Source: Paucisalibacillus globulus (GTDB lineage: Bacteria; Bacillota; Bacilli; Bacillales; Amphibacillaceae). Taken from it: a stretch of 64,000 nucleotides of DNA. This document shows positions 1-64,000 of this stretch, one piece after another. A program made the position numbers and the translations under genes. The stretch is from assembly GCF_900184735.1 (NCBI RefSeq), contig NZ_LT855386.1:62001-126000 (forward strand), written 5' to 3'. The notes beneath the pieces were generated by a model. It was not told the origin of the DNA and did no database searches. It worked only from the letters and a program-made list of their open reading frames with translations. The first letter of the stretch is position 1. Each line of letters starts with the position of its first letter.

Positions 1-1566
1 TACCGTATTTTCAACCATGACTCCGTTTAAGGACCATGTCTTAGTCTCCGTAATCTCAACATCTACAATTTTACCAATTGCAGATTTAGGGCCTTTAAAG
101 TTCACTAGTTTGTTCTTTTCTGTATAACCTGCTAAAACATTTGGGTCCTTTTTGCTTTCCCCTTCTACTAACACCTTTACAGTTTTGTTTTTATAGGACT
201 TCATGGAAGCTGCTGACTGCTTGTTAACAAGTTCATTTAAGCGATATAGTCGTTGTTTTTTCACTTCTTCTGGGACATCATCCTGCTTTTTGGCAGCTGG
301 TGTACCCTCACGTGGTGAATAAATAAAAGTATATGCCGCTTCAAAACCTACTTCTTCTACAAGTGTCATCGTTTCCTCAAACTGTTCTTCTGTCTCGTTT
401 GGAAAACCAACAATTATATCAGTTGTAAGGGTTGCATTTGGTATAGCTTTACGAATTTTACGTACTAATTCCAAATAGTCCTCACGAGTATATTTACGAT
501 TCATACGTTTCAAGACTTCACTGCTTCCAGATTGGACTGGCAAGTGGATATGATCAAGTAAGTTTCCACCTTTTGCAAGTACTTCAATTAGATGATCATC
601 GAAGTCTCTAGGGTGTGAAGTAGTAAAACGTACTCTTGGAATATCTATCTTATGCATATCATCCATTAAATCACCGAAACGATAATCGATATCCTCAAAG
701 TCTTTCCCATAGGCATTCACATTCTGTCCAAGTAGTGTTATCTCTTGATAACCTTGTGCAGCTAAATGACGAACCTCTTGAATAATATCCTCTGGACGAC
801 GACTTCTCTCTTTACCACGCGTCATTGGAACAATGCAATATGTACAGAATTTATCACATCCATACATAATATTTACCCATGCTTTAATATTCCCTTTACG
901 TACTTTCGGAAGGTTTTCTATAATGTCTCCTTCCTTAGACCATACCTCTACGACTTGTGCTTTACTAAACATTGCTTCTTGCACAAGGTTTGGTAACCGG
1001 TGAATGTTATGGGTACCAAATACAATATCGATATGTTGATGTTTCTTCATAATACGATCTACAACTGATTCTTCCTGTGACATACAACCACATACACCAA
1101 GAATTAAATCTGGTTTTTCCAGTTTAAGAGGCTTTAAGTGACCAATTTCACCGAACACTTTATTTTCCGCATTCTCACGTATTGCACATGTATTGAGTAA
1201 GATTAGGTCTGCTTCTGATGTCTCTGTTGTAGATTCATAGCCCATTTCCGTTAGGATTCCAGCCATGACCTCTGTATCATGTTCGTTCATTTGGCAGCCA
1301 TAAGTTCTAATTAAAAATTTTTTCCCTTGGCCAATAAGTTGAACATCCTCTGGAATTTGAAAGTCGTAGTGAAATTGAACTTCTTCTCTACGACGCTTTC
1401 TAGCTTTCTTTAGATCAGGTGGTTGATAACTAGTTTGAAAATACTTAGCTATCATATCATCACTAGAAATGTTTTTAATTCGGTCGATATTATCTTTCTC
1501 AGAAAGTTTATCCGCAGAATGAACTGGGTTAATTTGAGCTTGTTCAAGACGTTGCTTCTCGTTCAT
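1..1566 (-). CDS. miaB: MiaB, tRNA-2-methylthio-N6-dimethylallyladenosine synthase (3' end outside window)
   Basis: Radical-SAM methylthiotransferase that converts i6A37 to ms2i6A37 in tRNAs reading UNN codons. The visible 522 codons show the N-terminal UPF0004 cysteines ([26 protein letters not shown]), the radical-SAM CxxxCxxC motif in [16 protein letters not shown] (about plus-strand 815-865), and the start of a TRAM domain near the window edge. Only a few C-terminal residues should be missing, since Bacillus MiaB is about 510 residues. The ATG at 1566 is preceded by AAGGAGA. A probable promoter lies at 1621-1657. In Bacillus, ymcA and cotE normally follow and would lie outside the window. 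Identification is secure. Confidence 0.97.
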
Positions 1567-1620
1567 GAATCGATCTCCTTTCTATCTATAAAAAGAAAAA
1601 TAGTATATGTATAGTTGTTC

Positions 1621-1657
1621 ATTATAACAGTATAAAGCCTTTTTGGGATTTTAACAA
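1621..1657 (-). promoter_or_regulatory. Probable sigma-A promoter of miaB
   Basis: On the minus strand a TTGTTA -35 (1652-1657) and a TATACT -10 (1629-1634) are exactly 17 bp apart, about 60 nt upstream of the miaB start. A second -10-like TATAAT lies just downstream at 1621-1626. The placement fits miaB being transcribed separately from spoVS, which has its own terminator. Inference from motif match only. Confidence 0.45.
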
Positions 1658-1911
1658 TAAATGTGAGAAACAGACACAATAAAACCACAAAAAATGAAGA
1701 CTGTTTGAATAAAAGTCATTATTATAATAGCCTATTGTTTTCCCCTACTTTGAATCAATTAAATATTAGATAGGAACTGTGCGGTAACTACGGATTTTGG
1801 GTAGAGCAACATACCCGCTACGGAAATACACTCCGCTTTCCGCGGGCGGCTGGTGAGCCTCCTCGCGCTTACGCACTGCGGGGTCTCACCGAAGCCTATC
1901 CTCCCGCAGGA

Positions 1912-1971
1912 CAAGGAACGCTACGAAAGCGATACATCGCACGCAGAAAAAGTGATTTTCTTTTTCAAGGA
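1912..1971. repeat. 60-bp cassette in left arm of repeat copy A
   Basis: Compared with copy C, the left arm carries exactly 60 extra bases between CCGCAGGA and GTCTCCG. The extra sequence is homologous, in inverted orientation, to the cassette at 2095-2154; both share CAAGGA and ATCGCACG blocks and an AGAAAA run. Confidence 0.75.
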
Positions 1972-2094
1972 GTCTCCGTGTATTTCCTTCGCTAGTATTG
2001 TGTGAAAAAAATAAGCGATTAAAACCAACACTATAATTATTTACTAACTTAAGTTAGAAAACCTAAACTAGCGCAGGCAGAATACGGAGACTCC

Positions 2095-2154
2095 TCGAAA
2101 ATAAAGAACAATTTTCTTCGTGCGATGATTATGCTGCCGAAGCATTCCTTGTCC
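2095..2154. repeat. 60-bp cassette in right arm of repeat copy A
   Basis: Sixty bases inserted at the equivalent site of the right arm, between GAGACTCC and TGCGGGA. Copy B carries a very similar cassette at 29584-29643, while copy C lacks it. Confidence 0.75.
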
Positions 2155-2340
2155 TGCGGGAATAGCACGTGTCCGAAGACCCCGCAGAGGTGAACTTTCC
2201 TCGAGGAGGCTGAGGCCGGGCCCGCGGAAAGCGAAGTATTCTGCCGGAGCGGTGTCGTACAGCTGTACCCAATAACTAATTCTTTTGTAATTAAACTAGT
2301 TACCGCGCCGTTTCTGTAAAATGCTAACAAACTGTATCAA

Positions 2341-2378
2341 AGTCAAAATAAAAAAGTGCTGCGTTAATACGCAACACT
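2341..2378 (-). terminator. Intrinsic terminator after spoVS
   Basis: On the minus strand, AGTGTTGCGT - ATTA - ACGCAGCACT (2355-2378) forms a fully paired 10-bp stem, with one G-T wobble, followed by TTTTTTATTTT (2344-2354). Confidence 0.9.
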
Positions 2379-2394
2379 ATGTAAGTTATTTCAA

Positions 2395-2655
2395 TTATCT
2401 AGGTTCTACAATTAATTTAATTGCAGTCCTTTCTTCATTATCTATCATGATATCTGTAAACGCTGGAATACAAATTAAATCTACTCCACTAGGTGCTACA
2501 AACCCTCTTGCGATTGCAACTGCTTTTACGGCCTGGTTTAATGCTCCAGCGCCAATAGCCTGAATTTCCGCTGTGCCACGTTCGCGTAATACGTTCGCAA
2601 GTGCTCCCGCTACTGAATTTGGATTTGATTTTGCTGAGACCTTTAATATATCCAC
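2395..2655 (-). CDS. spoVS: Stage V sporulation protein S (SpoVS)
   Basis: Small highly conserved Alba-like DNA/RNA-binding regulator needed for late sporulation in Bacillus. The chosen start is GTG at 2655: AAGGAGGT at 2663-2670 precedes it by 7 nt, and this gives exactly the 86 residues typical of the family (MDILKVSAKSNPNSVAGAL to KLIVEPR). An upstream in-frame ATG at 2673 lies immediately before the ribosome-binding site and should not be used. Conserved blocks AIGAGALNQAVKAVAIARG and GVDLICIPAFTDI are intact. It lies downstream of ymdB as in B. subtilis and ends at a strong terminator. I could not find a convincing sigma-H promoter in the short upstream gap. Confidence 0.97.
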   Translation of the reverse strand: MDILKVSAKSNPNSVAGALANVLRERGTAEIQAIGAGALNQAVKAVAIARGFVAPSGVDLICIPAFTDIMIDNEERTAIKLIVEPR

Positions 2656-2775
2656 TACTAGTACCTCCTTCATTTCCTATTATAGTTCTACTGATACTAT
2701 ATTCTGGGAGACGTTAGCTTATAACCATATTATGCATCAAAGATTCACAAAATTCAAATTACCAAAGCCATATAC

Positions 2776-3573
2776 TTAGGAGAAGAAAGGGTTATCCTCA
2801 TTGATCATAATTCTTTCGATCTTTGTTGCGTTGCCTGTATCTTCATTAACTGATATCAAAACTCCATTGAGTTGCGTGCGACCTGCTTCGTCAGGTTCAA
2901 AACGAACTGGTAAACTAGTTAAAAATCTCTTTAGAACAGCGTCCCGCTCAACCCCTAGAATTCCATCATAAGGGCCTGTCATACCTACATCAGTAATATA
3001 TGCAGTGCCACTTGGTAAAATACGATTATCTGCAGTTTGGGTATGTGTGTGTGTACCTACCACAGCACTTACCCTTCCATCCACATACCAACCCATTGCT
3101 TGTTTTTCACTCGTTGCTTCAGCATGAAAATCAAGGAATATGATGTTAGTCCTTTTCTTTGCTTGTTCAATTAGCTCATCCGCTTTTCTAAATGGGTCGT
3201 CAATTGGAGGCAAAAAAGTACGACCTTGTAGATTTAGTATTGCAATTTCTTTCCCATTCATATTAAGAAAAGTAATCCCTTTACCAGGCGTACCAGTTGG
3301 GAAGTTGGCAGGTCTTATTAGATTTTTTGCATCATCAATAAATTCAAATATATCCTTTTTATCCCAGGTGTGGTTCCCCATTGTTATTATATGTGCTCCC
3401 CACTCCATAAATTGCTTATATATCTTTTCGGTTATACCTTTTCCAGAAGCTGCATTCTCCCCATTAACAATGACAACATTTGGTCTATACTTTTCTTTTA
3501 ATTTAGGTAAATATTCCTTTATCATATCTCGTCCTGGTGAACCAAATACATCACCTATAAATAAAATTTTCAT
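2776..3573 (-). CDS. ymdB: YmdB metallophosphoesterase (2',3'-cyclic nucleotide phosphodiesterase family)
   Basis: A 265-residue calcineurin-like phosphoesterase of the YmdB family, which hydrolyses 2',3'-cAMP in B. subtilis and influences biofilm versus motility gene expression. The metal ligands are visible in order: GDVFG near the N terminus, VNGENAA, GNHTWD, DFHAEATSEK and GTHTHTQTADN. The chosen start, ATG 3573, gives MKILFIGDVFG and has an AGGATG-type ribosome-binding site upstream. The in-frame ATG at 3585 overlaps that site and is less likely. It lies between rny and spoVS as in Bacillus, but separated from rny by a terminator, so it is probably at least partly independently expressed. 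Confidence 0.95.
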   Translation of the reverse strand: MKILFIGDVFGSPGRDMIKEYLPKLKEKYRPNVVIVNGENAASGKGITEKIYKQFMEWGAHIITMGNHTWDKKDIFEFIDDAKNLIRPANFPTGTPGKGITFLNMNGKEIAILNLQGRTFLPPIDDPFRKADELIEQAKKRTNIIFLDFHAEATSEKQAMGWYVDGRVSAVVGTHTHTQTADNRILPSGTAYITDVGMTGPYDGILGVERDAVLKRFLTSLPVRFEPDEAGRTQLNGVLISVNEDTGNATKIERIMINEDNPFFS

Positions 3574-3647
3574 TACTTTAATCATCCTATCGTTGGTATG
3601 TATGTCAATAACTTTAGTTTTCCATAATCACTATTTAAAGTCAAAGT

Positions 3648-3687
3648 TATCGAAAACAAAAAAGTGGGGGTGTTCATCCCCCACTTT
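3648..3687 (-). terminator. Intrinsic terminator after rny
   Basis: AAAGTGGGGG and CCCCCACTTT (3661-3687) form a strong stem with a 7-nt loop. On the minus strand it is followed by a T-rich TTTGTTTTCG tract (3651-3660). Confidence 0.9.
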
Positions 3688-3698
3688 CGCAGTCTTAT

Positions 3699-5270
3699 TT
3701 ATTTTGCATATTCAACTGCTCTTGTTTCACGAATAACGGTCACTTTGATATGACCTGGGTAATCAAGTTCGCTCTCAATACGTTTACGAATATCACGTGC
3801 AACTCTTGCAGAATCAATATCGTCTATTTCATCCGGCTTTACCATGATTCGAATTTCTCTTCCGGCTTGAATTGCAAATGATTTTTCTACACCTGCAAAC
3901 GACTCGGAAATTTCTTCAAGCTTTTCTAATCGCTTAATATAATTTTCCAATGTTTCACTTCGAGCTCCAGGGCGAGCGGCAGATAGTGCATCTGCAGCGG
4001 CAACTAAAACAGAAATGACGGAAGTAGGTTCTTCATCACCATGGTGTGAAGCAATTGCATTAATGACCACATCGTGTTCTTTGTATTTCGTTGCTAGCTC
4101 TTTACCGATTTCAACGTGGCTTCCTTCAACTTCATGATCAATTGCTTTACCAATATCATGAAGTAATCCAGCTCTTCTAGCTAATCTTTCATCTTCACCT
4201 AATTCAGCAGCAAGCAGTCCTGATAAATACGCAACTTCTGTTGAGTGTTTTAATACATTTTGACCATAGCTTGTACGATATTTTAGACGACCAAGTATCT
4301 TGATAAGATCAGGATGTAGACCATGTACTCCTACTTCAAACGTTGTTTCTTCTCCAACTTCTCGTATATATTCGTCAACCTCACGACGAGCTTTATCCAC
4401 CATTTCTTCAATTCTTGCTGGGTGAATTCTGCCATCCTGTACGAGTTTTTCCAAAGCTATACGAGCAGTTTCTCTACGAACAGGGTCAAAACCAGATAAT
4501 ATTACAGCTTCTGGTGTATCATCAATAATTAAATCGATTCCAGTTAAAGTTTCTAATGTACGAATGTTTCGACCTTCACGACCAATAATACGACCTTTCA
4601 TTTCATCATTTGGAAGATTTACAACAGATACGGTAGTTTCAGCAACGTGGTCCGCAGCACAACGTTGTAAAGCAAGAGACAAAATACTTTTTGCTTTCTT
4701 ATCTGCCTCTTCCTTGGCACGATTTTCAGCTTCTTTAACCATTATCGCTGATTCGTGTGCTAATTCCTTTTCAAGCCGCTCTAAAATGATACTTCTTGCC
4801 TGATCAGTAGTATATCCAGAAATGCGTTCAAGCTCAGTTTGCTGCTCTTGTAGCATTGATTCCACTTTGCTTTCCATTTCTTCAATTTGTTGTTGTTTTT
4901 CTGTAAGCGATTGATCGCGCTTTTCTAGCGTGAATTCTCGCTTATCTAATGTTTCACTTTTTCTATCCAGATTTTCTTCTCTTTGCATCAGGCGATTTTC
5001 TTGCTTTTGTACTTCAGAACGACGTTCACGTAATTCCTGCTCTGTCTGCTGGCGAAGCTTATGATTTTCATCCTTCGCCTCAAGAAGCGCCTCTTTTTTA
5101 GCGGCATCTGCATTTCGATGTGCCTCTTCAACTATTTGCTTTGCTAGATTTTCCGCACTAGAAATTTTAGCCTCAGCAATAGATTTACGAATCAGATAAC
5201 CAACAAACAAACCGACTATAAGGGAAATTACGATAAGCAAAATGGAGATGAGTAGATTTGAGTCTTCCAC
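3699..5270 (-). CDS. rny: Ribonuclease Y
   Basis: Membrane-anchored endoribonuclease that initiates mRNA decay. The 523 residues match the family length of about 520. One N-terminal transmembrane helix (residues about 5-26) is followed by a long glutamate/lysine/glutamine-rich coiled coil (about 30-200), a KH domain with [10 protein letters not shown] near residue 225, and an HD domain with HSTEVA and HDIGKAIDH (near 370). The start codon is GTG at 5270, preceded by a strong AGGAGGTG; no ATG is better placed. The gene is followed by an intrinsic terminator and then ymdB, the usual order. Confidence 0.98.
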
Positions 5271-5463
5271 GTTTTCACCTCCTCTTGCTATAGAATTGTT
5301 TTGATTCGTTCATTCATTCAAATTGTCGGTGTGTACCATATTCAATGAATAATTTAAACTACGTATAATAAAAAATATAAAATTATACAAATTAATTTTA
5401 TCTGTCTGTAAAAATAATGTCAAGGAATCGACAAAAAAATTATATTAGTTTTCTGAAATTAGT

Positions 5464-5525
5464 AGTGTAAAAAAGGTGTATCCCCTTTTTACAACTGTAA
5501 CATAGCTGTAATATGAGGATACACC
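5464..5525 (-). terminator. Intrinsic terminator after recA
   Basis: On the minus strand GGTGTATCC and GGATACACC (5475-5525) pair around a long AT-rich loop and are followed by TTTTTTACAC. The right-hand arm begins directly after the recA stop codon. Confidence 0.8.
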
Positions 5526-5534
5526 CTTGAAAAA

Positions 5535-6575
5535 TTAAACATCTAGTGTTTCTTGTGTTGCTTCTTCATCATGGCGTAATTCGACTTCATCATCTAATTT
5601 GTAGTGATCTCGAACTGCTTGATGAATTTCAGACATAATTTCCTTATTTTCTTTTAGGAATTGTTTAGCATTCTCTCTTCCTTGTCCTAGTCTTTCCCCT
5701 TCATACGCATACCATGCACCACTTTTTTGAACAATGTCGAGGTCGGATCCGATATCTAGAATTTCACCTTCAATTGAAATACCTTCTCCGTACATGATAT
5801 CTACTTCTGCAGTTTTGAATGGTGGAGCAACCTTATTTTTAACCACTTTAATTTTTGCTCTATTTCCAACCATATCGTTACCTTGTTTTAGAGTTTCAGC
5901 ACGACGAACTTCAAGTCTGACAGATGAATAGAATTTTAATGCACGTCCACCAGGAGTAGTCTCTGGATTTCCAAACATTACGCCAATTTTTTCACGTACT
6001 TGGTTTATGAAAATGGCAGTAGTTTTTGATTTATTAATGGCACCTGAAAGTTTTCTAAGTGCTTGTGACATAAGTCTTGCTTGAAGACCCATATGTGAAT
6101 CTCCCATTTCTCCCTCAATTTCTGCTTTTGGAACCAATGCAGCTACTGAGTCAACAACAACAATATCAACTGCTCCACTACGTACTAATGCTTCTGCAAT
6201 TTCAAGTGCTTGTTCACCTGTATCAGGTTGGGATAATAAGAGCTCATCTATATTAACACCTAATGCTCTTGCATAAGTCGGATCTAAAGCATGCTCTGCA
6301 TCTATAAATGCAGCTTGTCCTCCTTGTGCCTGTGCTTCCGCGATAGCATGTAGAGCAACAGTCGTTTTACCTGAAGATTCAGGGCCGTAAATTTCTATAA
6401 TTCTTCCTTTCGGATAACCACCAATACCTAATGCAATGTCCAATGATAATGAACCACTCGATGTAGTTGCTAGTTTTTGGCCTGCTTGTTCTCCTAACTT
6501 CATAATAGAACCTTTACCAAATTGTTTCTCTATTTGTTTCAAAGCCATATCTAAAGCTTGTTTTCTATCACTCAC
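5535..6575 (-). CDS. recA: RecA recombinase
   Basis: ATP-dependent strand-exchange protein that also triggers LexA self-cleavage. The 346 residues include the Walker A motif GPESSGKTT (residues 64-72), Walker [11 protein letters not shown], the loop region [17 protein letters not shown], and [27 protein letters not shown] with its L2 loop. The acidic C-terminal tail is typical. The start codon is GTG at 6575, with AAGGAGGTAG about 8 nt upstream. It is a single-gene unit with its own SOS-type promoter at 6606-6656 and a terminator at 5475-5525. Confidence 0.99.
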
Positions 6576-6605
6576 CGAAACTACCTCCTTAAATTAACTA
6601 TATCT

Positions 6606-6656
6606 ATCATACATTGTTTTTGTCGTTTTGCCAAGTAAAAAACGAATAAATGTTCT
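6606..6656 (-). promoter_or_regulatory. recA promoter with LexA (SOS) box
   Basis: On the minus strand a TTGGCA -35 (6629-6634) and TATGAT -10 (6606-6611) are separated by 17 bp. Just upstream, on the plus strand at 6643-6656, CGAATAAATGTTCT matches the Gram-positive SOS consensus CGAACRNRYGTTYG at all but two positions. Position next to the -35 fits LexA repression of recA. The motifs are seen; regulation is inferred from the conserved recA SOS circuit. Confidence 0.8.
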
Positions 6657-6671
6657 CATGTTTTTAATGGT

Positions 6672-6728
6672 TTTTTTAAAATAAAATTCGACTATAGGGA
6701 GTAATCAAGTCCTATAATCGAATTTTAT
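6672..6728 (-). terminator. Terminator-like hairpin after cinA
   Basis: An 18-bp near-perfect inverted repeat, ATAAAATTCGACTATAGG (6681-6698) with its complement at 6711-6728. The U-run after it on the minus strand is interrupted (TTTTAAAAAAACC), so efficiency is uncertain. Confidence 0.65.
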
Positions 6729-6751
6729 GCAATTTAAACTAGCATATTTAA

Positions 6752-7996
6752 TTATTTTAATAGATTTAGTAAAAGTTCATTCCCCTTTATAACTGCTCGA
6801 TCACGAATTCTATCCCTATTTCCACTGAATTCATACTTGTGAACGATATGCTTATTGTTTCTGATATAAATTGAGATATAAACCGTACCCACTTGCTTCC
6901 CTTCAGTAGAGTCAGGTCCAGCAACCCCAGTAAAACTAATACCAATAGATGCGTCTAACAAATCAGCAACATTCTTTGACATTTCCAGTGCGCATTCTTT
7001 GCTAATTGTACCTTGTTTCTCAATCGTTTCATTCGATATTTTTAATATATCTCGCTTAACGGAGGTATCATAACAAACAATTGAACCTCTACAAACTTCA
7101 GAGGCACCTGGAACAGAAATTAATTTTTCAATAAACTTTCCACCAGTGAGGCTTTCTGCGGAAGCAATTTTATGCTGTTTCTCTTTAAGTTTTGTATTAA
7201 TTACGTGTTCCAGTGTTTCATCGTCCATACCATAGTAATAGTCGCCAACTCTAGATAAAATCTCTTCTTTGACTCGATCAAGTAATTTAAATGCATTAAT
7301 TTCTGAGCTTGCTTTAGCGGTTAAACGAATAATAACCCCGCTATCTTGTGCTAAAGGTGCGATTGTTGGATTTTGTTGTTTATCCAAAATATCTTTTAAT
7401 TCATATTCTAACTGTGATTCACCGATTCCTATGAAACGGAGAATGTATGACTTAATAACGTCATTTTGCTTTAATGCTTTTCTTAAATATGGTAAAACCT
7501 GTTCTAACAACATGGACTTCATCTCACGGGGAACGCCTGGTAGGAACACCCATGTAGTGTCTTGATGTTGAATAATCATTCCAGGTGCCATTCCAACAGT
7601 ATTATTAATAACTGTAGCATCTTCAAATACTCTTGCTTGTTTTCGATTGTTTGGAGTCATATCAGTATTATTTTTTTTGAAAAATGCTTCAATATACTCC
7701 ATTGACGGTTTATGTTCAATCATTTTTTTTCCACTAATTAATTGAAAAGCTTCTCTAGTTAAGTCATCATCTGTTGGACCCAAACCACCCGTTACAATGA
7801 TTACGTTAGACCTATTCTCTGCCAGTTTAAATGTATCTTTTACTCGCATTAAATTATCACCTACAACTCCATGATACATCACATTTATACCATGTAATGC
7901 AAGTTGTTCTGATATCCATTGTGCGTTAGTATTAGCGATTTGGCCGAGGAGAAGTTCTGTCCCTACAGAAATAATTTCAGCATTAATTTCTTTCAT
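6752..7996 (-). CDS. cinA: CinA, competence-damage inducible protein / nicotinamide-nucleotide amidohydrolase family
   Basis: A 414-residue two-domain protein. The N-terminal MoCF-biosynthesis-like domain (about 1-170) has SVGTELLLGQIANTNAQWIS and TGGLGPTDDDLTREA. The C-terminal CinA domain (about 255-414) has ASAESLTGGKFIEKLISVPGASE and FTGVAGPDSTEGKQVGTVYI. Family members have NMN deamidase or ADP-ribose pyrophosphatase activity, and in competent bacteria the gene is often linked to recA, as here. Its ATG at 7996 overlaps the pgsA stop codon by one base (TAATG), so translation is probably coupled to pgsA. Confidence 0.95.
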   Translation of the reverse strand: MKEINAEIISVGTELLLGQIANTNAQWISEQLALHGINVMYHGVVGDNLMRVKDTFKLAENRSNVIIVTGGLGPTDDDLTREAFQLISGKKMIEHKPSMEYIEAFFKKNNTDMTPNNRKQARVFEDATVINNTVGMAPGMIIQHQDTTWVFLPGVPREMKSMLLEQVLPYLRKALKQNDVIKSYILRFIGIGESQLEYELKDILDKQQNPTIAPLAQDSGVIIRLTAKASSEINAFKLLDRVKEEILSRVGDYYYGMDDETLEHVINTKLKEKQHKIASAESLTGGKFIEKLISVPGASEVCRGSIVCYDTSVKRDILKISNETIEKQGTISKECALEMSKNVADLLDASIGISFTGVAGPDSTEGKQVGTVYISIYIRNNKHIVHKYEFSGNRDRIRDRAVIKGNELLLNLLK

Positions 7997-8574
7997 TATT
8001 TTGAATCCCTCATGACATGCCAGTTTTTAGCGAAATAATCATAGCCTGAGAGGACGGTAAAGAATAGTGCAAGATAAAGCATTAACGTGCCAAATGGAAA
8101 GTCAATGTAAGAGAATGGAAAGTTATGTAACAGTAAACTAGCAATTGCAATCATTTGAGTGGCAGTTTTAAGTTTACCCATTTTCCCAGCAGCAAGTACA
8201 ATTCCCTCACCGGCAGCAACTAAACGCAATCCTGTAACAGCGAATTCTCTACTTATAATGACAATAACAACCCATGCTGGTGCAACTCCCATTGCTACTA
8301 ACATAATTAATGCAGAAGAAACTAATAATTTATCTGCAAGTGGATCTAAAAATTTCCCTAAATTTGTAACAAGATTATACTTACGAGCATAATGACCATC
8401 CACCCAATCAGTTGCAGCAGCAAAAATAAATATTAATGCAGCGACAAAATGGGAAACAGGCAACACACCATCTCCAATATCCCATTCTCCCCAATTAAAT
8501 GGAATACTCATGATAATAATAAAGATGGGAATTAATAAGATTCTTGAAACGGTAATTTTATTTGGTATATTCAT
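7996..8574 (-). CDS. pgsA: CDP-diacylglycerol--glycerol-3-phosphate 3-phosphatidyltransferase
   Basis: Integral membrane enzyme that makes phosphatidylglycerol phosphate from CDP-diacylglycerol, the committed step to anionic phospholipids. The 192 residues carry the complete CDP-alcohol phosphatidyltransferase motif D-x2-DG-x2-AR-x8-G-x3-D-x3-D in DWVDGHYARKYN through LGKFLDPLADK. Several hydrophobic helices are present. The ATG at 8574 follows an AGGAGGAGTC site. It is followed directly by cinA, with overlapping stop and start. A terminator hairpin separates it from rodZ, so it may have a short promoter in the gap 8575-8603. Confidence 0.97.
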   Translation of the reverse strand: MNIPNKITVSRILLIPIFIIIMSIPFNWGEWDIGDGVLPVSHFVAALIFIFAAATDWVDGHYARKYNLVTNLGKFLDPLADKLLVSSALIMLVAMGVAPAWVVIVIISREFAVTGLRLVAAGEGIVLAAGKMGKLKTATQMIAIASLLLHNFPFSYIDFPFGTLMLYLALFFTVLSGYDYFAKNWHVMRDSK

Positions 8575-8589
8575 TGATTTGACTCCTCC

Positions 8590-8642
8590 TAATTAAAAGG
8601 TAGAAAACCCTTCTACAGCATTATAGCTTCTAGAAGGGTTTT
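8590..8642 (-). terminator. Intrinsic terminator after rodZ
   Basis: AAAACCCTTCTA (8604-8615) pairs perfectly with TAGAAGGGTTTT (8631-8642). On the minus strand the hairpin starts 3 nt after the rodZ stop and runs into TTTTCTACCTTTT. Confidence 0.85.
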
Positions 8643-8645
8643 ATC

Positions 8646-9584
8646 CTACTCATTTGATTCTACAACATTTAACCATAGTCGTTGAAGATCTGCTCCACGT
8701 TGGTTTGGATCAACAGGATATTCAAATTCAACCCCATTTATCGTTATGGCTAAGCTTGGTGCATGCCCAACATTTAGAAAAATACGTTTTTCCCCTGTAA
8801 GTTCTACAGATAGTGGCTCTTCAGGAGTGACAAAACCACTAAAGAAACTTTTTTCATCTCCATTCTTTACATCGAGCCACACTTTTTGACCAGTTGCATT
8901 AAATTCAACATTTAATGTGTCACCAACATTTAATAGTTCTAATTCAGAAGTTGGGGAAGGCACACTACCCTGTTCAACAACATTGATACTAAGTTCCGGT
9001 TCCTTTTCTTCAGTTTCTTCCGATTCAGTATCACCAGTATCATTAGTATTCTCTGATTCTGCATCAGATTCTTCTTCCTCTGAATCTGTATTAGAATCTG
9101 CATTATTTGCATTATTTTCAGCATTGTCACTTCGATAAAATTCTCTATCCTCTGTTTGTTCAGGCGAAGACGAAGGATCTTCTGGTTCATTTGATTTTGT
9201 AATAAACCACCAAGCTAAAAAGATAATACCAACAATTAATATAACAACAATAACAGTTGGGATAAATGAAAAAACAGCTGAACTTTTACTTGGCATATTA
9301 TCTTTTCTCGAACGATGAATCCTTGTATACTGTGTAGTTGTGTCCTCTTCAGGTGAAGGAATATCCTCTTTAAAATCCTCCATTAATTGATTTGGATCTA
9401 ATCCGACCGCTATTGCATATTCCTTTATAAAGGCTTTTGCATAAAATTTTCCAGGCAGAATAGAAAAATTCTCCTCTTCAATTGCAACAAGATATCTTTT
9501 CTGTATTTTTGTTGTATCTTGTAAAGAATCTAATGAGATGTCTTTTTCCATTCTAGCTTCCTTAAGTCTTGCACCTATTCCCAT
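8646..9584 (-). CDS. rodZ: RodZ-like cell-shape protein (YmfM family)
   Basis: The 312 residues show a cytoplasmic helix-turn-helix domain of the Xre/HTH_25 type (about 5-65), one transmembrane helix (about 107-128, FIPTVIVVILIVGIIFLAWWF), a very acidic Glu/Asp/Ser/Asn-rich extracellular linker (about 135-197), and a C-terminal DUF4115 domain. This is the RodZ/YmfM architecture; RodZ links MreB filaments to the elongasome. Location immediately upstream of pgsA is conserved in Bacillus. ATG 9584 has a GGATGGTG site. A frame-shifted reading of the acidic linker gives a spurious ORF. Confidence 0.92.
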   Translation of the reverse strand: MGIGARLKEARMEKDISLDSLQDTTKIQKRYLVAIEEENFSILPGKFYAKAFIKEYAIAVGLDPNQLMEDFKEDIPSPEEDTTTQYTRIHRSRKDNMPSKSSAVFSFIPTVIVVILIVGIIFLAWWFITKSNEPEDPSSSPEQTEDREFYRSDNAENNANNADSNTDSEEEESDAESENTNDTGDTESEETEEKEPELSINVVEQGSVPSPTSELELLNVGDTLNVEFNATGQKVWLDVKNGDEKSFFSGFVTPEEPLSVELTGEKRIFLNVGHAPSLAITINGVEFEYPVDPNQRGADLQRLWLNVVESNE

Positions 9585-9605
9585 ATATAAACACCATCCA
9601 ATTTA

Positions 9606-10394
9606 TTAATCGAACATTGAAAATCCATTGCCCCCGCTAAATTGTGAATTTTCGACTACTTCATATGTAATCTCTTCATTCTCATCACTTCGTAGTTCTA
9701 TAATATAGTCAAAATCATCAATATTATACTCTGTAGATTGGACAAATATATCCGGATGTTCCACAACTTTAATCGCAGGAAGCTGCATAATTTCTCTAAT
9801 TAGCTGCCAGTGTCGTTCATTGGCTCTCTGTTTTGAAACGATGCCATCGATAATAAAAATATTATCAGAACTATATTCCCCTTCAATTAATTGGCTTCTG
9901 ACCGTTTGCTTTATCAATGTACTGGAAACAAACAACCATCTTTTATTTGCACACACACTAGCCGCAACAATAGATTCTGTTTTTCCAACCCTTGGCATAC
10001 CTCTTATTCCAATTAATTTATGGCCTTCTTGTTTATACAATTCAGCCATGAAATCCACAAGAATTCCTAGTTCATCCCGTACAAAGCGTACGGTCTTCCG
10101 ATCATCTGCATCTCTATGTATATATTTCCCATGTCTAACGGCGAGGCGATCCCTTAATTTTGATTTTCTAATCTTTGTTACAATTATTGTCTCCATCGTT
10201 TGTAAAATCAATTTTAAACGCGTTATTTGTTCCGTGTTATCTGCAAGTAACAACATGCCTCTTCGACCGTTTTCGACACCGTTTATTGTAACAATATTTA
10301 TTGAAAGCATACCCAGCAAAGAGGATATCTCTCCCAATAATCCAGGGCGATTAATTTGAATTTCATATTCTAAATACCACTCTGTTTTTGCCAC
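9606..10394 (-). CDS. ymfK: YmfK family protein (DUF3388)
   Basis: A 262-residue conserved Bacillaceae protein of unknown function. The N-terminal 75 residues resemble an ACT-type ligand-binding fold (YEIQINRPGLLGEISSLLGMLSINIVTINGVENGRRGML). The C-terminal part contains a P-loop-like GMPRVGKT (132-139), suggesting a nucleotide-binding domain. It lies between ymfJ and rodZ as in B. subtilis. The cellular role is not known to me; a regulatory ATPase or sensor is only a guess from the two domains. Confidence 0.85.
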   Translation of the reverse strand: MAKTEWYLEYEIQINRPGLLGEISSLLGMLSINIVTINGVENGRRGMLLLADNTEQITRLKLILQTMETIIVTKIRKSKLRDRLAVRHGKYIHRDADDRKTVRFVRDELGILVDFMAELYKQEGHKLIGIRGMPRVGKTESIVAASVCANKRWLFVSSTLIKQTVRSQLIEGEYSSDNIFIIDGIVSKQRANERHWQLIREIMQLPAIKVVEHPDIFVQSTEYNIDDFDYIIELRSDENEEITYEVVENSQFSGGNGFSMFD

Positions 10395-10499
10395 TCAAAA
10401 ACTCCCCTTTGCCAAATTAACCAAAATGTTCCTATATGTACATAATATATGATTTTACCTATTGTTTAAAGACATTTCATAAAAATAAATACAAATGAT

Positions 10500-10548
10500 T
10501 CTAATTGGAACATAAAAGAAGCTACGATTCAGGCGTAGCTTCTTTTAT
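10500..10548 (-). terminator. Intrinsic terminator after ymfJ
   Basis: ATAAAAGAAGCTACG (10512-10526) pairs with CGTAGCTTCTTTTAT (10534-10548). The minus-strand 3' side of the stem ends in a T-rich CTTCTTTTATG. Confidence 0.8.
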
Positions 10549-10561
10549 GAACATGTTTAAC

Positions 10562-10819
10562 TTAACTGTTTGCTTCGTTTTGTACTAATTTCACCATTGA
10601 ATTAGCAATTGCTTGCTGTTCTTCTTTGGAAGCAGCATTCCAAAGTTCACGAAGAACCGCTTCTTCGCTATTCTTTGCTTCGACACTTTTTGCAAGATAA
10701 TCTCCAACCTCATAAGCAACTTGAGATATAGTTTGTTGTGACATACCTTGCGATTGTGCTTGTTCTAATCTATTAGCCAAAAAATGCTTCCAAGAATCAA
10801 AATTATCAAGAACAGACAT
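10562..10819 (-). CDS. ymfJ: YmfJ, DUF3243 small protein
   Basis: An 85-residue, mainly helical acidic protein of the DUF3243 family (MSVLDNFDSWKHFLANRLEQA...). Function unknown. Start chosen at ATG 10819, which sits 7 nt from AAGGAGG; an in-frame ATG at 10825 lies only 1 nt from the Shine-Dalgarno sequence. Position between ymfI and ymfK is conserved in Bacillus. A clear terminator follows. Confidence 0.88.
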   Translation of the reverse strand: MSVLDNFDSWKHFLANRLEQAQSQGMSQQTISQVAYEVGDYLAKSVEAKNSEEAVLRELWNAASKEEQQAIANSMVKLVQNEANS

Positions 10820-10932
10820 TTTCATTCCTCCTTCTCATGATACATGCATAGTATTTGATTTTATTTAGTGTTTATGCATGTTTCATTTAAAGGAATCAGG
10901 TACTAATTATAACTTTAGCAGTTATAGTTATT

Positions 10933-11649
10933 TCATTGCCAACCACCGGCTACTCTTAGTATCTCACCATGAATATATCCTGCTTTATCACTTAATAAAA
11001 AGCTAACTGCGTTTGCAACGTCTTGAGTAGATCCAGCACGATTTAATGGAATATCATCAACTAAGATACCTTTTTCTTCATCTGATAAAGGATTCATCTT
11101 CGTATCAATAAAGCCTGGGCTTATAGCATTAATAGAAACCCCACTGGGTCCTACTTCTTTTGCAAGTGCCTTAACAAAACTAATCTGTGCTCCTTTAACA
11201 GCAGAGTACACTACTTCGTGACTAGCACCTACTTCACCCCAAATCGAAGAAATCAATATAATGTTGCCAGATTTTTTCTGGATCATTTCAGGCAAAATTT
11301 CTTTAACAATGGAAAAAGGTGCCTTAACATGGATAGATATGATTTCATCCATAATATTATCTGGGGTATCTTGAAAAATTCCATAATAAGCAACACCACT
11401 TGCGAATACAATAGAATCTATCGGATAATAAATTTGGGAAAGAAGATTCTTTATCCCTTTATCTGATGTCAAATCAGCTTGAACTGTATCCAGTATCGCA
11501 TCACTTGGCAGTCTTCTCTGAATTTCCTCAATCGCTGTTTTGTTTTGGTGATAATGTAAAAGTAACGTATATCCTTCCTCACCTAATTGAGAAGCGATAG
11601 CACTTCCTATATCCCCACTTGCACCAATTATTAAGACATTTTTCCCCAT
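10933..11649 (-). CDS. ymfI: YmfI, short-chain dehydrogenase/reductase (3-oxoacyl-ACP reductase-like)
   Basis: A 238-residue classical SDR. Rossmann motif GASGDIG lies near the N terminus (residues about 9-15), the catalytic Ser is in ILISSIWGEVG, YxxxK in YSAVKGA, and a C-terminal SPGFIDTKMN substrate-loop segment follows. Substrate unknown; it is FabG-like, but in B. subtilis the main fabG lies elsewhere. It follows ymfH by 9 nt with AAGGAGAAACT as ribosome-binding site, so it is co-transcribed with the peptidase pair ymfF-ymfH. Confidence 0.93.
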   Translation of the reverse strand: MGKNVLIIGASGDIGSAIASQLGEEGYTLLLHYHQNKTAIEEIQRRLPSDAILDTVQADLTSDKGIKNLLSQIYYPIDSIVFASGVAYYGIFQDTPDNIMDEIISIHVKAPFSIVKEILPEMIQKKSGNIILISSIWGEVGASHEVVYSAVKGAQISFVKALAKEVGPSGVSINAISPGFIDTKMNPLSDEEKGILVDDIPLNRAGSTQDVANAVSFLLSDKAGYIHGEILRVAGGWQ

Positions 11650-11658
11650 AGTTTCTCC

Positions 11659-12942
11659 TTAACCTGCAATAATTTTACTAACACCTAGTCGGTCATCACT
11701 AATCCAATCTTTTAAGAATTCATTTGCATCTTTTACAGTTAATTTCTGAATAAAAGGAATTAATTCAAAGTAATCAACTGCAACCGTGTTGTAGTGTATA
11801 AATTTACTTGCGATGTTTTCTAATGAATTCATGGAACGAAGCAGCTGACCAATTTTCTTCCGCTTCATTCGTTCGAAGTCTTCCTCAGCAATCTCATGTG
11901 ATTGGGTCGATAGTAACAATTCCTTAATTTTCTCTACAAATTGATCGGGATTATCAGAGTTTCCTCCAATAATCGAATATCCATAATTCTTATCTAGATT
12001 CGTCTCAAAATAAAAACTGGAATCAATAATATTCTCTTGATATAGTTGCTCATAAAACTGTCCACTCTTTGAGAAATAATATGAAATGATCATATCCTGT
12101 AATAGATCTTTTTTTACGAAGTCGTCACCTGATAGTTCTTTGTAGGATTCTTTTATTCCTACAGTACACTTTGCCACAGAAACAGGCATATTTAATGTAA
12201 TTTCTTTTTCTGCAACTTCTACCGGTTCTTCTGGATAATTACGTTGTATTTCCTCTAACTTGGAAAATTGCTTCTTATTTTGGTTTTCTTTGATAAGTGT
12301 CATCATGGAATCAGGATCAAAATTTCCAGCAATAAAAAACGTCATATTTTCAGGATGATAAAATGTATTGTAACAAGTGTAAAGGTCATCCTTGGTAATT
12401 TCACTAATCGATTCAACAGTCCCAGCAATATCAATATTTACTGGTGTTTCTTTAAATAAACTTCTCAATGTACCCATAAAAGATTGCCAATCAGGCTGAT
12501 CATCATACATTTTGATTTCTTGACCAATAATTCCTTTTTCTTTTTCAACTGATTGCTCTGAAAAGTATGGATCTTGGACAAAATCCAGTAGTGTCTCTAC
12601 ATTCTCTTCAATGTTTGAAGTAGCAGAGAATAAATATGCAGTTTTGGTAAAGGAAGTATAAGCATTAGCAGAAGCACCCTGCTTCCCAAAATCAGCGAAA
12701 ACGTCTCGATCTTTCTTTTCAAATAACTTATGCTCAAGAAAATGAGCAATACCATCTGGAACGGTTATTTCTTCTGATTCTCCAATTGGAACGAATGTTC
12801 TATCTATCGAACCATAATTTGTTGAAAATATCGCATACGTTTTTGACATTTGTGGTCTTGGTAACAGATATACGTCTAAACCATTTTGTAACTTCTCATG
12901 AAATAAGGTCTCTTCAATAAGGCTATACTCTTTTTTGTCCAT
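11659..12942 (-). CDS. ymfH: YmfH, M16-family zinc metallopeptidase (active-site intact)
   Basis: A 427-residue pitrilysin/insulinase-like peptidase subunit. The inverted zinc motif HxxEH is intact as HFLEH (H67, E70, H71), and a distal Glu is available in GQEIKMYDD (about 142). Start chosen at ATG 12942, with AAGGGGGAG upstream and overlapping the end of ymfF; the ATG at 12960 lies before that site. It pairs with ymfF, which lacks the zinc motif, recalling two-subunit M16 enzymes such as the processing peptidases and AlbE/AlbF. Substrate unknown. Confidence 0.92.
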   Translation of the reverse strand: MDKKEYSLIEETLFHEKLQNGLDVYLLPRPQMSKTYAIFSTNYGSIDRTFVPIGESEEITVPDGIAHFLEHKLFEKKDRDVFADFGKQGASANAYTSFTKTAYLFSATSNIEENVETLLDFVQDPYFSEQSVEKEKGIIGQEIKMYDDQPDWQSFMGTLRSLFKETPVNIDIAGTVESISEITKDDLYTCYNTFYHPENMTFFIAGNFDPDSMMTLIKENQNKKQFSKLEEIQRNYPEEPVEVAEKEITLNMPVSVAKCTVGIKESYKELSGDDFVKKDLLQDMIISYYFSKSGQFYEQLYQENIIDSSFYFETNLDKNYGYSIIGGNSDNPDQFVEKIKELLLSTQSHEIAEEDFERMKRKKIGQLLRSMNSLENIASKFIHYNTVAVDYFELIPFIQKLTVKDANEFLKDWISDDRLGVSKIIAG

Positions 12943-12943
12943 A

Positions 12944-14227
12944 TTACGCTCCCCCTTCATTGGTTAGCAGGTATACTGTATCTTCTACAATACTTTTTCC
13001 AACTTCGATTACCTCTTCTAGTGTTACTTTCTTAATATTCTCGATCAGTTCATTTGGGGTAATCTGTGTATCAGCGATAACTTGTTGATACAGCATTTCA
13101 ATTATTCCTTGTGGGTGATCTAATGTTTCTTGCAACGAATTCACAATTAAATCCTTTGTTTCCATTAATTCATTTTCAGTTATATCGCCATTCTTCATAG
13201 CCTCCATTTGTTCCTCCATAATATCCCTAGCTTTTTTGTAATCTTTCGGAGCAATACCACTAAATACTAGTAATAAACCTTTATGGCTTTCTAATCTGGA
13301 GGATGCATAATAAGCAAGGCTATTCTTTTCTCGAACGTTTATAAACAGTTTAGAACCCGGAAAACCACCTAAAACACCATTAAAAACCTGTAAAGCCGCA
13401 TAATTTGAATCCTGGAAACGGATGTTCGTTCGATACCCGATGTGTAATTTAGCCTGTTGAATATTTTGCTCTTCAATTACTTCCTTAACCTCTTTCTTGG
13501 AGGTAGATTGCTCTGTATCTGCTTTTTTATTGTCATTCTGATATCCTTCTCTTTTAAAGGATGAGGAGATAACTTCTTCCATTTTATTTACTTCAACATC
13601 TCCAAGTACATAAATATCAATTTGATCGTTCTTTAAAAGGTCTTGATAATACTGATATAAATCTTGTGAGGTTAAGCTAGTTAAGTCTTCCTCATAACCA
13701 CTCACATGAGTTTGGTATGTTTCCCCCTCACACATTTCATCAATGAGTCTCATGTTTGCATACTTCATTTTGTCATCGACAATGGATCTAATCTTCTGTT
13801 TTAATGTTTCCTTTTCTCTATTAAACACCGTATCATGAAAACTCTTTCCATCCACATTCGGATGAAAAATAACGTCATTCAGTAAACTAACCGCTTTATC
13901 CATAATATTAGATTCATTAGGTATGAACTTTTCATTTGCTACCTCTAGTCTAAAGCTAAGAATGTGGCTATCACCTTTCTTTCCCCCATCAATAGAGAGA
14001 ACAGCTCCATACAAATCATCAAGTACTATTTGTAATTCTTTTCTACTAGGGTATTTCTTAGGTCCTTGTTGTAATACATAAGGTAGTAATGCTCTTTTGG
14101 TAATGGTTTCACGGCTTAATGGTGCTCTGAATTTAACGACGATATGAACTGTTTTAAATTTTTCATTTGGTACAAAATGAACATTGAGTCCATTAAAGTT
14201 TTTTACTTCTTCTTGGATAGTAACCAT
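12944..14227 (-). CDS. ymfF: YmfF, M16-family peptidase-like subunit lacking zinc motif
   Basis: A 427-residue M16-fold homologue, the same length as YmfH. Where the catalytic subunit has HFLEH, this protein has LPYVLQQGPKKYP, so zinc binding is lost and the protein is presumably the non-catalytic partner. Start chosen at ATG 14227, 7 nt from GGAGG, which removes 28 poorly coding residues from the longest frame. The stop (12944-12946) is 1 nt from the YmfH start, indicating coupled translation and probably 1:1 stoichiometry. Confidence 0.9.
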   Translation of the reverse strand: MVTIQEEVKNFNGLNVHFVPNEKFKTVHIVVKFRAPLSRETITKRALLPYVLQQGPKKYPSRKELQIVLDDLYGAVLSIDGGKKGDSHILSFRLEVANEKFIPNESNIMDKAVSLLNDVIFHPNVDGKSFHDTVFNREKETLKQKIRSIVDDKMKYANMRLIDEMCEGETYQTHVSGYEEDLTSLTSQDLYQYYQDLLKNDQIDIYVLGDVEVNKMEEVISSSFKREGYQNDNKKADTEQSTSKKEVKEVIEEQNIQQAKLHIGYRTNIRFQDSNYAALQVFNGVLGGFPGSKLFINVREKNSLAYYASSRLESHKGLLLVFSGIAPKDYKKARDIMEEQMEAMKNGDITENELMETKDLIVNSLQETLDHPQGIIEMLYQQVIADTQITPNELIENIKKVTLEEVIEVGKSIVEDTVYLLTNEGGA

Positions 14228-14334
14228 ACATTTTCCTCCAATTTTATACATTAACTTGTTCTTTAGTTTGTACGATTTTTCATTATCAATGAACGTTTTA
14301 TTAATAACCATAGTTTACCATTTATATGTGAAGG

Positions 14335-14376
14335 AACCAAAAAAAAACTGACTTGAAAGAAACATTCAAGTCAGTT
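14335..14376 (-). terminator. Intrinsic terminator after nupQ
   Basis: AACTGACTTGAA (14346-14357) pairs with TTCAAGTCAGTT (14365-14376). On the minus strand it runs into a TTTTTTTGG tract. It separates the nucleoside importer operon from ymfF. Confidence 0.9.
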
Positions 14377-14394
14377 CTTTTTAAAGCTATTACA

Positions 14395-15348
14395 TTATCT
14401 ACTACCTTTAATATAAGGAATACCATTAGCTCTTGGTGCGTCAGCACGACCAATAAATCCTGCTAAAGCTAGAATGGTTAAGACATAAGGTGCTATTAAC
14501 AAGAACACCTGTGGAATATCTTCTAATACAGGTATCCCAGAACTTACAATACTTAAACTTTGAGCAAAACCAAAGAATAAAGCAGCTCCCATAGCACCTA
14601 GTGGATGCCATTTACCAAAGATAACGGCAGCAAGTGACATAAACCCTTGTCCAACAATCGTTGCATGTGAGAAGTTTGATACGATTGTTAAAGCAAAGAC
14701 TGAACCACCTAAACCACCTAAGGCTCCAGAAAGAATTACTGCAATATATCGCATTTTATATACATTAATTCCGTTTGTATCAGCTGCCATTGGATGTTCC
14801 CCAACCGCTCTGAGTCGTAATCCAAATGCTGTTTTATAAAGTACGAACCAAGCAATAAAGGCAATGATAATAGCAACATAAGATGTTACATATACACCTT
14901 GGAAAAAGATAGGTCCAATAATAGGAATTTCCGATAAAACAGGTATGTTCTGTGAGTTGAATGGCTCAGCAACCATATCCGTTTGTCCTTTTTCATACCA
15001 CACCTTGGTTAAATAAACGCCAACCCCTAATGCCAGCATGTTAATTGCAACACCACTTACCGTCTGGTCAGCTCGGAATGAAACCGATGCAATGGCGTGA
15101 ATACTAGAGAATAAAGCTCCTGCTATCATCGCTACAAGAATAGATATCCAAGGAGTAAGTCCCCCAAAAACATCTGCAAATGTTAGATTAAAGACTATAC
15201 CGACAAAAGCACCGATTACCATTAGCCCTTCTAACCCAATATTAATTACTCCAGATCGCTCACTAAAAACTCCACCTAATGCGGTCAAAATCAGCGGTGC
15301 TGAAAAGAATAACACGGTCGGAACTATTGATGCTAAGATATCGAGCAT
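14395..15348 (-). CDS. nupQ: Nucleoside-type ABC importer, permease subunit (NupQ-like)
   Basis: A 317-residue permease of the branched-chain amino acid/sugar type (BPD_transp_2) with about eight hydrophobic helices. The conserved cytoplasmic segment AFGLRLRAVGEHPMAADTNGINVYKMRY and the opening FSERSGVINIGLEGLM are hallmarks of BmpA-associated nucleoside permeases. It starts directly after the nupP stop (TAA immediately before ATG) with an AAGGAGGGGAAATA-like site, and ends at a strong terminator. Guanosine or general purine nucleoside import is inferred from NupNOPQ of B. subtilis. Confidence 0.9.
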   Translation of the reverse strand: MLDILASIVPTVLFFSAPLILTALGGVFSERSGVINIGLEGLMVIGAFVGIVFNLTFADVFGGLTPWISILVAMIAGALFSSIHAIASVSFRADQTVSGVAINMLALGVGVYLTKVWYEKGQTDMVAEPFNSQNIPVLSEIPIIGPIFFQGVYVTSYVAIIIAFIAWFVLYKTAFGLRLRAVGEHPMAADTNGINVYKMRYIAVILSGALGGLGGSVFALTIVSNFSHATIVGQGFMSLAAVIFGKWHPLGAMGAALFFGFAQSLSIVSSGIPVLEDIPQVFLLIAPYVLTILALAGFIGRADAPRANGIPYIKGSR

Positions 15349-16395
15349 TTATTTCCCCTCCTTTTTAAAGCGAGTTAATGCCCAGCGTATAATGTAACTT
15401 GAAGCCACAAAGAAAATAATAATAGCTATGATAATATCAACGAGTTCAGTTGGTACACCAGCGCTCGGCATTTCCCCTGCTCCTTCTTTTAATACACCAA
15501 AGAGTATAGCAGCTAGGATAACTCCTAAAGGATTATTTGCACCTAATAATGCTACTGCGATACCATCAAATCCTAGATTTGTAAAACCTGAAATTACTGA
15601 AACGTTACCATATGTTCCTAATCCTTCCATTACTCCGGCTAGTCCTGCAAAGGCACCAGATATTACCATAGAAAGGATAATATTCTTACTTACATTCATA
15701 CCAGCATATTTAGATGCATGGCGGTTAAATCCAACAGCTTTTAATTCATAGCCAACTGTTGTGCGGTCAATGATAAACCACATGACAACTGCGGCAAACA
15801 AGGCAATTAAAATACCGTAATGTAATCTAGAATAAAACGTTAATGCCTGAAGCCACTCTGATCCTAATGATGCTGTTGCAGCAATTTTTTCAGTTGAAGT
15901 ATTATGATCAGTTAAAACAGAGCGTACAATCTCATTGGATACGAACATTGCAATATAGTTCATCATGATGGTTACAATAACTTCATGAACACCTAGTTTG
16001 GCTTTTAATAGTCCTGGGATAAATCCCCAAAGCCCACCCGCAAGAGCACCTGCTAAAACAGCTAGTGGTAAGTGAATAATCATCGGTGCATCGACTACAA
16101 GTCCAATCCATACTGCAGCAAGCCACCCAACGATAACTTGTCCTTCTGCACCAATATTAAATAGTCCTGTACGAAATGCAAAAGCAATCGCAAGACCAGT
16201 TAATATTAATGGAGTGATTCTTCTAATTGTTTCACCTATTGTAAAAGCATCATAAAAAGCACCATTCCATAAAGCTATATATCCTTCAATAGGATTATGT
16301 CCAGAAATAACCATGATAATGGCACCAACAATTAATCCAAGTAGAACTGAGATGATTGGTACGAGAATACCAAATAATCGATTATTTGACGTCAC
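15349..16395 (-). CDS. nupP: Nucleoside-type ABC importer, permease subunit (NupP-like)
   Basis: A permease of about 348 residues, partner of NupQ, with LFNIGAEGQVIVGWLAAVWIG and TTVGYELKAVGFNRHASKYAGMN motifs. Start chosen at GTG 16395 because AGGTGA lies about 6 nt upstream; an in-frame ATG at 16413 lies before that site and would add six residues. Either choice makes the start overlap the nupO 3' end, so translation is coupled. Membrane protein with multiple hydrophobic helices. Confidence 0.88.
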   Translation of the reverse strand: MTSNNRLFGILVPIISVLLGLIVGAIIMVISGHNPIEGYIALWNGAFYDAFTIGETIRRITPLILTGLAIAFAFRTGLFNIGAEGQVIVGWLAAVWIGLVVDAPMIIHLPLAVLAGALAGGLWGFIPGLLKAKLGVHEVIVTIMMNYIAMFVSNEIVRSVLTDHNTSTEKIAATASLGSEWLQALTFYSRLHYGILIALFAAVVMWFIIDRTTVGYELKAVGFNRHASKYAGMNVSKNIILSMVISGAFAGLAGVMEGLGTYGNVSVISGFTNLGFDGIAVALLGANNPLGVILAAILFGVLKEGAGEMPSAGVPTELVDIIIAIIIFFVASSYIIRWALTRFKKEGK

Positions 16396-17923
16396 TTGAA
16401 TCACCTGCCTCATTTATTGTGCTACCTGCCATCAATAACCCTAGCTCTTGCTCATTTGTTTCTTCTGGCTTCACGTTAGCAACAATTTTTCCATCAAACA
16501 TTACCGCGATACGATCACTTACATTCATGATCTCGTCCAGTTCAAAGGATACAAGTAATACTGCTCTTCCTTTATCCCGCTCTTCAATTAATTTACTATG
16601 AATAAATTCGATTGCCCCAACATCAAGACCACGTGTTGGTTGAGCAGCAATTAATAATTCAGGTGAACGATCAATTTCACGTCCAATAATTGCCTTTTGC
16701 TGGTTTCCACCAGACAAAGCTCGAGCAGGAGTAAACTCACTAGGAGTTCGGACATCATATTCTTTAATAAGCTCTTTCGCTTTATCATAGATTTCTTTAT
16801 AGTTCAGCACTGACACTTTCGAATACGGTTTTTGATAGTAAGTTTGTAGAACCATATTAGCGCCGATAGGATAATCCAGTACTAAACCGTATTTATGTCT
16901 GTCTTGTGGAATATGGCCTAATCCACTTTTAGTAACATTTCTCGGACTCATATTTGTAATATTTTTTTCTTTTAATGTAATTTTTCCTGAGCGAGATTTT
17001 GTTAAACCGGTTATAGCTTCAATGAGTTCAGATTGTCCGTTCCCATCCACACCAGCAATTCCTACAATCTCTCCAGCACGAACATCTAAATTTAACCCCT
17101 TAACTAAATCTACCTTCCTAGCATCTTGTACGAATAGATTTTCAATATGGAGTACTACTTCTTTAGGATTTGCTGGTTTTTTCTCAGTTTTAAAGTTTAC
17201 TTCGCGCCCTACCATTAATGAAGCAAGTTCATCAGGATTCGAATCCTTTACTTCAACTGTTCCGATTCCTTGACCTTTTCGAATGACGGTACAGCGATCA
17301 CAAACTTCCATAATCTCTTTTAATTTATGAGTGATTAGTATGATTGATTTACCTTCTCTTACTAGAGAACGCATAATATCCATCAGTTCGTGTATCTCCT
17401 GTGGTGTTAGTACTGCTGTTGGTTCATCAAAAATTAATACCTCAGCACCTCGATACAGGGTTTTTAATATTTCTACACGTTGCTGCATACCAACTGATAT
17501 TTCACTTATCTTTGCAGTTGGGTCTACTTTTAAACCGTAGCGGTCTGAAATCTCTTGAATCTCTTTTTCTGCTTTTTTAATATTGATACTACCAAAAGCA
17601 CCCTTAGGTTCACTTCCAAGGATAATATTTTGTGTAACGGTAAAAGGTTCCACAAGCATAAAATGTTGATGGACCATTCCAATCCCTAAATCATTAGCAA
17701 TATTTGGGTTTGTAATATTAACTTTTTCACCTTTCACGCGGATTTCTCCTGCTTCAGGTTGGTATAACCCAAACAATACGTTCATTAAAGTAGACTTTCC
17801 AGCACCATTCTCACCGAGTAGTGCGTGAATTTCACCTTTTTTTAATTGGACTGTAATGTTATCGTTAGCAACAATACCCGGAAATTCTTTACGGATATTC
17901 AACATTTCAATCACATATTCCAC
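16382..17923 (-). CDS. nupO: Nucleoside-type ABC importer, duplicated ATPase (NupO-like)
   Basis: A 513-residue double ABC ATPase, as in RbsA-type importers. Domain 1 has Walker A GENGAGKST, signature SVGMQQRVEI and Walker B VLIFDEPTAVLTP. Domain 2 has a degenerate Walker A GVDGNGQSE, signature LSGGNQQKAIIGRE and LLIAAQPTRGLDVG. The chosen start is GTG 17923 (VEYVIEMLNIRKEFPG), about 10 nt from AGAGGGG; a GTG at 17932 is too close to that site. It follows nupN after a hairpin (18045-18074) that probably reduces expression relative to the binding protein. Confidence 0.93.
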   Translation of the reverse strand: MEYVIEMLNIRKEFPGIVANDNITVQLKKGEIHALLGENGAGKSTLMNVLFGLYQPEAGEIRVKGEKVNITNPNIANDLGIGMVHQHFMLVEPFTVTQNIILGSEPKGAFGSINIKKAEKEIQEISDRYGLKVDPTAKISEISVGMQQRVEILKTLYRGAEVLIFDEPTAVLTPQEIHELMDIMRSLVREGKSIILITHKLKEIMEVCDRCTVIRKGQGIGTVEVKDSNPDELASLMVGREVNFKTEKKPANPKEVVLHIENLFVQDARKVDLVKGLNLDVRAGEIVGIAGVDGNGQSELIEAITGLTKSRSGKITLKEKNITNMSPRNVTKSGLGHIPQDRHKYGLVLDYPIGANMVLQTYYQKPYSKVSVLNYKEIYDKAKELIKEYDVRTPSEFTPARALSGGNQQKAIIGREIDRSPELLIAAQPTRGLDVGAIEFIHSKLIEERDKGRAVLLVSFELDEIMNVSDRIAVMFDGKIVANVKPEETNEQELGLLMAGSTINEAGDSSDVK

Positions 17924-18035
17924 AGATGTCACCCCTCTTTAATAAATTAGTTCATTTATATAGTAGATTTCATAAGTATAAAATCACCAAATGAAAAAGA
18001 CGCCAAGCATCTTCTTCAGTTGAGGATTTTAAAGC

Positions 18036-18074
18036 AAAAAGATTGGAAAAGACCATTGAATAACGGCCTTTTCC
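18036..18074 (-). terminator. Intercistronic hairpin/terminator between nupN and nupO
   Basis: GGAAAAGACC (18045-18054) pairs with GGCCTTTTCC (18065-18074), and on the minus strand it is followed by AATCTTTTTGC. Located directly after the binding-protein gene within the transporter operon, it could act as a partial terminator or a 3' mRNA stabiliser. Confidence 0.75.
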
Positions 18075-18081
18075 ATATTTA

Positions 18082-19188
18082 TTAAAGGCTTTCTAAGAAT
18101 GTTTTTAATTCATCACGAGTAGAAGGAGCTTCTACATCACCGTTTAGAATTTTTTCTTTCCATTCATCAACAGTGCTAATGATTTCTTCAGTCATTGCTT
18201 CTGTATTTGTAGTTGCATAACCAATACCATCTTCTTCAATACCGAATTCTAGAAGTTCTCCACCAGGGAATTCACCGTTCATTGTCATTGTTGCAACATC
18301 TTCAACAGCTACATCAACACGTTTAATCATAGAAGTAAGTGTTACGTTAGTGTCGCCTACTTTACCTTCTTCATGTTGGTCACGGTCAACCCCGATTACC
18401 CAAATTTCACGATCTGGATCATTTTGCTTCAAGTCTTTTGCTTGGTTAAATACACCATTTCCAGTTCCACCAGAAGCGTGATAAATAACATCCACACCAT
18501 TGTCATACATGTTTGTAGCAATTAATTTACCTTTTGCTGCGTCTCCAAAGCTTTCAGCATACTGTACATCCACTTCGATATCTGGGTTTACAGATTTTGC
18601 ACCAGCAATGAATCCAGCTTCAAATTTATTAATTAATGGAGAATCAATTCCCCCTACAAAACCAAGTTTATTAGTTTTGGTTTTTAATGCAGCAGCAACA
18701 CCCACTAGGAATGACCCTTGGTGTTCTTTGAATGTGATACTTACAACGTTTGGCAACTCAATAACATCATCTACGATACCAAAGTGTGTATCTTCATTTT
18801 GTTTTGCAATTGTTTCTAAATCTGCTTTTAGTTCAAAACCGATACCATACACTAAATCAAAATCGTTACGTACAAGACGAGTTAAGTTAGGAATGTAATC
18901 CTCTTTACCATTTGATTGTTCATAAGCATAACCTTCCCCTTCAGTTAGGCCATTCTTTTCACCAAATGATTTTAAACCTTCCCAAGATGATTGGTTAAAT
19001 GATTTATCATCAACCCCACCCAGGTCTGTTACCATACCTACTTTGAAGTCTGCATTATCTTCAGTTGTTGCATCTTCTCCAGCCTTATCATTGTTACCGC
19101 TATCTTTCTTGTCATCTCCGCCACCACATGCAGCTAATAATAATCCTAATCCAAGGATTAACACTAACAAAAAGCTTAGTTTTTTCAT
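18082..19188 (-). CDS. nupN: BmpA-family nucleoside-binding lipoprotein (NupN-like)
   Basis: A 368-residue extracellular substrate-binding lipoprotein. A lysine-containing N terminus, hydrophobic helix and lipobox LAAC (Cys21) precede a Gly/Asp/Lys-rich linker. The mature protein begins with FKVGMVTDLGGVDDKSFNQSSWEGL, typical of BMP-family purine nucleoside receptors, and contains GFVGGIDSPLINKFEAGFIAG and DVIYHASGGTGNGVF. Start chosen at ATG 19188 with GGGGGTATTATTC upstream; the ATG at 19233 would add 15 residues before the signal peptide. Probably controlled by the adjacent GntR regulator. Confidence 0.93.
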   Translation of the reverse strand: MKKLSFLLVLILGLGLLLAACGGGDDKKDSGNNDKAGEDATTEDNADFKVGMVTDLGGVDDKSFNQSSWEGLKSFGEKNGLTEGEGYAYEQSNGKEDYIPNLTRLVRNDFDLVYGIGFELKADLETIAKQNEDTHFGIVDDVIELPNVVSITFKEHQGSFLVGVAAALKTKTNKLGFVGGIDSPLINKFEAGFIAGAKSVNPDIEVDVQYAESFGDAAKGKLIATNMYDNGVDVIYHASGGTGNGVFNQAKDLKQNDPDREIWVIGVDRDQHEEGKVGDTNVTLTSMIKRVDVAVEDVATMTMNGEFPGGELLEFGIEEDGIGYATTNTEAMTEEIISTVDEWKEKILNGDVEAPSTRDELKTFLESL

Positions 19189-19294
19189 GAATAATACCCC
19201 CATAATGAATTTTAATAAGTATTTTTTAGTCATGTACTACTATGTGCGTTTTCCTACAAAAGTCCCGACATCACCCCCTAAAAGGTTACATAAT

Positions 19295-20020
19295 TTATAT
19301 ACGTTTCCTCAATACATGGAAACTAAATACATCAGAACGAAAATAGTTTAAAGAATATAAAACTGGTTCATCGTCTTCTGTATAATGCATTTGTTTCAAT
19401 AATAATAGGGATTGATCAAAATCACAGTTCAGTATGTTAAAAATTCTTTCATGGAAGCCTACAGGTTCAATATAAGTTATTGCATAGCTAATACGATTAT
19501 TTGCGTGTTCCTCTATGGTCTTAAACAATGAATCTTCTCTGTGAGCAGCTTCATTTGGGATTAGACCTTGTGGTAATTTATCAATGCAAAAAACCACTGG
19601 TTTACCATCAGCTGTGCGAATTCGCTCAATCTTTACAAGTTTAGTTAGAGTGAGTGGTTTAAATTTTTGTCTTTCTTCTTCAGTTGGTTCTATTATCTCC
19701 GTTGAATAGTACTGAGAACCGGGTTTCTTACCAGCTTGTTCAATCATATAAGTCACACTAGTAAGTTGTTCTATACCTGATGAAACAATTGGTTTTGAAT
19801 TAACAAATGTACCAACACCATGTTTTCTAGTTACAACATTATCCTCCTCTAATAGTCGAAGAGCTTCTCGTAATGTCGCCCTAGAAACACCTAAATTTTT
19901 AGAAAGTTCGAATTCCGATGGCAACTTTTCATTTGCACTATATAAACCGTTTTCAATATCATGTTTAATTTTGTCAATAACTTGTAAATATAAATGCCTA
20001 GAGTCAGACTTAATAGACAT
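19295..20020 (-). CDS. ymfC: GntR/HutC-family transcriptional regulator (YmfC-like)
   Basis: A 241-residue regulator with an N-terminal winged helix (about 10-72; LPSEFELSKNLGVSRATLREALRLLEEDNVV) and a C-terminal UTRA effector-binding domain (about 90-236). In B. subtilis ymfC lies just downstream of spoIIIE, as here. The effector is unknown; its position next to the nucleoside importer makes a nucleoside or sugar phosphate plausible. The 106-bp gap to nupN contains AGTACATGACT-like dyads, but I cannot assign an operator. ATG 20020 follows TAGGGGGTT. Confidence 0.88.
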   Translation of the reverse strand: MSIKSDSRHLYLQVIDKIKHDIENGLYSANEKLPSEFELSKNLGVSRATLREALRLLEEDNVVTRKHGVGTFVNSKPIVSSGIEQLTSVTYMIEQAGKKPGSQYYSTEIIEPTEEERQKFKPLTLTKLVKIERIRTADGKPVVFCIDKLPQGLIPNEAAHREDSLFKTIEEHANNRISYAITYIEPVGFHERIFNILNCDFDQSLLLLKQMHYTEDDEPVLYSLNYFRSDVFSFHVLRKRI

Positions 20021-20253
20021 AGAGAACCCCCTAGTATTTGCTCTATTACCTCAGGGTATGCAGGATTTCCGACAAATACTGACAACCATACCTTGAATAA
20101 TATATCATTAATTACCAAACAAATAAATAGTTTTGTTAAAAATTCGATACTTTATTTTTAAATGTTATACTATTTGCTGAAAAGCACTCATATTGCGGTT
20201 TCAATGTATTGAAAAGTCAAAAAATGCTATTTTTTTCTGTTATCAATATAGTA

Positions 20254-20298
20254 AAGGACCAAATGACACGATTAGTTATACGTTATCACCTAGTCCTT
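20254..20298 (-). terminator. Weak terminator-like hairpin after spoIIIE
   Basis: AAGGACTAGGTGA and TCATTTGGTCCTT on the minus strand pair over 13 positions including wobbles. There is no good U-run, so function is uncertain. Confidence 0.4.
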
Positions 20299-20315
20299 AT
20301 TCTATACAAACGTTT

Positions 20316-22592
20316 TTAAGATGTTTTTTCTTCGGTTTGAGACACTAATACTGTTCTTGGCTTACTTCCTTCATAGGGACCTACAATTCCCCTTGCCTCC
20401 ATTGCGTCTATCAATCGAGCCGCTCTTGTATAACCTATACGGAATCTTCTTTGTAGCATAGAGACACTTGCACTTTGCATTTCTGTTATTAGTTGTACAG
20501 CATCATCATATAGTTCATCATCGACTTCTTCCACTACGTCATTGGAATCCTCGGGAATCATTTCCTCTTGATAACTTGCTTTTTGTTGTTCGATACAATG
20601 ATCAACAATTCTTTCCACTTCATCATCCGAGAGAAATGCTCCTTGAACTCGAATTGGTTTAGAGGACCCGACAGGCAAGAATAACATATCCCCGCGACCG
20701 AGAAGTTTTTCTGCTCCACCGGAATCAAGGATTGTTCGAGAATCTGTTGAGGAGGAAACACTAAAAGCAATTCGCGATGGTATGTTTGCTTTGATTACCC
20801 CTGTAATAACATCAACAGAAGGTCGTTGTGTCGCAATAATTAAGTGTATACCAGCTGCCCTCGCCATCTGAGCAAGTCTAGTAATTGAATCTTCCACATC
20901 ACTAGATGCTACCATCATGAGATCAGCAAGTTCATCAACTATTACGACAATATACGGAAGGTTCGGCTGACCTTCATTATCATCCACTGTCCTGTTATAC
21001 TTTCGAATATAATCATTATACCCTTCTATGTTTCTTGTGCCGGTATCGGAAAATAATTCATAACGCCTTTCCATTTCCGCAACGACTTTTTTCAGAGCAC
21101 GAGATGCTTTCTTTGGATCCGTCACAACTGGTGCTAATAGATGTGGAATACCATTATATACATTCAATTCTACCTTCTTCGGGTCTATCATCATCATTTT
21201 AACCTCATGGGGTTTCGCACGCATTAAAATAGTAGTGATGATACCATTGACACAAACACTTTTACCGCTACCTGTTGCACCTGCGATTAATAGATGTGGC
21301 ATCTTATTTAGCTCTGCATGTACGGCATCCCCTGAGATATCTTTCCCTAGACCAACTAATAGTTTAGAAGATTGATTACTTCCTGTACTATCTAGTACTT
21401 CTCTTAGTGACACCATCGCAATTTCTTGATTGGGCACTTCAATACCAACAGCTGATTTTCCAGGAATCGGAGCCTCGATACGAATATCCTTTGCTGCAAG
21501 GGCAAGTGCTAAGTCATCATGTAAACTAACAATCTTACTTACTTTCACACCAGCTTCAGGATATACTTCATATTTTGTTACGGCAGGGCCAACATTTACC
21601 TTAGTAACTCTCGCTTTTACACCAAAACTATGAAACGTTCTTTCTAGTTTTCTAACGACAGACTGGATTTGAGCCTTATCATGGTATTGTGAGTTATGCG
21701 CAGGTTCAGTAAGTAAATTTGGTGAAGGTAAAATGTATTCCGGATTTTCAACTTCCGCCATTGGCATAACTTCTACATCATCGTCTGGATCTTCTTCTAC
21801 TTCATTTGTATTTTCTTCTTGTCCAATATCTTTTGGCACAGAAGAAATAGGCTCCTCAAAAGCATACGTAACATCTGGGAATTCATCTGATTTGGTCTCT
21901 ATTATTGGTTCTACAAGAACAGGGCTATCCTCTGCTTCATCACTATTTTTCTTCTTGTTCACTCGCTGACTTGGCTTCATTCTTCCTTTAATATTCTTTA
22001 TTTTATGTTTGCTTTGTTTTCCTATTTTAGTGAAGAAATCACCTATTGAAAACTCGGTTAAAAAGATTAAACCAATTATAATAGAAAAAATAGCAACAAT
22101 TTGTGCACCAACAGAAGAAAATAGATAATAACAAAATGCGAAAAGGAATGCTCCAATCATTCCGCCACCAGTTTGGCCAGCTGACGCATCACTTCCAACA
22201 AAATCAAAAAAATTAACCCAAGTAGCTCGTATAATAGATGTATCACTAGAAGCTGCTAGTAAACTTTCATAAGTCTGAATATGTGTATAGAGTAATGTTC
22301 CTAGTAAAATAATATAAAATCCTATCATTTTTTTATGTAAAAAGTTTGGATAGTGTCTCTTAATAACTAGGTAAATACCAATTACAAGTAAGAACAGAGA
22401 CGCAGTAAAGTACCAAACACCTAAGAAAAAACGAAAAATATGTTCTAAACCACCAGGAATTGCTCCATCACTTATTGCACTAGCACCACTTCCGAAGATT
22501 GCTAGAAAAATAAACAATAGACCAAGAAGTTCGAATTGAACTTGTTTTTTTAGTGAATTTTTTTTCTTCTTTCTTCTTCTCTTCTTTGCCAT
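20316..22592 (-). CDS. spoIIIE: DNA translocase SpoIIIE (FtsK/SpoIIIE family)
   Basis: A 758-residue septal DNA pump that moves the chromosome into the forespore. After a basic Lys/Arg-rich N terminus there are about four transmembrane helices (to about residue 180), an acidic linker (about 215-280), the alpha/beta motor domain with Walker A GATGSGKS (about 438-446) and Walker [13 protein letters not shown], and a C-terminal gamma winged-helix domain ([31 protein letters not shown]) that reads SRS/KOPS-like DNA. Slightly shorter than B. subtilis SpoIIIE because of the linker. ATG 22592. Confidence 0.97.
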
Positions 22593-22617
22593 AAACTCAC
22601 CTCTTACACTTCACTGA

Positions 22618-22660
22618 TGTTTTGAAACTTATACCCCTGCCTCTATTGGCAAGGGTATAA
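22618..22660 (-). terminator. Terminator-like hairpin after ylzJ
   Basis: TTATACCCCTGCC (22629-22641) pairs with GGCAAGGGTATAA (22648-22660). The following minus-strand U content is modest (AGTTTC), so termination may be partial and could let spoIIIE be read through. Confidence 0.65.
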
Positions 22661-22702
22661 TCTTCTAGTTGATAATTAATAGTATATCATAGACAAACAA
22701 AT

Positions 22703-22921
22703 TTAACGATTGTTATTAGGTAATATAGTACCTGGTGTATACATATTATTTAGGTAGTCTTGTGGATCTGTTGACAGTAATTGTACGAGTTGGTACTCTC
22801 CACTACTGTTTTTTTCGACAAAGACCGTTTTTCCTTCATATGTAATACATTGGCGATTAGTGTAAAGGTTCTCAGCTGTAGGAAAGATATCAGATTCTGA
22901 TAATGGTGTATATAGTATCAT
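22703..22921 (-). CDS. ylzJ: YlzJ-like small protein
   Basis: A 72-residue protein ([22 protein letters not shown]...) of the YlzJ-like family, found between tepA and spoIIIE in Bacillaceae. No function is known to me. Its ATG at 22921 overlaps the tepA stop by one base (TAATG), so it is translationally coupled to tepA. A terminator-like hairpin follows. Confidence 0.85.
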   Translation of the reverse strand: MILYTPLSESDIFPTAENLYTNRQCITYEGKTVFVEKNSSGEYQLVQLLSTDPQDYLNNMYTPGTILPNNNR

Positions 22922-23664
22922 TATTGAATAACCTCCTGCTCTCCATTTCCTTTCGCTTGTGCAATATATTCATTAATTTTGATCATTGCCTCTTTAACAC
23001 CACCAACTTCATCAATCAAACCATACTCAACTGCGTCGGTACCAATTACATTTGTTCCAATATCTCGAGTTAGATTTCCTTTTGCAAACATTAAATCCTT
23101 AAATTTCTCCTCTTTGATATTAGAATGGTTTACGACAAAATTAATTACTCTTTCTTGCATCTTATCTAGATATTCAAAAGTCTGTGGTACGCCAATAACA
23201 AGACCTGTTAGTCTAACTGGGTGAATGGTCATGGTAGCAGTTGGAACAATGAATGAATAATCAGTAGAAACTGCAATTGGAACTCCAATTGAGTGTCCAC
23301 CACCAAGCACAATAGAAACGGTTGGCTTAGATAAAGAAGCAATCATTTCCGATAGTGCAAGACCCGCTTCCACGTCACCTCCAACAGTATTTAATAATAT
23401 AATTACCCCTTCTATCTTAGGATTTTGCTCTATGGCAATTAGTTGAGGTAAGAGGTGTTCATATTTAGTTGTTTTATTTTGTGGTGGTAACTGTATATGT
23501 CCTTCGACTTGACCGATGATAGATAGAACATGGACATTGGAATCCGGTGCTTGTGGAACATTCGTTTGTCCAAGCGCTTGAATCTTTTGCACTAAAGAGG
23601 ACGGTCCAGATTGCTCCTCTTGTTCTTCTTGTCCATCTTTTTTTTCAGCATCTTTATTTGTCAT
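22921..23664 (-). CDS. tepA: TepA / YmfB, ClpP-like serine protease
   Basis: A 247-residue ClpP-fold peptidase of the translocation-enhancing protein family. The nucleophile is visible in [11 protein letters not shown] (Ser125), the oxyanion-type [14 protein letters not shown] segment precedes it, and [10 protein letters not shown] provides the His. The N-terminal 40 residues are Glu/Lys/Gln-rich and probably disordered. Start chosen at ATG 23664 with AAAGGAGTG upstream; an ATG at 23673 precedes it. TepA has been linked to degradation of signal peptides and spore SASP proteins; the exact role here is inferred from family. Confidence 0.92.
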
Positions 23665-23818
23665 GAAATACACTCCTTTAAAAAGATCACTATGGATATA
23701 GTATGAACGAGAATCTATAAATAAATTCTTCTTTTAACTTGTTTCCAATCATGCAAAGTAAACTATTTGATTATTCCTATTAAATTTATGGCACCTATTT
23801 TTCTGAAATGGGGAAACC

Positions 23819-23884
23819 CGAAAACAAATAAAAACCGAACAATGATTTACTACTTCCCGTTTGGGAACTAGTTCATTGTTCGGT
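23819..23884 (-). terminator. Intrinsic terminator after dapA
   Basis: ACCGAACAATGA (23834-23845) pairs perfectly with TCATTGTTCGGT (23873-23884), with an inner TTCCC/GGGAA hairpin. The minus strand continues as TTTTATTTGTTTT. It closes the dpa-asd-dapG-dapA unit. Confidence 0.92.
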
Positions 23885-23917
23885 GACTGTATATGATCTA
23901 ATTTAGATTGAATCTAC

Positions 23918-24793
23918 TTATCCCTTCAAACCTTCTAACAATAATTTTATGTTGTTATTTTCTACTTCTGTTAGCGGAACTAATGGAAGGCGAACTCCAC
24001 CGGGATTTATCCCTTTAAATACAAGTGCAGCTTTCACAGGGGTAGGTGATGGTGCCTCAAATAATCCATTCATGATCGGTAATAGCTTACGATGGATCGA
24101 GGCTGCACGATTAGTATTACCTTCTTCATATGCTTTAATCATTTCCTGCATCTCATTTCCAATAACATGTGATGCAACTGAAACAATCCCATCTCCACCT
24201 ATGGCCATCATCGGTAAGGTTAGCCCATCGTCTCCACTGTACACCGAAAAGTCATCATTAGTATTTTCAATAATGATAGCTGCTTGATCTAAATCTCCAC
24301 TTGCTTCTTTCACTGAGACAATATTATCAATTTTACTTAAGGCAATAATTGTTTCAGCAGTTAATTTAACCACAGAACGGCCTGGTATATTATATAACAT
24401 AACTGGGAGTGAAGTTTCATTAGCTACCACTTTAAAGTGTTCATACAATCCACGTTGATTTGGTTTGTTATAGTATGGTGCTACAAGCATAATGGCGTCT
24501 ACACCACAGTTTTCAGCTTCCTTCGTTAATTCAATGGTGCTCTTTGTGTTATTTCCCCCTGTTCCGGCAATTACCGGGACACGTTTATCGACAATTTTAA
24601 CAACGTGTGAAAAAAGCGCAATCTTTTCTTTTGTTGTGAGTGTTGGTGATTCACCTGTCGTTCCTGCAACTACTAATCCTTCTGTTCCATTTTCTAAAAG
24701 GTAATTAACTAATTTCGTTGTTTCATCAAAGTTGATTTCCCCATTTTCATCAAATGGAGTAATCATAGCAGTTAAAATTTTACCAAAGTTCAT
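23918..24793 (-). CDS. dapA: 4-hydroxy-tetrahydrodipicolinate synthase
   Basis: Condenses pyruvate with aspartate semialdehyde to form hydroxytetrahydrodipicolinate, the branch metabolite for lysine, meso-diaminopimelate and dipicolinic acid. The 291 residues carry the Schiff-base Lys162 (SVKEASGD), Tyr134 (LYNIPGRS), and the GTTGESPTL substrate motif. ATG 24793 follows AAAGGTGAG. It is the last gene of the cluster after dapG (6-nt gap), and its product feeds dpaA/dpaB encoded at the start of the same cluster. Confidence 0.98.
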   Translation of the reverse strand: MNFGKILTAMITPFDENGEINFDETTKLVNYLLENGTEGLVVAGTTGESPTLTTKEKIALFSHVVKIVDKRVPVIAGTGGNNTKSTIELTKEAENCGVDAIMLVAPYYNKPNQRGLYEHFKVVANETSLPVMLYNIPGRSVVKLTAETIIALSKIDNIVSVKEASGDLDQAAIIIENTNDDFSVYSGDDGLTLPMMAIGGDGIVSVASHVIGNEMQEMIKAYEEGNTNRAASIHRKLLPIMNGLFEAPSPTPVKAALVFKGINPGGVRLPLVPLTEVENNNIKLLLEGLKG

Positions 24794-24799
24794 TTAAAC

Positions 24800-26053
24800 T
24801 CACCTTTCTGTTAAAAAATCATGCAAAATTGTCGATTCCTTAGATAAATTGAATTCCTCGTGTAAGGCATTTACAGCTTTGTATACATCCTTGTTTGGAA
24901 TTAGTACCCAAATAGTTGTGTGGCTATCTGCAGATTGTAAGATTTGTACTCCTTGACCTGTTAATGCCTGAACAATCCTTGAAGCAACGCCTGGAACACC
25001 TGTCATTCCTGCACCCACTACCGAAACCTTGGTGCAGTCCCTCATGACGTTAGGTTTGAAGCCATTCTCTTTTAGAATCGCTGTTGCTTTCTTTGTTTCC
25101 ACATCAGGAACTGTGTATACCACGCCAGTAGGATATATATTAATAAAATCAATTGATATTCCGGCATCAGCCATTGCTTTAAATACTTCTGATTGCATTC
25201 GATAAGCTTCTTTTTCCTTGGTTTGGACCTTAATCTGTGAAATATTTGTTAAATGTGCAATTCCTGTTATTAAACGATCCGATACATCTACTCCAAGATT
25301 TTTACTTGTTTCTGTGGTAACCAAAGTGCCACCACTTTTCTCGTAAGTTGAACGAACAAGAATAGGAACTTTCGCATGCATAGCAATTTCGACTGCTCTT
25401 GGATGAATTACTTTAGCGCCTTGGTAAGCTAAGTTACATATCTCACGGTAAGACACAATATCTAATGCACGTGCATTTTTCACTACTCTTGGATCTGCTG
25501 TCATGATTCCATTTACATCTGTAAAGATTTCAATTCTGTCTGCTTTTAGCGCAGCACCTAATGCTGCAGCTGATGTGTCGCTGCCTCCACGACCTAGAGT
25601 TGTGAGTTCACCAATTCCATTTTTACCCTGGAACCCAGCCACCACCACAACATCGTATTGATTAAATTCTCTGAGTATTCGTGTTGGATTAACTTCTTTT
25701 ATTTTTGCTTGATTATAATCTGCATTTGTTAAAATACCAGCTTGCGCTCCAGTTAACGCAACAGATTTTATCGATTTCTTCTTTAATTCATTGGATAATA
25801 CCACAGAGGAAATAATCTCTCCACAAGCCATAAGCATATCAAGTTCTCGACTTGTGATAGAATGCTCTGGAAAACCAACTAAATCTAAAAGAGAATCGGT
25901 TGCATAGGCACTCGGTCTCCTACCTAATGCAGATACAACAACTACAAGCTTAAATCCATCCATTACTGCTTTTTCTATATGATTAATAACATGTTCCCTA
26001 GAATGTTTATCTTGTACAGAAGTTCCACCAAATTTTTGAACTAATATCTGCAC
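24800..26053 (-). CDS. dapG: Aspartokinase (DapG type, two ACT domains)
   Basis: Phosphorylates aspartate, the first step of the aspartate pathway. The 417 residues begin with the QKFGGTSV kinase motif, followed by GFQG and TLGRGGSDTSAAALGAAL. Two ACT domains lie at the C terminus (about 260-415). B. subtilis DapG is the diaminopimelate-sensitive isozyme and is linked to asd and the dipicolinate genes, as here. The start codon is GTG at 26053 with an AGGTGT site. A slightly longer C terminus than B. subtilis DapG is noted. Confidence 0.96.
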   Translation of the reverse strand: MQILVQKFGGTSVQDKHSREHVINHIEKAVMDGFKLVVVVSALGRRPSAYATDSLLDLVGFPEHSITSRELDMLMACGEIISSVVLSNELKKKSIKSVALTGAQAGILTNADYNQAKIKEVNPTRILREFNQYDVVVVAGFQGKNGIGELTTLGRGGSDTSAAALGAALKADRIEIFTDVNGIMTADPRVVKNARALDIVSYREICNLAYQGAKVIHPRAVEIAMHAKVPILVRSTYEKSGGTLVTTETSKNLGVDVSDRLITGIAHLTNISQIKVQTKEKEAYRMQSEVFKAMADAGISIDFINIYPTGVVYTVPDVETKKATAILKENGFKPNVMRDCTKVSVVGAGMTGVPGVASRIVQALTGQGVQILQSADSHTTIWVLIPNKDVYKAVNALHEEFNLSKESTILHDFLTER

Positions 26054-26080
26054 ACTTTGACACCTCTACCTAACTTTAGT

Positions 26081-27130
26081 TTATTTTATTAGTAGCCCCT
26101 TTTCTAGAACACGTTCGGCTATCTGCACAGTATTCCACGCAGCACCTTTCAGCAAGTTGTCAGATACCACCCACATATGGAAGCCATTATCTTGATCCAA
26201 GTCTTTTCTCACGCGGCCCACAAATACATCCGTTTTACCAGCAGCACTAAGTGGCGTCGGATAAACTTGCTCACTTGGGTCATCCTGTAAAGTAATGCCA
26301 TCTGCATTACGCAATACTTTCCATAAATCTTCAGTGGATAATCCTTCTTGCTCTACTTCAATATATACGCTCTCAGCATGAGAAGTGAAAAAAGGAAGAC
26401 GTACGCATGTAGCCGATATCTGAAGTTCAGGAGCATGCATGATTTTCTTTGTTTCGTTAATCATTTTCATTTCCTCAAAGGTATATCCATTATCTTGGAA
26501 CAAGTCAATCTGAGGTAGTGCATTAAAAGCAATTGGATAATGCTTCTTATCTGCTTTTACTGGTAACAATTCTGGATTTATTTCTTCTTCATTTAAAAAT
26601 TTCTCAGTCTGTGAACGTAACTCTTCAACAGCTTGATTTCCTGCACCAGATACAGCTTGATACGTCGAGACAATAACCCTCTGTAAACCAAAGGCTTCTT
26701 TTATTGGTTTAAGAGCAGCTACCATCTGAATGGTAGAGCAATTTGGATTTGCTATAATGCCATTATGATTTGCTAAGTCACTTTCATTTACCTCTGGAAC
26801 GACTAGTGGTACATTCTCATCCATTCGATAAGCACTTGTATTATCCACAACAACAGCACCTCGTTTAACTGCTTCTGGAGCTAATTGTTTTGAAACTGCT
26901 CCACCAGCAGAAAACAAGGCAATATCTATATCGTTAAAACTATCATTCGTAGCTTCTTCTACTATTATTTCACTACCCTTAAAATTAACCGTAGTACCAG
27001 CTGAACGCTTTGAGGATAGAAGCTTTAATTGTTGGATTGGAAAATTCTTTTCCTCTAGTATTTTAATAATCTTTTGACCAACTGCTCCTGTTGCACCAAC
27101 TACCGCTATATTATAAGTTCTTTGTGTCAT
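26081..27130 (-). CDS. asd: Aspartate-semialdehyde dehydrogenase
   Basis: NADPH-dependent reductive dephosphorylation of aspartyl phosphate. The 349 residues show the GATGAVGQ nucleotide-binding motif (about 12-19), catalytic Cys131 in ANPNCSTIQ, and the C-terminal RLPFFTSHAES segment with the substrate Arg and catalytic His. ATG 27130 has AAGGAG upstream. It lies 78 bp after dpaB with no clear terminator in between, so read-through from the sporulation-controlled dpa genes is possible, in addition to a vegetative promoter that I cannot pin down. Confidence 0.98.
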   Translation of the reverse strand: MTQRTYNIAVVGATGAVGQKIIKILEEKNFPIQQLKLLSSKRSAGTTVNFKGSEIIVEEATNDSFNDIDIALFSAGGAVSKQLAPEAVKRGAVVVDNTSAYRMDENVPLVVPEVNESDLANHNGIIANPNCSTIQMVAALKPIKEAFGLQRVIVSTYQAVSGAGNQAVEELRSQTEKFLNEEEINPELLPVKADKKHYPIAFNALPQIDLFQDNGYTFEEMKMINETKKIMHAPELQISATCVRLPFFTSHAESVYIEVEQEGLSTEDLWKVLRNADGITLQDDPSEQVYPTPLSAAGKTDVFVGRVRKDLDQDNGFHMWVVSDNLLKGAAWNTVQIAERVLEKGLLIK

Positions 27131-27208
27131 GATGATGACTCCTTCCTCAGACGGATAATTTAAATTTTCAAAATCACTTTAATACTTAAGATATTATTTT
27201 ATCATAAA

Positions 27209-27799
27209 CTATTCCGAGAATGGAACTAAAACTGGCTGTAGTTGTTTACCCTCTAAAGCAAGTTTTATAGAGTCTGGTAATAAATCCATCTTAGCTACTA
27301 ATGAATTTGGCTTCTTATAAGGGTCATCTTGACCAAAAGGTACGAAGTATATATATTTACTAGACATTAAACGCATTAAATTAACACCATTCAAACCTAA
27401 TGCATCATTTGTAGAAATTCCTAATACGACAGGACTGCCATTTCTCATGGTTGCTTTCGCAGCCATTAATGGTGGAGAATCAGTTTGGGCATTTGCAAAC
27501 TTACTCATGGAGTTACCTGTTATAGGAGCAATCACCATACAATCTAAAGGATTTTTGGGCCCAAGTGGTTCTGCACCTGGCATTGTTGATATAACTTCTT
27601 GACCAGTTATTTCTTCAATACGTGCAATATGATCCTTAGCCTTTCCAAACTTTGTATCAACATTTGCAACTGTGTAAGTTACGACCGGAACTACTTCCGC
27701 GCCAAGTTCCATCAATCGTTCCATTGGACCAAAGACCGCTTCATATGTGCAGTGGGATCCAGTAACTCCAAAACCAATTCTTTTCCCTTTTAAGTCCAT
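27209..27799 (-). CDS. dpaB: Dipicolinate synthase subunit B (SpoVFB/DpaB)
   Basis: A 196-residue flavoprotein-fold subunit (GKRIGFGVTGSHCTYEAV, CMVIAPITGNSMSKFANAQTDSPPLMAAKA) of the enzyme that makes dipicolinic acid in the mother cell during spore maturation. Its ATG at 27799 overlaps the dpaA 3' end by 10 nt, so both subunits are translationally coupled. Confidence 0.96.
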   Translation of the reverse strand: MDLKGKRIGFGVTGSHCTYEAVFGPMERLMELGAEVVPVVTYTVANVDTKFGKAKDHIARIEEITGQEVISTMPGAEPLGPKNPLDCMVIAPITGNSMSKFANAQTDSPPLMAAKATMRNGSPVVLGISTNDALGLNGVNLMRLMSSKYIYFVPFGQDDPYKKPNSLVAKMDLLPDSIKLALEGKQLQPVLVPFSE

Positions 27800-28683
27800 C
27801 CCAATAACTCCTTTTCTTTTGTTAATATTTGGATAATTACGTCTGCAAGTATTTTACCAGCTGTCTTGGGTGCTACAATACTTGGCAAACTACGAGCTAA
27901 TATCGCTTCAATTCCTCTTTGTTTTGCATATTCGAAATCCGTTCCACCAGGCTTTGACGCTAAATCAATAATTACTGCATTTGATGGGAGATTTTGTATT
28001 GCTTCTTTTGTAATTACCATTGCTGGTATCGTATTAATTAATAAATCACACTCACTTGTATATTCAGGTAATTTATTTAGTTCAATTGGTGTTAATCCCA
28101 TTTCCGTAATTCTTGCAAGATCGGTAGATTTTCTTGTAGCAACAGATACCTTTGCACCTAAAGCAGAAAATTTATTAGCAACAGTATTACCAACTCTACC
28201 AAATCCTGTAACTATTACTCTTGAAGAATGAATGGTATAATCGGTGTTCTCGATTGCCATCATGATTGTTCCTTCAGCCGTTGGTATTGAATTGTAAATC
28301 GCCACATCATCCCGGTCTAGTAAGGGAATTAACGATGTCTTAGTCTTTGTAGTTAATTCTGTTAAATGATCATTCGCTATTCCTGTAAATACGACTGCAT
28401 CCTCTTTTAATCTATGAAACCAGTCTTCTGTAATGCGAATTTCTTCCACTGAAAATACAGTTTCTACTTTCCCTTCTTCATCAGTACCAGTGATTGGTAA
28501 TATGACAATATCTAATTCCTCACAATTAAGATCCTCAAATTCAGTTTGATTTAATCCGGTAAAACTTTGCTCCAATTTATCATAACCAACCAATATAAGT
28601 TCTATATTTTCAATAGCTTGTAGCTGCCTAATTAATTCTAAATATCTAGCATCCCCGCCTATTACAGCTATTATTAATTTCAT
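27790..28683 (-). CDS. dpaA: Dipicolinate synthase subunit A (SpoVFA/DpaA)
   Basis: A 297-residue dehydrogenase-like subunit. The N-terminal half is specific to DpaA (IAVIGGDARYLELIRQL) and the C-terminal half is a Rossmann domain (SSRVIVTGFGRVGNTVANKFSALGAKVSVATR). It oxidises the DapA product to dipicolinate with DpaB. ATG 28683 is preceded by GGAGGG about 10 nt upstream, and AAGGA abuts the start. A good mother-cell sigma-K type promoter is seen at 28763-28789. Confidence 0.96.
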   Translation of the reverse strand: MKLIIAVIGGDARYLELIRQLQAIENIELILVGYDKLEQSFTGLNQTEFEDLNCEELDIVILPITGTDEEGKVETVFSVEEIRITEDWFHRLKEDAVVFTGIANDHLTELTTKTKTSLIPLLDRDDVAIYNSIPTAEGTIMMAIENTDYTIHSSRVIVTGFGRVGNTVANKFSALGAKVSVATRKSTDLARITEMGLTPIELNKLPEYTSECDLLINTIPAMVITKEAIQNLPSNAVIIDLASKPGGTDFEYAKQRGIEAILARSLPSIVAPKTAGKILADVIIQILTKEKELLGWT

Positions 28684-28762
28684 TCCTTAGAACACCCTCC
28701 AACTTCAAAAAATAAATAGTTCCTTGACAACATGGTTTTCATAGTTAAAACATTTTTCTTTA

Positions 28763-28789
28763 TAGCTTATGTTCTTATAGGCGGTTAGT
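28763..28789 (-). promoter_or_regulatory. Candidate sigma-K promoter of the dpaA-dpaB genes
   Basis: On the minus strand CATAAGCTA (28763-28771) matches the sigma-K -10 consensus CATANNNTA exactly. A -35 AC (28788-28789) lies 16 nt upstream. In B. subtilis spoVF is sigma-K dependent, which supports the assignment. The leader to the start codon would be about 75-80 nt. Confidence 0.5.
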
Positions 28790-28808
28790 GAATAGTTGTT
28801 AACAAAAT

Positions 28809-28847
28809 GCATAGAAAAAGGCTAGTATCCCTATTCCGATACTAGCC
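28809..28847 (-). terminator. Intrinsic terminator after ymxH
   Basis: GGCTAGTATC (28820-28829) and GATACTAGCC (28838-28847) form a perfect 10-bp stem followed on the minus strand by TTTTTCTATGC. Confidence 0.92.
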
Positions 28848-28856
28848 CTCTTCATA

Positions 28857-29090
28857 CTATTCTGCTTCAATCATTATCATATCCTCACCAATTTTGCGGA
28901 TTGAATTCCAATGGATTTTGGCTTCCTCACCTTCTTTTTTCAGTCCGAACCATTTATAGTTTGGCAGGATAAAAGAGTGTATCTGTCCAGTGTGCTCATC
29001 AATCTCCAAATCAGTTTGCCCCAGAACACCTAACCGTTTTCCATTAGAAATATTTACTATTTCTTTATTACTAATATCGTTATAACGCAT
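28857..29090 (-). CDS. ymxH: YmxH/YlmC-family PRC-barrel sporulation protein
   Basis: A 77-residue PRC-barrel-like protein (MRYNDISNKEIVNISNGKRLGVLGQTDLEID...) of the YlmC/YmxH family, conserved in spore formers between mlpA and the dpa genes. Function not defined. ATG 29090 follows GGAGGTGGATAT. It ends at a strong terminator, so it is separate from dpaA. Confidence 0.9.
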   Translation of the reverse strand: MRYNDISNKEIVNISNGKRLGVLGQTDLEIDEHTGQIHSFILPNYKWFGLKKEGEEAKIHWNSIRKIGEDMIMIEAE

Positions 29091-29409
29091 ATATCCACCT
29101 CCAGAACTTACAGTTACTTCATATATATGCTAAAAAATAACTTGTATTCCCTCGTCAACATCTCAGATCTGTGAAAGTTTAAATTAATTTCATATCCGTA
29201 GCAAGTTTATTCTAGTTAATTGCCAATAGAAGTAAAAATCCCCACCATTTTTACCATTTACAAATTAAACATCATCATGATGAAGATTACTATCCATAAT
29301 AATTCCTTATCAAGATAAAAATAGCATATCAATGGGAGGTCCAATGATATGCTATCAATAACGAAATCTTGAGTATTGGCTGTTTTCGAACAGTTGTTAC
29401 TAATTTATT
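29091..29409. other. AT-rich non-coding stretch upstream of ymxH
   Basis: About 320 bases between ymxH and repeat copy B. I see no credible gene on either strand and no RNA gene. A CATCATCATGATGATG-like dyad (about 29271-29284) is present but short. It presumably contains the ymxH promoter, which I cannot assign confidently. Confidence 0.5.
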
Positions 29410-29807
29410 AGAAACTGCGCGGCTAGTATTCTTTTTGGGGAGCACCATACCCGCTACGGAAATACACTCCGCTAGTAAGATGTAATGAATAAATTTAATG
29501 GCATCTAAATTATTAAAATACATTATTTAACCTCATACACTAATGAGAAAACTAAACTAGCGTAGGCAGAATACGGAGACTCCTCGAAAATAAAGGACGA
29601 TTTTCTTCGTGCGATGATTACGCTGCCGATGTCTTCCTTGTCCTACGGGAATAGCACGAGTCCGAAGACCCCTAGAGAGGCGAACTTCCCTCGAGGAGGC
29701 TGAGGCCGTGCCCGTGGAAAGCGGAGTGTTCTGCCGGAGCGGTGTAGTACAGCTCTGCACCCAATTACTAATTGTGTTGTGATTAAACTAGTTACCGCAC
29801 AGTTTCT
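29410..29807. repeat. Modular palindromic repeat element, copy B (left arm deleted)
   Basis: A 398-bp copy in the same orientation as copy A. Terminal inverted repeats are AGAAACTGCGCGGCTAGT (left, from 29410) and, at the right end, the complement of AGAAACTGTGCGGTAACTA. The right arm (29567-29733) is 167 bp and complete, with a cassette. The left arm stops after CACTCCGCT (about 29473) and is replaced by about 75 bp of AT-rich sequence, leaving the spacer ACTAAACTAGCG intact. An apparent frame at 29557-29760 encodes the same pseudo-peptide as copy A and is rejected as a gene. Confidence 0.82.
29584..29643. repeat. 60-bp cassette in right arm of repeat copy B
   Basis: Exactly 60 bases between GAGACTCC and the next GGGA block, closely matching the copy A cassette at 2095-2154. 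Confidence 0.75.
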
Positions 29808-29866
29808 ATCTACTATTCAGGAAAAGCACATTCTTTTTTTGCTAAGCATTTATAATTTATTGTTAA

Positions 29867-31087
29867 TTACATCATTTTTGGTGCTATTAAGGCGGTTGAT
29901 GGTTCTACACCAAATGTAAAATCAATGACCTCGCGAATAGAATCATGATTAACCGCATCGATTTCTTGAATCATCTCATCTAACGTACGATGACGCTGTA
30001 AGAGAAGCTCGTTTTTTCCATTTCTACTCATTCGACTATTTGTACCCTCCAAACTAAGCATTAAGCTACCTTTTAATTGTTCCTTGCTATTTCTTAATTC
30101 TTTATCAGATAATCCTTTTTCCTTTAAGGTAAGAATCGTACTTTCAATAGTTTCTTGTAGGAGTGGTAGCTGATCCTTACCAGTTCCAGCATATATAGTT
30201 AATAAACCGTGATCTAAGAAAGAAGAATGGTAAGAGAATACAGAGTATGCAAGTCCTCTCTTTTCGCGTACCTCTTGAAATAGTCTTGAACTCATGCTTC
30301 CACCAAGTACATTATTTAAAATTATTAAGCTATATACATTGTTAGCCCCTAAAGGTAAACCATTATAGCCAATGCATAAATGGGCTTGTTCTGTTTCTTT
30401 ATGCCGTTCAATTTTTTCACTTAAAAAATTAGGCTTCTGAATTTTTGAACGTTCATATGTTGAGCTGTAGTGACCAAAGTAACTTTCTACTCTTGACATA
30501 AAATCAGAATCTACATTCCCCGCTACTGAAACAACTACATTCTCTGGTATATATTGCTTATGTATATATTCTCTAAGTGTTTCGGGAGTAAATGTTCGAA
30601 GATGATTCTCTGTACCTAAAATAGGATATCCTAGTGGGTGTCCTCCGTAGGATGCTCTTGCCAATAAATCGTGTACAATATCATCCGGTGTATCCTCATA
30701 CATTTTAATTTCTTCATATACTACCTTTTTCTCACGTTCCATTTCTTCTGGATCAAACGCAGAATTGAAGAACATATCTGCCAAAACCTCTAATGCATAA
30801 TCTTTATGAGTATCAAGTACCCTAGCATAGAAACAAGTATATTCCTTTGAAGTAAATGCATTGACCTGTCCTCCAATTGCATCAAAAGCTTCTGCTATAT
30901 CTGAAGCCGAACGTGTTGCTGTCCCTTTAAAAAACATATGTTCTAAAAAGTGAGAAATACCGTTATTTATTTCATTTTCGTTTCTTGAACCCGTTCTTAC
31001 CCAGATTCCGATTGTAACTGATCTGACTGCAGGTATTTTTTCTAAGACAATGCGAAGTCCGTTATTACTAGTGTGTTTTTCAATCAA
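29867..31087 (-). CDS. mlpA: MlpA/YmxG, M16-family zinc protease
   Basis: A 406-residue processing-peptidase-like enzyme with the complete inverted zinc motif HFLEH (H46, E49, H50) followed by MFFKGT, and the distal Glu in EEIKMYEDTPDD. B. subtilis MlpA (mitochondrial-processing-peptidase-like) has been reported to influence aprE expression. The start codon is TTG at 31087, 7 nt from AGGAGG; no ATG is better placed. Co-linear with ylxY (about 20-nt gap). Repeat copy B sits just downstream and no classical terminator is visible between them. Confidence 0.94.
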   Translation of the reverse strand: MIEKHTSNNGLRIVLEKIPAVRSVTIGIWVRTGSRNENEINNGISHFLEHMFFKGTATRSASDIAEAFDAIGGQVNAFTSKEYTCFYARVLDTHKDYALEVLADMFFNSAFDPEEMEREKKVVYEEIKMYEDTPDDIVHDLLARASYGGHPLGYPILGTENHLRTFTPETLREYIHKQYIPENVVVSVAGNVDSDFMSRVESYFGHYSSTYERSKIQKPNFLSEKIERHKETEQAHLCIGYNGLPLGANNVYSLIILNNVLGGSMSSRLFQEVREKRGLAYSVFSYHSSFLDHGLLTIYAGTGKDQLPLLQETIESTILTLKEKGLSDKELRNSKEQLKGSLMLSLEGTNSRMSRNGKNELLLQRHRTLDEMIQEIDAVNHDSIREVIDFTFGVEPSTALIAPKMM

Positions 31088-31107
31088 ATTAGTTCCTCCT
31101 GTAAAAA

Positions 31108-32061
31108 CTATCGAGTTTCAGATAATAATTTGTCAATAGTACCTATTTTATAGTCTTTCTCTTTAATTTCTGTTATTAGTGAGGGTAGTCCTTTAACAAT
31201 AGAAGTAGTAGGATGCATTAAAATAGTTGCACCTGGGTGGATTTTCCCCATCACTCGGTTAATCATAACATTTACTGCCGGATTCTTCCAATCTACCGTG
31301 TCTACTGTCCATAAAATTGTATCCATCTGTAGCTCATCTGCAACTAGGACCACTTCCTCTGAAAAGCTCCCACTAGGTGGGGCAAACCACTTAGGAGTCC
31401 CACCTGTTATCGCATTAATGACATCATTTGTGTCCTTTATTTGATTCATAATCTCTGTTCTATTTAATCTAGCCATATCTGGATGATTGTAAGCATGGTT
31501 ACCTATAGTATGTCCTTGTTCTAAAATCATTTTCACATAATCAACATTGTCTTTAGCCCATTTCCCTTCGAGAAAGAAAGTTGCTTTCACTTTATGGTCT
31601 TTTAAGATATTTAATATTTCTGGGACATGTTCTGTCCCCCAAGATACATTAATTAAAAATGATACCATTTGCTTCTCCGGATGACCTCGGTAAATTGGAG
31701 CTGCTTCTAGATCATCAAGTGAGACTTTTGGTTTTATTTGTTTATAGACAAGTAAATTTTCATTAAAATTCCCATCTTTTTTCATTCTAATATACGATGC
31801 TTCCACATCAACTTGCCGCCCATTTCTCCCAGGTGTTTTCTTCCAAACAGGATCTATATATGCATCTTTTGGTTCCTCATTATAGGAAGCAGCCTTTTCT
31901 TGAATCTCTATATATAGTGGGTCTTCCTCAGTGTTTAAGACGGGAAGTTGGGAAAATACAGCTTCGTCATTTGTTTTAAAGGGATTAACATTTATATTAA
32001 ATGAAAGCATTACAATAATCACAAATACAACTAAATTAATATAATTTCGATAGTTAATCAT
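31108..32061 (-). CDS. ylxY: YlxY, polysaccharide deacetylase-fold sporulation protein (probably non-catalytic)
   Basis: A 317-residue membrane-anchored protein: an N-terminal hydrophobic helix (INLVVFVIIVMLSFNI) then a NodB-type domain. The His pair is visible (GHTIGNHAYNHPD) and ATFFLEGKW is conserved, but the first motif, normally TFDDG, reads SFLINVSWG, so the catalytic and metal-binding Asp residues are missing. ATG 32061 is 9 nt from GGAGG; the ATG at 32082 overlaps the site. The gene follows pnp and precedes mlpA as in Bacillus. Confidence 0.9.
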   Translation of the reverse strand: MINYRNYINLVVFVIIVMLSFNINVNPFKTNDEAVFSQLPVLNTEEDPLYIEIQEKAASYNEEPKDAYIDPVWKKTPGRNGRQVDVEASYIRMKKDGNFNENLLVYKQIKPKVSLDDLEAAPIYRGHPEKQMVSFLINVSWGTEHVPEILNILKDHKVKATFFLEGKWAKDNVDYVKMILEQGHTIGNHAYNHPDMARLNRTEIMNQIKDTNDVINAITGGTPKWFAPPSGSFSEEVVLVADELQMDTILWTVDTVDWKNPAVNVMINRVMGKIHPGATILMHPTTSIVKGLPSLITEIKEKDYKIGTIDKLLSETR

Positions 32062-32145
32062 TTCATCACTCCTCCATCTCATTTATATGAGTGATGGGGA
32101 CAAGATATGAAATCAATTAAAGAAACGCACTTTATTTTTCAAGTA

Positions 32146-32183
32146 GTAAGGAATAAAAAAAGAAACTGGATTTCCAGCTTCTT
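32146..32183 (-). terminator. Intrinsic terminator after pnp
   Basis: AAGAAACTGG (32160-32169) pairs with CCAGCTTCTT (32174-32183) around an ATTT loop. On the minus strand it is followed by TTTTTTTATTCC. Confidence 0.9.
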
Positions 32184-32190
32184 ATAAAAA

Positions 32191-34305
32191 CTACATTGTT
32201 GATTTTTCAGCCTTTTCTTTTTGTTCCTTTAGAACAGCTTTGCGCGAAAGATTTACTCGCCCTTGGTGATCAACTTCTTTCACTTTAACCATGATTTGAT
32301 CACCGATTTTTACAACGTCCTCTACTTTATTCGTTCTCTCTTCAGCTAATTCTGAGATATGGACTAATCCATCTTTTCCTTTAAAGATTTCTACAAATGC
32401 ACCAAATTTCTCAATACGCTTAACTGTACCTAAATAAACTTGTCCAACTTCTACTTCTCGTACAATATCTTCGATAATATTTTTGGCTCTTTCATTCATT
32501 TCTGGGTCTGTAGATGAAATGAATACATTACCATCTTGTTCTATATCGATTTTTACGCCGGTTTCTTCAATAATCTTATTGATTTGCTTTCCGCTTGGTC
32601 CAATTACATCACGGATTTTATCTGGATTAATGCTCATCGTCAAGATCTTTGGAGCGTATTTAGATAATTGTTCTTTCGGTTTATCGATAGTCTCAAGCAT
32701 ACTTTCTAGAATCTGCATACGTCCTTTTTTAGCTTGCGTAAGTGCTTCTTCTAAAATGTCTCGAGATAGGCCATCAATTTTAATATCCATTTGAAGGGCT
32801 GTTACACCATTTTCAGTCCCTGCAACTTTGAAGTCCATGTCTCCTAATGCATCTTCCATCCCTTGAATATCTGTTAAGATTGTATAATCATCACCAGATT
32901 TCACAAGTCCCATTGCAATTCCAGCAACTGGAGCTTTGATTGGAACACCAGCATCCATCATAGCCAACGTACTTGCACAGATACTTGCCTGTGATGTTGA
33001 TCCATTTGATTCCAACACTTCTGATACCAGTCGAATAGTATAAGGGAATTCCTTTTCTGAAGGAACAACTTTCTCAAGAGCTCTTTCTCCAAGTGCACCA
33101 TGTCCAATCTCACGACGTCCTGGTCCACGCATTGGTCCCGTTTCCCCAACACTATATTGTGGGAAATTATAGTGATGCATAAACCGTTTAGACTCTTCTA
33201 GATCTAAGCCGTCTAGAATTTGCACATCTCCTAGCGCACCTAGTGTACATACACTTAATGCTTGAGTCTGGCCTCTTGTGAATAAACCTGAGCCGTGTGC
33301 TCTTGGAAGTATTTTAACTCGTGAAGATAAAGGACGAATCTCATCAGGCTTACGACCATCTGGACGAACTTTTTCTTTTGTTATTAAACGACGCACTTCT
33401 TCTTTAACCATTTTATCCAGAATAGAACTTACTTGTTTGACAACCTCTGGTTCTTCTTCTTGATAATCATCTAACACCGTATTTTTCACTTCACTAATTG
33501 CTTCTTCTCGTGCATGCTTTTCTTTCACCTGAATAGCTTGTAGCAGTTTATCATGTGCTTCTGCTTCAACTTTTGCTTTTAGATCTTGGTCCAGTTCAAA
33601 TAGTACAACTTCTGATTTCACTGGTTGAATAGCTTGTACTATTTCTTCTTGGAATTCAACGAGACGTTTAATTTCATCATGTCCAAACATGATCGCTTCT
33701 AGCATAACCTCTTCAGGAACTTCATCCGCACCTGCTTCAACCATGTTAATGGCATCTTTTGTTCCAGCAACCGTTAACTCGATATCACTCTGAGCTTCTT
33801 GCTCGACTGTCGGATTAATGACAAATTCACCATTTATTCTACCTACATGAACTCCTGCAATTGGTTGTTCAAATGGTATATTAGAGATAGAAAGTGCAAT
33901 GGAAGACCCAATCATTGCTGCTATTTCAGTAGAGCAGTCTTGATCCACACTCATTACTGTACTTATCACTTGTACTTCATTACGGAAACCATCTGGGAAT
34001 AAAGGACGAATTGGTCTATCAATTAATCTTGATGCCAATATAGCCTTTTCACTCGGTCTACCTTCTCTTTTGATAAAACCACCAGGGATTTTACCAACTG
34101 CATATAATCGTTCTTCATAGTTAACTGTTAATGGAAAGAAAGGCAAATCTTTTGGTTCCTTCGATGCAGTTGCAACAGCGAGAACAGATGAATCACCATA
34201 TTGCACCATACAAGCTCCACCAGCTTGTTTCGCTAATTCTCCAATTTCAACAACAAACGGTTTTCCGGCTATTTCAGTGGAGAATACTTGTTTTTCAATT
34301 GCCAT
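32191..34305 (-). CDS. pnp: Polyribonucleotide nucleotidyltransferase (PNPase)
   Basis: A 704-residue 3'-5' phosphorolytic exoribonuclease of the degradosome-like network with RNase Y. Two RNase PH domains (about 1-230 and 310-540, with FTRGQTQAL and the SFG-like [14 protein letters not shown]), a KH domain ([21 protein letters not shown]) and a C-terminal S1 domain ([20 protein letters not shown]) are all present. It is located downstream of rpsO as in most bacteria and has its own terminator. Confidence 0.98.
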
Positions 34306-34454
34306 TATTACTAAAACTCCTTTCGTAAAACACTTCTATTTTTATTTTATACTTATTAGCCATTAATGTAAATTTTATCACTGGTTATTATCTATCAGAT
34401 AATTTAGATTGTCTCTTTTTAACTCTTATATTATGTATGTAAATTATAGGATAA

Positions 34455-34487
34455 ACGTAGAAAAAAAGCAGGATTACTCCTGCTTTT
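34455..34487 (-). terminator. Intrinsic terminator after rpsO
   Basis: AAGCAGGA (34466-34473) pairs with TCCTGCTT (34478-34485), followed on the minus strand by TTTTTTTCTACG. It starts a few bases after the rpsO stop. Confidence 0.92.
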
Positions 34488-34491
34488 TACA

Positions 34492-34761
34492 TTATCTACG
34501 TAAGCCAAGCTTTTTAATTAACTCACGGTAACGTGTTACGTCTTTATTACGTAAGTAGTTAAGTAAGTTACGACGCTTACCAACCATTTTTAAAAGACCA
34601 CGACGTGAATGGTGATCCTTCTTATGAACACGTAAATGCTCATTTAAAGTATTGATTTCAGCAGTTAGTACAGCAATTTGTACTTCTGGTGAACCAGTAT
34701 CACTTTCATGAACTTTGTATTCATTAATGATTTCATTTTTACGTTCTTTAGTAATAGCCAT
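34492..34761 (-). CDS. rpsO: 30S ribosomal protein S15
   Basis: An 89-residue S15, a primary 16S rRNA-binding protein (central domain). Conserved [16 protein letters not shown] and [19 protein letters not shown] blocks are intact. ATG 34761 is preceded by TAGGAGGTGGCC. The upstream region 34768-34860 may be a structured autoregulatory leader. Confidence 0.99.
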
Positions 34762-34767
34762 ATTAGG

Positions 34768-34860
34768 CCACCTCCTATTATTATTAGTAACCCCTGTCCC
34801 CTAGCAAACGTCGGAGTTTCGATTTGCCAAGCGAAGGTTTTAACTGTTTAAGTGTACATC
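34768..34860 (-). promoter_or_regulatory. Possible structured leader of rpsO (S15 autoregulation)
   Basis: The roughly 140-nt gap upstream of rpsO has no gene. On the minus strand GGCAAATCG and CGACGTTTGCT can pair as a hairpin with a small bulge, about 50 nt upstream of the rpsO ribosome-binding site. S15 commonly represses its own mRNA by binding a leader structure. The structure is drawn by eye and the function is inference. Confidence 0.35.
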
Positions 34861-34905
34861 TTTTTATAACAAAATGCAAGGTCTTGTAAAAATGAATAAA
34901 AATTC

Positions 34906-35847
34906 CTAACTATTATTATTTAGATAAGAACGTATTTCTTCTTCATCTTTTCTCATTCTTTCAACTAAAGCTTCTACACTATCAAATTTTTCCTCATTAC
35001 GAATATATTTATACCATTCTACAGTTACTTCTTTACCGTATATTTGTTGATTAAAATCAAAAATATAGACTTCAAGTGATAAATCAATTCGATCCTCAGT
35101 AAAAGTTGGGTTCACCCCTAGGCTTGCCATTCCTTCATAGTATTTCTCATCCATTATCACACGAACAGCATATATTCCGGGTTTAGGTAAGTGAGCTTCT
35201 GAATTATAGTTAATATTAGCTGTAGGATAACCTAATTCTCTTCCTCTTTTATCCCCTTGAATTACAGATCCACTTGTAGTAAGTGCCCTTCCAAGTAGTA
35301 TGTTAGCATGCTCAACATTACCTGAATCAAGTAAACTTCTTATTTTGGTAGAACTAATCTTTTCACTATCTATCGTCACTTTATCAATTACAGTATGATT
35401 AAATTTCCCACCAGCATGACTGCTAATGGTTTCCATATTACCTTTACCCCTATGTCCATATGTAAAATCAAATCCAGCTACCATATGTTTTATATTTAGA
35501 CCAATAATAAAATGATTGACGAAATCTTCTGGACTTAAAGCAGAAAGTTCTTTGTTAAAATTAATAATATAAAGGCGATCTACACCCAATTTCTCAAGTA
35601 TTTCCTGTTTTTCCTTAAGCGGTGTAATGTATTTTACATCATGATTATTTCTGAGTACTACAGATGGATGAGGATAAAACGTAATAACAGCACTTTCCTT
35701 ATGCGTTTCTTTTGCTTTAGCAATTGCATACTGAATGACGGCTTGATGTCCCCGATGTATTCCATCAAAAAATCCAATTGCAGCAATTGTTTCAGGTAAT
35801 TCTTCAGTTTGTAACTGATGTGGATACGACAACTCTATTGTTTCCAT
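34906..35847 (-). CDS. ribC: Bifunctional riboflavin kinase / FAD synthetase
   Basis: A 313-residue enzyme that makes FMN and FAD from riboflavin (RibC in B. subtilis, RibF elsewhere). The N-terminal FAD synthetase domain has the HxGH nucleotidyltransferase motif in GFFDGIHRGHQAV and TFYPHPSVVL. The C-terminal riboflavin kinase domain has GDKRGRELGYPTANI and GMASLGVNPTF. ATG 35847. It follows truB by 19 nt and belongs to the translation/ribosome-assembly block. No FMN riboswitch is seen upstream, as expected for a gene inside an operon. Confidence 0.97.
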   Translation of the reverse strand: METIELSYPHQLQTEELPETIAAIGFFDGIHRGHQAVIQYAIAKAKETHKESAVITFYPHPSVVLRNNHDVKYITPLKEKQEILEKLGVDRLYIINFNKELSALSPEDFVNHFIIGLNIKHMVAGFDFTYGHRGKGNMETISSHAGGKFNHTVIDKVTIDSEKISSTKIRSLLDSGNVEHANILLGRALTTSGSVIQGDKRGRELGYPTANINYNSEAHLPKPGIYAVRVIMDEKYYEGMASLGVNPTFTEDRIDLSLEVYIFDFNQQIYGKEVTVEWYKYIRNEEKFDSVEALVERMRKDEEEIRSYLNNNS

Positions 35848-35866
35848 TTTCTCACCTACACTTTGA

Positions 35867-36760
35867 CTACTCGCTAAATACGCGAATCGGTTTTATTTCA
35901 CCCTTCTTCTCCGGGTGAATTTGATAGATTGCTAATAATTTGTCACCATGCATTACTTTAAATGGTCTGGCCTCCATTATTTGATCTGTGCGTGAAAGCT
36001 TTTGTCCATTTAACACCTTTTGTTTCGTTTGTTCATCCACCTGCACTGTATCTAAATGGGTCAAGCCTTCTGTAATGGGAAGTAATAATTCTTGTTCATT
36101 ACCATTTACACAAGCAGCTTCAATCGTTTCAAAATCAAATGTATGTTCTCTCGTAATTGTTCCAGTCTTTTCCCGAACAAGATAAGTCATATGTGCAGGA
36201 TATCCTAATTCCTTACCAATATCAACACATAATGTTCGGATATAAGTACCTTTGGAACATGTTACATTAAATTTAATTTTGTTCGCCTCTTCATTCTTAG
36301 AAATAAAATTAATTTCATGAATAACGATTTTCCGTGATGAGCGCTCTACCGTTTGATTAGCCCGGGCATATTCGTATAATTTTTTACCTGCAACCTTGAC
36401 AGCAGAGTACATAGGCGGAACTTGTGTAATCTCACCCTGAAATGATTTTAACACGTTTTCTATTTTTTGTTGAGTTGGAAAACGGGAAACCTTTACTTCT
36501 TCGATAATGTCACCGTGTGCATCTTCCGTTTCTGTTGCGCTTCCTAAAGTAAGCTCGGCAGTATAAACTTTTGATGTTTCTGTAAGAAACTGGACAATCT
36601 TAGTGGCTTGACCAATACAAATAGGCAATACGCCCTCAACTTCTGGGTCGAGGGTACCTGTATGGCCTACTTTTTTGGTTTTATATAATTTTCTTATTTT
36701 CATCACACAATCATGCGATGTCCAACCTTTTGGCTTCCATAGTGGTAAAATACCATCCAT
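35867..36760 (-). CDS. truB: tRNA pseudouridine(55) synthase
   Basis: A 297-residue enzyme that forms pseudouridine 55 in the T-loop of tRNAs. Catalytic Asp38 is in VGHTGTLDPEVEGVLP, and the substrate motif YEYARANQ and TYIRTL segment are conserved. ATG 36760. It follows rbfA after a terminator-like hairpin (36793-36822), so expression may be partly reduced compared with rbfA. Confidence 0.98.
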   Translation of the reverse strand: MDGILPLWKPKGWTSHDCVMKIRKLYKTKKVGHTGTLDPEVEGVLPICIGQATKIVQFLTETSKVYTAELTLGSATETEDAHGDIIEEVKVSRFPTQQKIENVLKSFQGEITQVPPMYSAVKVAGKKLYEYARANQTVERSSRKIVIHEINFISKNEEANKIKFNVTCSKGTYIRTLCVDIGKELGYPAHMTYLVREKTGTITREHTFDFETIEAACVNGNEQELLLPITEGLTHLDTVQVDEQTKQKVLNGQKLSRTDQIMEARPFKVMHGDKLLAIYQIHPEKKGEIKPIRVFSE

Positions 36761-36780
36761 TATTTATTAACCCCCAAAGG

Positions 36781-36822
36781 TTTATTCTTAATAAAAATCT
36801 GACCCAACTGAGTCAGATTTTT
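36781..36822 (-). terminator. Terminator-like hairpin between rbfA and truB
   Basis: AAAAATCTGAC (36793-36803) pairs with GTCAGATTTTT (36812-36822). The stem is flanked by A-runs on one side and T-runs on the other and continues into TATTAAG on the minus strand. Confidence 0.8.
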
Positions 36823-36838
36823 ATGTTTACATTATTGA

Positions 36839-37183
36839 TTAATTTTTGTTCATATCACGTAGAATTGTTTCTATGCGATTGCCATATTCAAGTGCTTCAT
36901 CAAATTCAAAATTAATTTCTGGTGTTTTTCGTAACCGAATTCGACTTCCAATTTCAGAACGGATAAATCCTTTAGCTTTTGCAAGCCCAAGTAAAGTATC
37001 CTTCTTCTTATTATCATCACCTAGAACAGATATATATACTGTAGCTTGTTGTAAATCTCCAGTGACTTCAACATCTGTAACGGTAACAAATCCAACACGA
37101 GGATCTTTAATCTTTCTAGTTAAGATTTCACCTAATTCTTTCTTCATTTGCTCTGCTACCCGATTAGCTCGTAAATTACTCAA
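36839..37183 (-). CDS. rbfA: 30S ribosome-binding factor A
   Basis: Late-stage 30S maturation factor with a KH-type fold. Start chosen at TTG 37183, giving 114 residues ([21 protein letters not shown]) that align with the family N terminus; AGAGGTG lies 6 nt upstream. A GTG at 37192 is inside that ribosome-binding site. The conserved [17 protein letters not shown] and [21 protein letters not shown] segments are intact. It lies 93+ nt after ylxP. Confidence 0.95.
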
Positions 37184-37285
37184 AGTATTCACCTCTTTAA
37201 TTAAGAACCTATAGAAAAGCAGAAGGTGCCATTCATTGGCGTAAGGCTATTAGCACTACTAGCTGATATCTACAAATGAAATAAG

Positions 37286-37564
37286 CTAGACAATTTCTAC
37301 ATTTGTAACGGTTCTTTCTAATTCAGAATACGTATCAATTACTCGAAGTACTTCCTGCATTACTTGTTCTCCATGGTTACGTTCATTCGTAATAGTCACA
37401 ATACCAAGCTTTGTCCGCTGCCATAGGTCATGGTATTCAAGCTCCGTAACAGCCACATTAAAATCTCTACGTAGCCTGGCAAGTAATCGTTTAATTACGG
37501 AACGTTTATCCTTTAAGGAATGGCCATCATACAATATGCATTCTACTTCAAGAGAGATTATCAT
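37286..37564 (-). CDS. ylxP: YlxP, DUF503 family protein
   Basis: A 92-residue conserved protein ([49 protein letters not shown]...) always found near infB-rbfA in Firmicutes. A ribosome-assembly role is suspected in the field from its context, not shown here. Its ATG overlaps the infB stop (ATGA, 4 nt), so translation is coupled. Confidence 0.93.
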
Positions 37565-39726
37565 TTACGCTCAATTTCCTCCATAACGAATGCCTCAATA
37601 ATATCGCCTTCTTTGATATCATTATAATTCTTGATTGTTATACCACATTCGTAGTTTTGAGCAACTTCTTTTACATCATCTTTAAAGCGTTTTAAAGCAT
37701 CAATTTCACCTTCAAATAAAACAACTCCATTACGGATTAAACGAACCCCAGCATCACGAGTAATTTTACCATCGGTTACATAACTTCCTGCAATTGTACC
37801 AACTTTGGATACTTTAAAGGTTTCGCGAACTTCTGCTTGACCAATGACTTTTTCTTGAAACTCTGGATCAAGCATACCTTTCATTGCTGCTTCAATTTCT
37901 TCAATTGCTTTATATATAACTCGGTGTAAGCGAACATCAACTTTTTCAGATTCTGCAGTATGTTTTGCGTTTGAATCAGGACGAACGTTGAATCCAATTA
38001 CAACTGCATTAGAAGCAGATGCCAATATAATATCAGATTCAGTTATGGCACCAACACCTGTGTGAATAATCTTGATTTTCACACCTTCCACTTCAATTTT
38101 TTGAAGTGATGATGCTAGAGCTTCCACAGTACCCTGAACGTCTGCCTTAACAATTAGATTGATTTCTTTCATTTCGCCTTGTTTTATTTGTTCAAATAAA
38201 TCTTCAAGACTAACTTTATTCGTTTCCGATCTATTTTCTTGAATATGTTTTTGTTGACGCGCTTCACCTATATGACGTGCGGTCTTTTCATCTTCAAAAA
38301 CAAGGAATTGATCTCCTGCTTGAGGTACGTCATTTAACCCTGTAATTTCTACCGGTGTGGATGGTCCTGCTTCTTTCACTCGTTGTCCAAGATCGTTTAC
38401 CATTGCACGAACGCGGCCGAATGTATTACCAACTACAATTGGGTCTCCAATACGTAATGTACCATTTTGTACTAATAGTGTTGCGACAGAACCGCGTCCT
38501 TTATCCAACTGAGCCTCAATAACAGTACCAGTTGCATGTCGTTTCGGATTAGCTTTTAATTCTTCAACCTCTGAAACAAGTACAATCATTTCTAAGAGAT
38601 CATCGATACCCTCGCCCTTAAGAGCTGACACTGGAACGTAGATTGTATCTCCACCCCAGTCCTCAGGTACTAACTCATATTCAGTTAGTTCTTGCATAAC
38701 TCGGTCTGGGTTAGCTGTTTCTTTATCTACTTTGTTTACTGCAATAATAATAGGTACCTCAGCAGCCTTAGCATGGCTTATTGCTTCTACAGTCTGTGGC
38801 ATTACACCATCATCCGCTGCAACCACTAGAATTGCAATATCCGTAACCTGTGCTCCTCGAGAACGCATACTAGTAAATGCTGCGTGTCCTGGTGTATCTA
38901 AGAAGGTAATTTTCTTACCACTTCTATTCACTTGATAAGCACCGATATGCTGAGTAATACCTCCAGCTTCACCGGCAGTAACTTTAGTATTTCGAATAGA
39001 GTCCAGAAGAGTAGTTTTACCATGGTCAACGTGTCCCATAATAGTCACCACAGCAGGTCTTTCCACTAAATCTGCTTCATTATCCTCCTCTAAATACTTG
39101 TCAAAATCTGTTTCTTCTAGAATAATTTCTTTCTCAACTTCTACTTCGAACTCTGCACAAATTAACTCAATGGCATCATCATCAAGATCTTGATTCTTCG
39201 TAGCCATAACTCCAAGGAACATAAGCTTTTTAATGATTTCCGAAGCTTCTTTATTCAGTTTATTTGCTAACTCACTAACTGTTAGAGTTCCTGAGTACTT
39301 AATTTGTTTTGGTGTTTCTTTTACTACTGGCTGTGGTTTAGGTTGATTATTCTTTTTATTTTTGTTTGGACCTTTATTTTGTTGTTTGTTGTTGGTTGGT
39401 TTTTGTTTGTTATTATTATTCATTTGTTTTTTAGTATGTTGCTCCCCGCGCTTTGTATGCGGATTAGAAGTCGATTTTGTTTCTTTTTCGCTCTTCTCAT
39501 CACGCTTAATTGGCTTATTTTCACTCTTTTGTTTTTCTTGATTATTTTTTTGTGTTGTATTTTCTTGTTTTGCAGAGAATTTTTGGTCCAGTTTTACAAT
39601 TGTATCAGCATCAATCGTCGACATATGATTGGAAACCTCAATATTTTTCTCTTTTAGAAAATTAATGACAACTTTACTAGTGATATTTTGTTTTTTTGCA
39701 TACTCATATACACGCATTTTACGCAT
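37561..39726 (-). CDS. infB: Translation initiation factor IF-2
   Basis: A 721-residue GTPase that places fMet-tRNA on the 30S subunit. It has an N-terminal IF2_N fold ([16 protein letters not shown]), a low-complexity Lys/Asn/Gln-rich linker (about 55-140), a second IF2_N domain ([21 protein letters not shown]), the G domain with GHVDHGKTT (about 231-239), DTPGHAAF and NKVD, then domains II-IV. ATG 39726 follows GGGGGTGA and matches the [10 protein letters not shown] start of B. subtilis IF2. It sits after ylxQ in the nusA operon. Confidence 0.98.
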
Positions 39727-39746
39727 ATGTTCACCCCCGAATTTAT

Positions 39747-40052
39747 TTACCCGAGTAACGACTTTAGTTTCTTTGCAAAACCATCATCTAAAATTGCAAT
39801 AGCTACTCTTTGGGATTTTCCGATAGCATTTGATAGTCTATCTCGGTCTTCTGCCACGATCACATAAGGAATATTATATGATTGACACTTATCCGTAAGC
39901 TTTTTCTTAGTTTGGGGACCTACATCATTTGCAATAAGTACTAATTTTGCTCTTCTTTTTTGTATGTCTTTAACTATTGTTTCTTCCCCTGTGGAACATT
40001 GTCCAGCCCGAAATGCTATCCCGACAATATTTAAGTAATTATTATTTTTCAT
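39747..40052 (-). CDS. ylxQ: YlxQ, L7Ae-family RNA-binding protein
   Basis: A 101-residue L7Ae/L30e-fold protein ([43 protein letters not shown]) expected to bind K-turn RNA. Start chosen at ATG 40052, which follows AGGGT and overlaps the ylxR 3' end by 11 nt. Upstream in-frame codons at 40067 lack a better site. Conserved between ylxR and infB in Bacillus. Confidence 0.93.
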
Positions 40053-40320
40053 AGTAACCCTGCACAAACGTTCTTAGCTCATCATAGATCGAAGAATCAA
40101 TCTCCGTATTTAGATGCTTTGCCAATACACCCGTTTTTTCTGCTTGATTAATTACTGCTAAGTCTTTTGTTAAATAAGCTCCCCTACCATTTTTCTTACC
40201 GGTAGGATCTACAAAAACCTCGCCTTCCTTATTTCGAACAACACGGATCAAGTCTTTCTTGGCTTTCATTTCATTGGTGATCACACATTTACGCTCTGGA
40301 GTTTTACGTTTTGCTACCAT
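40042..40320 (-). CDS. ylxR: YlxR, DUF448 putative RNA-binding protein
   Basis: A 92-residue basic protein of the YlxR family with the conserved PERKCVITNEMK N terminus and GRGAYLTKD motif; in homologues this fold has a positively charged RNA-binding surface. Start chosen at ATG 40320 with AAAGGAGAG upstream; longer frames extend into the end of nusA. In nusA-infB operons of Firmicutes it always follows nusA. The function is unsettled; regulation of gene expression and RNase P association have been proposed. Confidence 0.92.
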   Translation of the reverse strand: MVAKRKTPERKCVITNEMKAKKDLIRVVRNKEGEVFVDPTGKKNGRGAYLTKDLAVINQAEKTGVLAKHLNTEIDSSIYDELRTFVQGYYEK

Positions 40321-40333
40321 TTGTATCTCTCCT

Positions 40334-41434
40334 TTATTCGAATAAATCTTCTTCGACATCTGCGTAATCTGGATCTGATTTCTCAGTTAATAAACCTTCT
40401 TCTCGAGCTTCTGTTTCGCTCTTTATATCAATTTTCCAACCAGTTAATTTAGCGGCAAGTCTTGCATTTTGTCCACGTTTACCAATAGCTAGAGATAATT
40501 GATAATCGGGTACAATAACAGTGGTTGATTTATCCTCTTCATTTACTAACACATCCACAACCTTTGATGGGCTAAGTGCATTAGAAACATATACAACCGG
40601 ATCTTCAGACCATTCAACAATATCAATCTTTTCGCCTTTAAGCTCATTTACAATGGCTTGGACCCGTCCGCCTTTTTGACCAACACAAGACCCAACTGGA
40701 TCAATTTCTGGATTCTCTGCAAAAACTGCAATCTTTGAACGATCCCCTGCTTCTCTTGCCACAGATTTAATCTCAACAATACCATCATAGATCTCAGGTA
40801 CTTCCATCTCGAACAATCTTTTCAGTAAACCAGGATGTGATCTAGATATATAGATTTGAGGTCCTTTACTAGTATTTTCAACTTTTGTTACAAAGACCTT
40901 TATACGATCATGTACTTGATAATCTTCAGTCGGCATTTGTTCGGCCTCAGGAAGTTTTGCTTCGATTTTCCCTAAATTCACATATACAAACCTTGGGTCA
41001 ATTCGTTGAATAATTCCAGTCATTACATCTTCTTCACGGTCAACATACTCGCTAAATATAACACCGCGTTCTGCTTCACGAACTCGCTGAGTTACGACTT
41101 GTTTGGCAGCTTGTGCAGCAATTCTACCAAAATCTTTAGGTGTAACTTCAACTTCTATAATGTCCTCAATTTCATAATTAGGATCAATCTTTTTTGCCTC
41201 TTCTAGCGATATTTCTTGTTGATCATCAAGAACTTCCTCAACCACTGTTTTTCTTGAGAATACGCGCATTGTACCAGCTGATTCATCTAATTCAACGCGA
41301 ACGTTAGTAGCAGATTTGAAGTTCTTCTTATACGCCGATATTAATGCAGCTTCTAGAGCCTCAATCAAGATTTCCTTATCAATACCTTTTTCTTTACCCA
41401 AATTTTCAATTGCGTCAAACAATTGACTGCTCAT
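40334..41434 (-). CDS. nusA: Transcription termination/antitermination protein NusA
   Basis: A 366-residue RNA polymerase-associated pausing and termination factor. N-terminal polymerase-binding domain (about 1-125), S1 domain ([23 protein letters not shown], about 130-200), and two KH domains ([28 protein letters not shown] and [23 protein letters not shown]). It lacks the C-terminal acidic repeats of enterobacterial NusA, as is normal in Bacillaceae. ATG 41434. The rimP-nusA-ylxR-ylxQ-infB order is intact. Confidence 0.98.
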
Positions 41435-41451
41435 CTTCCAATTTTCCCCCT

Positions 41452-41922
41452 TTATAGTGCAACAGCTAGTCGCGCTTTTGCAATTTTATTAAATGGAATC
41501 TCTACTCTTTTCTTACGTGTTTTTACCTTATACTCAATGGTTGCAATGTTTTCATTAAATTCAACAAGTATACCTTCAAAAGATTTTTCACCATCAATTG
41601 GTTCAAACAATTTCACAAAAACATTTTTATTTACATTTTTTGAGAAGTCTTCAACTGTTTTTAATGGACGTTCAACACCTGGTGAGGAAACCTCTAAAAA
41701 ATAAGCCTCTTTAATAGGGTCAACTTCGTCAAGTTTTTCACTTAATAGTTCGGATACTTCGCCACATTCTGATATGTCTATACCGCCTTCTTTATCAATA
41801 AAGACACGTAAAAACCAATTCTTACCTTCTTTTACATATTCGACATCAACTAATTCTAACTTCTTTTCTTCTAAAATTGGTTGAACTAATTCTTCGGTTG
41901 TTTTTACAACTTGAGAGCTCAA
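41452..41922 (-). CDS. rimP: Ribosome maturation factor RimP
   Basis: A 156-residue 30S maturation factor. Conserved [30 protein letters not shown] and [13 protein letters not shown] segments are visible. The start codon is TTG at 41922, 9 nt from GGAGG, and no ATG is available nearby. It is the first gene of the nusA-infB operon; the gap upstream (41923-42184) contains two terminators belonging to the preceding gene and presumably the operon promoter. Confidence 0.96.
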
Positions 41923-42003
41923 TCTGACCTTCCTCCTTTAACTCTAGCTGCACATACTATTTCTTATTATTTACAATCTGCATGATTTTCATTTAAAGGC
42001 AAA

Positions 42004-42038
42004 CCAATATAAAACCCTTGCCAAAACTAGGCAAGGGA
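42004..42038 (-). terminator. Second terminator after the RsbR-like gene
   Basis: CCCTTGCC (42016-42023) pairs with GGCAAGGG (42031-42038), followed on the minus strand by TTTTATATTGG. Confidence 0.85.
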
Positions 42039-42059
42039 AGTTTAAACAAAGTAGGCAGA

Positions 42060-42092
42060 TTACGAAGAAAGAGTGGGAATGCCCACTCTTTT
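42060..42092 (-). terminator. First terminator after the RsbR-like gene
   Basis: AAAGAGTGGG (42069-42078) pairs perfectly with CCCACTCTTT (42083-42092) around a 4-nt loop, followed on the minus strand by CTTCGTAATC. Together with 42016-42038 it insulates the RsbR-like gene from rimP. Confidence 0.7.
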
Positions 42093-42184
42093 GTCCGATG
42101 CTATCAAAACTTACTACTAAAATATACCATATGTAAACCATTCTTGCAAGAAATTAGCAACTATTTAATCCTTGTAGAATCCCA

Positions 42185-43129
42185 TTACAAATAATCTACT
42201 AATCCATTATGATTAATTTTTATCGTATCAAACTTTAAGTAATCTTGTAGTGCTTTTTGTAGTGTTGCTTTTGTAGTTTCTTTAGTACCAAATTCTACAT
42301 CTAAATTGATCATATTACGCACGATTTCAGGACGTAAACCGGTTATAACTAACTTGCTTCCCATCATTGTTACACCATCAAGTAATTTTAAGAATAGTTT
42401 AATTGCTTCATTATCCATTTCGGCTATACCGGAGAGGTCCATAATTAATGTTTGTATTCTGAGTCTACCAACTTCTAATAATACTTTTTCCTCAATAATG
42501 TTTGCACGATTCGTATCGATAGTACCAATTAACGGTAAAATGCTTACATCTGGTGTGATTGGTATAATGGGTACTGATAGGTTGTTTACTAATTTTTGTT
42601 GTTTCTCAATTAATTCATCTTTATATCTTGAATAACTAATGAAGAATCCATTTGTAAAAGAATCAATTAATTCATTATACATACTTGTTTCTGAGTAAAA
42701 AATATCACTTTTCTTTTCTCTATTATCAGTCAACACATCAAATTGATGTAGAAATTCCCAAAAGGTCTTACGAATTGCCCGTATCCATTCTAGTTTAAAG
42801 CTTAGTGTCATCGCATACTTAGCCCAAACCATGCCCTCTTTCCTAGCAAATGCTTTTACTTCTTCTTCTTTTTGATCAACGACAAGTAAAACTAATTGAT
42901 GGGCATTATCTAATAAATTTATATTCCCAATCAAATGAATTTCGTTTATCTTATCCCTAACGTTTACCGCAACACTAAGTAGTTTCTCTTCAAAAAGGCT
43001 ACGATTTACCTCTAAAAATTCATGTATATTCTCACTTTTTTTGAAATCAGACACAGACAAACCACTTCCTTGTTTTGATTGGCTAGTTTCGTGCAGCTTG
43101 TTGCTATTTATAGAAACAGTGCGATACAT
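42185..43129 (-). CDS. Orphan RsbR-family STAS-domain protein
   Basis: A 314-residue protein with a C-terminal STAS domain (about 185-300) of the stressosome RsbR type: SVPIIPITPDVSILPLIGTIDTNRA, then DLSGIAEMDNEAIKLF and VITGLRPEIVRNMI. The phosphorylatable Thr in RsbRA's DITG motif is Ser here, and the Thr of the second site is kept (ITGLRPE). The N-terminal part (about 35-175) is helical and probably a sensory domain; it has no motif I can name. RsbR proteins build the stressosome that controls sigma-B. No rsbS, rsbT or other partner is nearby, and this gene is not expected between polC and rimP. ATG 43129 follows GAGGGTGG. Repeat copy C ends about 40 bp upstream. Confidence 0.85.
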   Translation of the reverse strand: MYRTVSINSNKLHETSQSKQGSGLSVSDFKKSENIHEFLEVNRSLFEEKLLSVAVNVRDKINEIHLIGNINLLDNAHQLVLLVVDQKEEEVKAFARKEGMVWAKYAMTLSFKLEWIRAIRKTFWEFLHQFDVLTDNREKKSDIFYSETSMYNELIDSFTNGFFISYSRYKDELIEKQQKLVNNLSVPIIPITPDVSILPLIGTIDTNRANIIEEKVLLEVGRLRIQTLIMDLSGIAEMDNEAIKLFLKLLDGVTMMGSKLVITGLRPEIVRNMINLDVEFGTKETTKATLQKALQDYLKFDTIKINHNGLVDYL

Positions 43130-43167
43130 ATTAATAAACCACCCTCATAATTAATAAGGGATAGTGG

Positions 43168-43536
43168 AACGATACCGCTCCGGCAGAATACTCCGCTTTC
43201 CGCGGGCCCGGCCTCAGCCTCCTCGAGGTAAGTTCGCCTCTGCGGGGTCTTCGGACACGTGCTATTCCCGCAGGAGTCTCCGTATTCTGCCTGCGCTAGT
43301 TTAGGTTTTCTAACTTAAGTTAGTAAATAATTATAGTGTTGGTTTTAATCGCTTATTTTTTTTCACTCAATACTAGCGAAGGAAATACACGGAGACTCCT
43401 GCGGGAGGATAGGCATAGGTGAGACCCCGCAGTGCGATAGCACGAGGAGGCTCACCAGCCGCCCGCGGAAAGCGGAGTGTATTTCCGTAGCGAGTATGTT
43501 GGGCTAACCAAAATAATTATTTACCGCACAGTTTCT
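43168..43536. repeat. Modular palindromic repeat element, copy C (no cassettes, inverted orientation)
   Basis: A copy of about 369 bp, inverted with respect to copies A and B. Its two arms are 43184-43289 (ends CAGAATAC and GTATTCTG) and 43381-43486 (ends GGAAATACAC and GTGTATTTCC), each exactly 106 bp, and both lack the 60-bp cassette. The spacer keeps GCTAGT, TAACTTAAGTTA and ACTAGC. The terminal repeat TTACCGCACAGTTTCT is present at the right end (to 43536) and missing at the left, where homology begins around 43168. Confidence 0.85.
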
Positions 43537-43684
43537 ATCAACTATTTGTTATTTTAACTAAGTGGAAAACAACAATCTATTAGTAACCAGCCTTTGTTTT
43601 TAAAAACGTAATCAATTAAACAATATTTTGAATTTATTATACATATAAACACCTTGGACTATCAAGAAATTAAGTTATAAAGAA
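43537..43684. other. Non-coding stretch between repeat copy C and polC terminator
   Basis: AT-rich sequence with no credible gene. Together with copy C it makes the 605-bp gap between polC and the RsbR-like gene. Confidence 0.5.
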
Positions 43685-43716
43685 GGGTTGTTCCCAGGAA
43701 AGTAACTGAACAACCC
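43672..43716 (-). terminator. Intrinsic terminator after polC
   Basis: GGGTTGTTC (43685-43693) pairs with GAACAACCC (43708-43716) around a 14-nt loop, followed on the minus strand by TTCTTTATAAC. Confidence 0.85.
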
Positions 43717-43734
43717 ATATAATTTTAATATCAC

Positions 43735-46700
43735 CTAGAACAAGGATAATTGATTCTTTTCTTCCATACCTTCTAAACAGCCATGATTATCCAAATATTC
43801 TAAGACTGTTTTGGAGATTCTACTACGTTCACGTAAATCTTCTTTAGAGAGAAATTCCCCTTCTTCTCTAGCATTTACGATGTTAATAGCGGCGTTAGTA
43901 CCAAGACCTTCAACAGCATTAAAAGGCGGTATTAACGTGTTGCCTTCTACAACAAATTCAGAAGCTTTGGATTTATAAAGATCGACTTTTTGGAATGAAA
44001 ATCCTCGCTCACACATTTCAAGCGCAATTTCTAATACTGTTAGTAAACTTTTTTCTTTAGGAGCTGCATCATTTCCTTTTATCGAAATTTCCTCAATACG
44101 CTTACGAATTGCTTCAGATCCTTTTACCATGGTATCCAGATCAAAATCACTTGCACGTACTGTAAAGTATGCAGCATAAAATAGGATAGGATAATGAACT
44201 TTAAAATAAGCAATTCGGACTGCCATTAATACATAAGCTGCAGCGTGTGCTTTAGGGAACATATATTTAATTTTTTTACAAGATTCAACATACCAATCAG
44301 GAACATTATGTTTTTTCATTTCTACAATCCACTCATCTTGTAGACCTTTACCTTTACGTACAGATTCCATTATTTTAAAGGCAAGAGAAGCTTCAAGACC
44401 TTTATGCATTAAATATACCATGATATCATCACGACACCCTATTACATCTGGTAGTTCGCAAATACCATCATTTATTAACTCTTGAGCGTTACCAAGCCAA
44501 ACATCTGTACCATGTGATAAGCCTGAAATAATAACTAATTCAGCAAAAGTACTAGGTTTCGTATCTTCTAGCATTTGGCGTACAAATTTAGTACCAAATT
44601 CAGGTACTCCTAAAGTACCTGTTTTACAATTTATTTGTTCGGATGAAACCCCTAACGATTCAGTGCTTGAAAAGATTTTCATGACCTCTTTATCATCTGT
44701 TGGAATTGTTTTTGGATCAATTCCACTTAAATCTTGTAGCATACGAATAACTGTCGGATCATCGTGACCAAGTATGTCGAGTTTTAATATATTGTCGTGA
44801 ATGGAATGGAAATCAAAGTGAGTTGTCTTCCATTCACTTTTTCTATCATCCGCAGGAAATTGGATTGGTGTGAAATCATAGATATCCATATAATCCGGAA
44901 CAACGATAATACCACCTGGGTGCTGACCGGTTGTTCGTTTCACACCTGTTGTCCCTTTTACTAACCGATCCACTTCCGCATTCTTGAATACTAAATTCTT
45001 ATCAGAAGCATAACCTTTCACATAACCATATGCTGTTTTTTCTGCTATCGTGCCTATTGTACCTGCACGATACACATAATCTTCTCCAAACAAAACCTTT
45101 GTATAATTATGAGCTTTAGGCTGATATTCGCCTGAGAAGTTTAAGTCAATATCCGGAACCTTGTCTCCTTTAAAACCTAAGAATGTCTCAAACGGGATAT
45201 CCTGGCCATCTTTACTTAATGAAGTTCCACATTCCGGACAATCTTTATCAGGTAAATCAAAGCCACTAGCAACCGAACCATCCGTTATAAACTCATTGTA
45301 GTGACAGCCTGGACAGACATAATGAGGTGGTAATGGATTTACTTCTGTAATCTCTGTCATGGTTGCTACAAAGGAAGAGCCAACCGACCCCCTTGATCCA
45401 ACCAAGTATCCATCATCCAGTGATTTTTTCACTAGTTTTTGTGAGATTAAATAAATAACCGAGAATCCATTACTTATAATACTATCTAACTCTTTTTCCA
45501 AACGATCGGTAACAATTTTAGGGATTGGTTCACCATAAATGAGCTTTGCACGTGAATAGCATAAATCTCTTATTTCATCATCTGCACCTTCAATACGTGG
45601 TGTATAGAGATCATCTTTTACTGGAGAGAGCTCTTCAATTTCATCTGCCAAAGCTTGTGTATTTTGAACAACAATTTCCTTTGCTTTCTCAAATCCTAAG
45701 AAACTAAATAAATCTAGCATTTCATTTGTAGTGCGAAATGGAGTATCTGGTAATGTTACACGATTAAGTGGGTTTCCGGCTTGCGAAGCAATTAAAATTT
45801 GACGATACATTTTTTCATGATCATCGATATAGTGAACATTACCCGAAGCAATTACCTTCTTATCCATTCTTTCCCCAAGCTCAACCAATTTGGTAATAAT
45901 ATCTAGTATCTGAGCTTCATTTTGGACCAAATCTTTCTCGATTAAATGAGTATAATTACTAGGTGGTTGTACTTCGATATAATCATAGAATTCTGCAGCT
46001 TTTTCAGCTTCTTCTTTAGACTTTTGCATCATTGTCTCAAATACTTCACCCTTATCACAGGCAGTACCTAAGAGAAGACCAGTTCGATATTTTTGCAGTA
46101 CTGATCTTGGAATTCTCGGAACACGATAAAAATAATCGATATGTGCAAACGATATAAGCTTATAAAGATTTTTTAATCCTTCTTGTGTTTGGGCCAAAAT
46201 GGTGCAATGGAAAGGACGAGATCGTTGATAAGCATTCCCTTCTCCCATGTGATTATTCAAATGATTATGGTTTGTAATATCCTTTTTCAACACTGCTTGT
46301 ACGAGTTTCCATAGTAAATAACCTGTTGCCTCGGCATCATATATTGCACGGTGATGTTGTGTTAGTTCAATGTCTAAATGCTTACACAACGTGTTTAATC
46401 GATGGTTCTTCAACTCAGGGAATAGGAAACGAGCTAACTCTAAGGTATCAATAACCGGGTTAGTAACCTTTTCATATCCGATTTTATTATATCCTTGATT
46501 TAAAAATCCAATATCGAAACTTGCGTTATGAGCTACAAATACATCATTGCCACTCCATTTATAAAAATCTCGTAGTACATCATCAATTTCCGGTGCATCT
46601 TGTACCATTTCATCGGTAATTCCAGTTAAATCAATAGTAGTCTGAGATAATGGATGATGTGGATTAGCAAATGACTCAAATCGATCCACGATTTCACCTT

Positions 46701-48024
46701 GATGTATTTTTACTGCAGCGAGTTCTATAACGGTGTCATAAACAGCTGATAGTCCAGTTGTTTCCACGTCAAAGACAACATATGTTGCTTCATCTAGTGC
46801 AATATCACTTTCATTATAGGCAATGGGTACCCCATCATCTACTAGATTTGCTTCTACACCGTATAGAACTTTAATTCCATGTTTCTTACCTGCACTGTGT
46901 GCATCTGGAAACCCTTGTGCTCCAGCATGATCCGTAATTGCAATAGCTTTATGTCCCCACTTAGCAGCTTGTTCGACTAGTCTTGCTGGGGAAACAACTG
47001 CATCTAATTGGCTCATTGTCGTATGAGTATGGAACTCTACTCGTTTCTCATCTTCCGGAGCATAATCCTCTCGTGATGCAACGTTAACCTCATGCATATC
47101 ATTGGCCATCATGGCTAACTCATTGGAATACATATCTGTTTGGATGCTTCCCCTTGCCTTAATCCACATTCCTTTTTTCAATTGCTCAAACTTCGCTGCA
47201 TCTTCATCATTTTTAGAGAACATTTTAATTTGTAAAGAATCTGTGTAATCTGTTGCTTTTGCTATTAATAGGCTTCTACCAGATCTTAATTTTCGTATCT
47301 CAACATCAAAAACATACCCCTGAACTGCCACTCGTTTTTCTTCTTCAAGGATTTCCTGCATTTCGATTGGTTCTTCTTGAATTTTGTACCCTAATGTAAA
47401 TGGCTGATTATCCGCAACAGGTCGATCTTTATCACGTTTTTCTTTTTCTTGAATGGTTTTTAATACTAATTTTTGATCTTCTAGTGCGGTCTGTTCCCTA
47501 AACTTCTGGATCTCATCCATCTCTGTCTTTACATCAATAGTTAGAGGATAGTAGGACAGACCGACACTTTTACAGAAAAGTTTAAAACTTTCATCTAACC
47601 TTCTCTTCAAGGCAGTAGCCTCTACTTCATTTCTCGCGGTTAACATAATCTTATTACCATAAATTCGAGGCTTTTGGTTAAATGCCAAATCACGATATGC
47701 TGGAGAAATATCTGAAGTGATATTTAAAAATAGCTGCCAATATTCACTGACTAATTCCTCGGTACACTGATTATCTACTGCTTGTAAAGTTAACTGTACG
47801 GAAGCTATTTGTTGAAACGCATTTTTTAATCTGGTAATTAACTCTTGGTAAATAGTTGTAGGTAATACTTTTTCTACAATAATATTAAAATGCCAACTTT
47901 TCTTTTGTTTATAGATTTCTAGTTTATCTAAAGAACTTTCTTGGAAAAATTCTTGAACATAATCAGTCGGCATTTCAATTTGCTTTAAAAGTAAATTCAT
48001 TTTTTCTTTTTTCGAAATATCCAT
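43735..48024 (-). CDS. polC: DNA polymerase III subunit alpha, PolC type
   Basis: The main replicative polymerase of low-GC Gram-positives, 1429 residues (B. subtilis 1437). Order: N-terminal domains and OB fold, a PHP domain ([13 protein letters not shown] near residue 330), the inserted DEDDh 3'-5' exonuclease ([13 protein letters not shown] near 417; [10 protein letters not shown]), a Cys4 zinc site (CPGCHYNEF and CPECG near 905-935), and the polymerase core with [12 protein letters not shown] and [15 protein letters not shown]. Start chosen at ATG 48024, 9 nt from AGGAGG; an ATG at 48030 is only 3 nt away. proS, its usual upstream neighbour, is missing. Confidence 0.98.
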
Positions 48025-48184
48025 ACTCATATTCCTCCTGCATTCATTCGCCAATAAATGACATTCTCAGGGAATCATAATAAAAAACTTGTGTGTTTGC
48101 TCAGCATTCATCTATTGTTCTTGTTACTTATGTTTTACACTCTACTTCCAATATTACATTAAGAACATATAAAATTCCCAAACA

Positions 48185-48226
48185 GGAAACAATTGAAACC
48201 CTTGTCGAAATGAAATTAGACAAGGG
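48185..48226 (-). terminator. Intrinsic terminator after rasP
   Basis: CCCTTGTC (48199-48206) pairs with GACAAGGG (48219-48226); on the minus strand TTTCAATTG follows. It lies about 125 nt after the rasP stop, in the gap where proS usually sits. Confidence 0.75.
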
Positions 48227-48352
48227 TCCCAAAACATAAATATTCTATTTATATAGTACCTTCTTTACTTTAGAGATACAACCTTTTTATATTGGTAATC
48301 ATTACAATGATAAATGACTAGACCATCCATTTATTGTACTAATGTTCCCTGA

Positions 48353-49624
48353 TTATAAGAACAAACGCTGAATATCATTCCATGTAACAATAATCATTAA
48401 CAGCATTAATAATGCAAACCCGACAAAGTGAAATATTCCTTCCTTTTCTGGTTCCATAGGTTTACCACGTAGAAGTTCAATTCCTACAAATAATAGTCTT
48501 CCACCATCTAATGCAGGTAATGGAACTAAGTTTACTACACCTAAGTTAATACTAAGTATTGCAGTCCACATTAGAAAATTCATAAATCCAGTCTGAACAA
48601 CCTGGTCGGTAGCATCATAAATCCCTACAGGTCCTGACAACATATCAAGACCTAACTGTCCCGTTACTAACATTGTTAGATTGGTCAGAATCATAGAAGT
48701 TGTTTCATATGTTTTCTCTGCACCATATTTAAATGAGCCCCAAAATGTCTTTTCCAATGATTGATAAACACCTATCTGTCCTATTGATGCTTCTTCACCT
48801 TCTATAGGTATTTCATTTGGAACTACAGTTAAATTAACGGTCTCCCCGTCACGCAGAACTGTCATACTTAACTCTTCAGCTGGATTTTCTCTAACAATAG
48901 TGGTGAATTCTTCCCAAGTTGATATAGATTTATCCTCAATCTGAATTATTTCATCATTAGGTTGGAATCCAGCTTCTTCTGCAGGATTGCCTGAAATTAC
49001 CTCACCTATTCTCGCCTCTTCAACAGGTACACCTTGAACAACACCTAAAATAATGAAAATAACAATTGCCAAGATAAAGTTCATCATAGGACCTGCAAAT
49101 AATTGCATAGCACGTTTCCCAGGTGATTTAGAAGCAAACTGACGATCATATGGGGCAATTAGAGTTTCTTTTTCATCCATAACAAATAAAGCACGGCGAT
49201 CTACATTAAAATGAAGTAATTCATCTTCATCAATCTCATAACCTTTAATAAATAATTCATGGTCTAAGTCAACTTTTTCTACTTCAATTACTCGAGCATT
49301 AGGATGTTTTGATTTGTTATTGACAATAATCTTATTGACAATACCTTCCTCGTTAAACTCTAGTCCTATATGGTGTCCAGGCTTCAATTCAATGATTTCT
49401 GGGTCTTCACCTGCTACCCGCACATAACCACCTATTGGTAATAATCGAATGGTATAAAGCGTATCATTTTTGGTGAAAGCAAATATTTTAGGTCCCATTC
49501 CAATTGCAAACTCTCGAGCTAACATCCCAGCGCGTTTTGCAAAAATGAGATGCCCAAGTTCATGGACAAATACTAAAAGTCCAAACATAAAAATAAACGC
49601 AATAACTGTTGTCAAGCCGAACAC
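48353..49624 (-). CDS. rasP: RasP (RseP family) site-2 intramembrane metalloprotease
   Basis: A 423-residue intramembrane zinc protease that cleaves anti-sigma factors and signal peptides within the membrane. It has the HExxH motif in VFVHELGHLIFAKRAG (first helix), a PDZ domain (about 200-280, GEVISGNPAEEAGFQPNDEI), and LPALDGGRLLF with the third zinc ligand. About four membrane helices; the C terminus IIVTWNDIQRLFL is the same as in B. subtilis. The start is GTG at 49624 (AAAGGA upstream); TTG at 49615 is an alternative. It follows cdsA by 33 bp; dxr, normally between them, is absent. Confidence 0.96.
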   Translation of the reverse strand: MFGLTTVIAFIFMFGLLVFVHELGHLIFAKRAGMLAREFAIGMGPKIFAFTKNDTLYTIRLLPIGGYVRVAGEDPEIIELKPGHHIGLEFNEEGIVNKIIVNNKSKHPNARVIEVEKVDLDHELFIKGYEIDEDELLHFNVDRRALFVMDEKETLIAPYDRQFASKSPGKRAMQLFAGPMMNFILAIVIFIILGVVQGVPVEEARIGEVISGNPAEEAGFQPNDEIIQIEDKSISTWEEFTTIVRENPAEELSMTVLRDGETVNLTVVPNEIPIEGEEASIGQIGVYQSLEKTFWGSFKYGAEKTYETTSMILTNLTMLVTGQLGLDMLSGPVGIYDATDQVVQTGFMNFLMWTAILSINLGVVNLVPLPALDGGRLLFVGIELLRGKPMEPEKEGIFHFVGFALLMLLMIIVTWNDIQRLFL

Positions 49625-49657
49625 CTTCCTTTATTGAAGTAGAAGAGTTGTATATCT

Positions 49658-50458
49658 CTAGCTAACTAATTGTAATATCAAATGGAGAACTGGAAAAACA
49701 AAAATAGCACTATCGAATCTGTCTAAAATACCACCATGTCCTGGTAAGATGTTACCCGAGTCCTTAACATTATAATGGCGCTTAAAGGCGGATTCGACGA
49801 GGTCACCAATTTGTCCAAAAATAGAAACCAGAATAGAAACAATGACAATTGTAACCATACTATATGGGAATTGGTAAATTAAATGAAAAACAACTCCAAC
49901 TATAGTAGCAACAACTATTCCACCTAATGCTCCTTCTATAGTCTTATTTGGGCTAATTTCAGGCCAAAGTTTATTCTTCCCAAATGACCTGCCAGTAAAA
50001 TAGGCACCCGTATCAGTAGACCAGATTAGTAATAAGGCAAAAAACACTTGAGCTAGTCCATCTTCAGAACCGTTTCTTGTTTCAATAAAATAGAAAAATC
50101 CCATACCAACATATAAAACAGCTAACAACACAAACCCAACATCATCGAATGTGAATTTGTTTTTTAATAAAACGGTGTATGCTAATAATAATAGGAAAAA
50201 CACCAGAATGATTTGAGCTGTATTTGAAGTAAACGGTAGATTTCCATTTATCGCTGCAGGATATAATAATAACCATAATAAAATAAAAGCCATCAATCCT
50301 GGAGCTGAATACCACGTAATTTTATGCATCTTAAGGAGTTCATACAAACCTATAGTTGCTAGTAAGTAAACTACAACCGTAAATGGAAGGTCACCATAGA
50401 TTACAAAGGGTAAGAATAAGATTATTGCAATGACTCCTGTTAAAATCCTTTGTTTCAT
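49658..50458 (-). CDS. cdsA: Phosphatidate cytidylyltransferase
   Basis: Integral membrane enzyme that makes CDP-diacylglycerol, the precursor of all phospholipids and the substrate of PgsA. The 266 residues contain about eight hydrophobic helices and the family signature near the C terminus: SAFKRHYNVKDSGNILPGHGGILDR. ATG 50458. It follows uppS by 15 bp. Confidence 0.97.
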   Translation of the reverse strand: MKQRILTGVIAIILFLPFVIYGDLPFTVVVYLLATIGLYELLKMHKITWYSAPGLMAFILLWLLLYPAAINGNLPFTSNTAQIILVFFLLLLAYTVLLKNKFTFDDVGFVLLAVLYVGMGFFYFIETRNGSEDGLAQVFFALLLIWSTDTGAYFTGRSFGKNKLWPEISPNKTIEGALGGIVVATIVGVVFHLIYQFPYSMVTIVIVSILVSIFGQIGDLVESAFKRHYNVKDSGNILPGHGGILDRFDSAIFVFPVLHLILQLVS

Positions 50459-50473
50459 ATACCATACATCACC

Positions 50474-51232
50474 TTAAATACCTCCATAGCGTCTGGACCT
50501 TCTTTGATAGTCCATTAAAGCCTCTACAAATATCTCTTCACTAAAATCTGGCCACAGTACATCAGTAAACCAAAATTCAGTGTAAGCTAATTGCCATAAT
50601 AGAAAATTACTTAATCTTTGTTCCCCACTGGTCCGGATTAATAAATCTGGATCTGTTAATCCGTGTGTGTATAAATACTCTGAAAGCAAGTTTTCGTCTA
50701 ACTGCTCAAGTGAGAACTTATCATTGTCTAGATCTTTCATCATCAATTTAATAGCACTTAAAATCTCACTTCTACTTCCGTAGTTTAATGCAAAATTCAG
50801 TAATAAACCATCATTATTCTTCGTTTTTTCTTTAGCATACTGAACTGCTTCTTTAGTAAATCCTGGTAGCGAATCAAAATCTCCAATTGTTTCAATTCTA
50901 ACATTATTTTTCATTAAGTCAGGTAAATAAATATGTAAAAATTCCTTTGGTAATTTTAGCAAATATTCTACCTCAGACTTTGGCCGTTTCCAATTTTCGG
51001 TTGAAAATGCAAAAAGGGTAAGAATTTTAACATTATATTTAACAGCAGTTTCCACTGTTTTTTTTACCACATCCATGCCCTCTTTGTGACCAGCAATTCG
51101 TGGTAGTCCCCTTTTCTTCGCCCAGCGCCCGTTTCCATCCATAATTATTGCTACATGTTCAGGTACACTCGTTAATTCTTCTTGTAGGGGTATTTCTTTT
51201 TTGGGTTTAAAAAATGGAAGTTTCATTGGCAT
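50474..51232 (-). CDS. uppS: Undecaprenyl diphosphate synthase
   Basis: Cis-prenyltransferase that makes the C55 lipid carrier for cell-wall synthesis. Catalytic Asp32 is in IIMDGNGRWAKKRGLPRIAGHKEG, with LLNFALNYGSRSEI and DLLIRTSGEQRLSNFLLWQLAYTE further on. Start chosen at ATG 51232 (252 residues) with GGAGG 5 nt upstream; a longer frame from 51262 has no comparable site. It opens the uppS-cdsA-rasP unit, following the frr terminator. Confidence 0.97.
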   Translation of the reverse strand: MPMKLPFFKPKKEIPLQEELTSVPEHVAIIMDGNGRWAKKRGLPRIAGHKEGMDVVKKTVETAVKYNVKILTLFAFSTENWKRPKSEVEYLLKLPKEFLHIYLPDLMKNNVRIETIGDFDSLPGFTKEAVQYAKEKTKNNDGLLLNFALNYGSRSEILSAIKLMMKDLDNDKFSLEQLDENLLSEYLYTHGLTDPDLLIRTSGEQRLSNFLLWQLAYTEFWFTDVLWPDFSEEIFVEALMDYQRRSRRYGGI

Positions 51233-51399
51233 AATTTCCTCCGAACACTGGTGTTTAACCATTTGAAAATACTTTAATAATTATGCTAAAAAAATGAGTT
51301 ATATGACTATAAGTGATTTCGTACCCATAATAACAGCCCACTATAGTGTAACTCATCACTATTACAAAGCAAAATTTATTTTAATTATAACGGTTTTTC

Positions 51400-51436
51400 A
51401 ATAAGAATACAAAAGCCCCCTTAAACAAGAGGGCTT
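51400..51436 (-). terminator. Intrinsic terminator after frr
   Basis: AAGCCCTCTT and AAGGGGGCTT (51413-51436, minus strand) pair over 10 bp with one wobble, followed by TTGTATTC. Confidence 0.82.
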
Positions 51437-51481
51437 ATTTATGTGTTAAAAGAAACATATTGTGTGAGCAAAGGGTTCTAA

Positions 51482-52039
51482 TTAAACTTCCAAGATTTCT
51501 TTTTCTTTATTTTTTGCTAGTTGGTCAATCTCAGAAATATGCTTGTCTGTCTCTTTCTGAACGCTATCTTGGGATAATCTTAATTCATCTTCAGTAAGAT
51601 CGCCACCTTTTTCTGCCTTTTTAAGGGCATCATTTGTATCACGGCGAATATTTCTAACTTGAACACGATACTCTTCTGCATACTTCCCTACTACTTTAAC
51701 AAGATCTTTTCTACGCTCTTCTGTTAGTGCAGGAATATTAATGCGAATAACGTTACCATCATTAGAAGGAGATAAACCTAAATCAGCTTTTTGAATTGCT
51801 TTTTCAATATCTCCCATTGCTGTTTTATCATAAGGAGTGATCACTAGTAGACGCGCCTCTGGTGCGGCAATAGTGGCTAATTGATTTAATGGAGTATTTG
51901 CACCGTAGTAATCAACAAAAACATTGTCTAAAAGACTAGGATTTGCTCTTCCAGCTCTAACTGTTGCCAAATTTCTAGAAAATGCTTGAACAGCTTGTTT
52001 CATTTTATCCTTGCACTCGTTCATAATTTGATCAGTCAT
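51482..52039 (-). CDS. frr: Ribosome recycling factor
   Basis: A 185-residue factor that splits post-termination ribosomes with EF-G. The conserved [30 protein letters not shown] and [17 protein letters not shown] segments are intact. It follows pyrH with 2 nt between stop and start, and ends at a terminator. Confidence 0.98.
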
Positions 52040-52041
52040 GA

Positions 52042-52764
52042 TTATTTCCCCCTTATTATAGTTCCGATTGTTTCACCTTCAACAACCTTTTTAATGTTTC
52101 CTTCTTCCGTAATAGAAAAGACAATCAATGGAATATCATTCTCCATACACAAAGTTGACGCAGTAGAATCCATCACACCAAGACCTTCATTCAGCATTTC
52201 CATATAAGAAATATTTTCATATTTCTTGGCTTCTTTATTCACTTTAGGATCATCTGAATAAACACCATCAACATTGTTTTTTGCCATTAAAATAACTTCT
52301 GCTTCAATCTCTGCAGCTCTAAGCGCAGCAGTAGTATCTGTTGAGAAATATGGATTACCAGTACCAGCTGCAAAAATGACAACTCGCTTTTTTTCTAAGT
52401 GGCGAATTGCTTTTCTCCTGATGTATGGTTCAGCTACTTGTCGCATTTCTATTGATGTTTGAACACGTGATGGAATATCGATTGTTTCTAAGGCATCTTG
52501 TAACGCTAATGAGTTCATTACCGTAGCCAACATCCCCATATAATCAGCAGTCGCACGGTCCATTCCCATTTCACTACCGACCTTACCACGCCAGATATTA
52601 CCCCCACCTACAACGACAGCAACCTCAACTCCAAGTTTTACTACCTCTTTGACCTGTGTTGCAATCGATTGTATAACTTTTGGTTCTATGCCATATCCTT
52701 GGTTTCCGCTTAAAGCTTCACCACTTAATTTAAGTACAATTCTACTGTAACGAGCTGTTGTCAT
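52042..52764 (-). CDS. pyrH: Uridylate kinase (UMP kinase)
   Basis: Phosphorylates UMP to UDP; hexameric amino-acid-kinase fold, regulated by GTP and UTP. 240 residues with [29 protein letters not shown] and [21 protein letters not shown]-type motifs. Start chosen at ATG 52764 ([15 protein letters not shown]), with GGAGGT upstream at 52769-52774; ATG 52776 precedes that site. It follows tsf after a hairpin without a U-run. Confidence 0.97.
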
Positions 52765-52819
52765 AATAACCTCCATAGAGATAAATTTATAAACTCTAAA
52801 TAATTTATGTGCTCATGGT

Positions 52820-52850
52820 GAAATAGGGAACATGATATGTCCCCTATTTC
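52820..52850 (-). other. Stable intergenic hairpin between tsf and pyrH
   Basis: GAAATAGGGAACAT (52820-52833) pairs with ATGTCCCCTATTTC (52837-52850) over about 14 positions with a 3-nt loop. No U-run follows on the minus strand (ACCATGAGC), so it looks more like an RNA-processing or stability element than a terminator. Confidence 0.6.
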
Positions 52851-52862
52851 TCCCACTGAAAA

Positions 52863-53747
52863 TTATTTTTTAATTTGGCTCATTACTTCTTCTGCAAAGT
52901 TCTCAGAGCGTTTTTCTAATCCTTCTCCAACTTCATAGCGAGCGAAAGATTTTACTGTTGCACCTTTGCTTTCTACATATTTCTTAACTTTTTGATCTGG
53001 GTCTTTTACAAAACTTTGTTCAAGTAAGCAAATATCTTCAAAGAATTTACCTAGGCGACCATCAACCATTTTTTCAACGATTTTTTCAGGTTTACCTTCG
53101 TTAAGTGCTTGTTGTTTAAGAACTTCACGTTCATGGTTAATAACATCTTCAGAAACTTCATCACGAGATACATATTTAGGGTTAACTGCAGCTACATGCA
53201 TTGCGACATCTTTAGCTACACTTGAATCAGTTGTTCCTTCTAATAAAGCTAGAACACCGATACGGCCACCCATATGAAGGTACTCACCAAATGCATCATT
53301 ATCAGTTTTTGTTAATAATTCAAAGCGGCGCAATGAAATTTTCTCTCCGATTTTAGCTACAGCAGAGTTAATGTATGTTTCTACTGTATCTCCATCACCA
53401 TTTAATTTTTGTTGTAATGCTTCTTCAACAGTAGCAGGTTTTTGCGAAAGTATATGGTTACCTAAGTCTTCAAGTAATTGCTTAAATTGGTCGTTCTTAG
53501 TAACAAAGTCAGTTTCACAGTTTACTTCTAAAAGTACTGCTGTATTACCTTGAGATGTAATGTATGTAGATCCTTCTGCAGCAATACGGTCAGCTTTTTT
53601 AGCAGCTTTCGCAATACCTTTTTCACGTAAGTAGTCGATTGCTTGATCGATATCACCATTAGTTTCAGTTAGTGCTTTCTTACAATCCATCATTCCAGCA
53701 CCAGTTTTTTCACGAAGTTCTTTTACCATTTGTGCAGTTACAGCCAT
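52863..53747 (-). CDS. tsf: Elongation factor Ts
   Basis: A 294-residue guanine nucleotide exchange factor for EF-Tu. The N-terminal UBA-like domain ([37 protein letters not shown]) and TDFVTKND motif are clear. ATG 53747 follows AAGGAGGACTTA. It is after rpsB but separated from it by a terminator, with a small hairpin (53810-53834) in its leader. Confidence 0.98.
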
Positions 53748-53809
53748 ATTAAGTCCTCCTTAGTATTATTACATATTTAGCATTTGTACTATTGTTAATA
53801 ACAAACCTG

Positions 53810-53834
53810 AAAGTTCTGATCTCTACAGAACTTT
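53810..53834 (-). other. Leader hairpin upstream of tsf
   Basis: AAAGTTCTG (53810-53818) pairs with CAGAACTTT (53826-53834) around a 7-nt loop, directly after the rpsB terminator. Role unknown. Confidence 0.45.
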
Positions 53835-53837
53835 GTA

Positions 53838-53878
53838 TCTTAAAAAAAGGTGATAAAAGGCTTATCCTCTTATCACCT
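53838..53878 (-). terminator. Intrinsic terminator after rpsB
   Basis: AGGTGATAA (53848-53856) pairs with TTATCACCT (53870-53878), followed on the minus strand by TTTTTTTAAG. It may be partial, since tsf follows. Confidence 0.9.
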
Positions 53879-53892
53879 GACCTTTTCAGAAA

Positions 53893-54639
53893 TTAAGCTT
53901 CTTCCGTTGTTTCAGCTACAGCATCTGTTTGAGCTTCTTCAGCTACTTCTAATTCTTCACCTTGTTTAACTTCAAGGATAGCATCAGCAATTTTACCTGT
54001 AAGAAGTTTCACAGCACGGATAGCATCATCGTTAGCTGGGATCACATAATCAATTTCATCAGGATCACAGTTTGTATCAACGATTCCGATGATAGGAATG
54101 TTTAATTTGTGTGCTTCAGCAATTGCAATACGCTCTTTACGAGGGTCAATTACAAACATTGCATCTGGAAGTTTCTTCATCTCTTTAATTCCGCCTAGGA
54201 ATTTAACAAGACGTTCTTTCTCTTTCAACAAGCCTACAACTTCTTTTTTAGGAAGTACTTCAAACGTACCGTCTTCTTCCATTTTTTCAATTTGAACTAA
54301 ACGGTTAATACGTTTACGAATTGTTTGGAAGTTAGTTAATGTACCACCTAACCAACGTTGGTTAACATAATACATTCCAGAACGGATTGCTTCTTCTTTA
54401 ACAGAATCTTGAGCTTGTTTCTTAGTTCCTACGAAAAGAACAGTACCGCCATTAGCTGCGATCTCTTTAACGTAGTTATAAGCTTCTTCTACCTTCTTAA
54501 CTGTTTTTTGAAGGTCGATGATATAAATGCCGTTACGCTCAGTGAAGATATATTTCTTCATTTTAGGGTTCCAACGACGTGTTTGGTGTCCGAAATGTAC
54601 ACCAGCTTCTAGTAATTGCTTCATAGAAATTACTGACAT
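53893..54639 (-). CDS. rpsB: 30S ribosomal protein S2
   Basis: A 248-residue S2, with the conserved [28 protein letters not shown] terminus, [15 protein letters not shown] and [30 protein letters not shown]. The C terminus is a short acidic tail. ATG 54639 follows GAGGAGG. A leader of about 125-130 nt runs from the promoter region at 54768-54801 to the start. Confidence 0.99.
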
Positions 54640-54767
54640 TATTTTTTCCTCCTCAGGTTTATCCTCCGCTTACATCATTTCTGTATAAAGACCCATTGGG
54701 CACCGATTATACAAATCAACAAGCGTGTGTGGTTATAAATCATTTTGTTGTATTTACACCAGAAATA

Positions 54768-54801
54768 AATATATCATACCAATAGCTTGTAATCAAGTTA
54801 A
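54768..54801 (-). promoter_or_regulatory. rpsB promoter region overlapping the swrB 3' end
   Basis: On the minus strand two overlapping sigma-A-like pairs occur, each with 17-bp spacing: TTGATT (54791-54796) with TATATT (54768-54773), and TTAACT (54796-54801) with TATGAT (54773-54778). The -35 elements run into the swrB stop codon. This gives rpsB independent expression from the upstream motility operon. Confidence 0.55.
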
Positions 54802-55250
54802 ATGTTACTTTTCTCATGAAACTTTATAATTAATTCTACTTCTGTTTTACCACAACCAAGTTTCCGAGCAATTTCTTCTACTGAATTGCCCTCTTTATAC
54901 AGTTTAAGTATTCTAGAGGATGTTGATACTTCTATCTCATCACGCACTGCTTCTCCGGTGTCGGTTAAATCGATACTAACATTTACATCCTCTTGGTCCA
55001 ATATGGAGTTACTATTCTCTTTTAAACTAGATGGACCAGGTTTTGTAATCGTCTTATCTACGGCTCTTGATAACTCTTCTTCGAGAAGCTTATTTTCATT
55101 CTTTATTTCTTCTAAATAACTTTCCATTAAACTAACTATTTCCTGTGTGTTAGAGGATTTATTTGTAACTAACTGTTTATTTATTGCAATTATTGCCGTG
55201 ATGGTTATGATATGTAATAAAAAACTAATAATAAATAAAAAAGATGTCAT
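54798..55250 (-). CDS. swrB: SwrB-like swarming motility protein
   Basis: A 150-residue protein with an N-terminal transmembrane helix (about 2-24), a polar helical linker, and a C-terminal helix-turn-helix-like segment (GNSVEEIARKLGCGKTEVELIIKFHEK). This architecture and the position between sigD and rpsB match SwrB (YlxL) of B. subtilis, which promotes flagellar type III export activation and swarming. Slightly shorter than the B. subtilis protein (167). ATG 55250 follows GGAGCTAACTACT. Confidence 0.87.
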   Translation of the reverse strand: MTSFLFIISFLLHIITITAIIAINKQLVTNKSSNTQEIVSLMESYLEEIKNENKLLEEELSRAVDKTITKPGPSSLKENSNSILDQEDVNVSIDLTDTGEAVRDEIEVSTSSRILKLYKEGNSVEEIARKLGCGKTEVELIIKFHEKSNI

Positions 55251-55255
55251 AGTAG

Positions 55256-55552
55256 TTAGCTCCTACTGTCAAAATTGTTTCCTAGAAATGGATGATTAAT
55301 ATTTTCTACAGCTTCACTAGTCTGTTTTTTTTGCAGATACTTCTCTTCGTTCTTTTGATTCTGGCTATCTTTTTGCAACATAACTTCATCTGAGTCTTGA
55401 ACCCGCTTCCTTTTGATATTTTCTTGGATTAATTGCGTTTGGGCAAGAGCTTCTTGAAAATGTTGATTTTGCTTTAGACTTTGTTCTTGAAGTTTTCCGG
55501 CATCCATTGTTCTAGGGAGAGCAACCTGCATTTCAACTGATTTCCAACTCAT
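55256..55552 (-). CDS. Small unrecognised protein of the flagellar/chemotaxis operon
   Basis: A 98-residue polar protein, Gln/Lys/Glu-rich and probably helical (MSWKSVEMQVALPRTMDAGK...). I do not recognise a domain. It lies 5 nt upstream of swrB and about 25 nt after the FapA-like gene, has AGGAAGTG before ATG 55552, and its codon use resembles its neighbours, so it is probably real. A role in motility is only inferred from location. Confidence 0.7.
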   Translation of the reverse strand: MSWKSVEMQVALPRTMDAGKLQEQSLKQNQHFQEALAQTQLIQENIKRKRVQDSDEVMLQKDSQNQKNEEKYLQKKQTSEAVENINHPFLGNNFDSRS

Positions 55553-55576
55553 GTTATCACTTCCTGAAATCGCTAT

Positions 55577-56953
55577 TTATATAGAACGCATATAGATTTC
55601 ATTACGCAGAAGTTCTAGTTCGACTTGTTTGTATGATTCTGTAATGACTCGTTTATATTTTCCGAAACTAATAATGGTATTACCAAATAAATTTCCTGTG
55701 ATGGTCAATGTTGCCTTTCTTTCATTGCCATCAGTACTAAAAGAGTCAAGTTGTTCCTTAATACTATTAAGTAACTCTATGTTTTTATTATAGGATAGTT
55801 TTTGTTTTTGTAATGTTGACAGTAATTTCGGATTGGATCGGATATTGGGTGTCTGAGTTAGTTTTTCTCCAATAATTGTTAATTTCTGCAATGTGTCCTC
55901 AATTTTCTTTTTTTCTACTAAAAGTTTTTCCATTTCTTGGGTTTCGATATGATTTTGTCCGAGCAAAATCTCGGTTTTTGTATTCATATAATTCCCCACA
56001 TGATTTACATGGATTGTTTCTCTAGCAGAAACACGGCCCCCAATTATACTACCCCTTTGAGAGATTATCTCCCTTCCAGCTACACATTCACTATGAAGAA
56101 TGGAATTCTCAACATATAAATTCTTTCCAGCTCGAACGGTACCTTGGTTAACATAGCCAATTTGAATGTTTTCTTCAGCTATTATTGATCCTTTTTGCAT
56201 TCCGGAAAGACCTTCAGCCACATAAATAGATCCACTTGCCACAATAGTGGCAGCCTCGACCATTCCAAATATTTTTACGTCTCCACCAGCTGAAATCGAG
56301 AATCCAGTAGGCACATCTCCTTTTATCACGATAGTTCCGATAAAATCTATATTACCTTCTTTCATTGAAAGGGTAGATGTTACCTCATAAACTGGATGAA
56401 CATGCATATAATTTGCTTGAACATTAGCCTGGCCGCTTGAATTAGAGTAGTAGGACATATCCTGTTCCGAAAACCGGACGTTTTGACCTGCTTTTATTTT
56501 TACCGGGCGTCCAGGTTTTGCAGGAATATTAACCCCAGACACATTAGTTCCTGGGGTACCCTCTGTCGGTAAAGATATGGTTGCAAGTTTTTCATCTTTT
56601 TTAACTGATGGAATTCGCATCACTTCTCGAAAATTCCAATCATCATTTTTTTCAACGGTTGGATTAAAATTAATGTGATAGGTTATGTTTCCATCGCGTC
56701 CTGAAATCGGAGCTTCTCCTTGAGCGATGATGATTGGAAAATCCTCAAGTGAAACTCCTGAAATTACTTTTTCTATGTGGTCTTGAATAATACCAAAGTT
56801 AATATTGTTTTTGGCTAGGAAGTCTAAGAAAGAATTTATCGTGATTTCTATATCTCTGTTTAATAGGTATTCTTCAGTAAAATGGAGTTCTGCAATCATT
56901 GCATCTTTAGATATAATGATTTTGAAGAGTTGACTAAGCTGGGCCATCACCAT
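55577..56953 (-). CDS. FapA/DUF342 family protein
   Basis: A 458-residue protein of the flagellar assembly protein A (DUF342) family. The central part (about 190-330) is a repetitive beta-helix-like region rich in G-x-I/V-x-A-G patterns (GNIDFIGTIVIKGDVPTGFSISAGGDVKIFGMVEAATIVASGSIYVAEG), followed by a helical C-terminal coiled coil (about 335-400). In other bacteria it affects flagellar placement or number; it is absent from the B. subtilis 168 arrangement as far as I recall. ATG 56953 or 56947 (AAGGAGA upstream). It lies immediately downstream of sigD. Confidence 0.85.
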   Translation of the reverse strand: MVMAQLSQLFKIIISKDAMIAELHFTEEYLLNRDIEITINSFLDFLAKNNINFGIIQDHIEKVISGVSLEDFPIIIAQGEAPISGRDGNITYHINFNPTVEKNDDWNFREVMRIPSVKKDEKLATISLPTEGTPGTNVSGVNIPAKPGRPVKIKAGQNVRFSEQDMSYYSNSSGQANVQANYMHVHPVYEVTSTLSMKEGNIDFIGTIVIKGDVPTGFSISAGGDVKIFGMVEAATIVASGSIYVAEGLSGMQKGSIIAEENIQIGYVNQGTVRAGKNLYVENSILHSECVAGREIISQRGSIIGGRVSARETIHVNHVGNYMNTKTEILLGQNHIETQEMEKLLVEKKKIEDTLQKLTIIGEKLTQTPNIRSNPKLLSTLQKQKLSYNKNIELLNSIKEQLDSFSTDGNERKATLTITGNLFGNTIISFGKYKRVITESYKQVELELLRNEIYMRSI

Positions 56954-56973
56954 GCTTCTCCTTTAATGTAGAA

Positions 56974-57747
56974 TTATAGGGCCTCTTGCATTTTGTTACG
57001 TAATTTAAATATTACTTTTTTATGGATTTGTGAGATCCTTGAGGTAGTAAGCCCCAGAACTTGTCCTATTTCCGTAAATGTTAGCCCTTCTTGATAAAAT
57101 AAACTGATTATCATCTGTTCATTTTCTTTTAGACCTTTAATACTTTTAGCTAACTCTTGATATTGCTCTTTTCGAACTATATGTGTATCTGGTTGAATAC
57201 TAGTATCGTCTGGAATGGTATACCCAATTCCTTCTTTATGTTGATGATTGGAGCCGTCTTTAGATTTTTCTTCGATAGAAAGCAAATTAGCAAATACTGC
57301 ATCTTTAACATGAGTTTCTACCTCATGCACCTCAAGTCCTAGAGCTTCTGCTATTTCAGCGGAACTAGGCTCCCTTTGGTATAGTTGGATTAATTCTTGT
57401 GAGGCTTTTTCTATTTTTTTCGTTTTTTCCCGTATTGATCTTGGCAACCAGTCTTCTTTTCGTAATCCGTCAATAATAGCGCCTCGAATTCTAAAGGAAG
57501 CATACGTATCAAATTTCAAATCACGATCAAGATCGAACTTTTTCAAAGCATCATAAAGTCCAAATAACCCTAGACTTTTTATGTCATCTTTTAGTACATT
57601 ACTAGGTAAATGACTCATTGTTCTTTCAACATGGTAATTTACAAGATGCATATATTGTTGAATAAGTTGATTGGCTGCTTCGTTATCTTGATGTTTTTTC
57701 CATTTATTCCATAGTTCTTGCTCTAGAGGAGAGATTTTTGTTCCCAA
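56974..57747 (-). CDS. sigD: RNA polymerase sigma factor SigD (FliA/WhiG type)
   Basis: A 257-residue sigma-28 for late flagellar, chemotaxis and autolysin genes. Region 2 is in DDIKSLGLFGLYDALKKFDLDRDLKFDTYASFRIRGAIIDGLRKEDWLPRSIREK, and region 4 in LTFTEIGQVLGLTTSRISQIHKKVIFKLR. The start codon is TTG at 57747, about 10 nt from GGAGG; I found no better ATG. It follows cheD by 30 bp, the usual order. Confidence 0.97.
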   Translation of the reverse strand: MGTKISPLEQELWNKWKKHQDNEAANQLIQQYMHLVNYHVERTMSHLPSNVLKDDIKSLGLFGLYDALKKFDLDRDLKFDTYASFRIRGAIIDGLRKEDWLPRSIREKTKKIEKASQELIQLYQREPSSAEIAEALGLEVHEVETHVKDAVFANLLSIEEKSKDGSNHQHKEGIGYTIPDDTSIQPDTHIVRKEQYQELAKSIKGLKENEQMIISLFYQEGLTFTEIGQVLGLTTSRISQIHKKVIFKLRNKMQEAL

Positions 57748-57777
57748 ATGACTTGCTCCTCCCTATCCATTTTTTAG

Positions 57778-58284
57778 TTAAATAACATGTTCGCCTTTTG
57801 TGATGGTTCTTATTTTTAGTTTCCCTGTTTTGGGATTGAATTCAATAGTTCTGCCGTAACTTCCTCCAACATCCGATGATTCAACCGGTATGTTGTGTTC
57901 TTCTAATTTAGTTAAAACCGCTTCTATATTTCTTTTACCAATTCGCATAATGTCATTAGAAGTATTTATTTGAAACATTTGTGCGCCACCAGCTAATTTT
58001 GCTTTAAGTTGTGATTTTCTAAGTCCTCTACTGCAAAGTTTATCTACTAGTATGTCAATTGCAGTATCAGCATATTTGTATTGATTTAATGATTCCTGCT
58101 TCCCAAGACTAGAATCAGGTAACATAATATGTGCCATACCTGCAATTTCTCTTTGGATATTGTAAATAACAACACCTACACAAGAACCTAAACCCGAAGT
58201 CCTAATCATATCAGGGGCAGTCACCACATTTAAATCCGCAATCCCGACTTTTACAATGGACCATTCCTGTGTTTGGCTACTCAT
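57778..58284 (-). CDS. cheD: CheD, chemoreceptor glutamine deamidase
   Basis: A 168-residue enzyme that deamidates receptor glutamines and activates CheC. The catalytic Cys35 is in SGLGSCVGVVIY, with His52 in AGMAHIMLPDSS and the conserved KLAGGAQMF. It overlaps cheC by 8 nt, giving balanced CheC and CheD production in keeping with their known complex. Confidence 0.96.
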   Translation of the reverse strand: MSSQTQEWSIVKVGIADLNVVTAPDMIRTSGLGSCVGVVIYNIQREIAGMAHIMLPDSSLGKQESLNQYKYADTAIDILVDKLCSRGLRKSQLKAKLAGGAQMFQINTSNDIMRIGKRNIEAVLTKLEEHNIPVESSDVGGSYGRTIEFNPKTGKLKIRTITKGEHVI

Positions 58285-58906
58285 GGTCTTGTATTCCTAA
58301 TGCTTGAAATATTTTTGTGAATGACTCTGGTGATGGCAACAGTAGAAGTTGACCATTAATACCTTGATTACTTTCTTCTGTATCAATTATTTTAGTATTG
58401 ATAATGATAGCAAAATCATATACCTCAGAAACTTGAAGCAACCCAACAGTAAGTATTGCCCCTGCCATATCAACACTTAAATGAGGGACAGATGGCTGCA
58501 TATTAATATTGGTGAAATCAGATAGAGCGGTTAGGTATGAACCAGCTAATATATTGCCTGCTTCTTGAAGAGCTGATACTGCCAATTCATCCTGATCTGT
58601 AAATGATATTTCGTTATTATTGGTCATTTGTCTTACTAGAGCTTCCGCTTCCTCTAATGTAAATAAAAGATAGACCATACCAGGTGCTTTTCCATGAATT
58701 TGAAATAGTATTCCAACAATTAATTGTTCAGGACCCCCAACCATTTCCATTACATCATCGAAAGCAACGATCTCAATACTTGGAACTTCCATATCGACTT
58801 TATTACGAATTAACCTGGACATGGTAGTAGCGGCATTACCTGCCCCGATATTGCCTATTTCTTTCAGTGCATCTAGTTGAATAGTTGAGAATTGTTGATA
58901 CTTCAT
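58277..58906 (-). CDS. cheC: CheC, CheY-P phosphatase
   Basis: A 209-residue CheC with two copies of the phosphatase motif E-x2-N: LKEIGNIGAGNAATTMSRL and LQEAGNILAGSYLTALS. In Bacillus it removes phosphate from CheY during adaptation and is stimulated by CheD. ATG 58906 is 1 nt from the cheW stop codon (TAATATG). Confidence 0.95.
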   Translation of the reverse strand: MKYQQFSTIQLDALKEIGNIGAGNAATTMSRLIRNKVDMEVPSIEIVAFDDVMEMVGGPEQLIVGILFQIHGKAPGMVYLLFTLEEAEALVRQMTNNNEISFTDQDELAVSALQEAGNILAGSYLTALSDFTNINMQPSVPHLSVDMAGAILTVGLLQVSEVYDFAIIINTKIIDTEESNQGINGQLLLLPSPESFTKIFQALGIQDHE

Positions 58907-58907
58907 A

Positions 58908-59381
58908 TTATTGACCTTCTACTGTTTTTAACTCGGTAATTTCCTCAGCAGTTAGTATCTTTCTAAGGTCAAGTAGGATGAGTAGTCGATTTTCTAGTTT
59001 CGCCACACCTTCAATATAATCCTGATTAACCACTCCAATCACTTCTGGAGCAGGTTCAATAGTTTGAGTTGGAATATCAATTACATCATTAGCGGCATCC
59101 ACGATTAGACCTACTTCCATATCATCTAGATAAACGATGATGATACGAGTTGAGTCGTTGTATTCTGTTTCTTCGATTCCTAAACGAGTACGAAGATCGA
59201 TGATGGGTGTTACAACCCCTCTTAGATTAATAACTCCTTTTACAAATTTTTCCGTGTTTGGTACTCTCGTTATTGATTGAATACGTTCAATAGAACCTAT
59301 TTGTTGAACGGAGACTGCAAATTCTTCATCTTTTAACTGAAATACAATAACCTTTTTCTCGGTAGTTGTTTCTAAACTCAT
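58908..59381 (-). CDS. cheW: CheW chemotaxis adaptor
   Basis: A 157-residue SH3-like adaptor coupling receptors to CheA. VFQLKDEEFAVSVQQIGSIERIQSITRVPNTEKFVKGVINLRGVVTPIIDLR is typical. ATG 59381 follows GGGGGAAACAG. Located 27 bp downstream of cheA. Confidence 0.97.
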   Translation of the reverse strand: MSLETTTEKKVIVFQLKDEEFAVSVQQIGSIERIQSITRVPNTEKFVKGVINLRGVVTPIIDLRTRLGIEETEYNDSTRIIIVYLDDMEVGLIVDAANDVIDIPTQTIEPAPEVIGVVNQDYIEGVAKLENRLLILLDLRKILTAEEITELKTVEGQ

Positions 59382-59408
59382 TGACTGTTTCCCCCTTGGA
59401 TTACTAAC

Positions 59409-61433
59409 TTATTTAATGATTGAATTACTATCAATAATTAGTGCTACTTGTCCATCACCAAGAATTGTTGCACCTGATATTGCAAAAGTATTACTCAAGT
59501 AAGAGCCTAAAGATTTAAGTACAACTTCTTGTTGGCCTATAAAAGAATCAACGACAAGTGCTGCCATTTTTTCCCCTTTTTTAACGATAACTATAGACGT
59601 GTACTCATCATCAAGGTTCGTGTTCGGAATATCAAAAACGTCTTTTAGATTCACTAAAGGAACTACTTTTCCTCTAAAATCAATTACTTTTTTATGGTGA
59701 GCAGAAAGAATTTGTTCTTTAGAAACAATAGCCGTCTCAATTATCGATGACAATGGTATAGCATACTTCTCTTTATTTAATTCAACCAACAGAACAGAAA
59801 TTATGGTCAATGTTAATGGTAGTTGAACTGAGAATACAGATCCTTTACCAAGTTCTGAATCAATAGAGATACTACCACCTAAGGATTCTATTGTGTTCTT
59901 TACCACATCAAGACCTACACCCCTACCTGAGATATCGGAGATCTTATCTGCAGTGGAAAATCCGCTTTCCATAATTAATTCATAGATTTGTTGATCGGTT
60001 AAAGCATCAATTTCTCTTTCGGTTAATAATCCATTATTGATTGCCTTAGATAGTACTTTCTCTTTGTTAATACCAGCCCCATCATCTTCTATCTCAATAA
60101 ATACATGATTTCCACTATGATAGGCCTTTAATTTAATGGTACCTTTTTCTATTTTCCCTTTTTGCAATCTTTCTTCTGGCGTTTCAATACCATGATCAAT
60201 GGCATTTCGTAGGAGGTGAACAATCGGATCTCCAATTTCATCAATTACCGTCCGGTCAAGCTCTGTATCTGCACCTATAATTTCAATATCCACTTGTTTC
60301 TCGAGATCCCGAGCCAATTTCCGAACCATTCTAGGGAATCTACTAAACACGTGATCAATCGGTACCATCCTCATGGTCAAAATGATACTTTGCAAATCAC
60401 TTGATACTCTTGACATTCGTTCTACCGTATCTTGTAAATCAGCATTTTTCAAATCTGAAGAAATTTGTTCTAAACGGCCACGATCAATAATTAATTCCTC
60501 AAAGAGATTCATTAAAACATCTAATTTATCAATATTAACTCGAATTGTTTTTTGTTGGTTTTTCACAGGTACTTGTAGCTCTTTTTGTTGTTCTTCTTTA
60601 TCTTTATTAACTGAGTTATGGTCAGTAATTTTATTTACCGATGAGTTACTATCTTTTGATTCACGATATTTTGTTATTGAGAAAGGATGTACCATAACAG
60701 ATTCAATTTCAGAGACTTTTTTAATTTTTTCTTCTATTTCTTTTGGAGCTTGGTTCGAAACAAGAATAACAGAAAACGTAAATTCAAAGTCTTCTTCTTC
60801 TAAGTCACTAACTGGGGGATCCGATTTAATAACTTCGCCGAGCTGTTCTAAAACTTCAAAAACCATGAATACACGAGCACCCTTTAATAGACAATCTTCC
60901 CTTAAGCGGACTGTAATTTCAAAGTTCTGGAATCCTCGTTCTTGAGACTCATTCAAGATAGAAAGTTCAAATTCGTCAATATTGGTGAATACACTAGTAG
61001 TATGAACAGAAACTTCTTCTTGCACTAAATCTTGTTCTGTATCTTCCAATAATTGTCCTTTCTCAATCAACTGCAACTGTTTTTCGATTCTAGTAATATT
61101 ATGTGAACCGTCTCCACCACCAGAAATATCATCAACCATAATTTGTAGCTGATCAACTGTTTCAACTAATAGATCTATCATTTCAGATTGAACCCGAACC
61201 CGCTCATACCGGATAGCGTCAAACACATTTTCAAGAGTGTGGGTTAATGTGGCTAAATCATTATAGCCCATCGTTGCTGACATACCTTTTAAGGTGTGAG
61301 CTGACCTAAAAATCTCCTCAATAATTGTTTTCTCATTAGGATTCTTCTCTAAATCTAGTAATTTTCTATAGAGAGTTTCTATATGTTCCTTACTCTCATC
61401 TATAAAAACATCTAAATATTGTGCCGTATCCAT
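59409..61433 (-). CDS. cheA: CheA chemotaxis histidine kinase
   Basis: A 674-residue kinase with all five domains. P1 HPt has His46 in RSAHTLKGMSATMGY; P2 is the CheY/CheB-docking domain (about 160-260); P3 dimerisation follows (DVLMNLFEELIIDRGRLEQ). The P4 kinase has an N box (HLLRNAIDHGIETPEER), DDGAGI and GRGVGLDVVKNTIESLGG, and P5 is CheW-like (LLVELNKEKYAIPLSSI). ATG 61433 is 1 nt from the cheB stop codon. Confidence 0.98.
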   Translation of the reverse strand: MDTAQYLDVFIDESKEHIETLYRKLLDLEKNPNEKTIIEEIFRSAHTLKGMSATMGYNDLATLTHTLENVFDAIRYERVRVQSEMIDLLVETVDQLQIMVDDISGGGDGSHNITRIEKQLQLIEKGQLLEDTEQDLVQEEVSVHTTSVFTNIDEFELSILNESQERGFQNFEITVRLREDCLLKGARVFMVFEVLEQLGEVIKSDPPVSDLEEEDFEFTFSVILVSNQAPKEIEEKIKKVSEIESVMVHPFSITKYRESKDSNSSVNKITDHNSVNKDKEEQQKELQVPVKNQQKTIRVNIDKLDVLMNLFEELIIDRGRLEQISSDLKNADLQDTVERMSRVSSDLQSIILTMRMVPIDHVFSRFPRMVRKLARDLEKQVDIEIIGADTELDRTVIDEIGDPIVHLLRNAIDHGIETPEERLQKGKIEKGTIKLKAYHSGNHVFIEIEDDGAGINKEKVLSKAINNGLLTEREIDALTDQQIYELIMESGFSTADKISDISGRGVGLDVVKNTIESLGGSISIDSELGKGSVFSVQLPLTLTIISVLLVELNKEKYAIPLSSIIETAIVSKEQILSAHHKKVIDFRGKVVPLVNLKDVFDIPNTNLDDEYTSIVIVKKGEKMAALVVDSFIGQQEVVLKSLGSYLSNTFAISGATILGDGQVALIIDSNSIIK

Positions 61434-61434
61434 T

Positions 61435-62487
61435 CTAAAACCCCCCGGATCTATTAGTTAGTGCATGAATCATTTCACCCATTTGTTGTATATGAACAAT
61501 ATAATTTACAGCATTTGTTTTTACAGCGGCATTTGGCATTCCATTGATAATAGCTGATTCTTTAGACTCAGCTATTACAGTTGTTTCTGGATCCGTTTTC
61601 TTAAGTATTTCAATACCTTTGGAACCATCACTTCCCATCCCAGTAAGGATGACTGCAAGTTTATTCACTTGAGAAAGATTTGCAGCTGATTCTAACATGA
61701 TATCTACTGCCGGTCTATGACCAGCTCTTAAACTTTCCTGTGTAAGTTCAATTGCATGAACTGTACCAGCCCTTCTTATCTTCATATGGTAATCACCCGG
61801 AGCAATATAAATTGTTCTATCTTTAATTATCTCACCATGAGTCGCTTCTTTTATATGTAAATCGGATAGATTATTTAAACGGTCAGCTAGTGACTTCGTA
61901 AAACCTGCAGGCATGTGTTGTACCACTAAGACAGGACAAGAAAAGTCTTTAGGTAAATCGAGTATGAGTCGTTGTAAAGCTCTTGGTCCACCGGTTGAAG
62001 CACCTATAAATACCATTGTGGTGGGATGCTTTAGCTTTGCCCTATTAATCTTAGGTGAACGCACACTCACATTTGAATCTGATAGATTTACTTTAGAAGC
62101 AGCAATTACCTTATTAATAATTTCATGTTCAATTGTTGTAATATCAAGTGAAATCGAACCAGATGGCTTAGGGATAAAGTCTACTGCGCCGTTCGTGATA
62201 GCTTTCATTGTATTGATTGTTCCATCCTTGGTCAGACTAGACAACATTACAACGGGTACCGGATGCTGTTCCATAATATGCTCTAAAGCAGTTATGCCAT
62301 CCATGATTGGCATTTCGACATCAAGAGTGACTACATCTGGTGATAGCTCTATTATCTTTTTTAACCCATCTACCCCATTCCTTGCTGTTGAAATAACTTG
62401 TATTCGGTTATCAGTTTCTAATATATCTGAAATCATCTTGCGCATAAATGCAGAATCATCGATTACAATTACACGAATGGGAGTCAT
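61435..62487 (-). CDS. cheB: CheB, receptor methylesterase/response regulator
   Basis: A 350-residue protein. The receiver domain has the Asp10-Asp11 pair and phospho-acceptor Asp56 (VVTLDVEMPIMDG). The methylesterase domain has catalytic Ser in GASTGGPRAL (about residue 162), His in VVQHMPAGFTKSLADRL and Asp in LTGMGSDGSKG. It demethylates and deamidates chemoreceptors when phosphorylated by CheA. ATG 62487 is 4 nt from the flhG stop. Confidence 0.97.
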   Translation of the reverse strand: MTPIRVIVIDDSAFMRKMISDILETDNRIQVISTARNGVDGLKKIIELSPDVVTLDVEMPIMDGITALEHIMEQHPVPVVMLSSLTKDGTINTMKAITNGAVDFIPKPSGSISLDITTIEHEIINKVIAASKVNLSDSNVSVRSPKINRAKLKHPTTMVFIGASTGGPRALQRLILDLPKDFSCPVLVVQHMPAGFTKSLADRLNNLSDLHIKEATHGEIIKDRTIYIAPGDYHMKIRRAGTVHAIELTQESLRAGHRPAVDIMLESAANLSQVNKLAVILTGMGSDGSKGIEILKKTDPETTVIAESKESAIINGMPNAAVKTNAVNYIVHIQQMGEMIHALTNRSGGF

Positions 62488-62491
62488 AACC

Positions 62492-63361
62492 TCACCTTCC
62501 TCTATTGCCTAAAAGACCTTTTAGTCTTTCCACAAATGTAGAAGATTCCTTTACATTAATGGCTACTTGTCTATCTCGATAGTTTTCAGTTAATTGTTTA
62601 ATTGATTTTGCAATATTAGATTTATTATTCTGAATTGCAAAAGGAGCTTGTCGAATTACTGCTGACGTTACAGCCTTATCTTCCGGAAGAATCCCAAGAA
62701 ATTTTATATTAACTCCTAAAAACTGTGCAATAAGTTTTTGGAACCGGTTAACTGTCATCAAGCCCTTCTTTACATTGTCAGAACGATTTAACACAACATA
62801 TATTGGCATTGTTTTCTTGAAACCAATAATAAATTTTATCATACTATATGCATCAGTTATTGAAGTTGGCTCTGGTGTTGTTATAACAATACATTCATCT
62901 GATGCAAGAACAAAATCAATACTTCCGTGTGTAGCTCCAGCACCCATATCAAATATGATATAATCATATTTCTTTATAACTTCATTGTATTGCATTAAGA
63001 AATAATCCATTTTTTGTTGATTAATGGAAAATAATGTAGAGAGTCCTGAGCCACCAGCAATGTAATGTAGGTTATTTGGACCTAGTTCCATAATATCATA
63101 AATAGGTAATTCGTCCTCTAGCATATCAACAATTGTCTTTTTTGCTTGTAAACCTAGCAAGATGTCAACATTACCCATGCCAATATCCAAATCCACTAAC
63201 AGGACTTTTTGCCCTTGATTACAAAGTTCTAATGAAAAGTTAACGGCGATATTTGACTTTCCAACACCACCCTTTCCACTAACAAAAGAAATCGTTTTAG
63301 CTTGTTTTACATTATTTATTTCGAGCTTTCTTCGTAAACTCTCCGCTTGATCAGGAATCAA
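62492..63361 (-). CDS. flhG: FlhG (YlxH), MinD-like ATPase for flagellar patterning
   Basis: A 289-residue ParA/MinD-family ATPase that works with FlhF to set flagellar number and position. The deviant Walker A motif is FVSGKGGVGKSNIAVNFS, followed by VLLVDLDIGMGNVDILLG and YIIFDMGAGA. The start codon is TTG at 63361 with GGGTGA upstream, and the start overlaps the flhF 3' end by 11 nt. The N-terminal DQAESLRRKL matches the FlhF-stimulating segment of FlhG. Confidence 0.95.
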   Translation of the reverse strand: MIPDQAESLRRKLEINNVKQAKTISFVSGKGGVGKSNIAVNFSLELCNQGQKVLLVDLDIGMGNVDILLGLQAKKTIVDMLEDELPIYDIMELGPNNLHYIAGGSGLSTLFSINQQKMDYFLMQYNEVIKKYDYIIFDMGAGATHGSIDFVLASDECIVITTPEPTSITDAYSMIKFIIGFKKTMPIYVVLNRSDNVKKGLMTVNRFQKLIAQFLGVNIKFLGILPEDKAVTSAVIRQAPFAIQNNKSNIAKSIKQLTENYRDRQVAINVKESSTFVERLKGLLGNRGR

Positions 63362-64000
63362 TTAAATCACCCACTATATAATTACTTATAATTTCTTTTG
63401 ATGGCTCAACTAAATTATCAGGTACCTCTTGACCATTTGTAATATAAGCAATTCCTTTTTGGTGAGCTAGAGGTAGATTGAGTAAACTACCATACTGTCT
63501 AGTTTCATCTACTTTAGTAAATATTAGGGCTTTAATGTTTACATGACGGAAACTGTGATAAATATCGTTAATATCTCTCGGTTTAGCTGTTAAGGAAAGG
63601 ACGAGATAGTTTTCAACATTTTCTGCCTCAACGATATTTTGAGTTAACTCTTTTACATACTGCTCATCTCGATAATTCCTACCTGCAGTATCAACTAGAA
63701 TTAAATCGTATCCCTTTAGCTTCTGTATCGCATTACGATAATCCTCTATTGAGTAGACTACCTCAACAGGGGTGTCTAGTATTTTCGCATAAGTTTTAAG
63801 TTGTTCAATAGCTGCAATTCGGTACGTATCCATTGTAATAAAGGCTACCTTCCGATTTTCTTGTAATATAGACTTTGCTGCAACCTTTGCCAAGGTTGTT
63901 GTTTTTCCCACTCCAGTCGGTCCTACAAAATGAACAACCCTTGCTGTAGGAGAAATTCCTTGAAATGATAGCTCATCTAATTGTGCTTCTATTTCTCTTT
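63351..64000 (-). CDS. flhF: FlhF, SRP-type GTPase (5' end outside window)
   Basis: The C-terminal 215 or so codons of flhF, running off the right edge of the window. The NG domain has the G1 loop FVGPTGVGKTTTLAKVAAKS, ITMDTYRIAAIEQLKTYA (G2/insertion box), VDTAGRNYRDEQY (G3) and FTKVDETRQYGSLLN (G4). Reading upstream, EIEAQLDELSFQGISPTARVVH continues in frame to the window edge. FlhF localises the flagellar export apparatus with FlhG. Confidence 0.96.
   Translation of the reverse strand, partial: REIEAQLDELSFQGISPTARVVHFVGPTGVGKTTTLAKVAAKSILQENRKVAFITMDTYRIAAIEQLKTYAKILDTPVEVVYSIEDYRNAIQKLKGYDLILVDTAGRNYRDEQYVKELTQNIVEAENVENYLVLSLTAKPRDINDIYHSFRHVNIKALIFTKVDETRQYGSLLNLPLAHQKGIAYITNGQEVPDNLVEPSKEIISNYIVGDLIDS

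Follow-up and report, generated by a model that had tools for sequence, protein, structure and literature searches.

The gap between spoVS and miaB measures 828 bp in Paucisalibacillus globulus and, within the window (the whole 64,000-nucleotide stretch of DNA that was analysed), contains a 646-bp element, copy A. The element has no transposase gene, its longest internal open reading frames reaching at most 93 amino acids, and carries two hairpin units (Table 1) with GC contents of 0.55 (unit 1) and 0.54 (unit 2) as compared to 0.36 for the window. The original prediction, made from the letters of this stretch, was of a palindromic element at 1772-2315, GC-rich in AT-rich surroundings, with terminal inverted repeats and two mirrored arms. 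Composition and arms are as predicted: the units, 166-170 bp in length, lie in opposite orientation and each closes with a perfect 10-bp stem of its own (GGAAATACAC/GTGTATTTCC in unit 1, GGCAGAATAC/GTATTCTGCC in unit 2). The repeats are real as well, 1772-1790 matching the reverse complement of 2297-2315 at 16 of 19 positions, but they are subterminal. They were found paired in 46 of the 60 fetched loci, with similarity that extends beyond them, and well-preserved copies end at GGCTGTTTTCNNAAANNTTGTTG, approximately 33 and 59 bp outside of these inner repeats. Copy A is longer than had been proposed, its true limits and its flanks AAAATGAA and AAAATAAA being placed by the orthologous spoVS-miaB gaps. 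The prediction had included neither the outer ends nor the target duplications, nor the link to IS1595 described below. Inserts similar to the nested module of unit 1 occur at the same place in four other loci (L113, L123, L137 and L181).

Table 1. Features of copy A and of the two further copies in the window
Feature	Position	Strand	Remarks
Left target duplication, AAAATGAA	1691..1698	.	7/8 identical to 2345-2352
Copy A, whole element (probable MITE)	1699..2344	.	Limits placed by orthologous gaps and by other copies
Left outer terminal inverted repeat, decayed, GGCTGTTTTC type	1699..1722	+	
Left subterminal inverted repeat, GGAACTGTGCGGTAACTA	1773..1790	+	Terminal inverted repeat of the original prediction
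Hairpin unit 1	1822..1987	+	Stem 1822-1831 with 1978-1987
Optional module nested in unit 1, about 57 bp	1912..1968	+	Limits approximate; missing from copy C
Hairpin unit 2	2076..2245	-	Stem 2076-2085 with 2236-2245
Right subterminal inverted repeat	2297..2314	-	
Right outer terminal inverted repeat, decayed	2321..2344	-	
Right target duplication, AAAATAAA	2345..2352	.	7/8 match to the left one
Copy B, with unit 1 mostly missing	29378..29830	+	Right limit uncertain (about 29830)
Copy C, two units without nested module	43081..43592	-	Outer ends GGCTGGTTAC / GGCTAGTTTC

Comparison of the spoVS-miaB gap covered 30 loci in all, that of P. globulus included. In eight of ten relatives of the same genus the gap contains neither the core of the hairpin units nor the inner terminal inverted repeat (at up to 3 mismatches), and in these element-free relatives it spans 185-322 bp. 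The two others carry the repeat, one in a diverged copy (G007) and one at a contig end (G001). The prediction had named orthologous gaps as a check for empty sites, and the element is indeed missing from these eight, although a base-by-base alignment of the empty insertion junction was not achieved. Among the 19 further genomes compared, the gap measures 430-601 bp and lacks a core match in four, and one genome of another genus (G011, locus L227) carries three cores without the inner repeat between spoVS and miaB, an interval that may be a hot spot for insertion.

Distribution of the family

Further copies had been predicted and were found. Two lie in the window; the flanks of one of them, copy C, agree at only 5 of 8 positions. 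In the whole genome of P. globulus (3.92 Mb, 23 contigs) the core, CGCTTTCCGCGGGC, occurs at 188 sites with up to 2 mismatches as compared to 3 for a reversed control, and the inner repeat gives 136 matches versus 15 in its control, numbers well above those expected by chance. A 544-bp query matches 51 of the 61 genomes searched, P. globulus included. A pattern scan of genome contigs returned at least 116 stretches, and the 80 matches listed come under the names of 32 genera. We take 30 of these genera to be Bacillales; outside of them are Pisciglobus and one genome labelled Arthrobacter. Since the locus of the latter (L130) has a GC content of 42%, mislabelling or contamination is possible. 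By blastn, matches are present in 5 of 72,556 plasmid records and were not obtained from phages, and exact patterns gave no match in viral contigs. On Priestia plasmids, units are annotated as the hypothetical proteins WP_081732889.1 and WP_205664564.1 (L291 1420-1608 and L329 570-707, respectively), and these genes are probably spurious. Identical 200-nt surroundings were found between none of the 131 named cores. Judged by such matches, the family of hairpin units is present in dozens of genera and thus very widespread; our search of the open-licence PMC literature found no description of it.

Target duplications and a likely partner transposase

The 85 end pairs that enclose a core in the P. 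globulus, relative and named loci form two classes. The 8-bp flanks are identical in 12 pairs, and 1 mismatch is seen in one pair, 2 in one and 3 in two, while the other 69 have 4-8 mismatches. Counted per element with both ends visible, an exact 8-bp duplication is present in 10 of 25 and absent from the other 15, as compared to 0 of 25 with up to 1 mismatch after a 3-base shift of one side. Both ends are recognisable in only 25 of the 166 elements with enough flank (233 elements in all), and therefore age, truncation or ends of another type probably account for many of the copies. One element in the P. globulus genome (L237) has TATACTTA on each side, and the number of units in elements with exact duplications ranges from one to three (L118, L175 and L141 being examples). 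Terminal inverted repeats, an 8-bp duplication and an element-free orthologous site, the features by which a miniature inverted-repeat transposable element (MITE) is recognised, are thus all present. Similar MITE ends also surround other cargo, tandem repeats rich in GCCCGCCCC (L236 553-870); the container can carry other sequence.

A search with the outer end matched 53 of 150 genomes (reversed control, zero) and pointed to an element of 1,625 bp in one of them (G146), whose transposase, of the IS1595 type, is divided between two frames. The IS1595 domain PF12762 was found at 29 loci in 26 of the 150 genomes, with 22 genomes above the curated cut-off and 4 of the 29 loci below that of Pfam. 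Paired ends of the MITE type (at up to 4 mismatches) flank 16 of the 29 loci, and their 8-bp duplications are exact in 11 cases and differ by one mismatch in 3, by two in 1 and by seven in 1. Displacing the right side by -3 to 3 or 5 leaves no exact duplication at any of these 16 loci, and only 1 of 112 comparisons has 1 mismatch. The family (PF12762, NF033547) resembles copy A in its ends, GGCTGTTTTC..TTGTTG or GGCTCTGTTAAAG..TGTTGATTTT, and in its 8-bp duplications, and both MITE end subtypes are found among IS1595 ends; copy A differs in having palindromic units in place of the transposase gene. One IS1595 element lies in the same genus (L302, G004): its 335-aa protein, in one frame, matches DDE_Tnp_IS1595 and the associated zinc ribbon, and its two unlike ends resemble MITE ends. 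Because of the shared end type and duplications, and because one IS1595 element is present in the same genus, it is likely that the element is moved by an IS1595 transposase. The P. globulus genome itself gave 0 matches to PF12762, which leaves the element without a partner found in the same genome, and its copies may for this reason be immobile now. A short-query search of plasmids with the outer end returned 17 records, and no partner was seen in the 4 that were inspected. Some IS1595 elements carry passenger genes, encoding a DUF5680 protein (L295 314-790) or a 133-aa protein without Pfam match (L302 949-1350).

Could another transposase have moved these elements? The inverted pairs of hairpins described here look like REPINs, and two genes for Y1 transposases, one of them RAYT-like, are present in P. 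globulus, so that a RAYT or IS200-type Y1 enzyme acting on single-stranded hairpins would be a candidate. We nevertheless consider REPIN-like elements very improbable: neither Y1 gene has a core closer than about 1.5 kb (0 of 2 loci), and the elements have exact 8-bp target duplications, whereas IS200/IS605 elements are not known to make any. RAYT was rejected as the partner on account of this absence of units near the Y1 genes and of the different repeat that flanks the RAYT-like gene. That repeat, GGTGCCTGTCACTCCCC, stands on both sides of the gene (L255, G000:C22:319645-319974) and constitutes a separate REP-like system. It is just as improbable that the elements are MITEs of an ISL3-type transposon rather than of IS1595. 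ISL3 elements that start with GGCTCT or GGTTCT and have 8-bp duplications do occur in relatives. However, at none of 30 ISL3 loci does a pair of GGCTCTTTTCG ends surround the gene, the clear ends being mostly GGCTCTATAATATTTGTTGGGG or similar, while IS1595 ends fit both MITE end subtypes. This end mismatch, together with the lack of an ISL3 match in the P. globulus genome, led us to reject ISL3 as the partner.

Hairpin units, their stems and their folded form

The units share a core but can have wholly different base stems, such as GTCAAAATAGGTCG/CGACCTATTTTGAC in L102 and AGCCCGTATACAC/GTGTATACGGGCT in L122. In a permutation test on non-redundant simple units, which ignores their relatedness, the mean best base stem is 10.7 with the true partner arm as compared to 5.0 with a swapped one (59 units) and the mean best inner stem 5.3 as compared to 3.9 (55 units), neither difference being reached in 2000 permutations. 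The own partner arm is best or tied in 29 of 59 cases for the base stem and in 15 of 55 for the inner stem. The prediction that the arm ends pair and covary is thereby strongly supported. The permutation test was used since RNAalifold sees only the core, the base stems of unequal length being misregistered in the MAFFT alignment (A1; 51 of the 59 units, eight left out). The invariance of the core is partly circular, as the units were found by the core pattern.

Nearly all of this change avoids wobble pairs. In the base stems of the named units we counted 456 Watson-Crick, 1 G-T and 3 A-C pairs and 41 transversion mismatches (501 cells), and in those of the P. globulus genome 694, 0, 4 and 46, respectively (744 cells); the inner stem, scored by transitions only, gave 305 Watson-Crick, 1 G-T and 2 A-C pairs. 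All these counts come from helices that were ended at two successive non-Watson-Crick pairs, with stems of fewer than 5 pairs dropped, a procedure that could hide some wobbles. A small tRNA control has 74 Watson-Crick and 5 G-U pairs (of 79). Looser matching of two stem families reveals changes in a single arm, for example 4 G-T and 5 A-C in 40 units outside the P. globulus genome (the two match sets, t1 and t2, overlap and are not additive); among near relatives stepwise change happens too. As RNA tolerates G-U better than A-C, and yet G-T is nearly absent, the near wobble-free stems fit better with hairpins of DNA than of RNA. On the other hand, invariant T-G pairs occupy two positions of the core in 51 of 51 units of alignment A1, which would favour one strand or RNA.

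We therefore weighed whether the units belong to a structured non-coding RNA family, or form hairpins in mRNA, with the covariation arising from selection on RNA. Besides the strong covariation and the invariant G-U pairs of the core, such a reading would accommodate the optional nested hairpins, which are known from large RNAs, and the fact that L102 and L122 fold well as RNA (z -6.0 to -8.6), as does unit 1 in copy A (z -3.6 and -3.8 on either strand; -2.7 as DNA). It fares less well with the variable stems, in which G-U accounts for 1 of 501 cells in the named set and 0 of 744 in the P. globulus genome as compared to 5 of 79 in tRNA, and with the about equal RNA folding of both strands in L102, L122 and copy A, a comparison that the prediction had called for; L118 is weak (z -0.8 and -2.1). 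Nor does any Rfam family reach its gathering score in the window, the 7 matches at 1500-2600 all being below it and 4 of them to microRNA families. An RNA family is accordingly improbable in our estimation. Single-stranded DNA folding of 1699-2344 gave z = -19.9 against 20 shuffles, a value that measures the inverted pair because the best fold joins unit 1 to unit 2. A domesticated transcription terminator or insulator between genes likewise seems unlikely, even though the intergenic position of GC-rich hairpins speaks for it. Gene context was scored for 138 elements, 6 of which lie inside a called open reading frame and 39 of which were dropped as one side had no called neighbour. Divergent gaps are avoided (4 of 93 versus 69 of 343, p = 1e-4) and convergent gaps are slightly over-represented (22 of 93 versus 53 of 343, p = 0.09), but avoidance of promoters is equally expected of a neutral or harmful insert. 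Moreover, a terminator scan of 1600-2450 yields a single site, at 2355-2378 and thus beyond copy A, and the element is absent at this position from most same-genus relatives (8 of 10). No host function would be needed to explain the element.

Why, then, do the two halves of copy A differ? Inward-facing inverted neighbours (63 pairs within 450 bp: 17 named, 39 from the P. globulus genome, 7 from relatives) never have like stems, that is, stems with up to 3 differences in 12 bases, and their unit identity does not exceed 0.74. Tandem pairs, in contrast, have like stems in 9 of 15 cases and identities of up to 1.0 (Fisher p = 3e-8; p = 7e-4 for the named set alone). In this comparison neighbouring units need not belong to one element, and the 39 P. 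globulus pairs are not independent owing to shared descent. Four outward-facing pairs are unlike too. The likeness of tandem units may come from recent duplication. We read the rule that inverted units are unlike as intolerance of long perfect palindromes, a phenomenon known from work on SbcCD, which would also explain the diverged halves. The prediction had attributed these to an old inverted duplication within the element. This view is not upheld, as the halves are two unit types that are found in other genera, alone or as unlike inverted pairs; an inverted duplication far back in time is possible. Selection on structure in each arm, also proposed, is plausible, with the qualifications that the stems suggest DNA rather than RNA and that correction by template switching could match the arms as well.

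Taken together, the ends, the duplications, the element-free gaps, the end-based link to IS1595, the covariation of stems, their lack of wobbles and the unlike pairs, all of them computed, make us confident that copy A is an IS1595-linked non-autonomous transposon (MITE), whose cargo consists of modular DNA hairpins in unlike inverted pairs. From these we infer the action of the transposase, DNA as the folded form, the intolerance of palindromes and the dispensability of a host function. An IS1595-type transposase, supplied in trans by an insertion sequence with matching ends, would bind the outer ends and move the element to AT-rich sites between genes, duplicating 8 bp of the target. As cargo the element would carry one to three GC-rich hairpin units, each with a conserved core and fast-changing yet paired base stems, that probably fold as DNA, either single-stranded at the fork or as a cruciform. 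Paired units would be inverted and would have to differ, since like units would create a long perfect palindrome.

Relation to known repeats and implications

Several known systems share parts of this design. BOX of Streptococcus pneumoniae (PMC3049150) is likewise modular, with a variable number of units, terminal inverted repeats, target duplications and paired structure, but it belongs to another host and apparently has another sequence; unlike hairpins in inverted pairs and a likely partner insertion sequence set the elements described here apart. The bcr1, Bhal-1 (74 bp) and Bhal-2 repeats of Bacillus are also repeated stem-loop sequences, the comparison covering the sizes and copy numbers given in PMC2267715. 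With REP/RAYT systems the units have in common the many intergenic palindromes (PMC3733652), whereas a different repeat borders the RAYT-like gene of P. globulus.

A further likeness to REPs concerns IS110, whose elements insert into REP palindromes (PMC11208160). A 2-kb copy (L028), considered as an autonomous parent, was rejected since it is an IS110 element inserted into a unit (607-2633). Insertion at one and the same core site is seen in two genera whose units differ in their stems (L028 and L290 1240-1290), the same IS110 end being joined to that site in a Radiobacillus plasmid; 1 of the 3 IS110 genes of P. globulus is located in a unit. Group II introns recognised by Rfam overlap the unit span, just inside its limits, in two genera (L144 7573-7664; L165 3692-3776). 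Both an IS110 element and group II introns use the units as landing sites.

In template-switch hairpins, too, both arms change together; this has been shown for RNA genes (PMC8794818), and here it is proposed for a mobile DNA family. One possible reading, advanced tentatively, is that the units are a natural record of hairpin evolution in DNA, in which both arms of a base stem are changed at once, mainly through template switching at the replication fork, and like partners are barred as palindromes. If this is true, stems would pass from one unrelated sequence to another with few wobble intermediates, two like units in inverted arrangement would give rise to a long palindrome exposed to cutting or deletion by the host, and the invariant core would be recognised either by a factor widely conserved among these bacteria or by the transposition complex.

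For a GC-rich repeat found across dozens of Bacillales genera, the limits, a sign of mobility and a likely partner transposase are now available. The stems of this repeat constitute a large natural data set on the simultaneous change of both arms of a hairpin, and the rule that inverted units are unlike offers a simple genetic test of palindrome intolerance.
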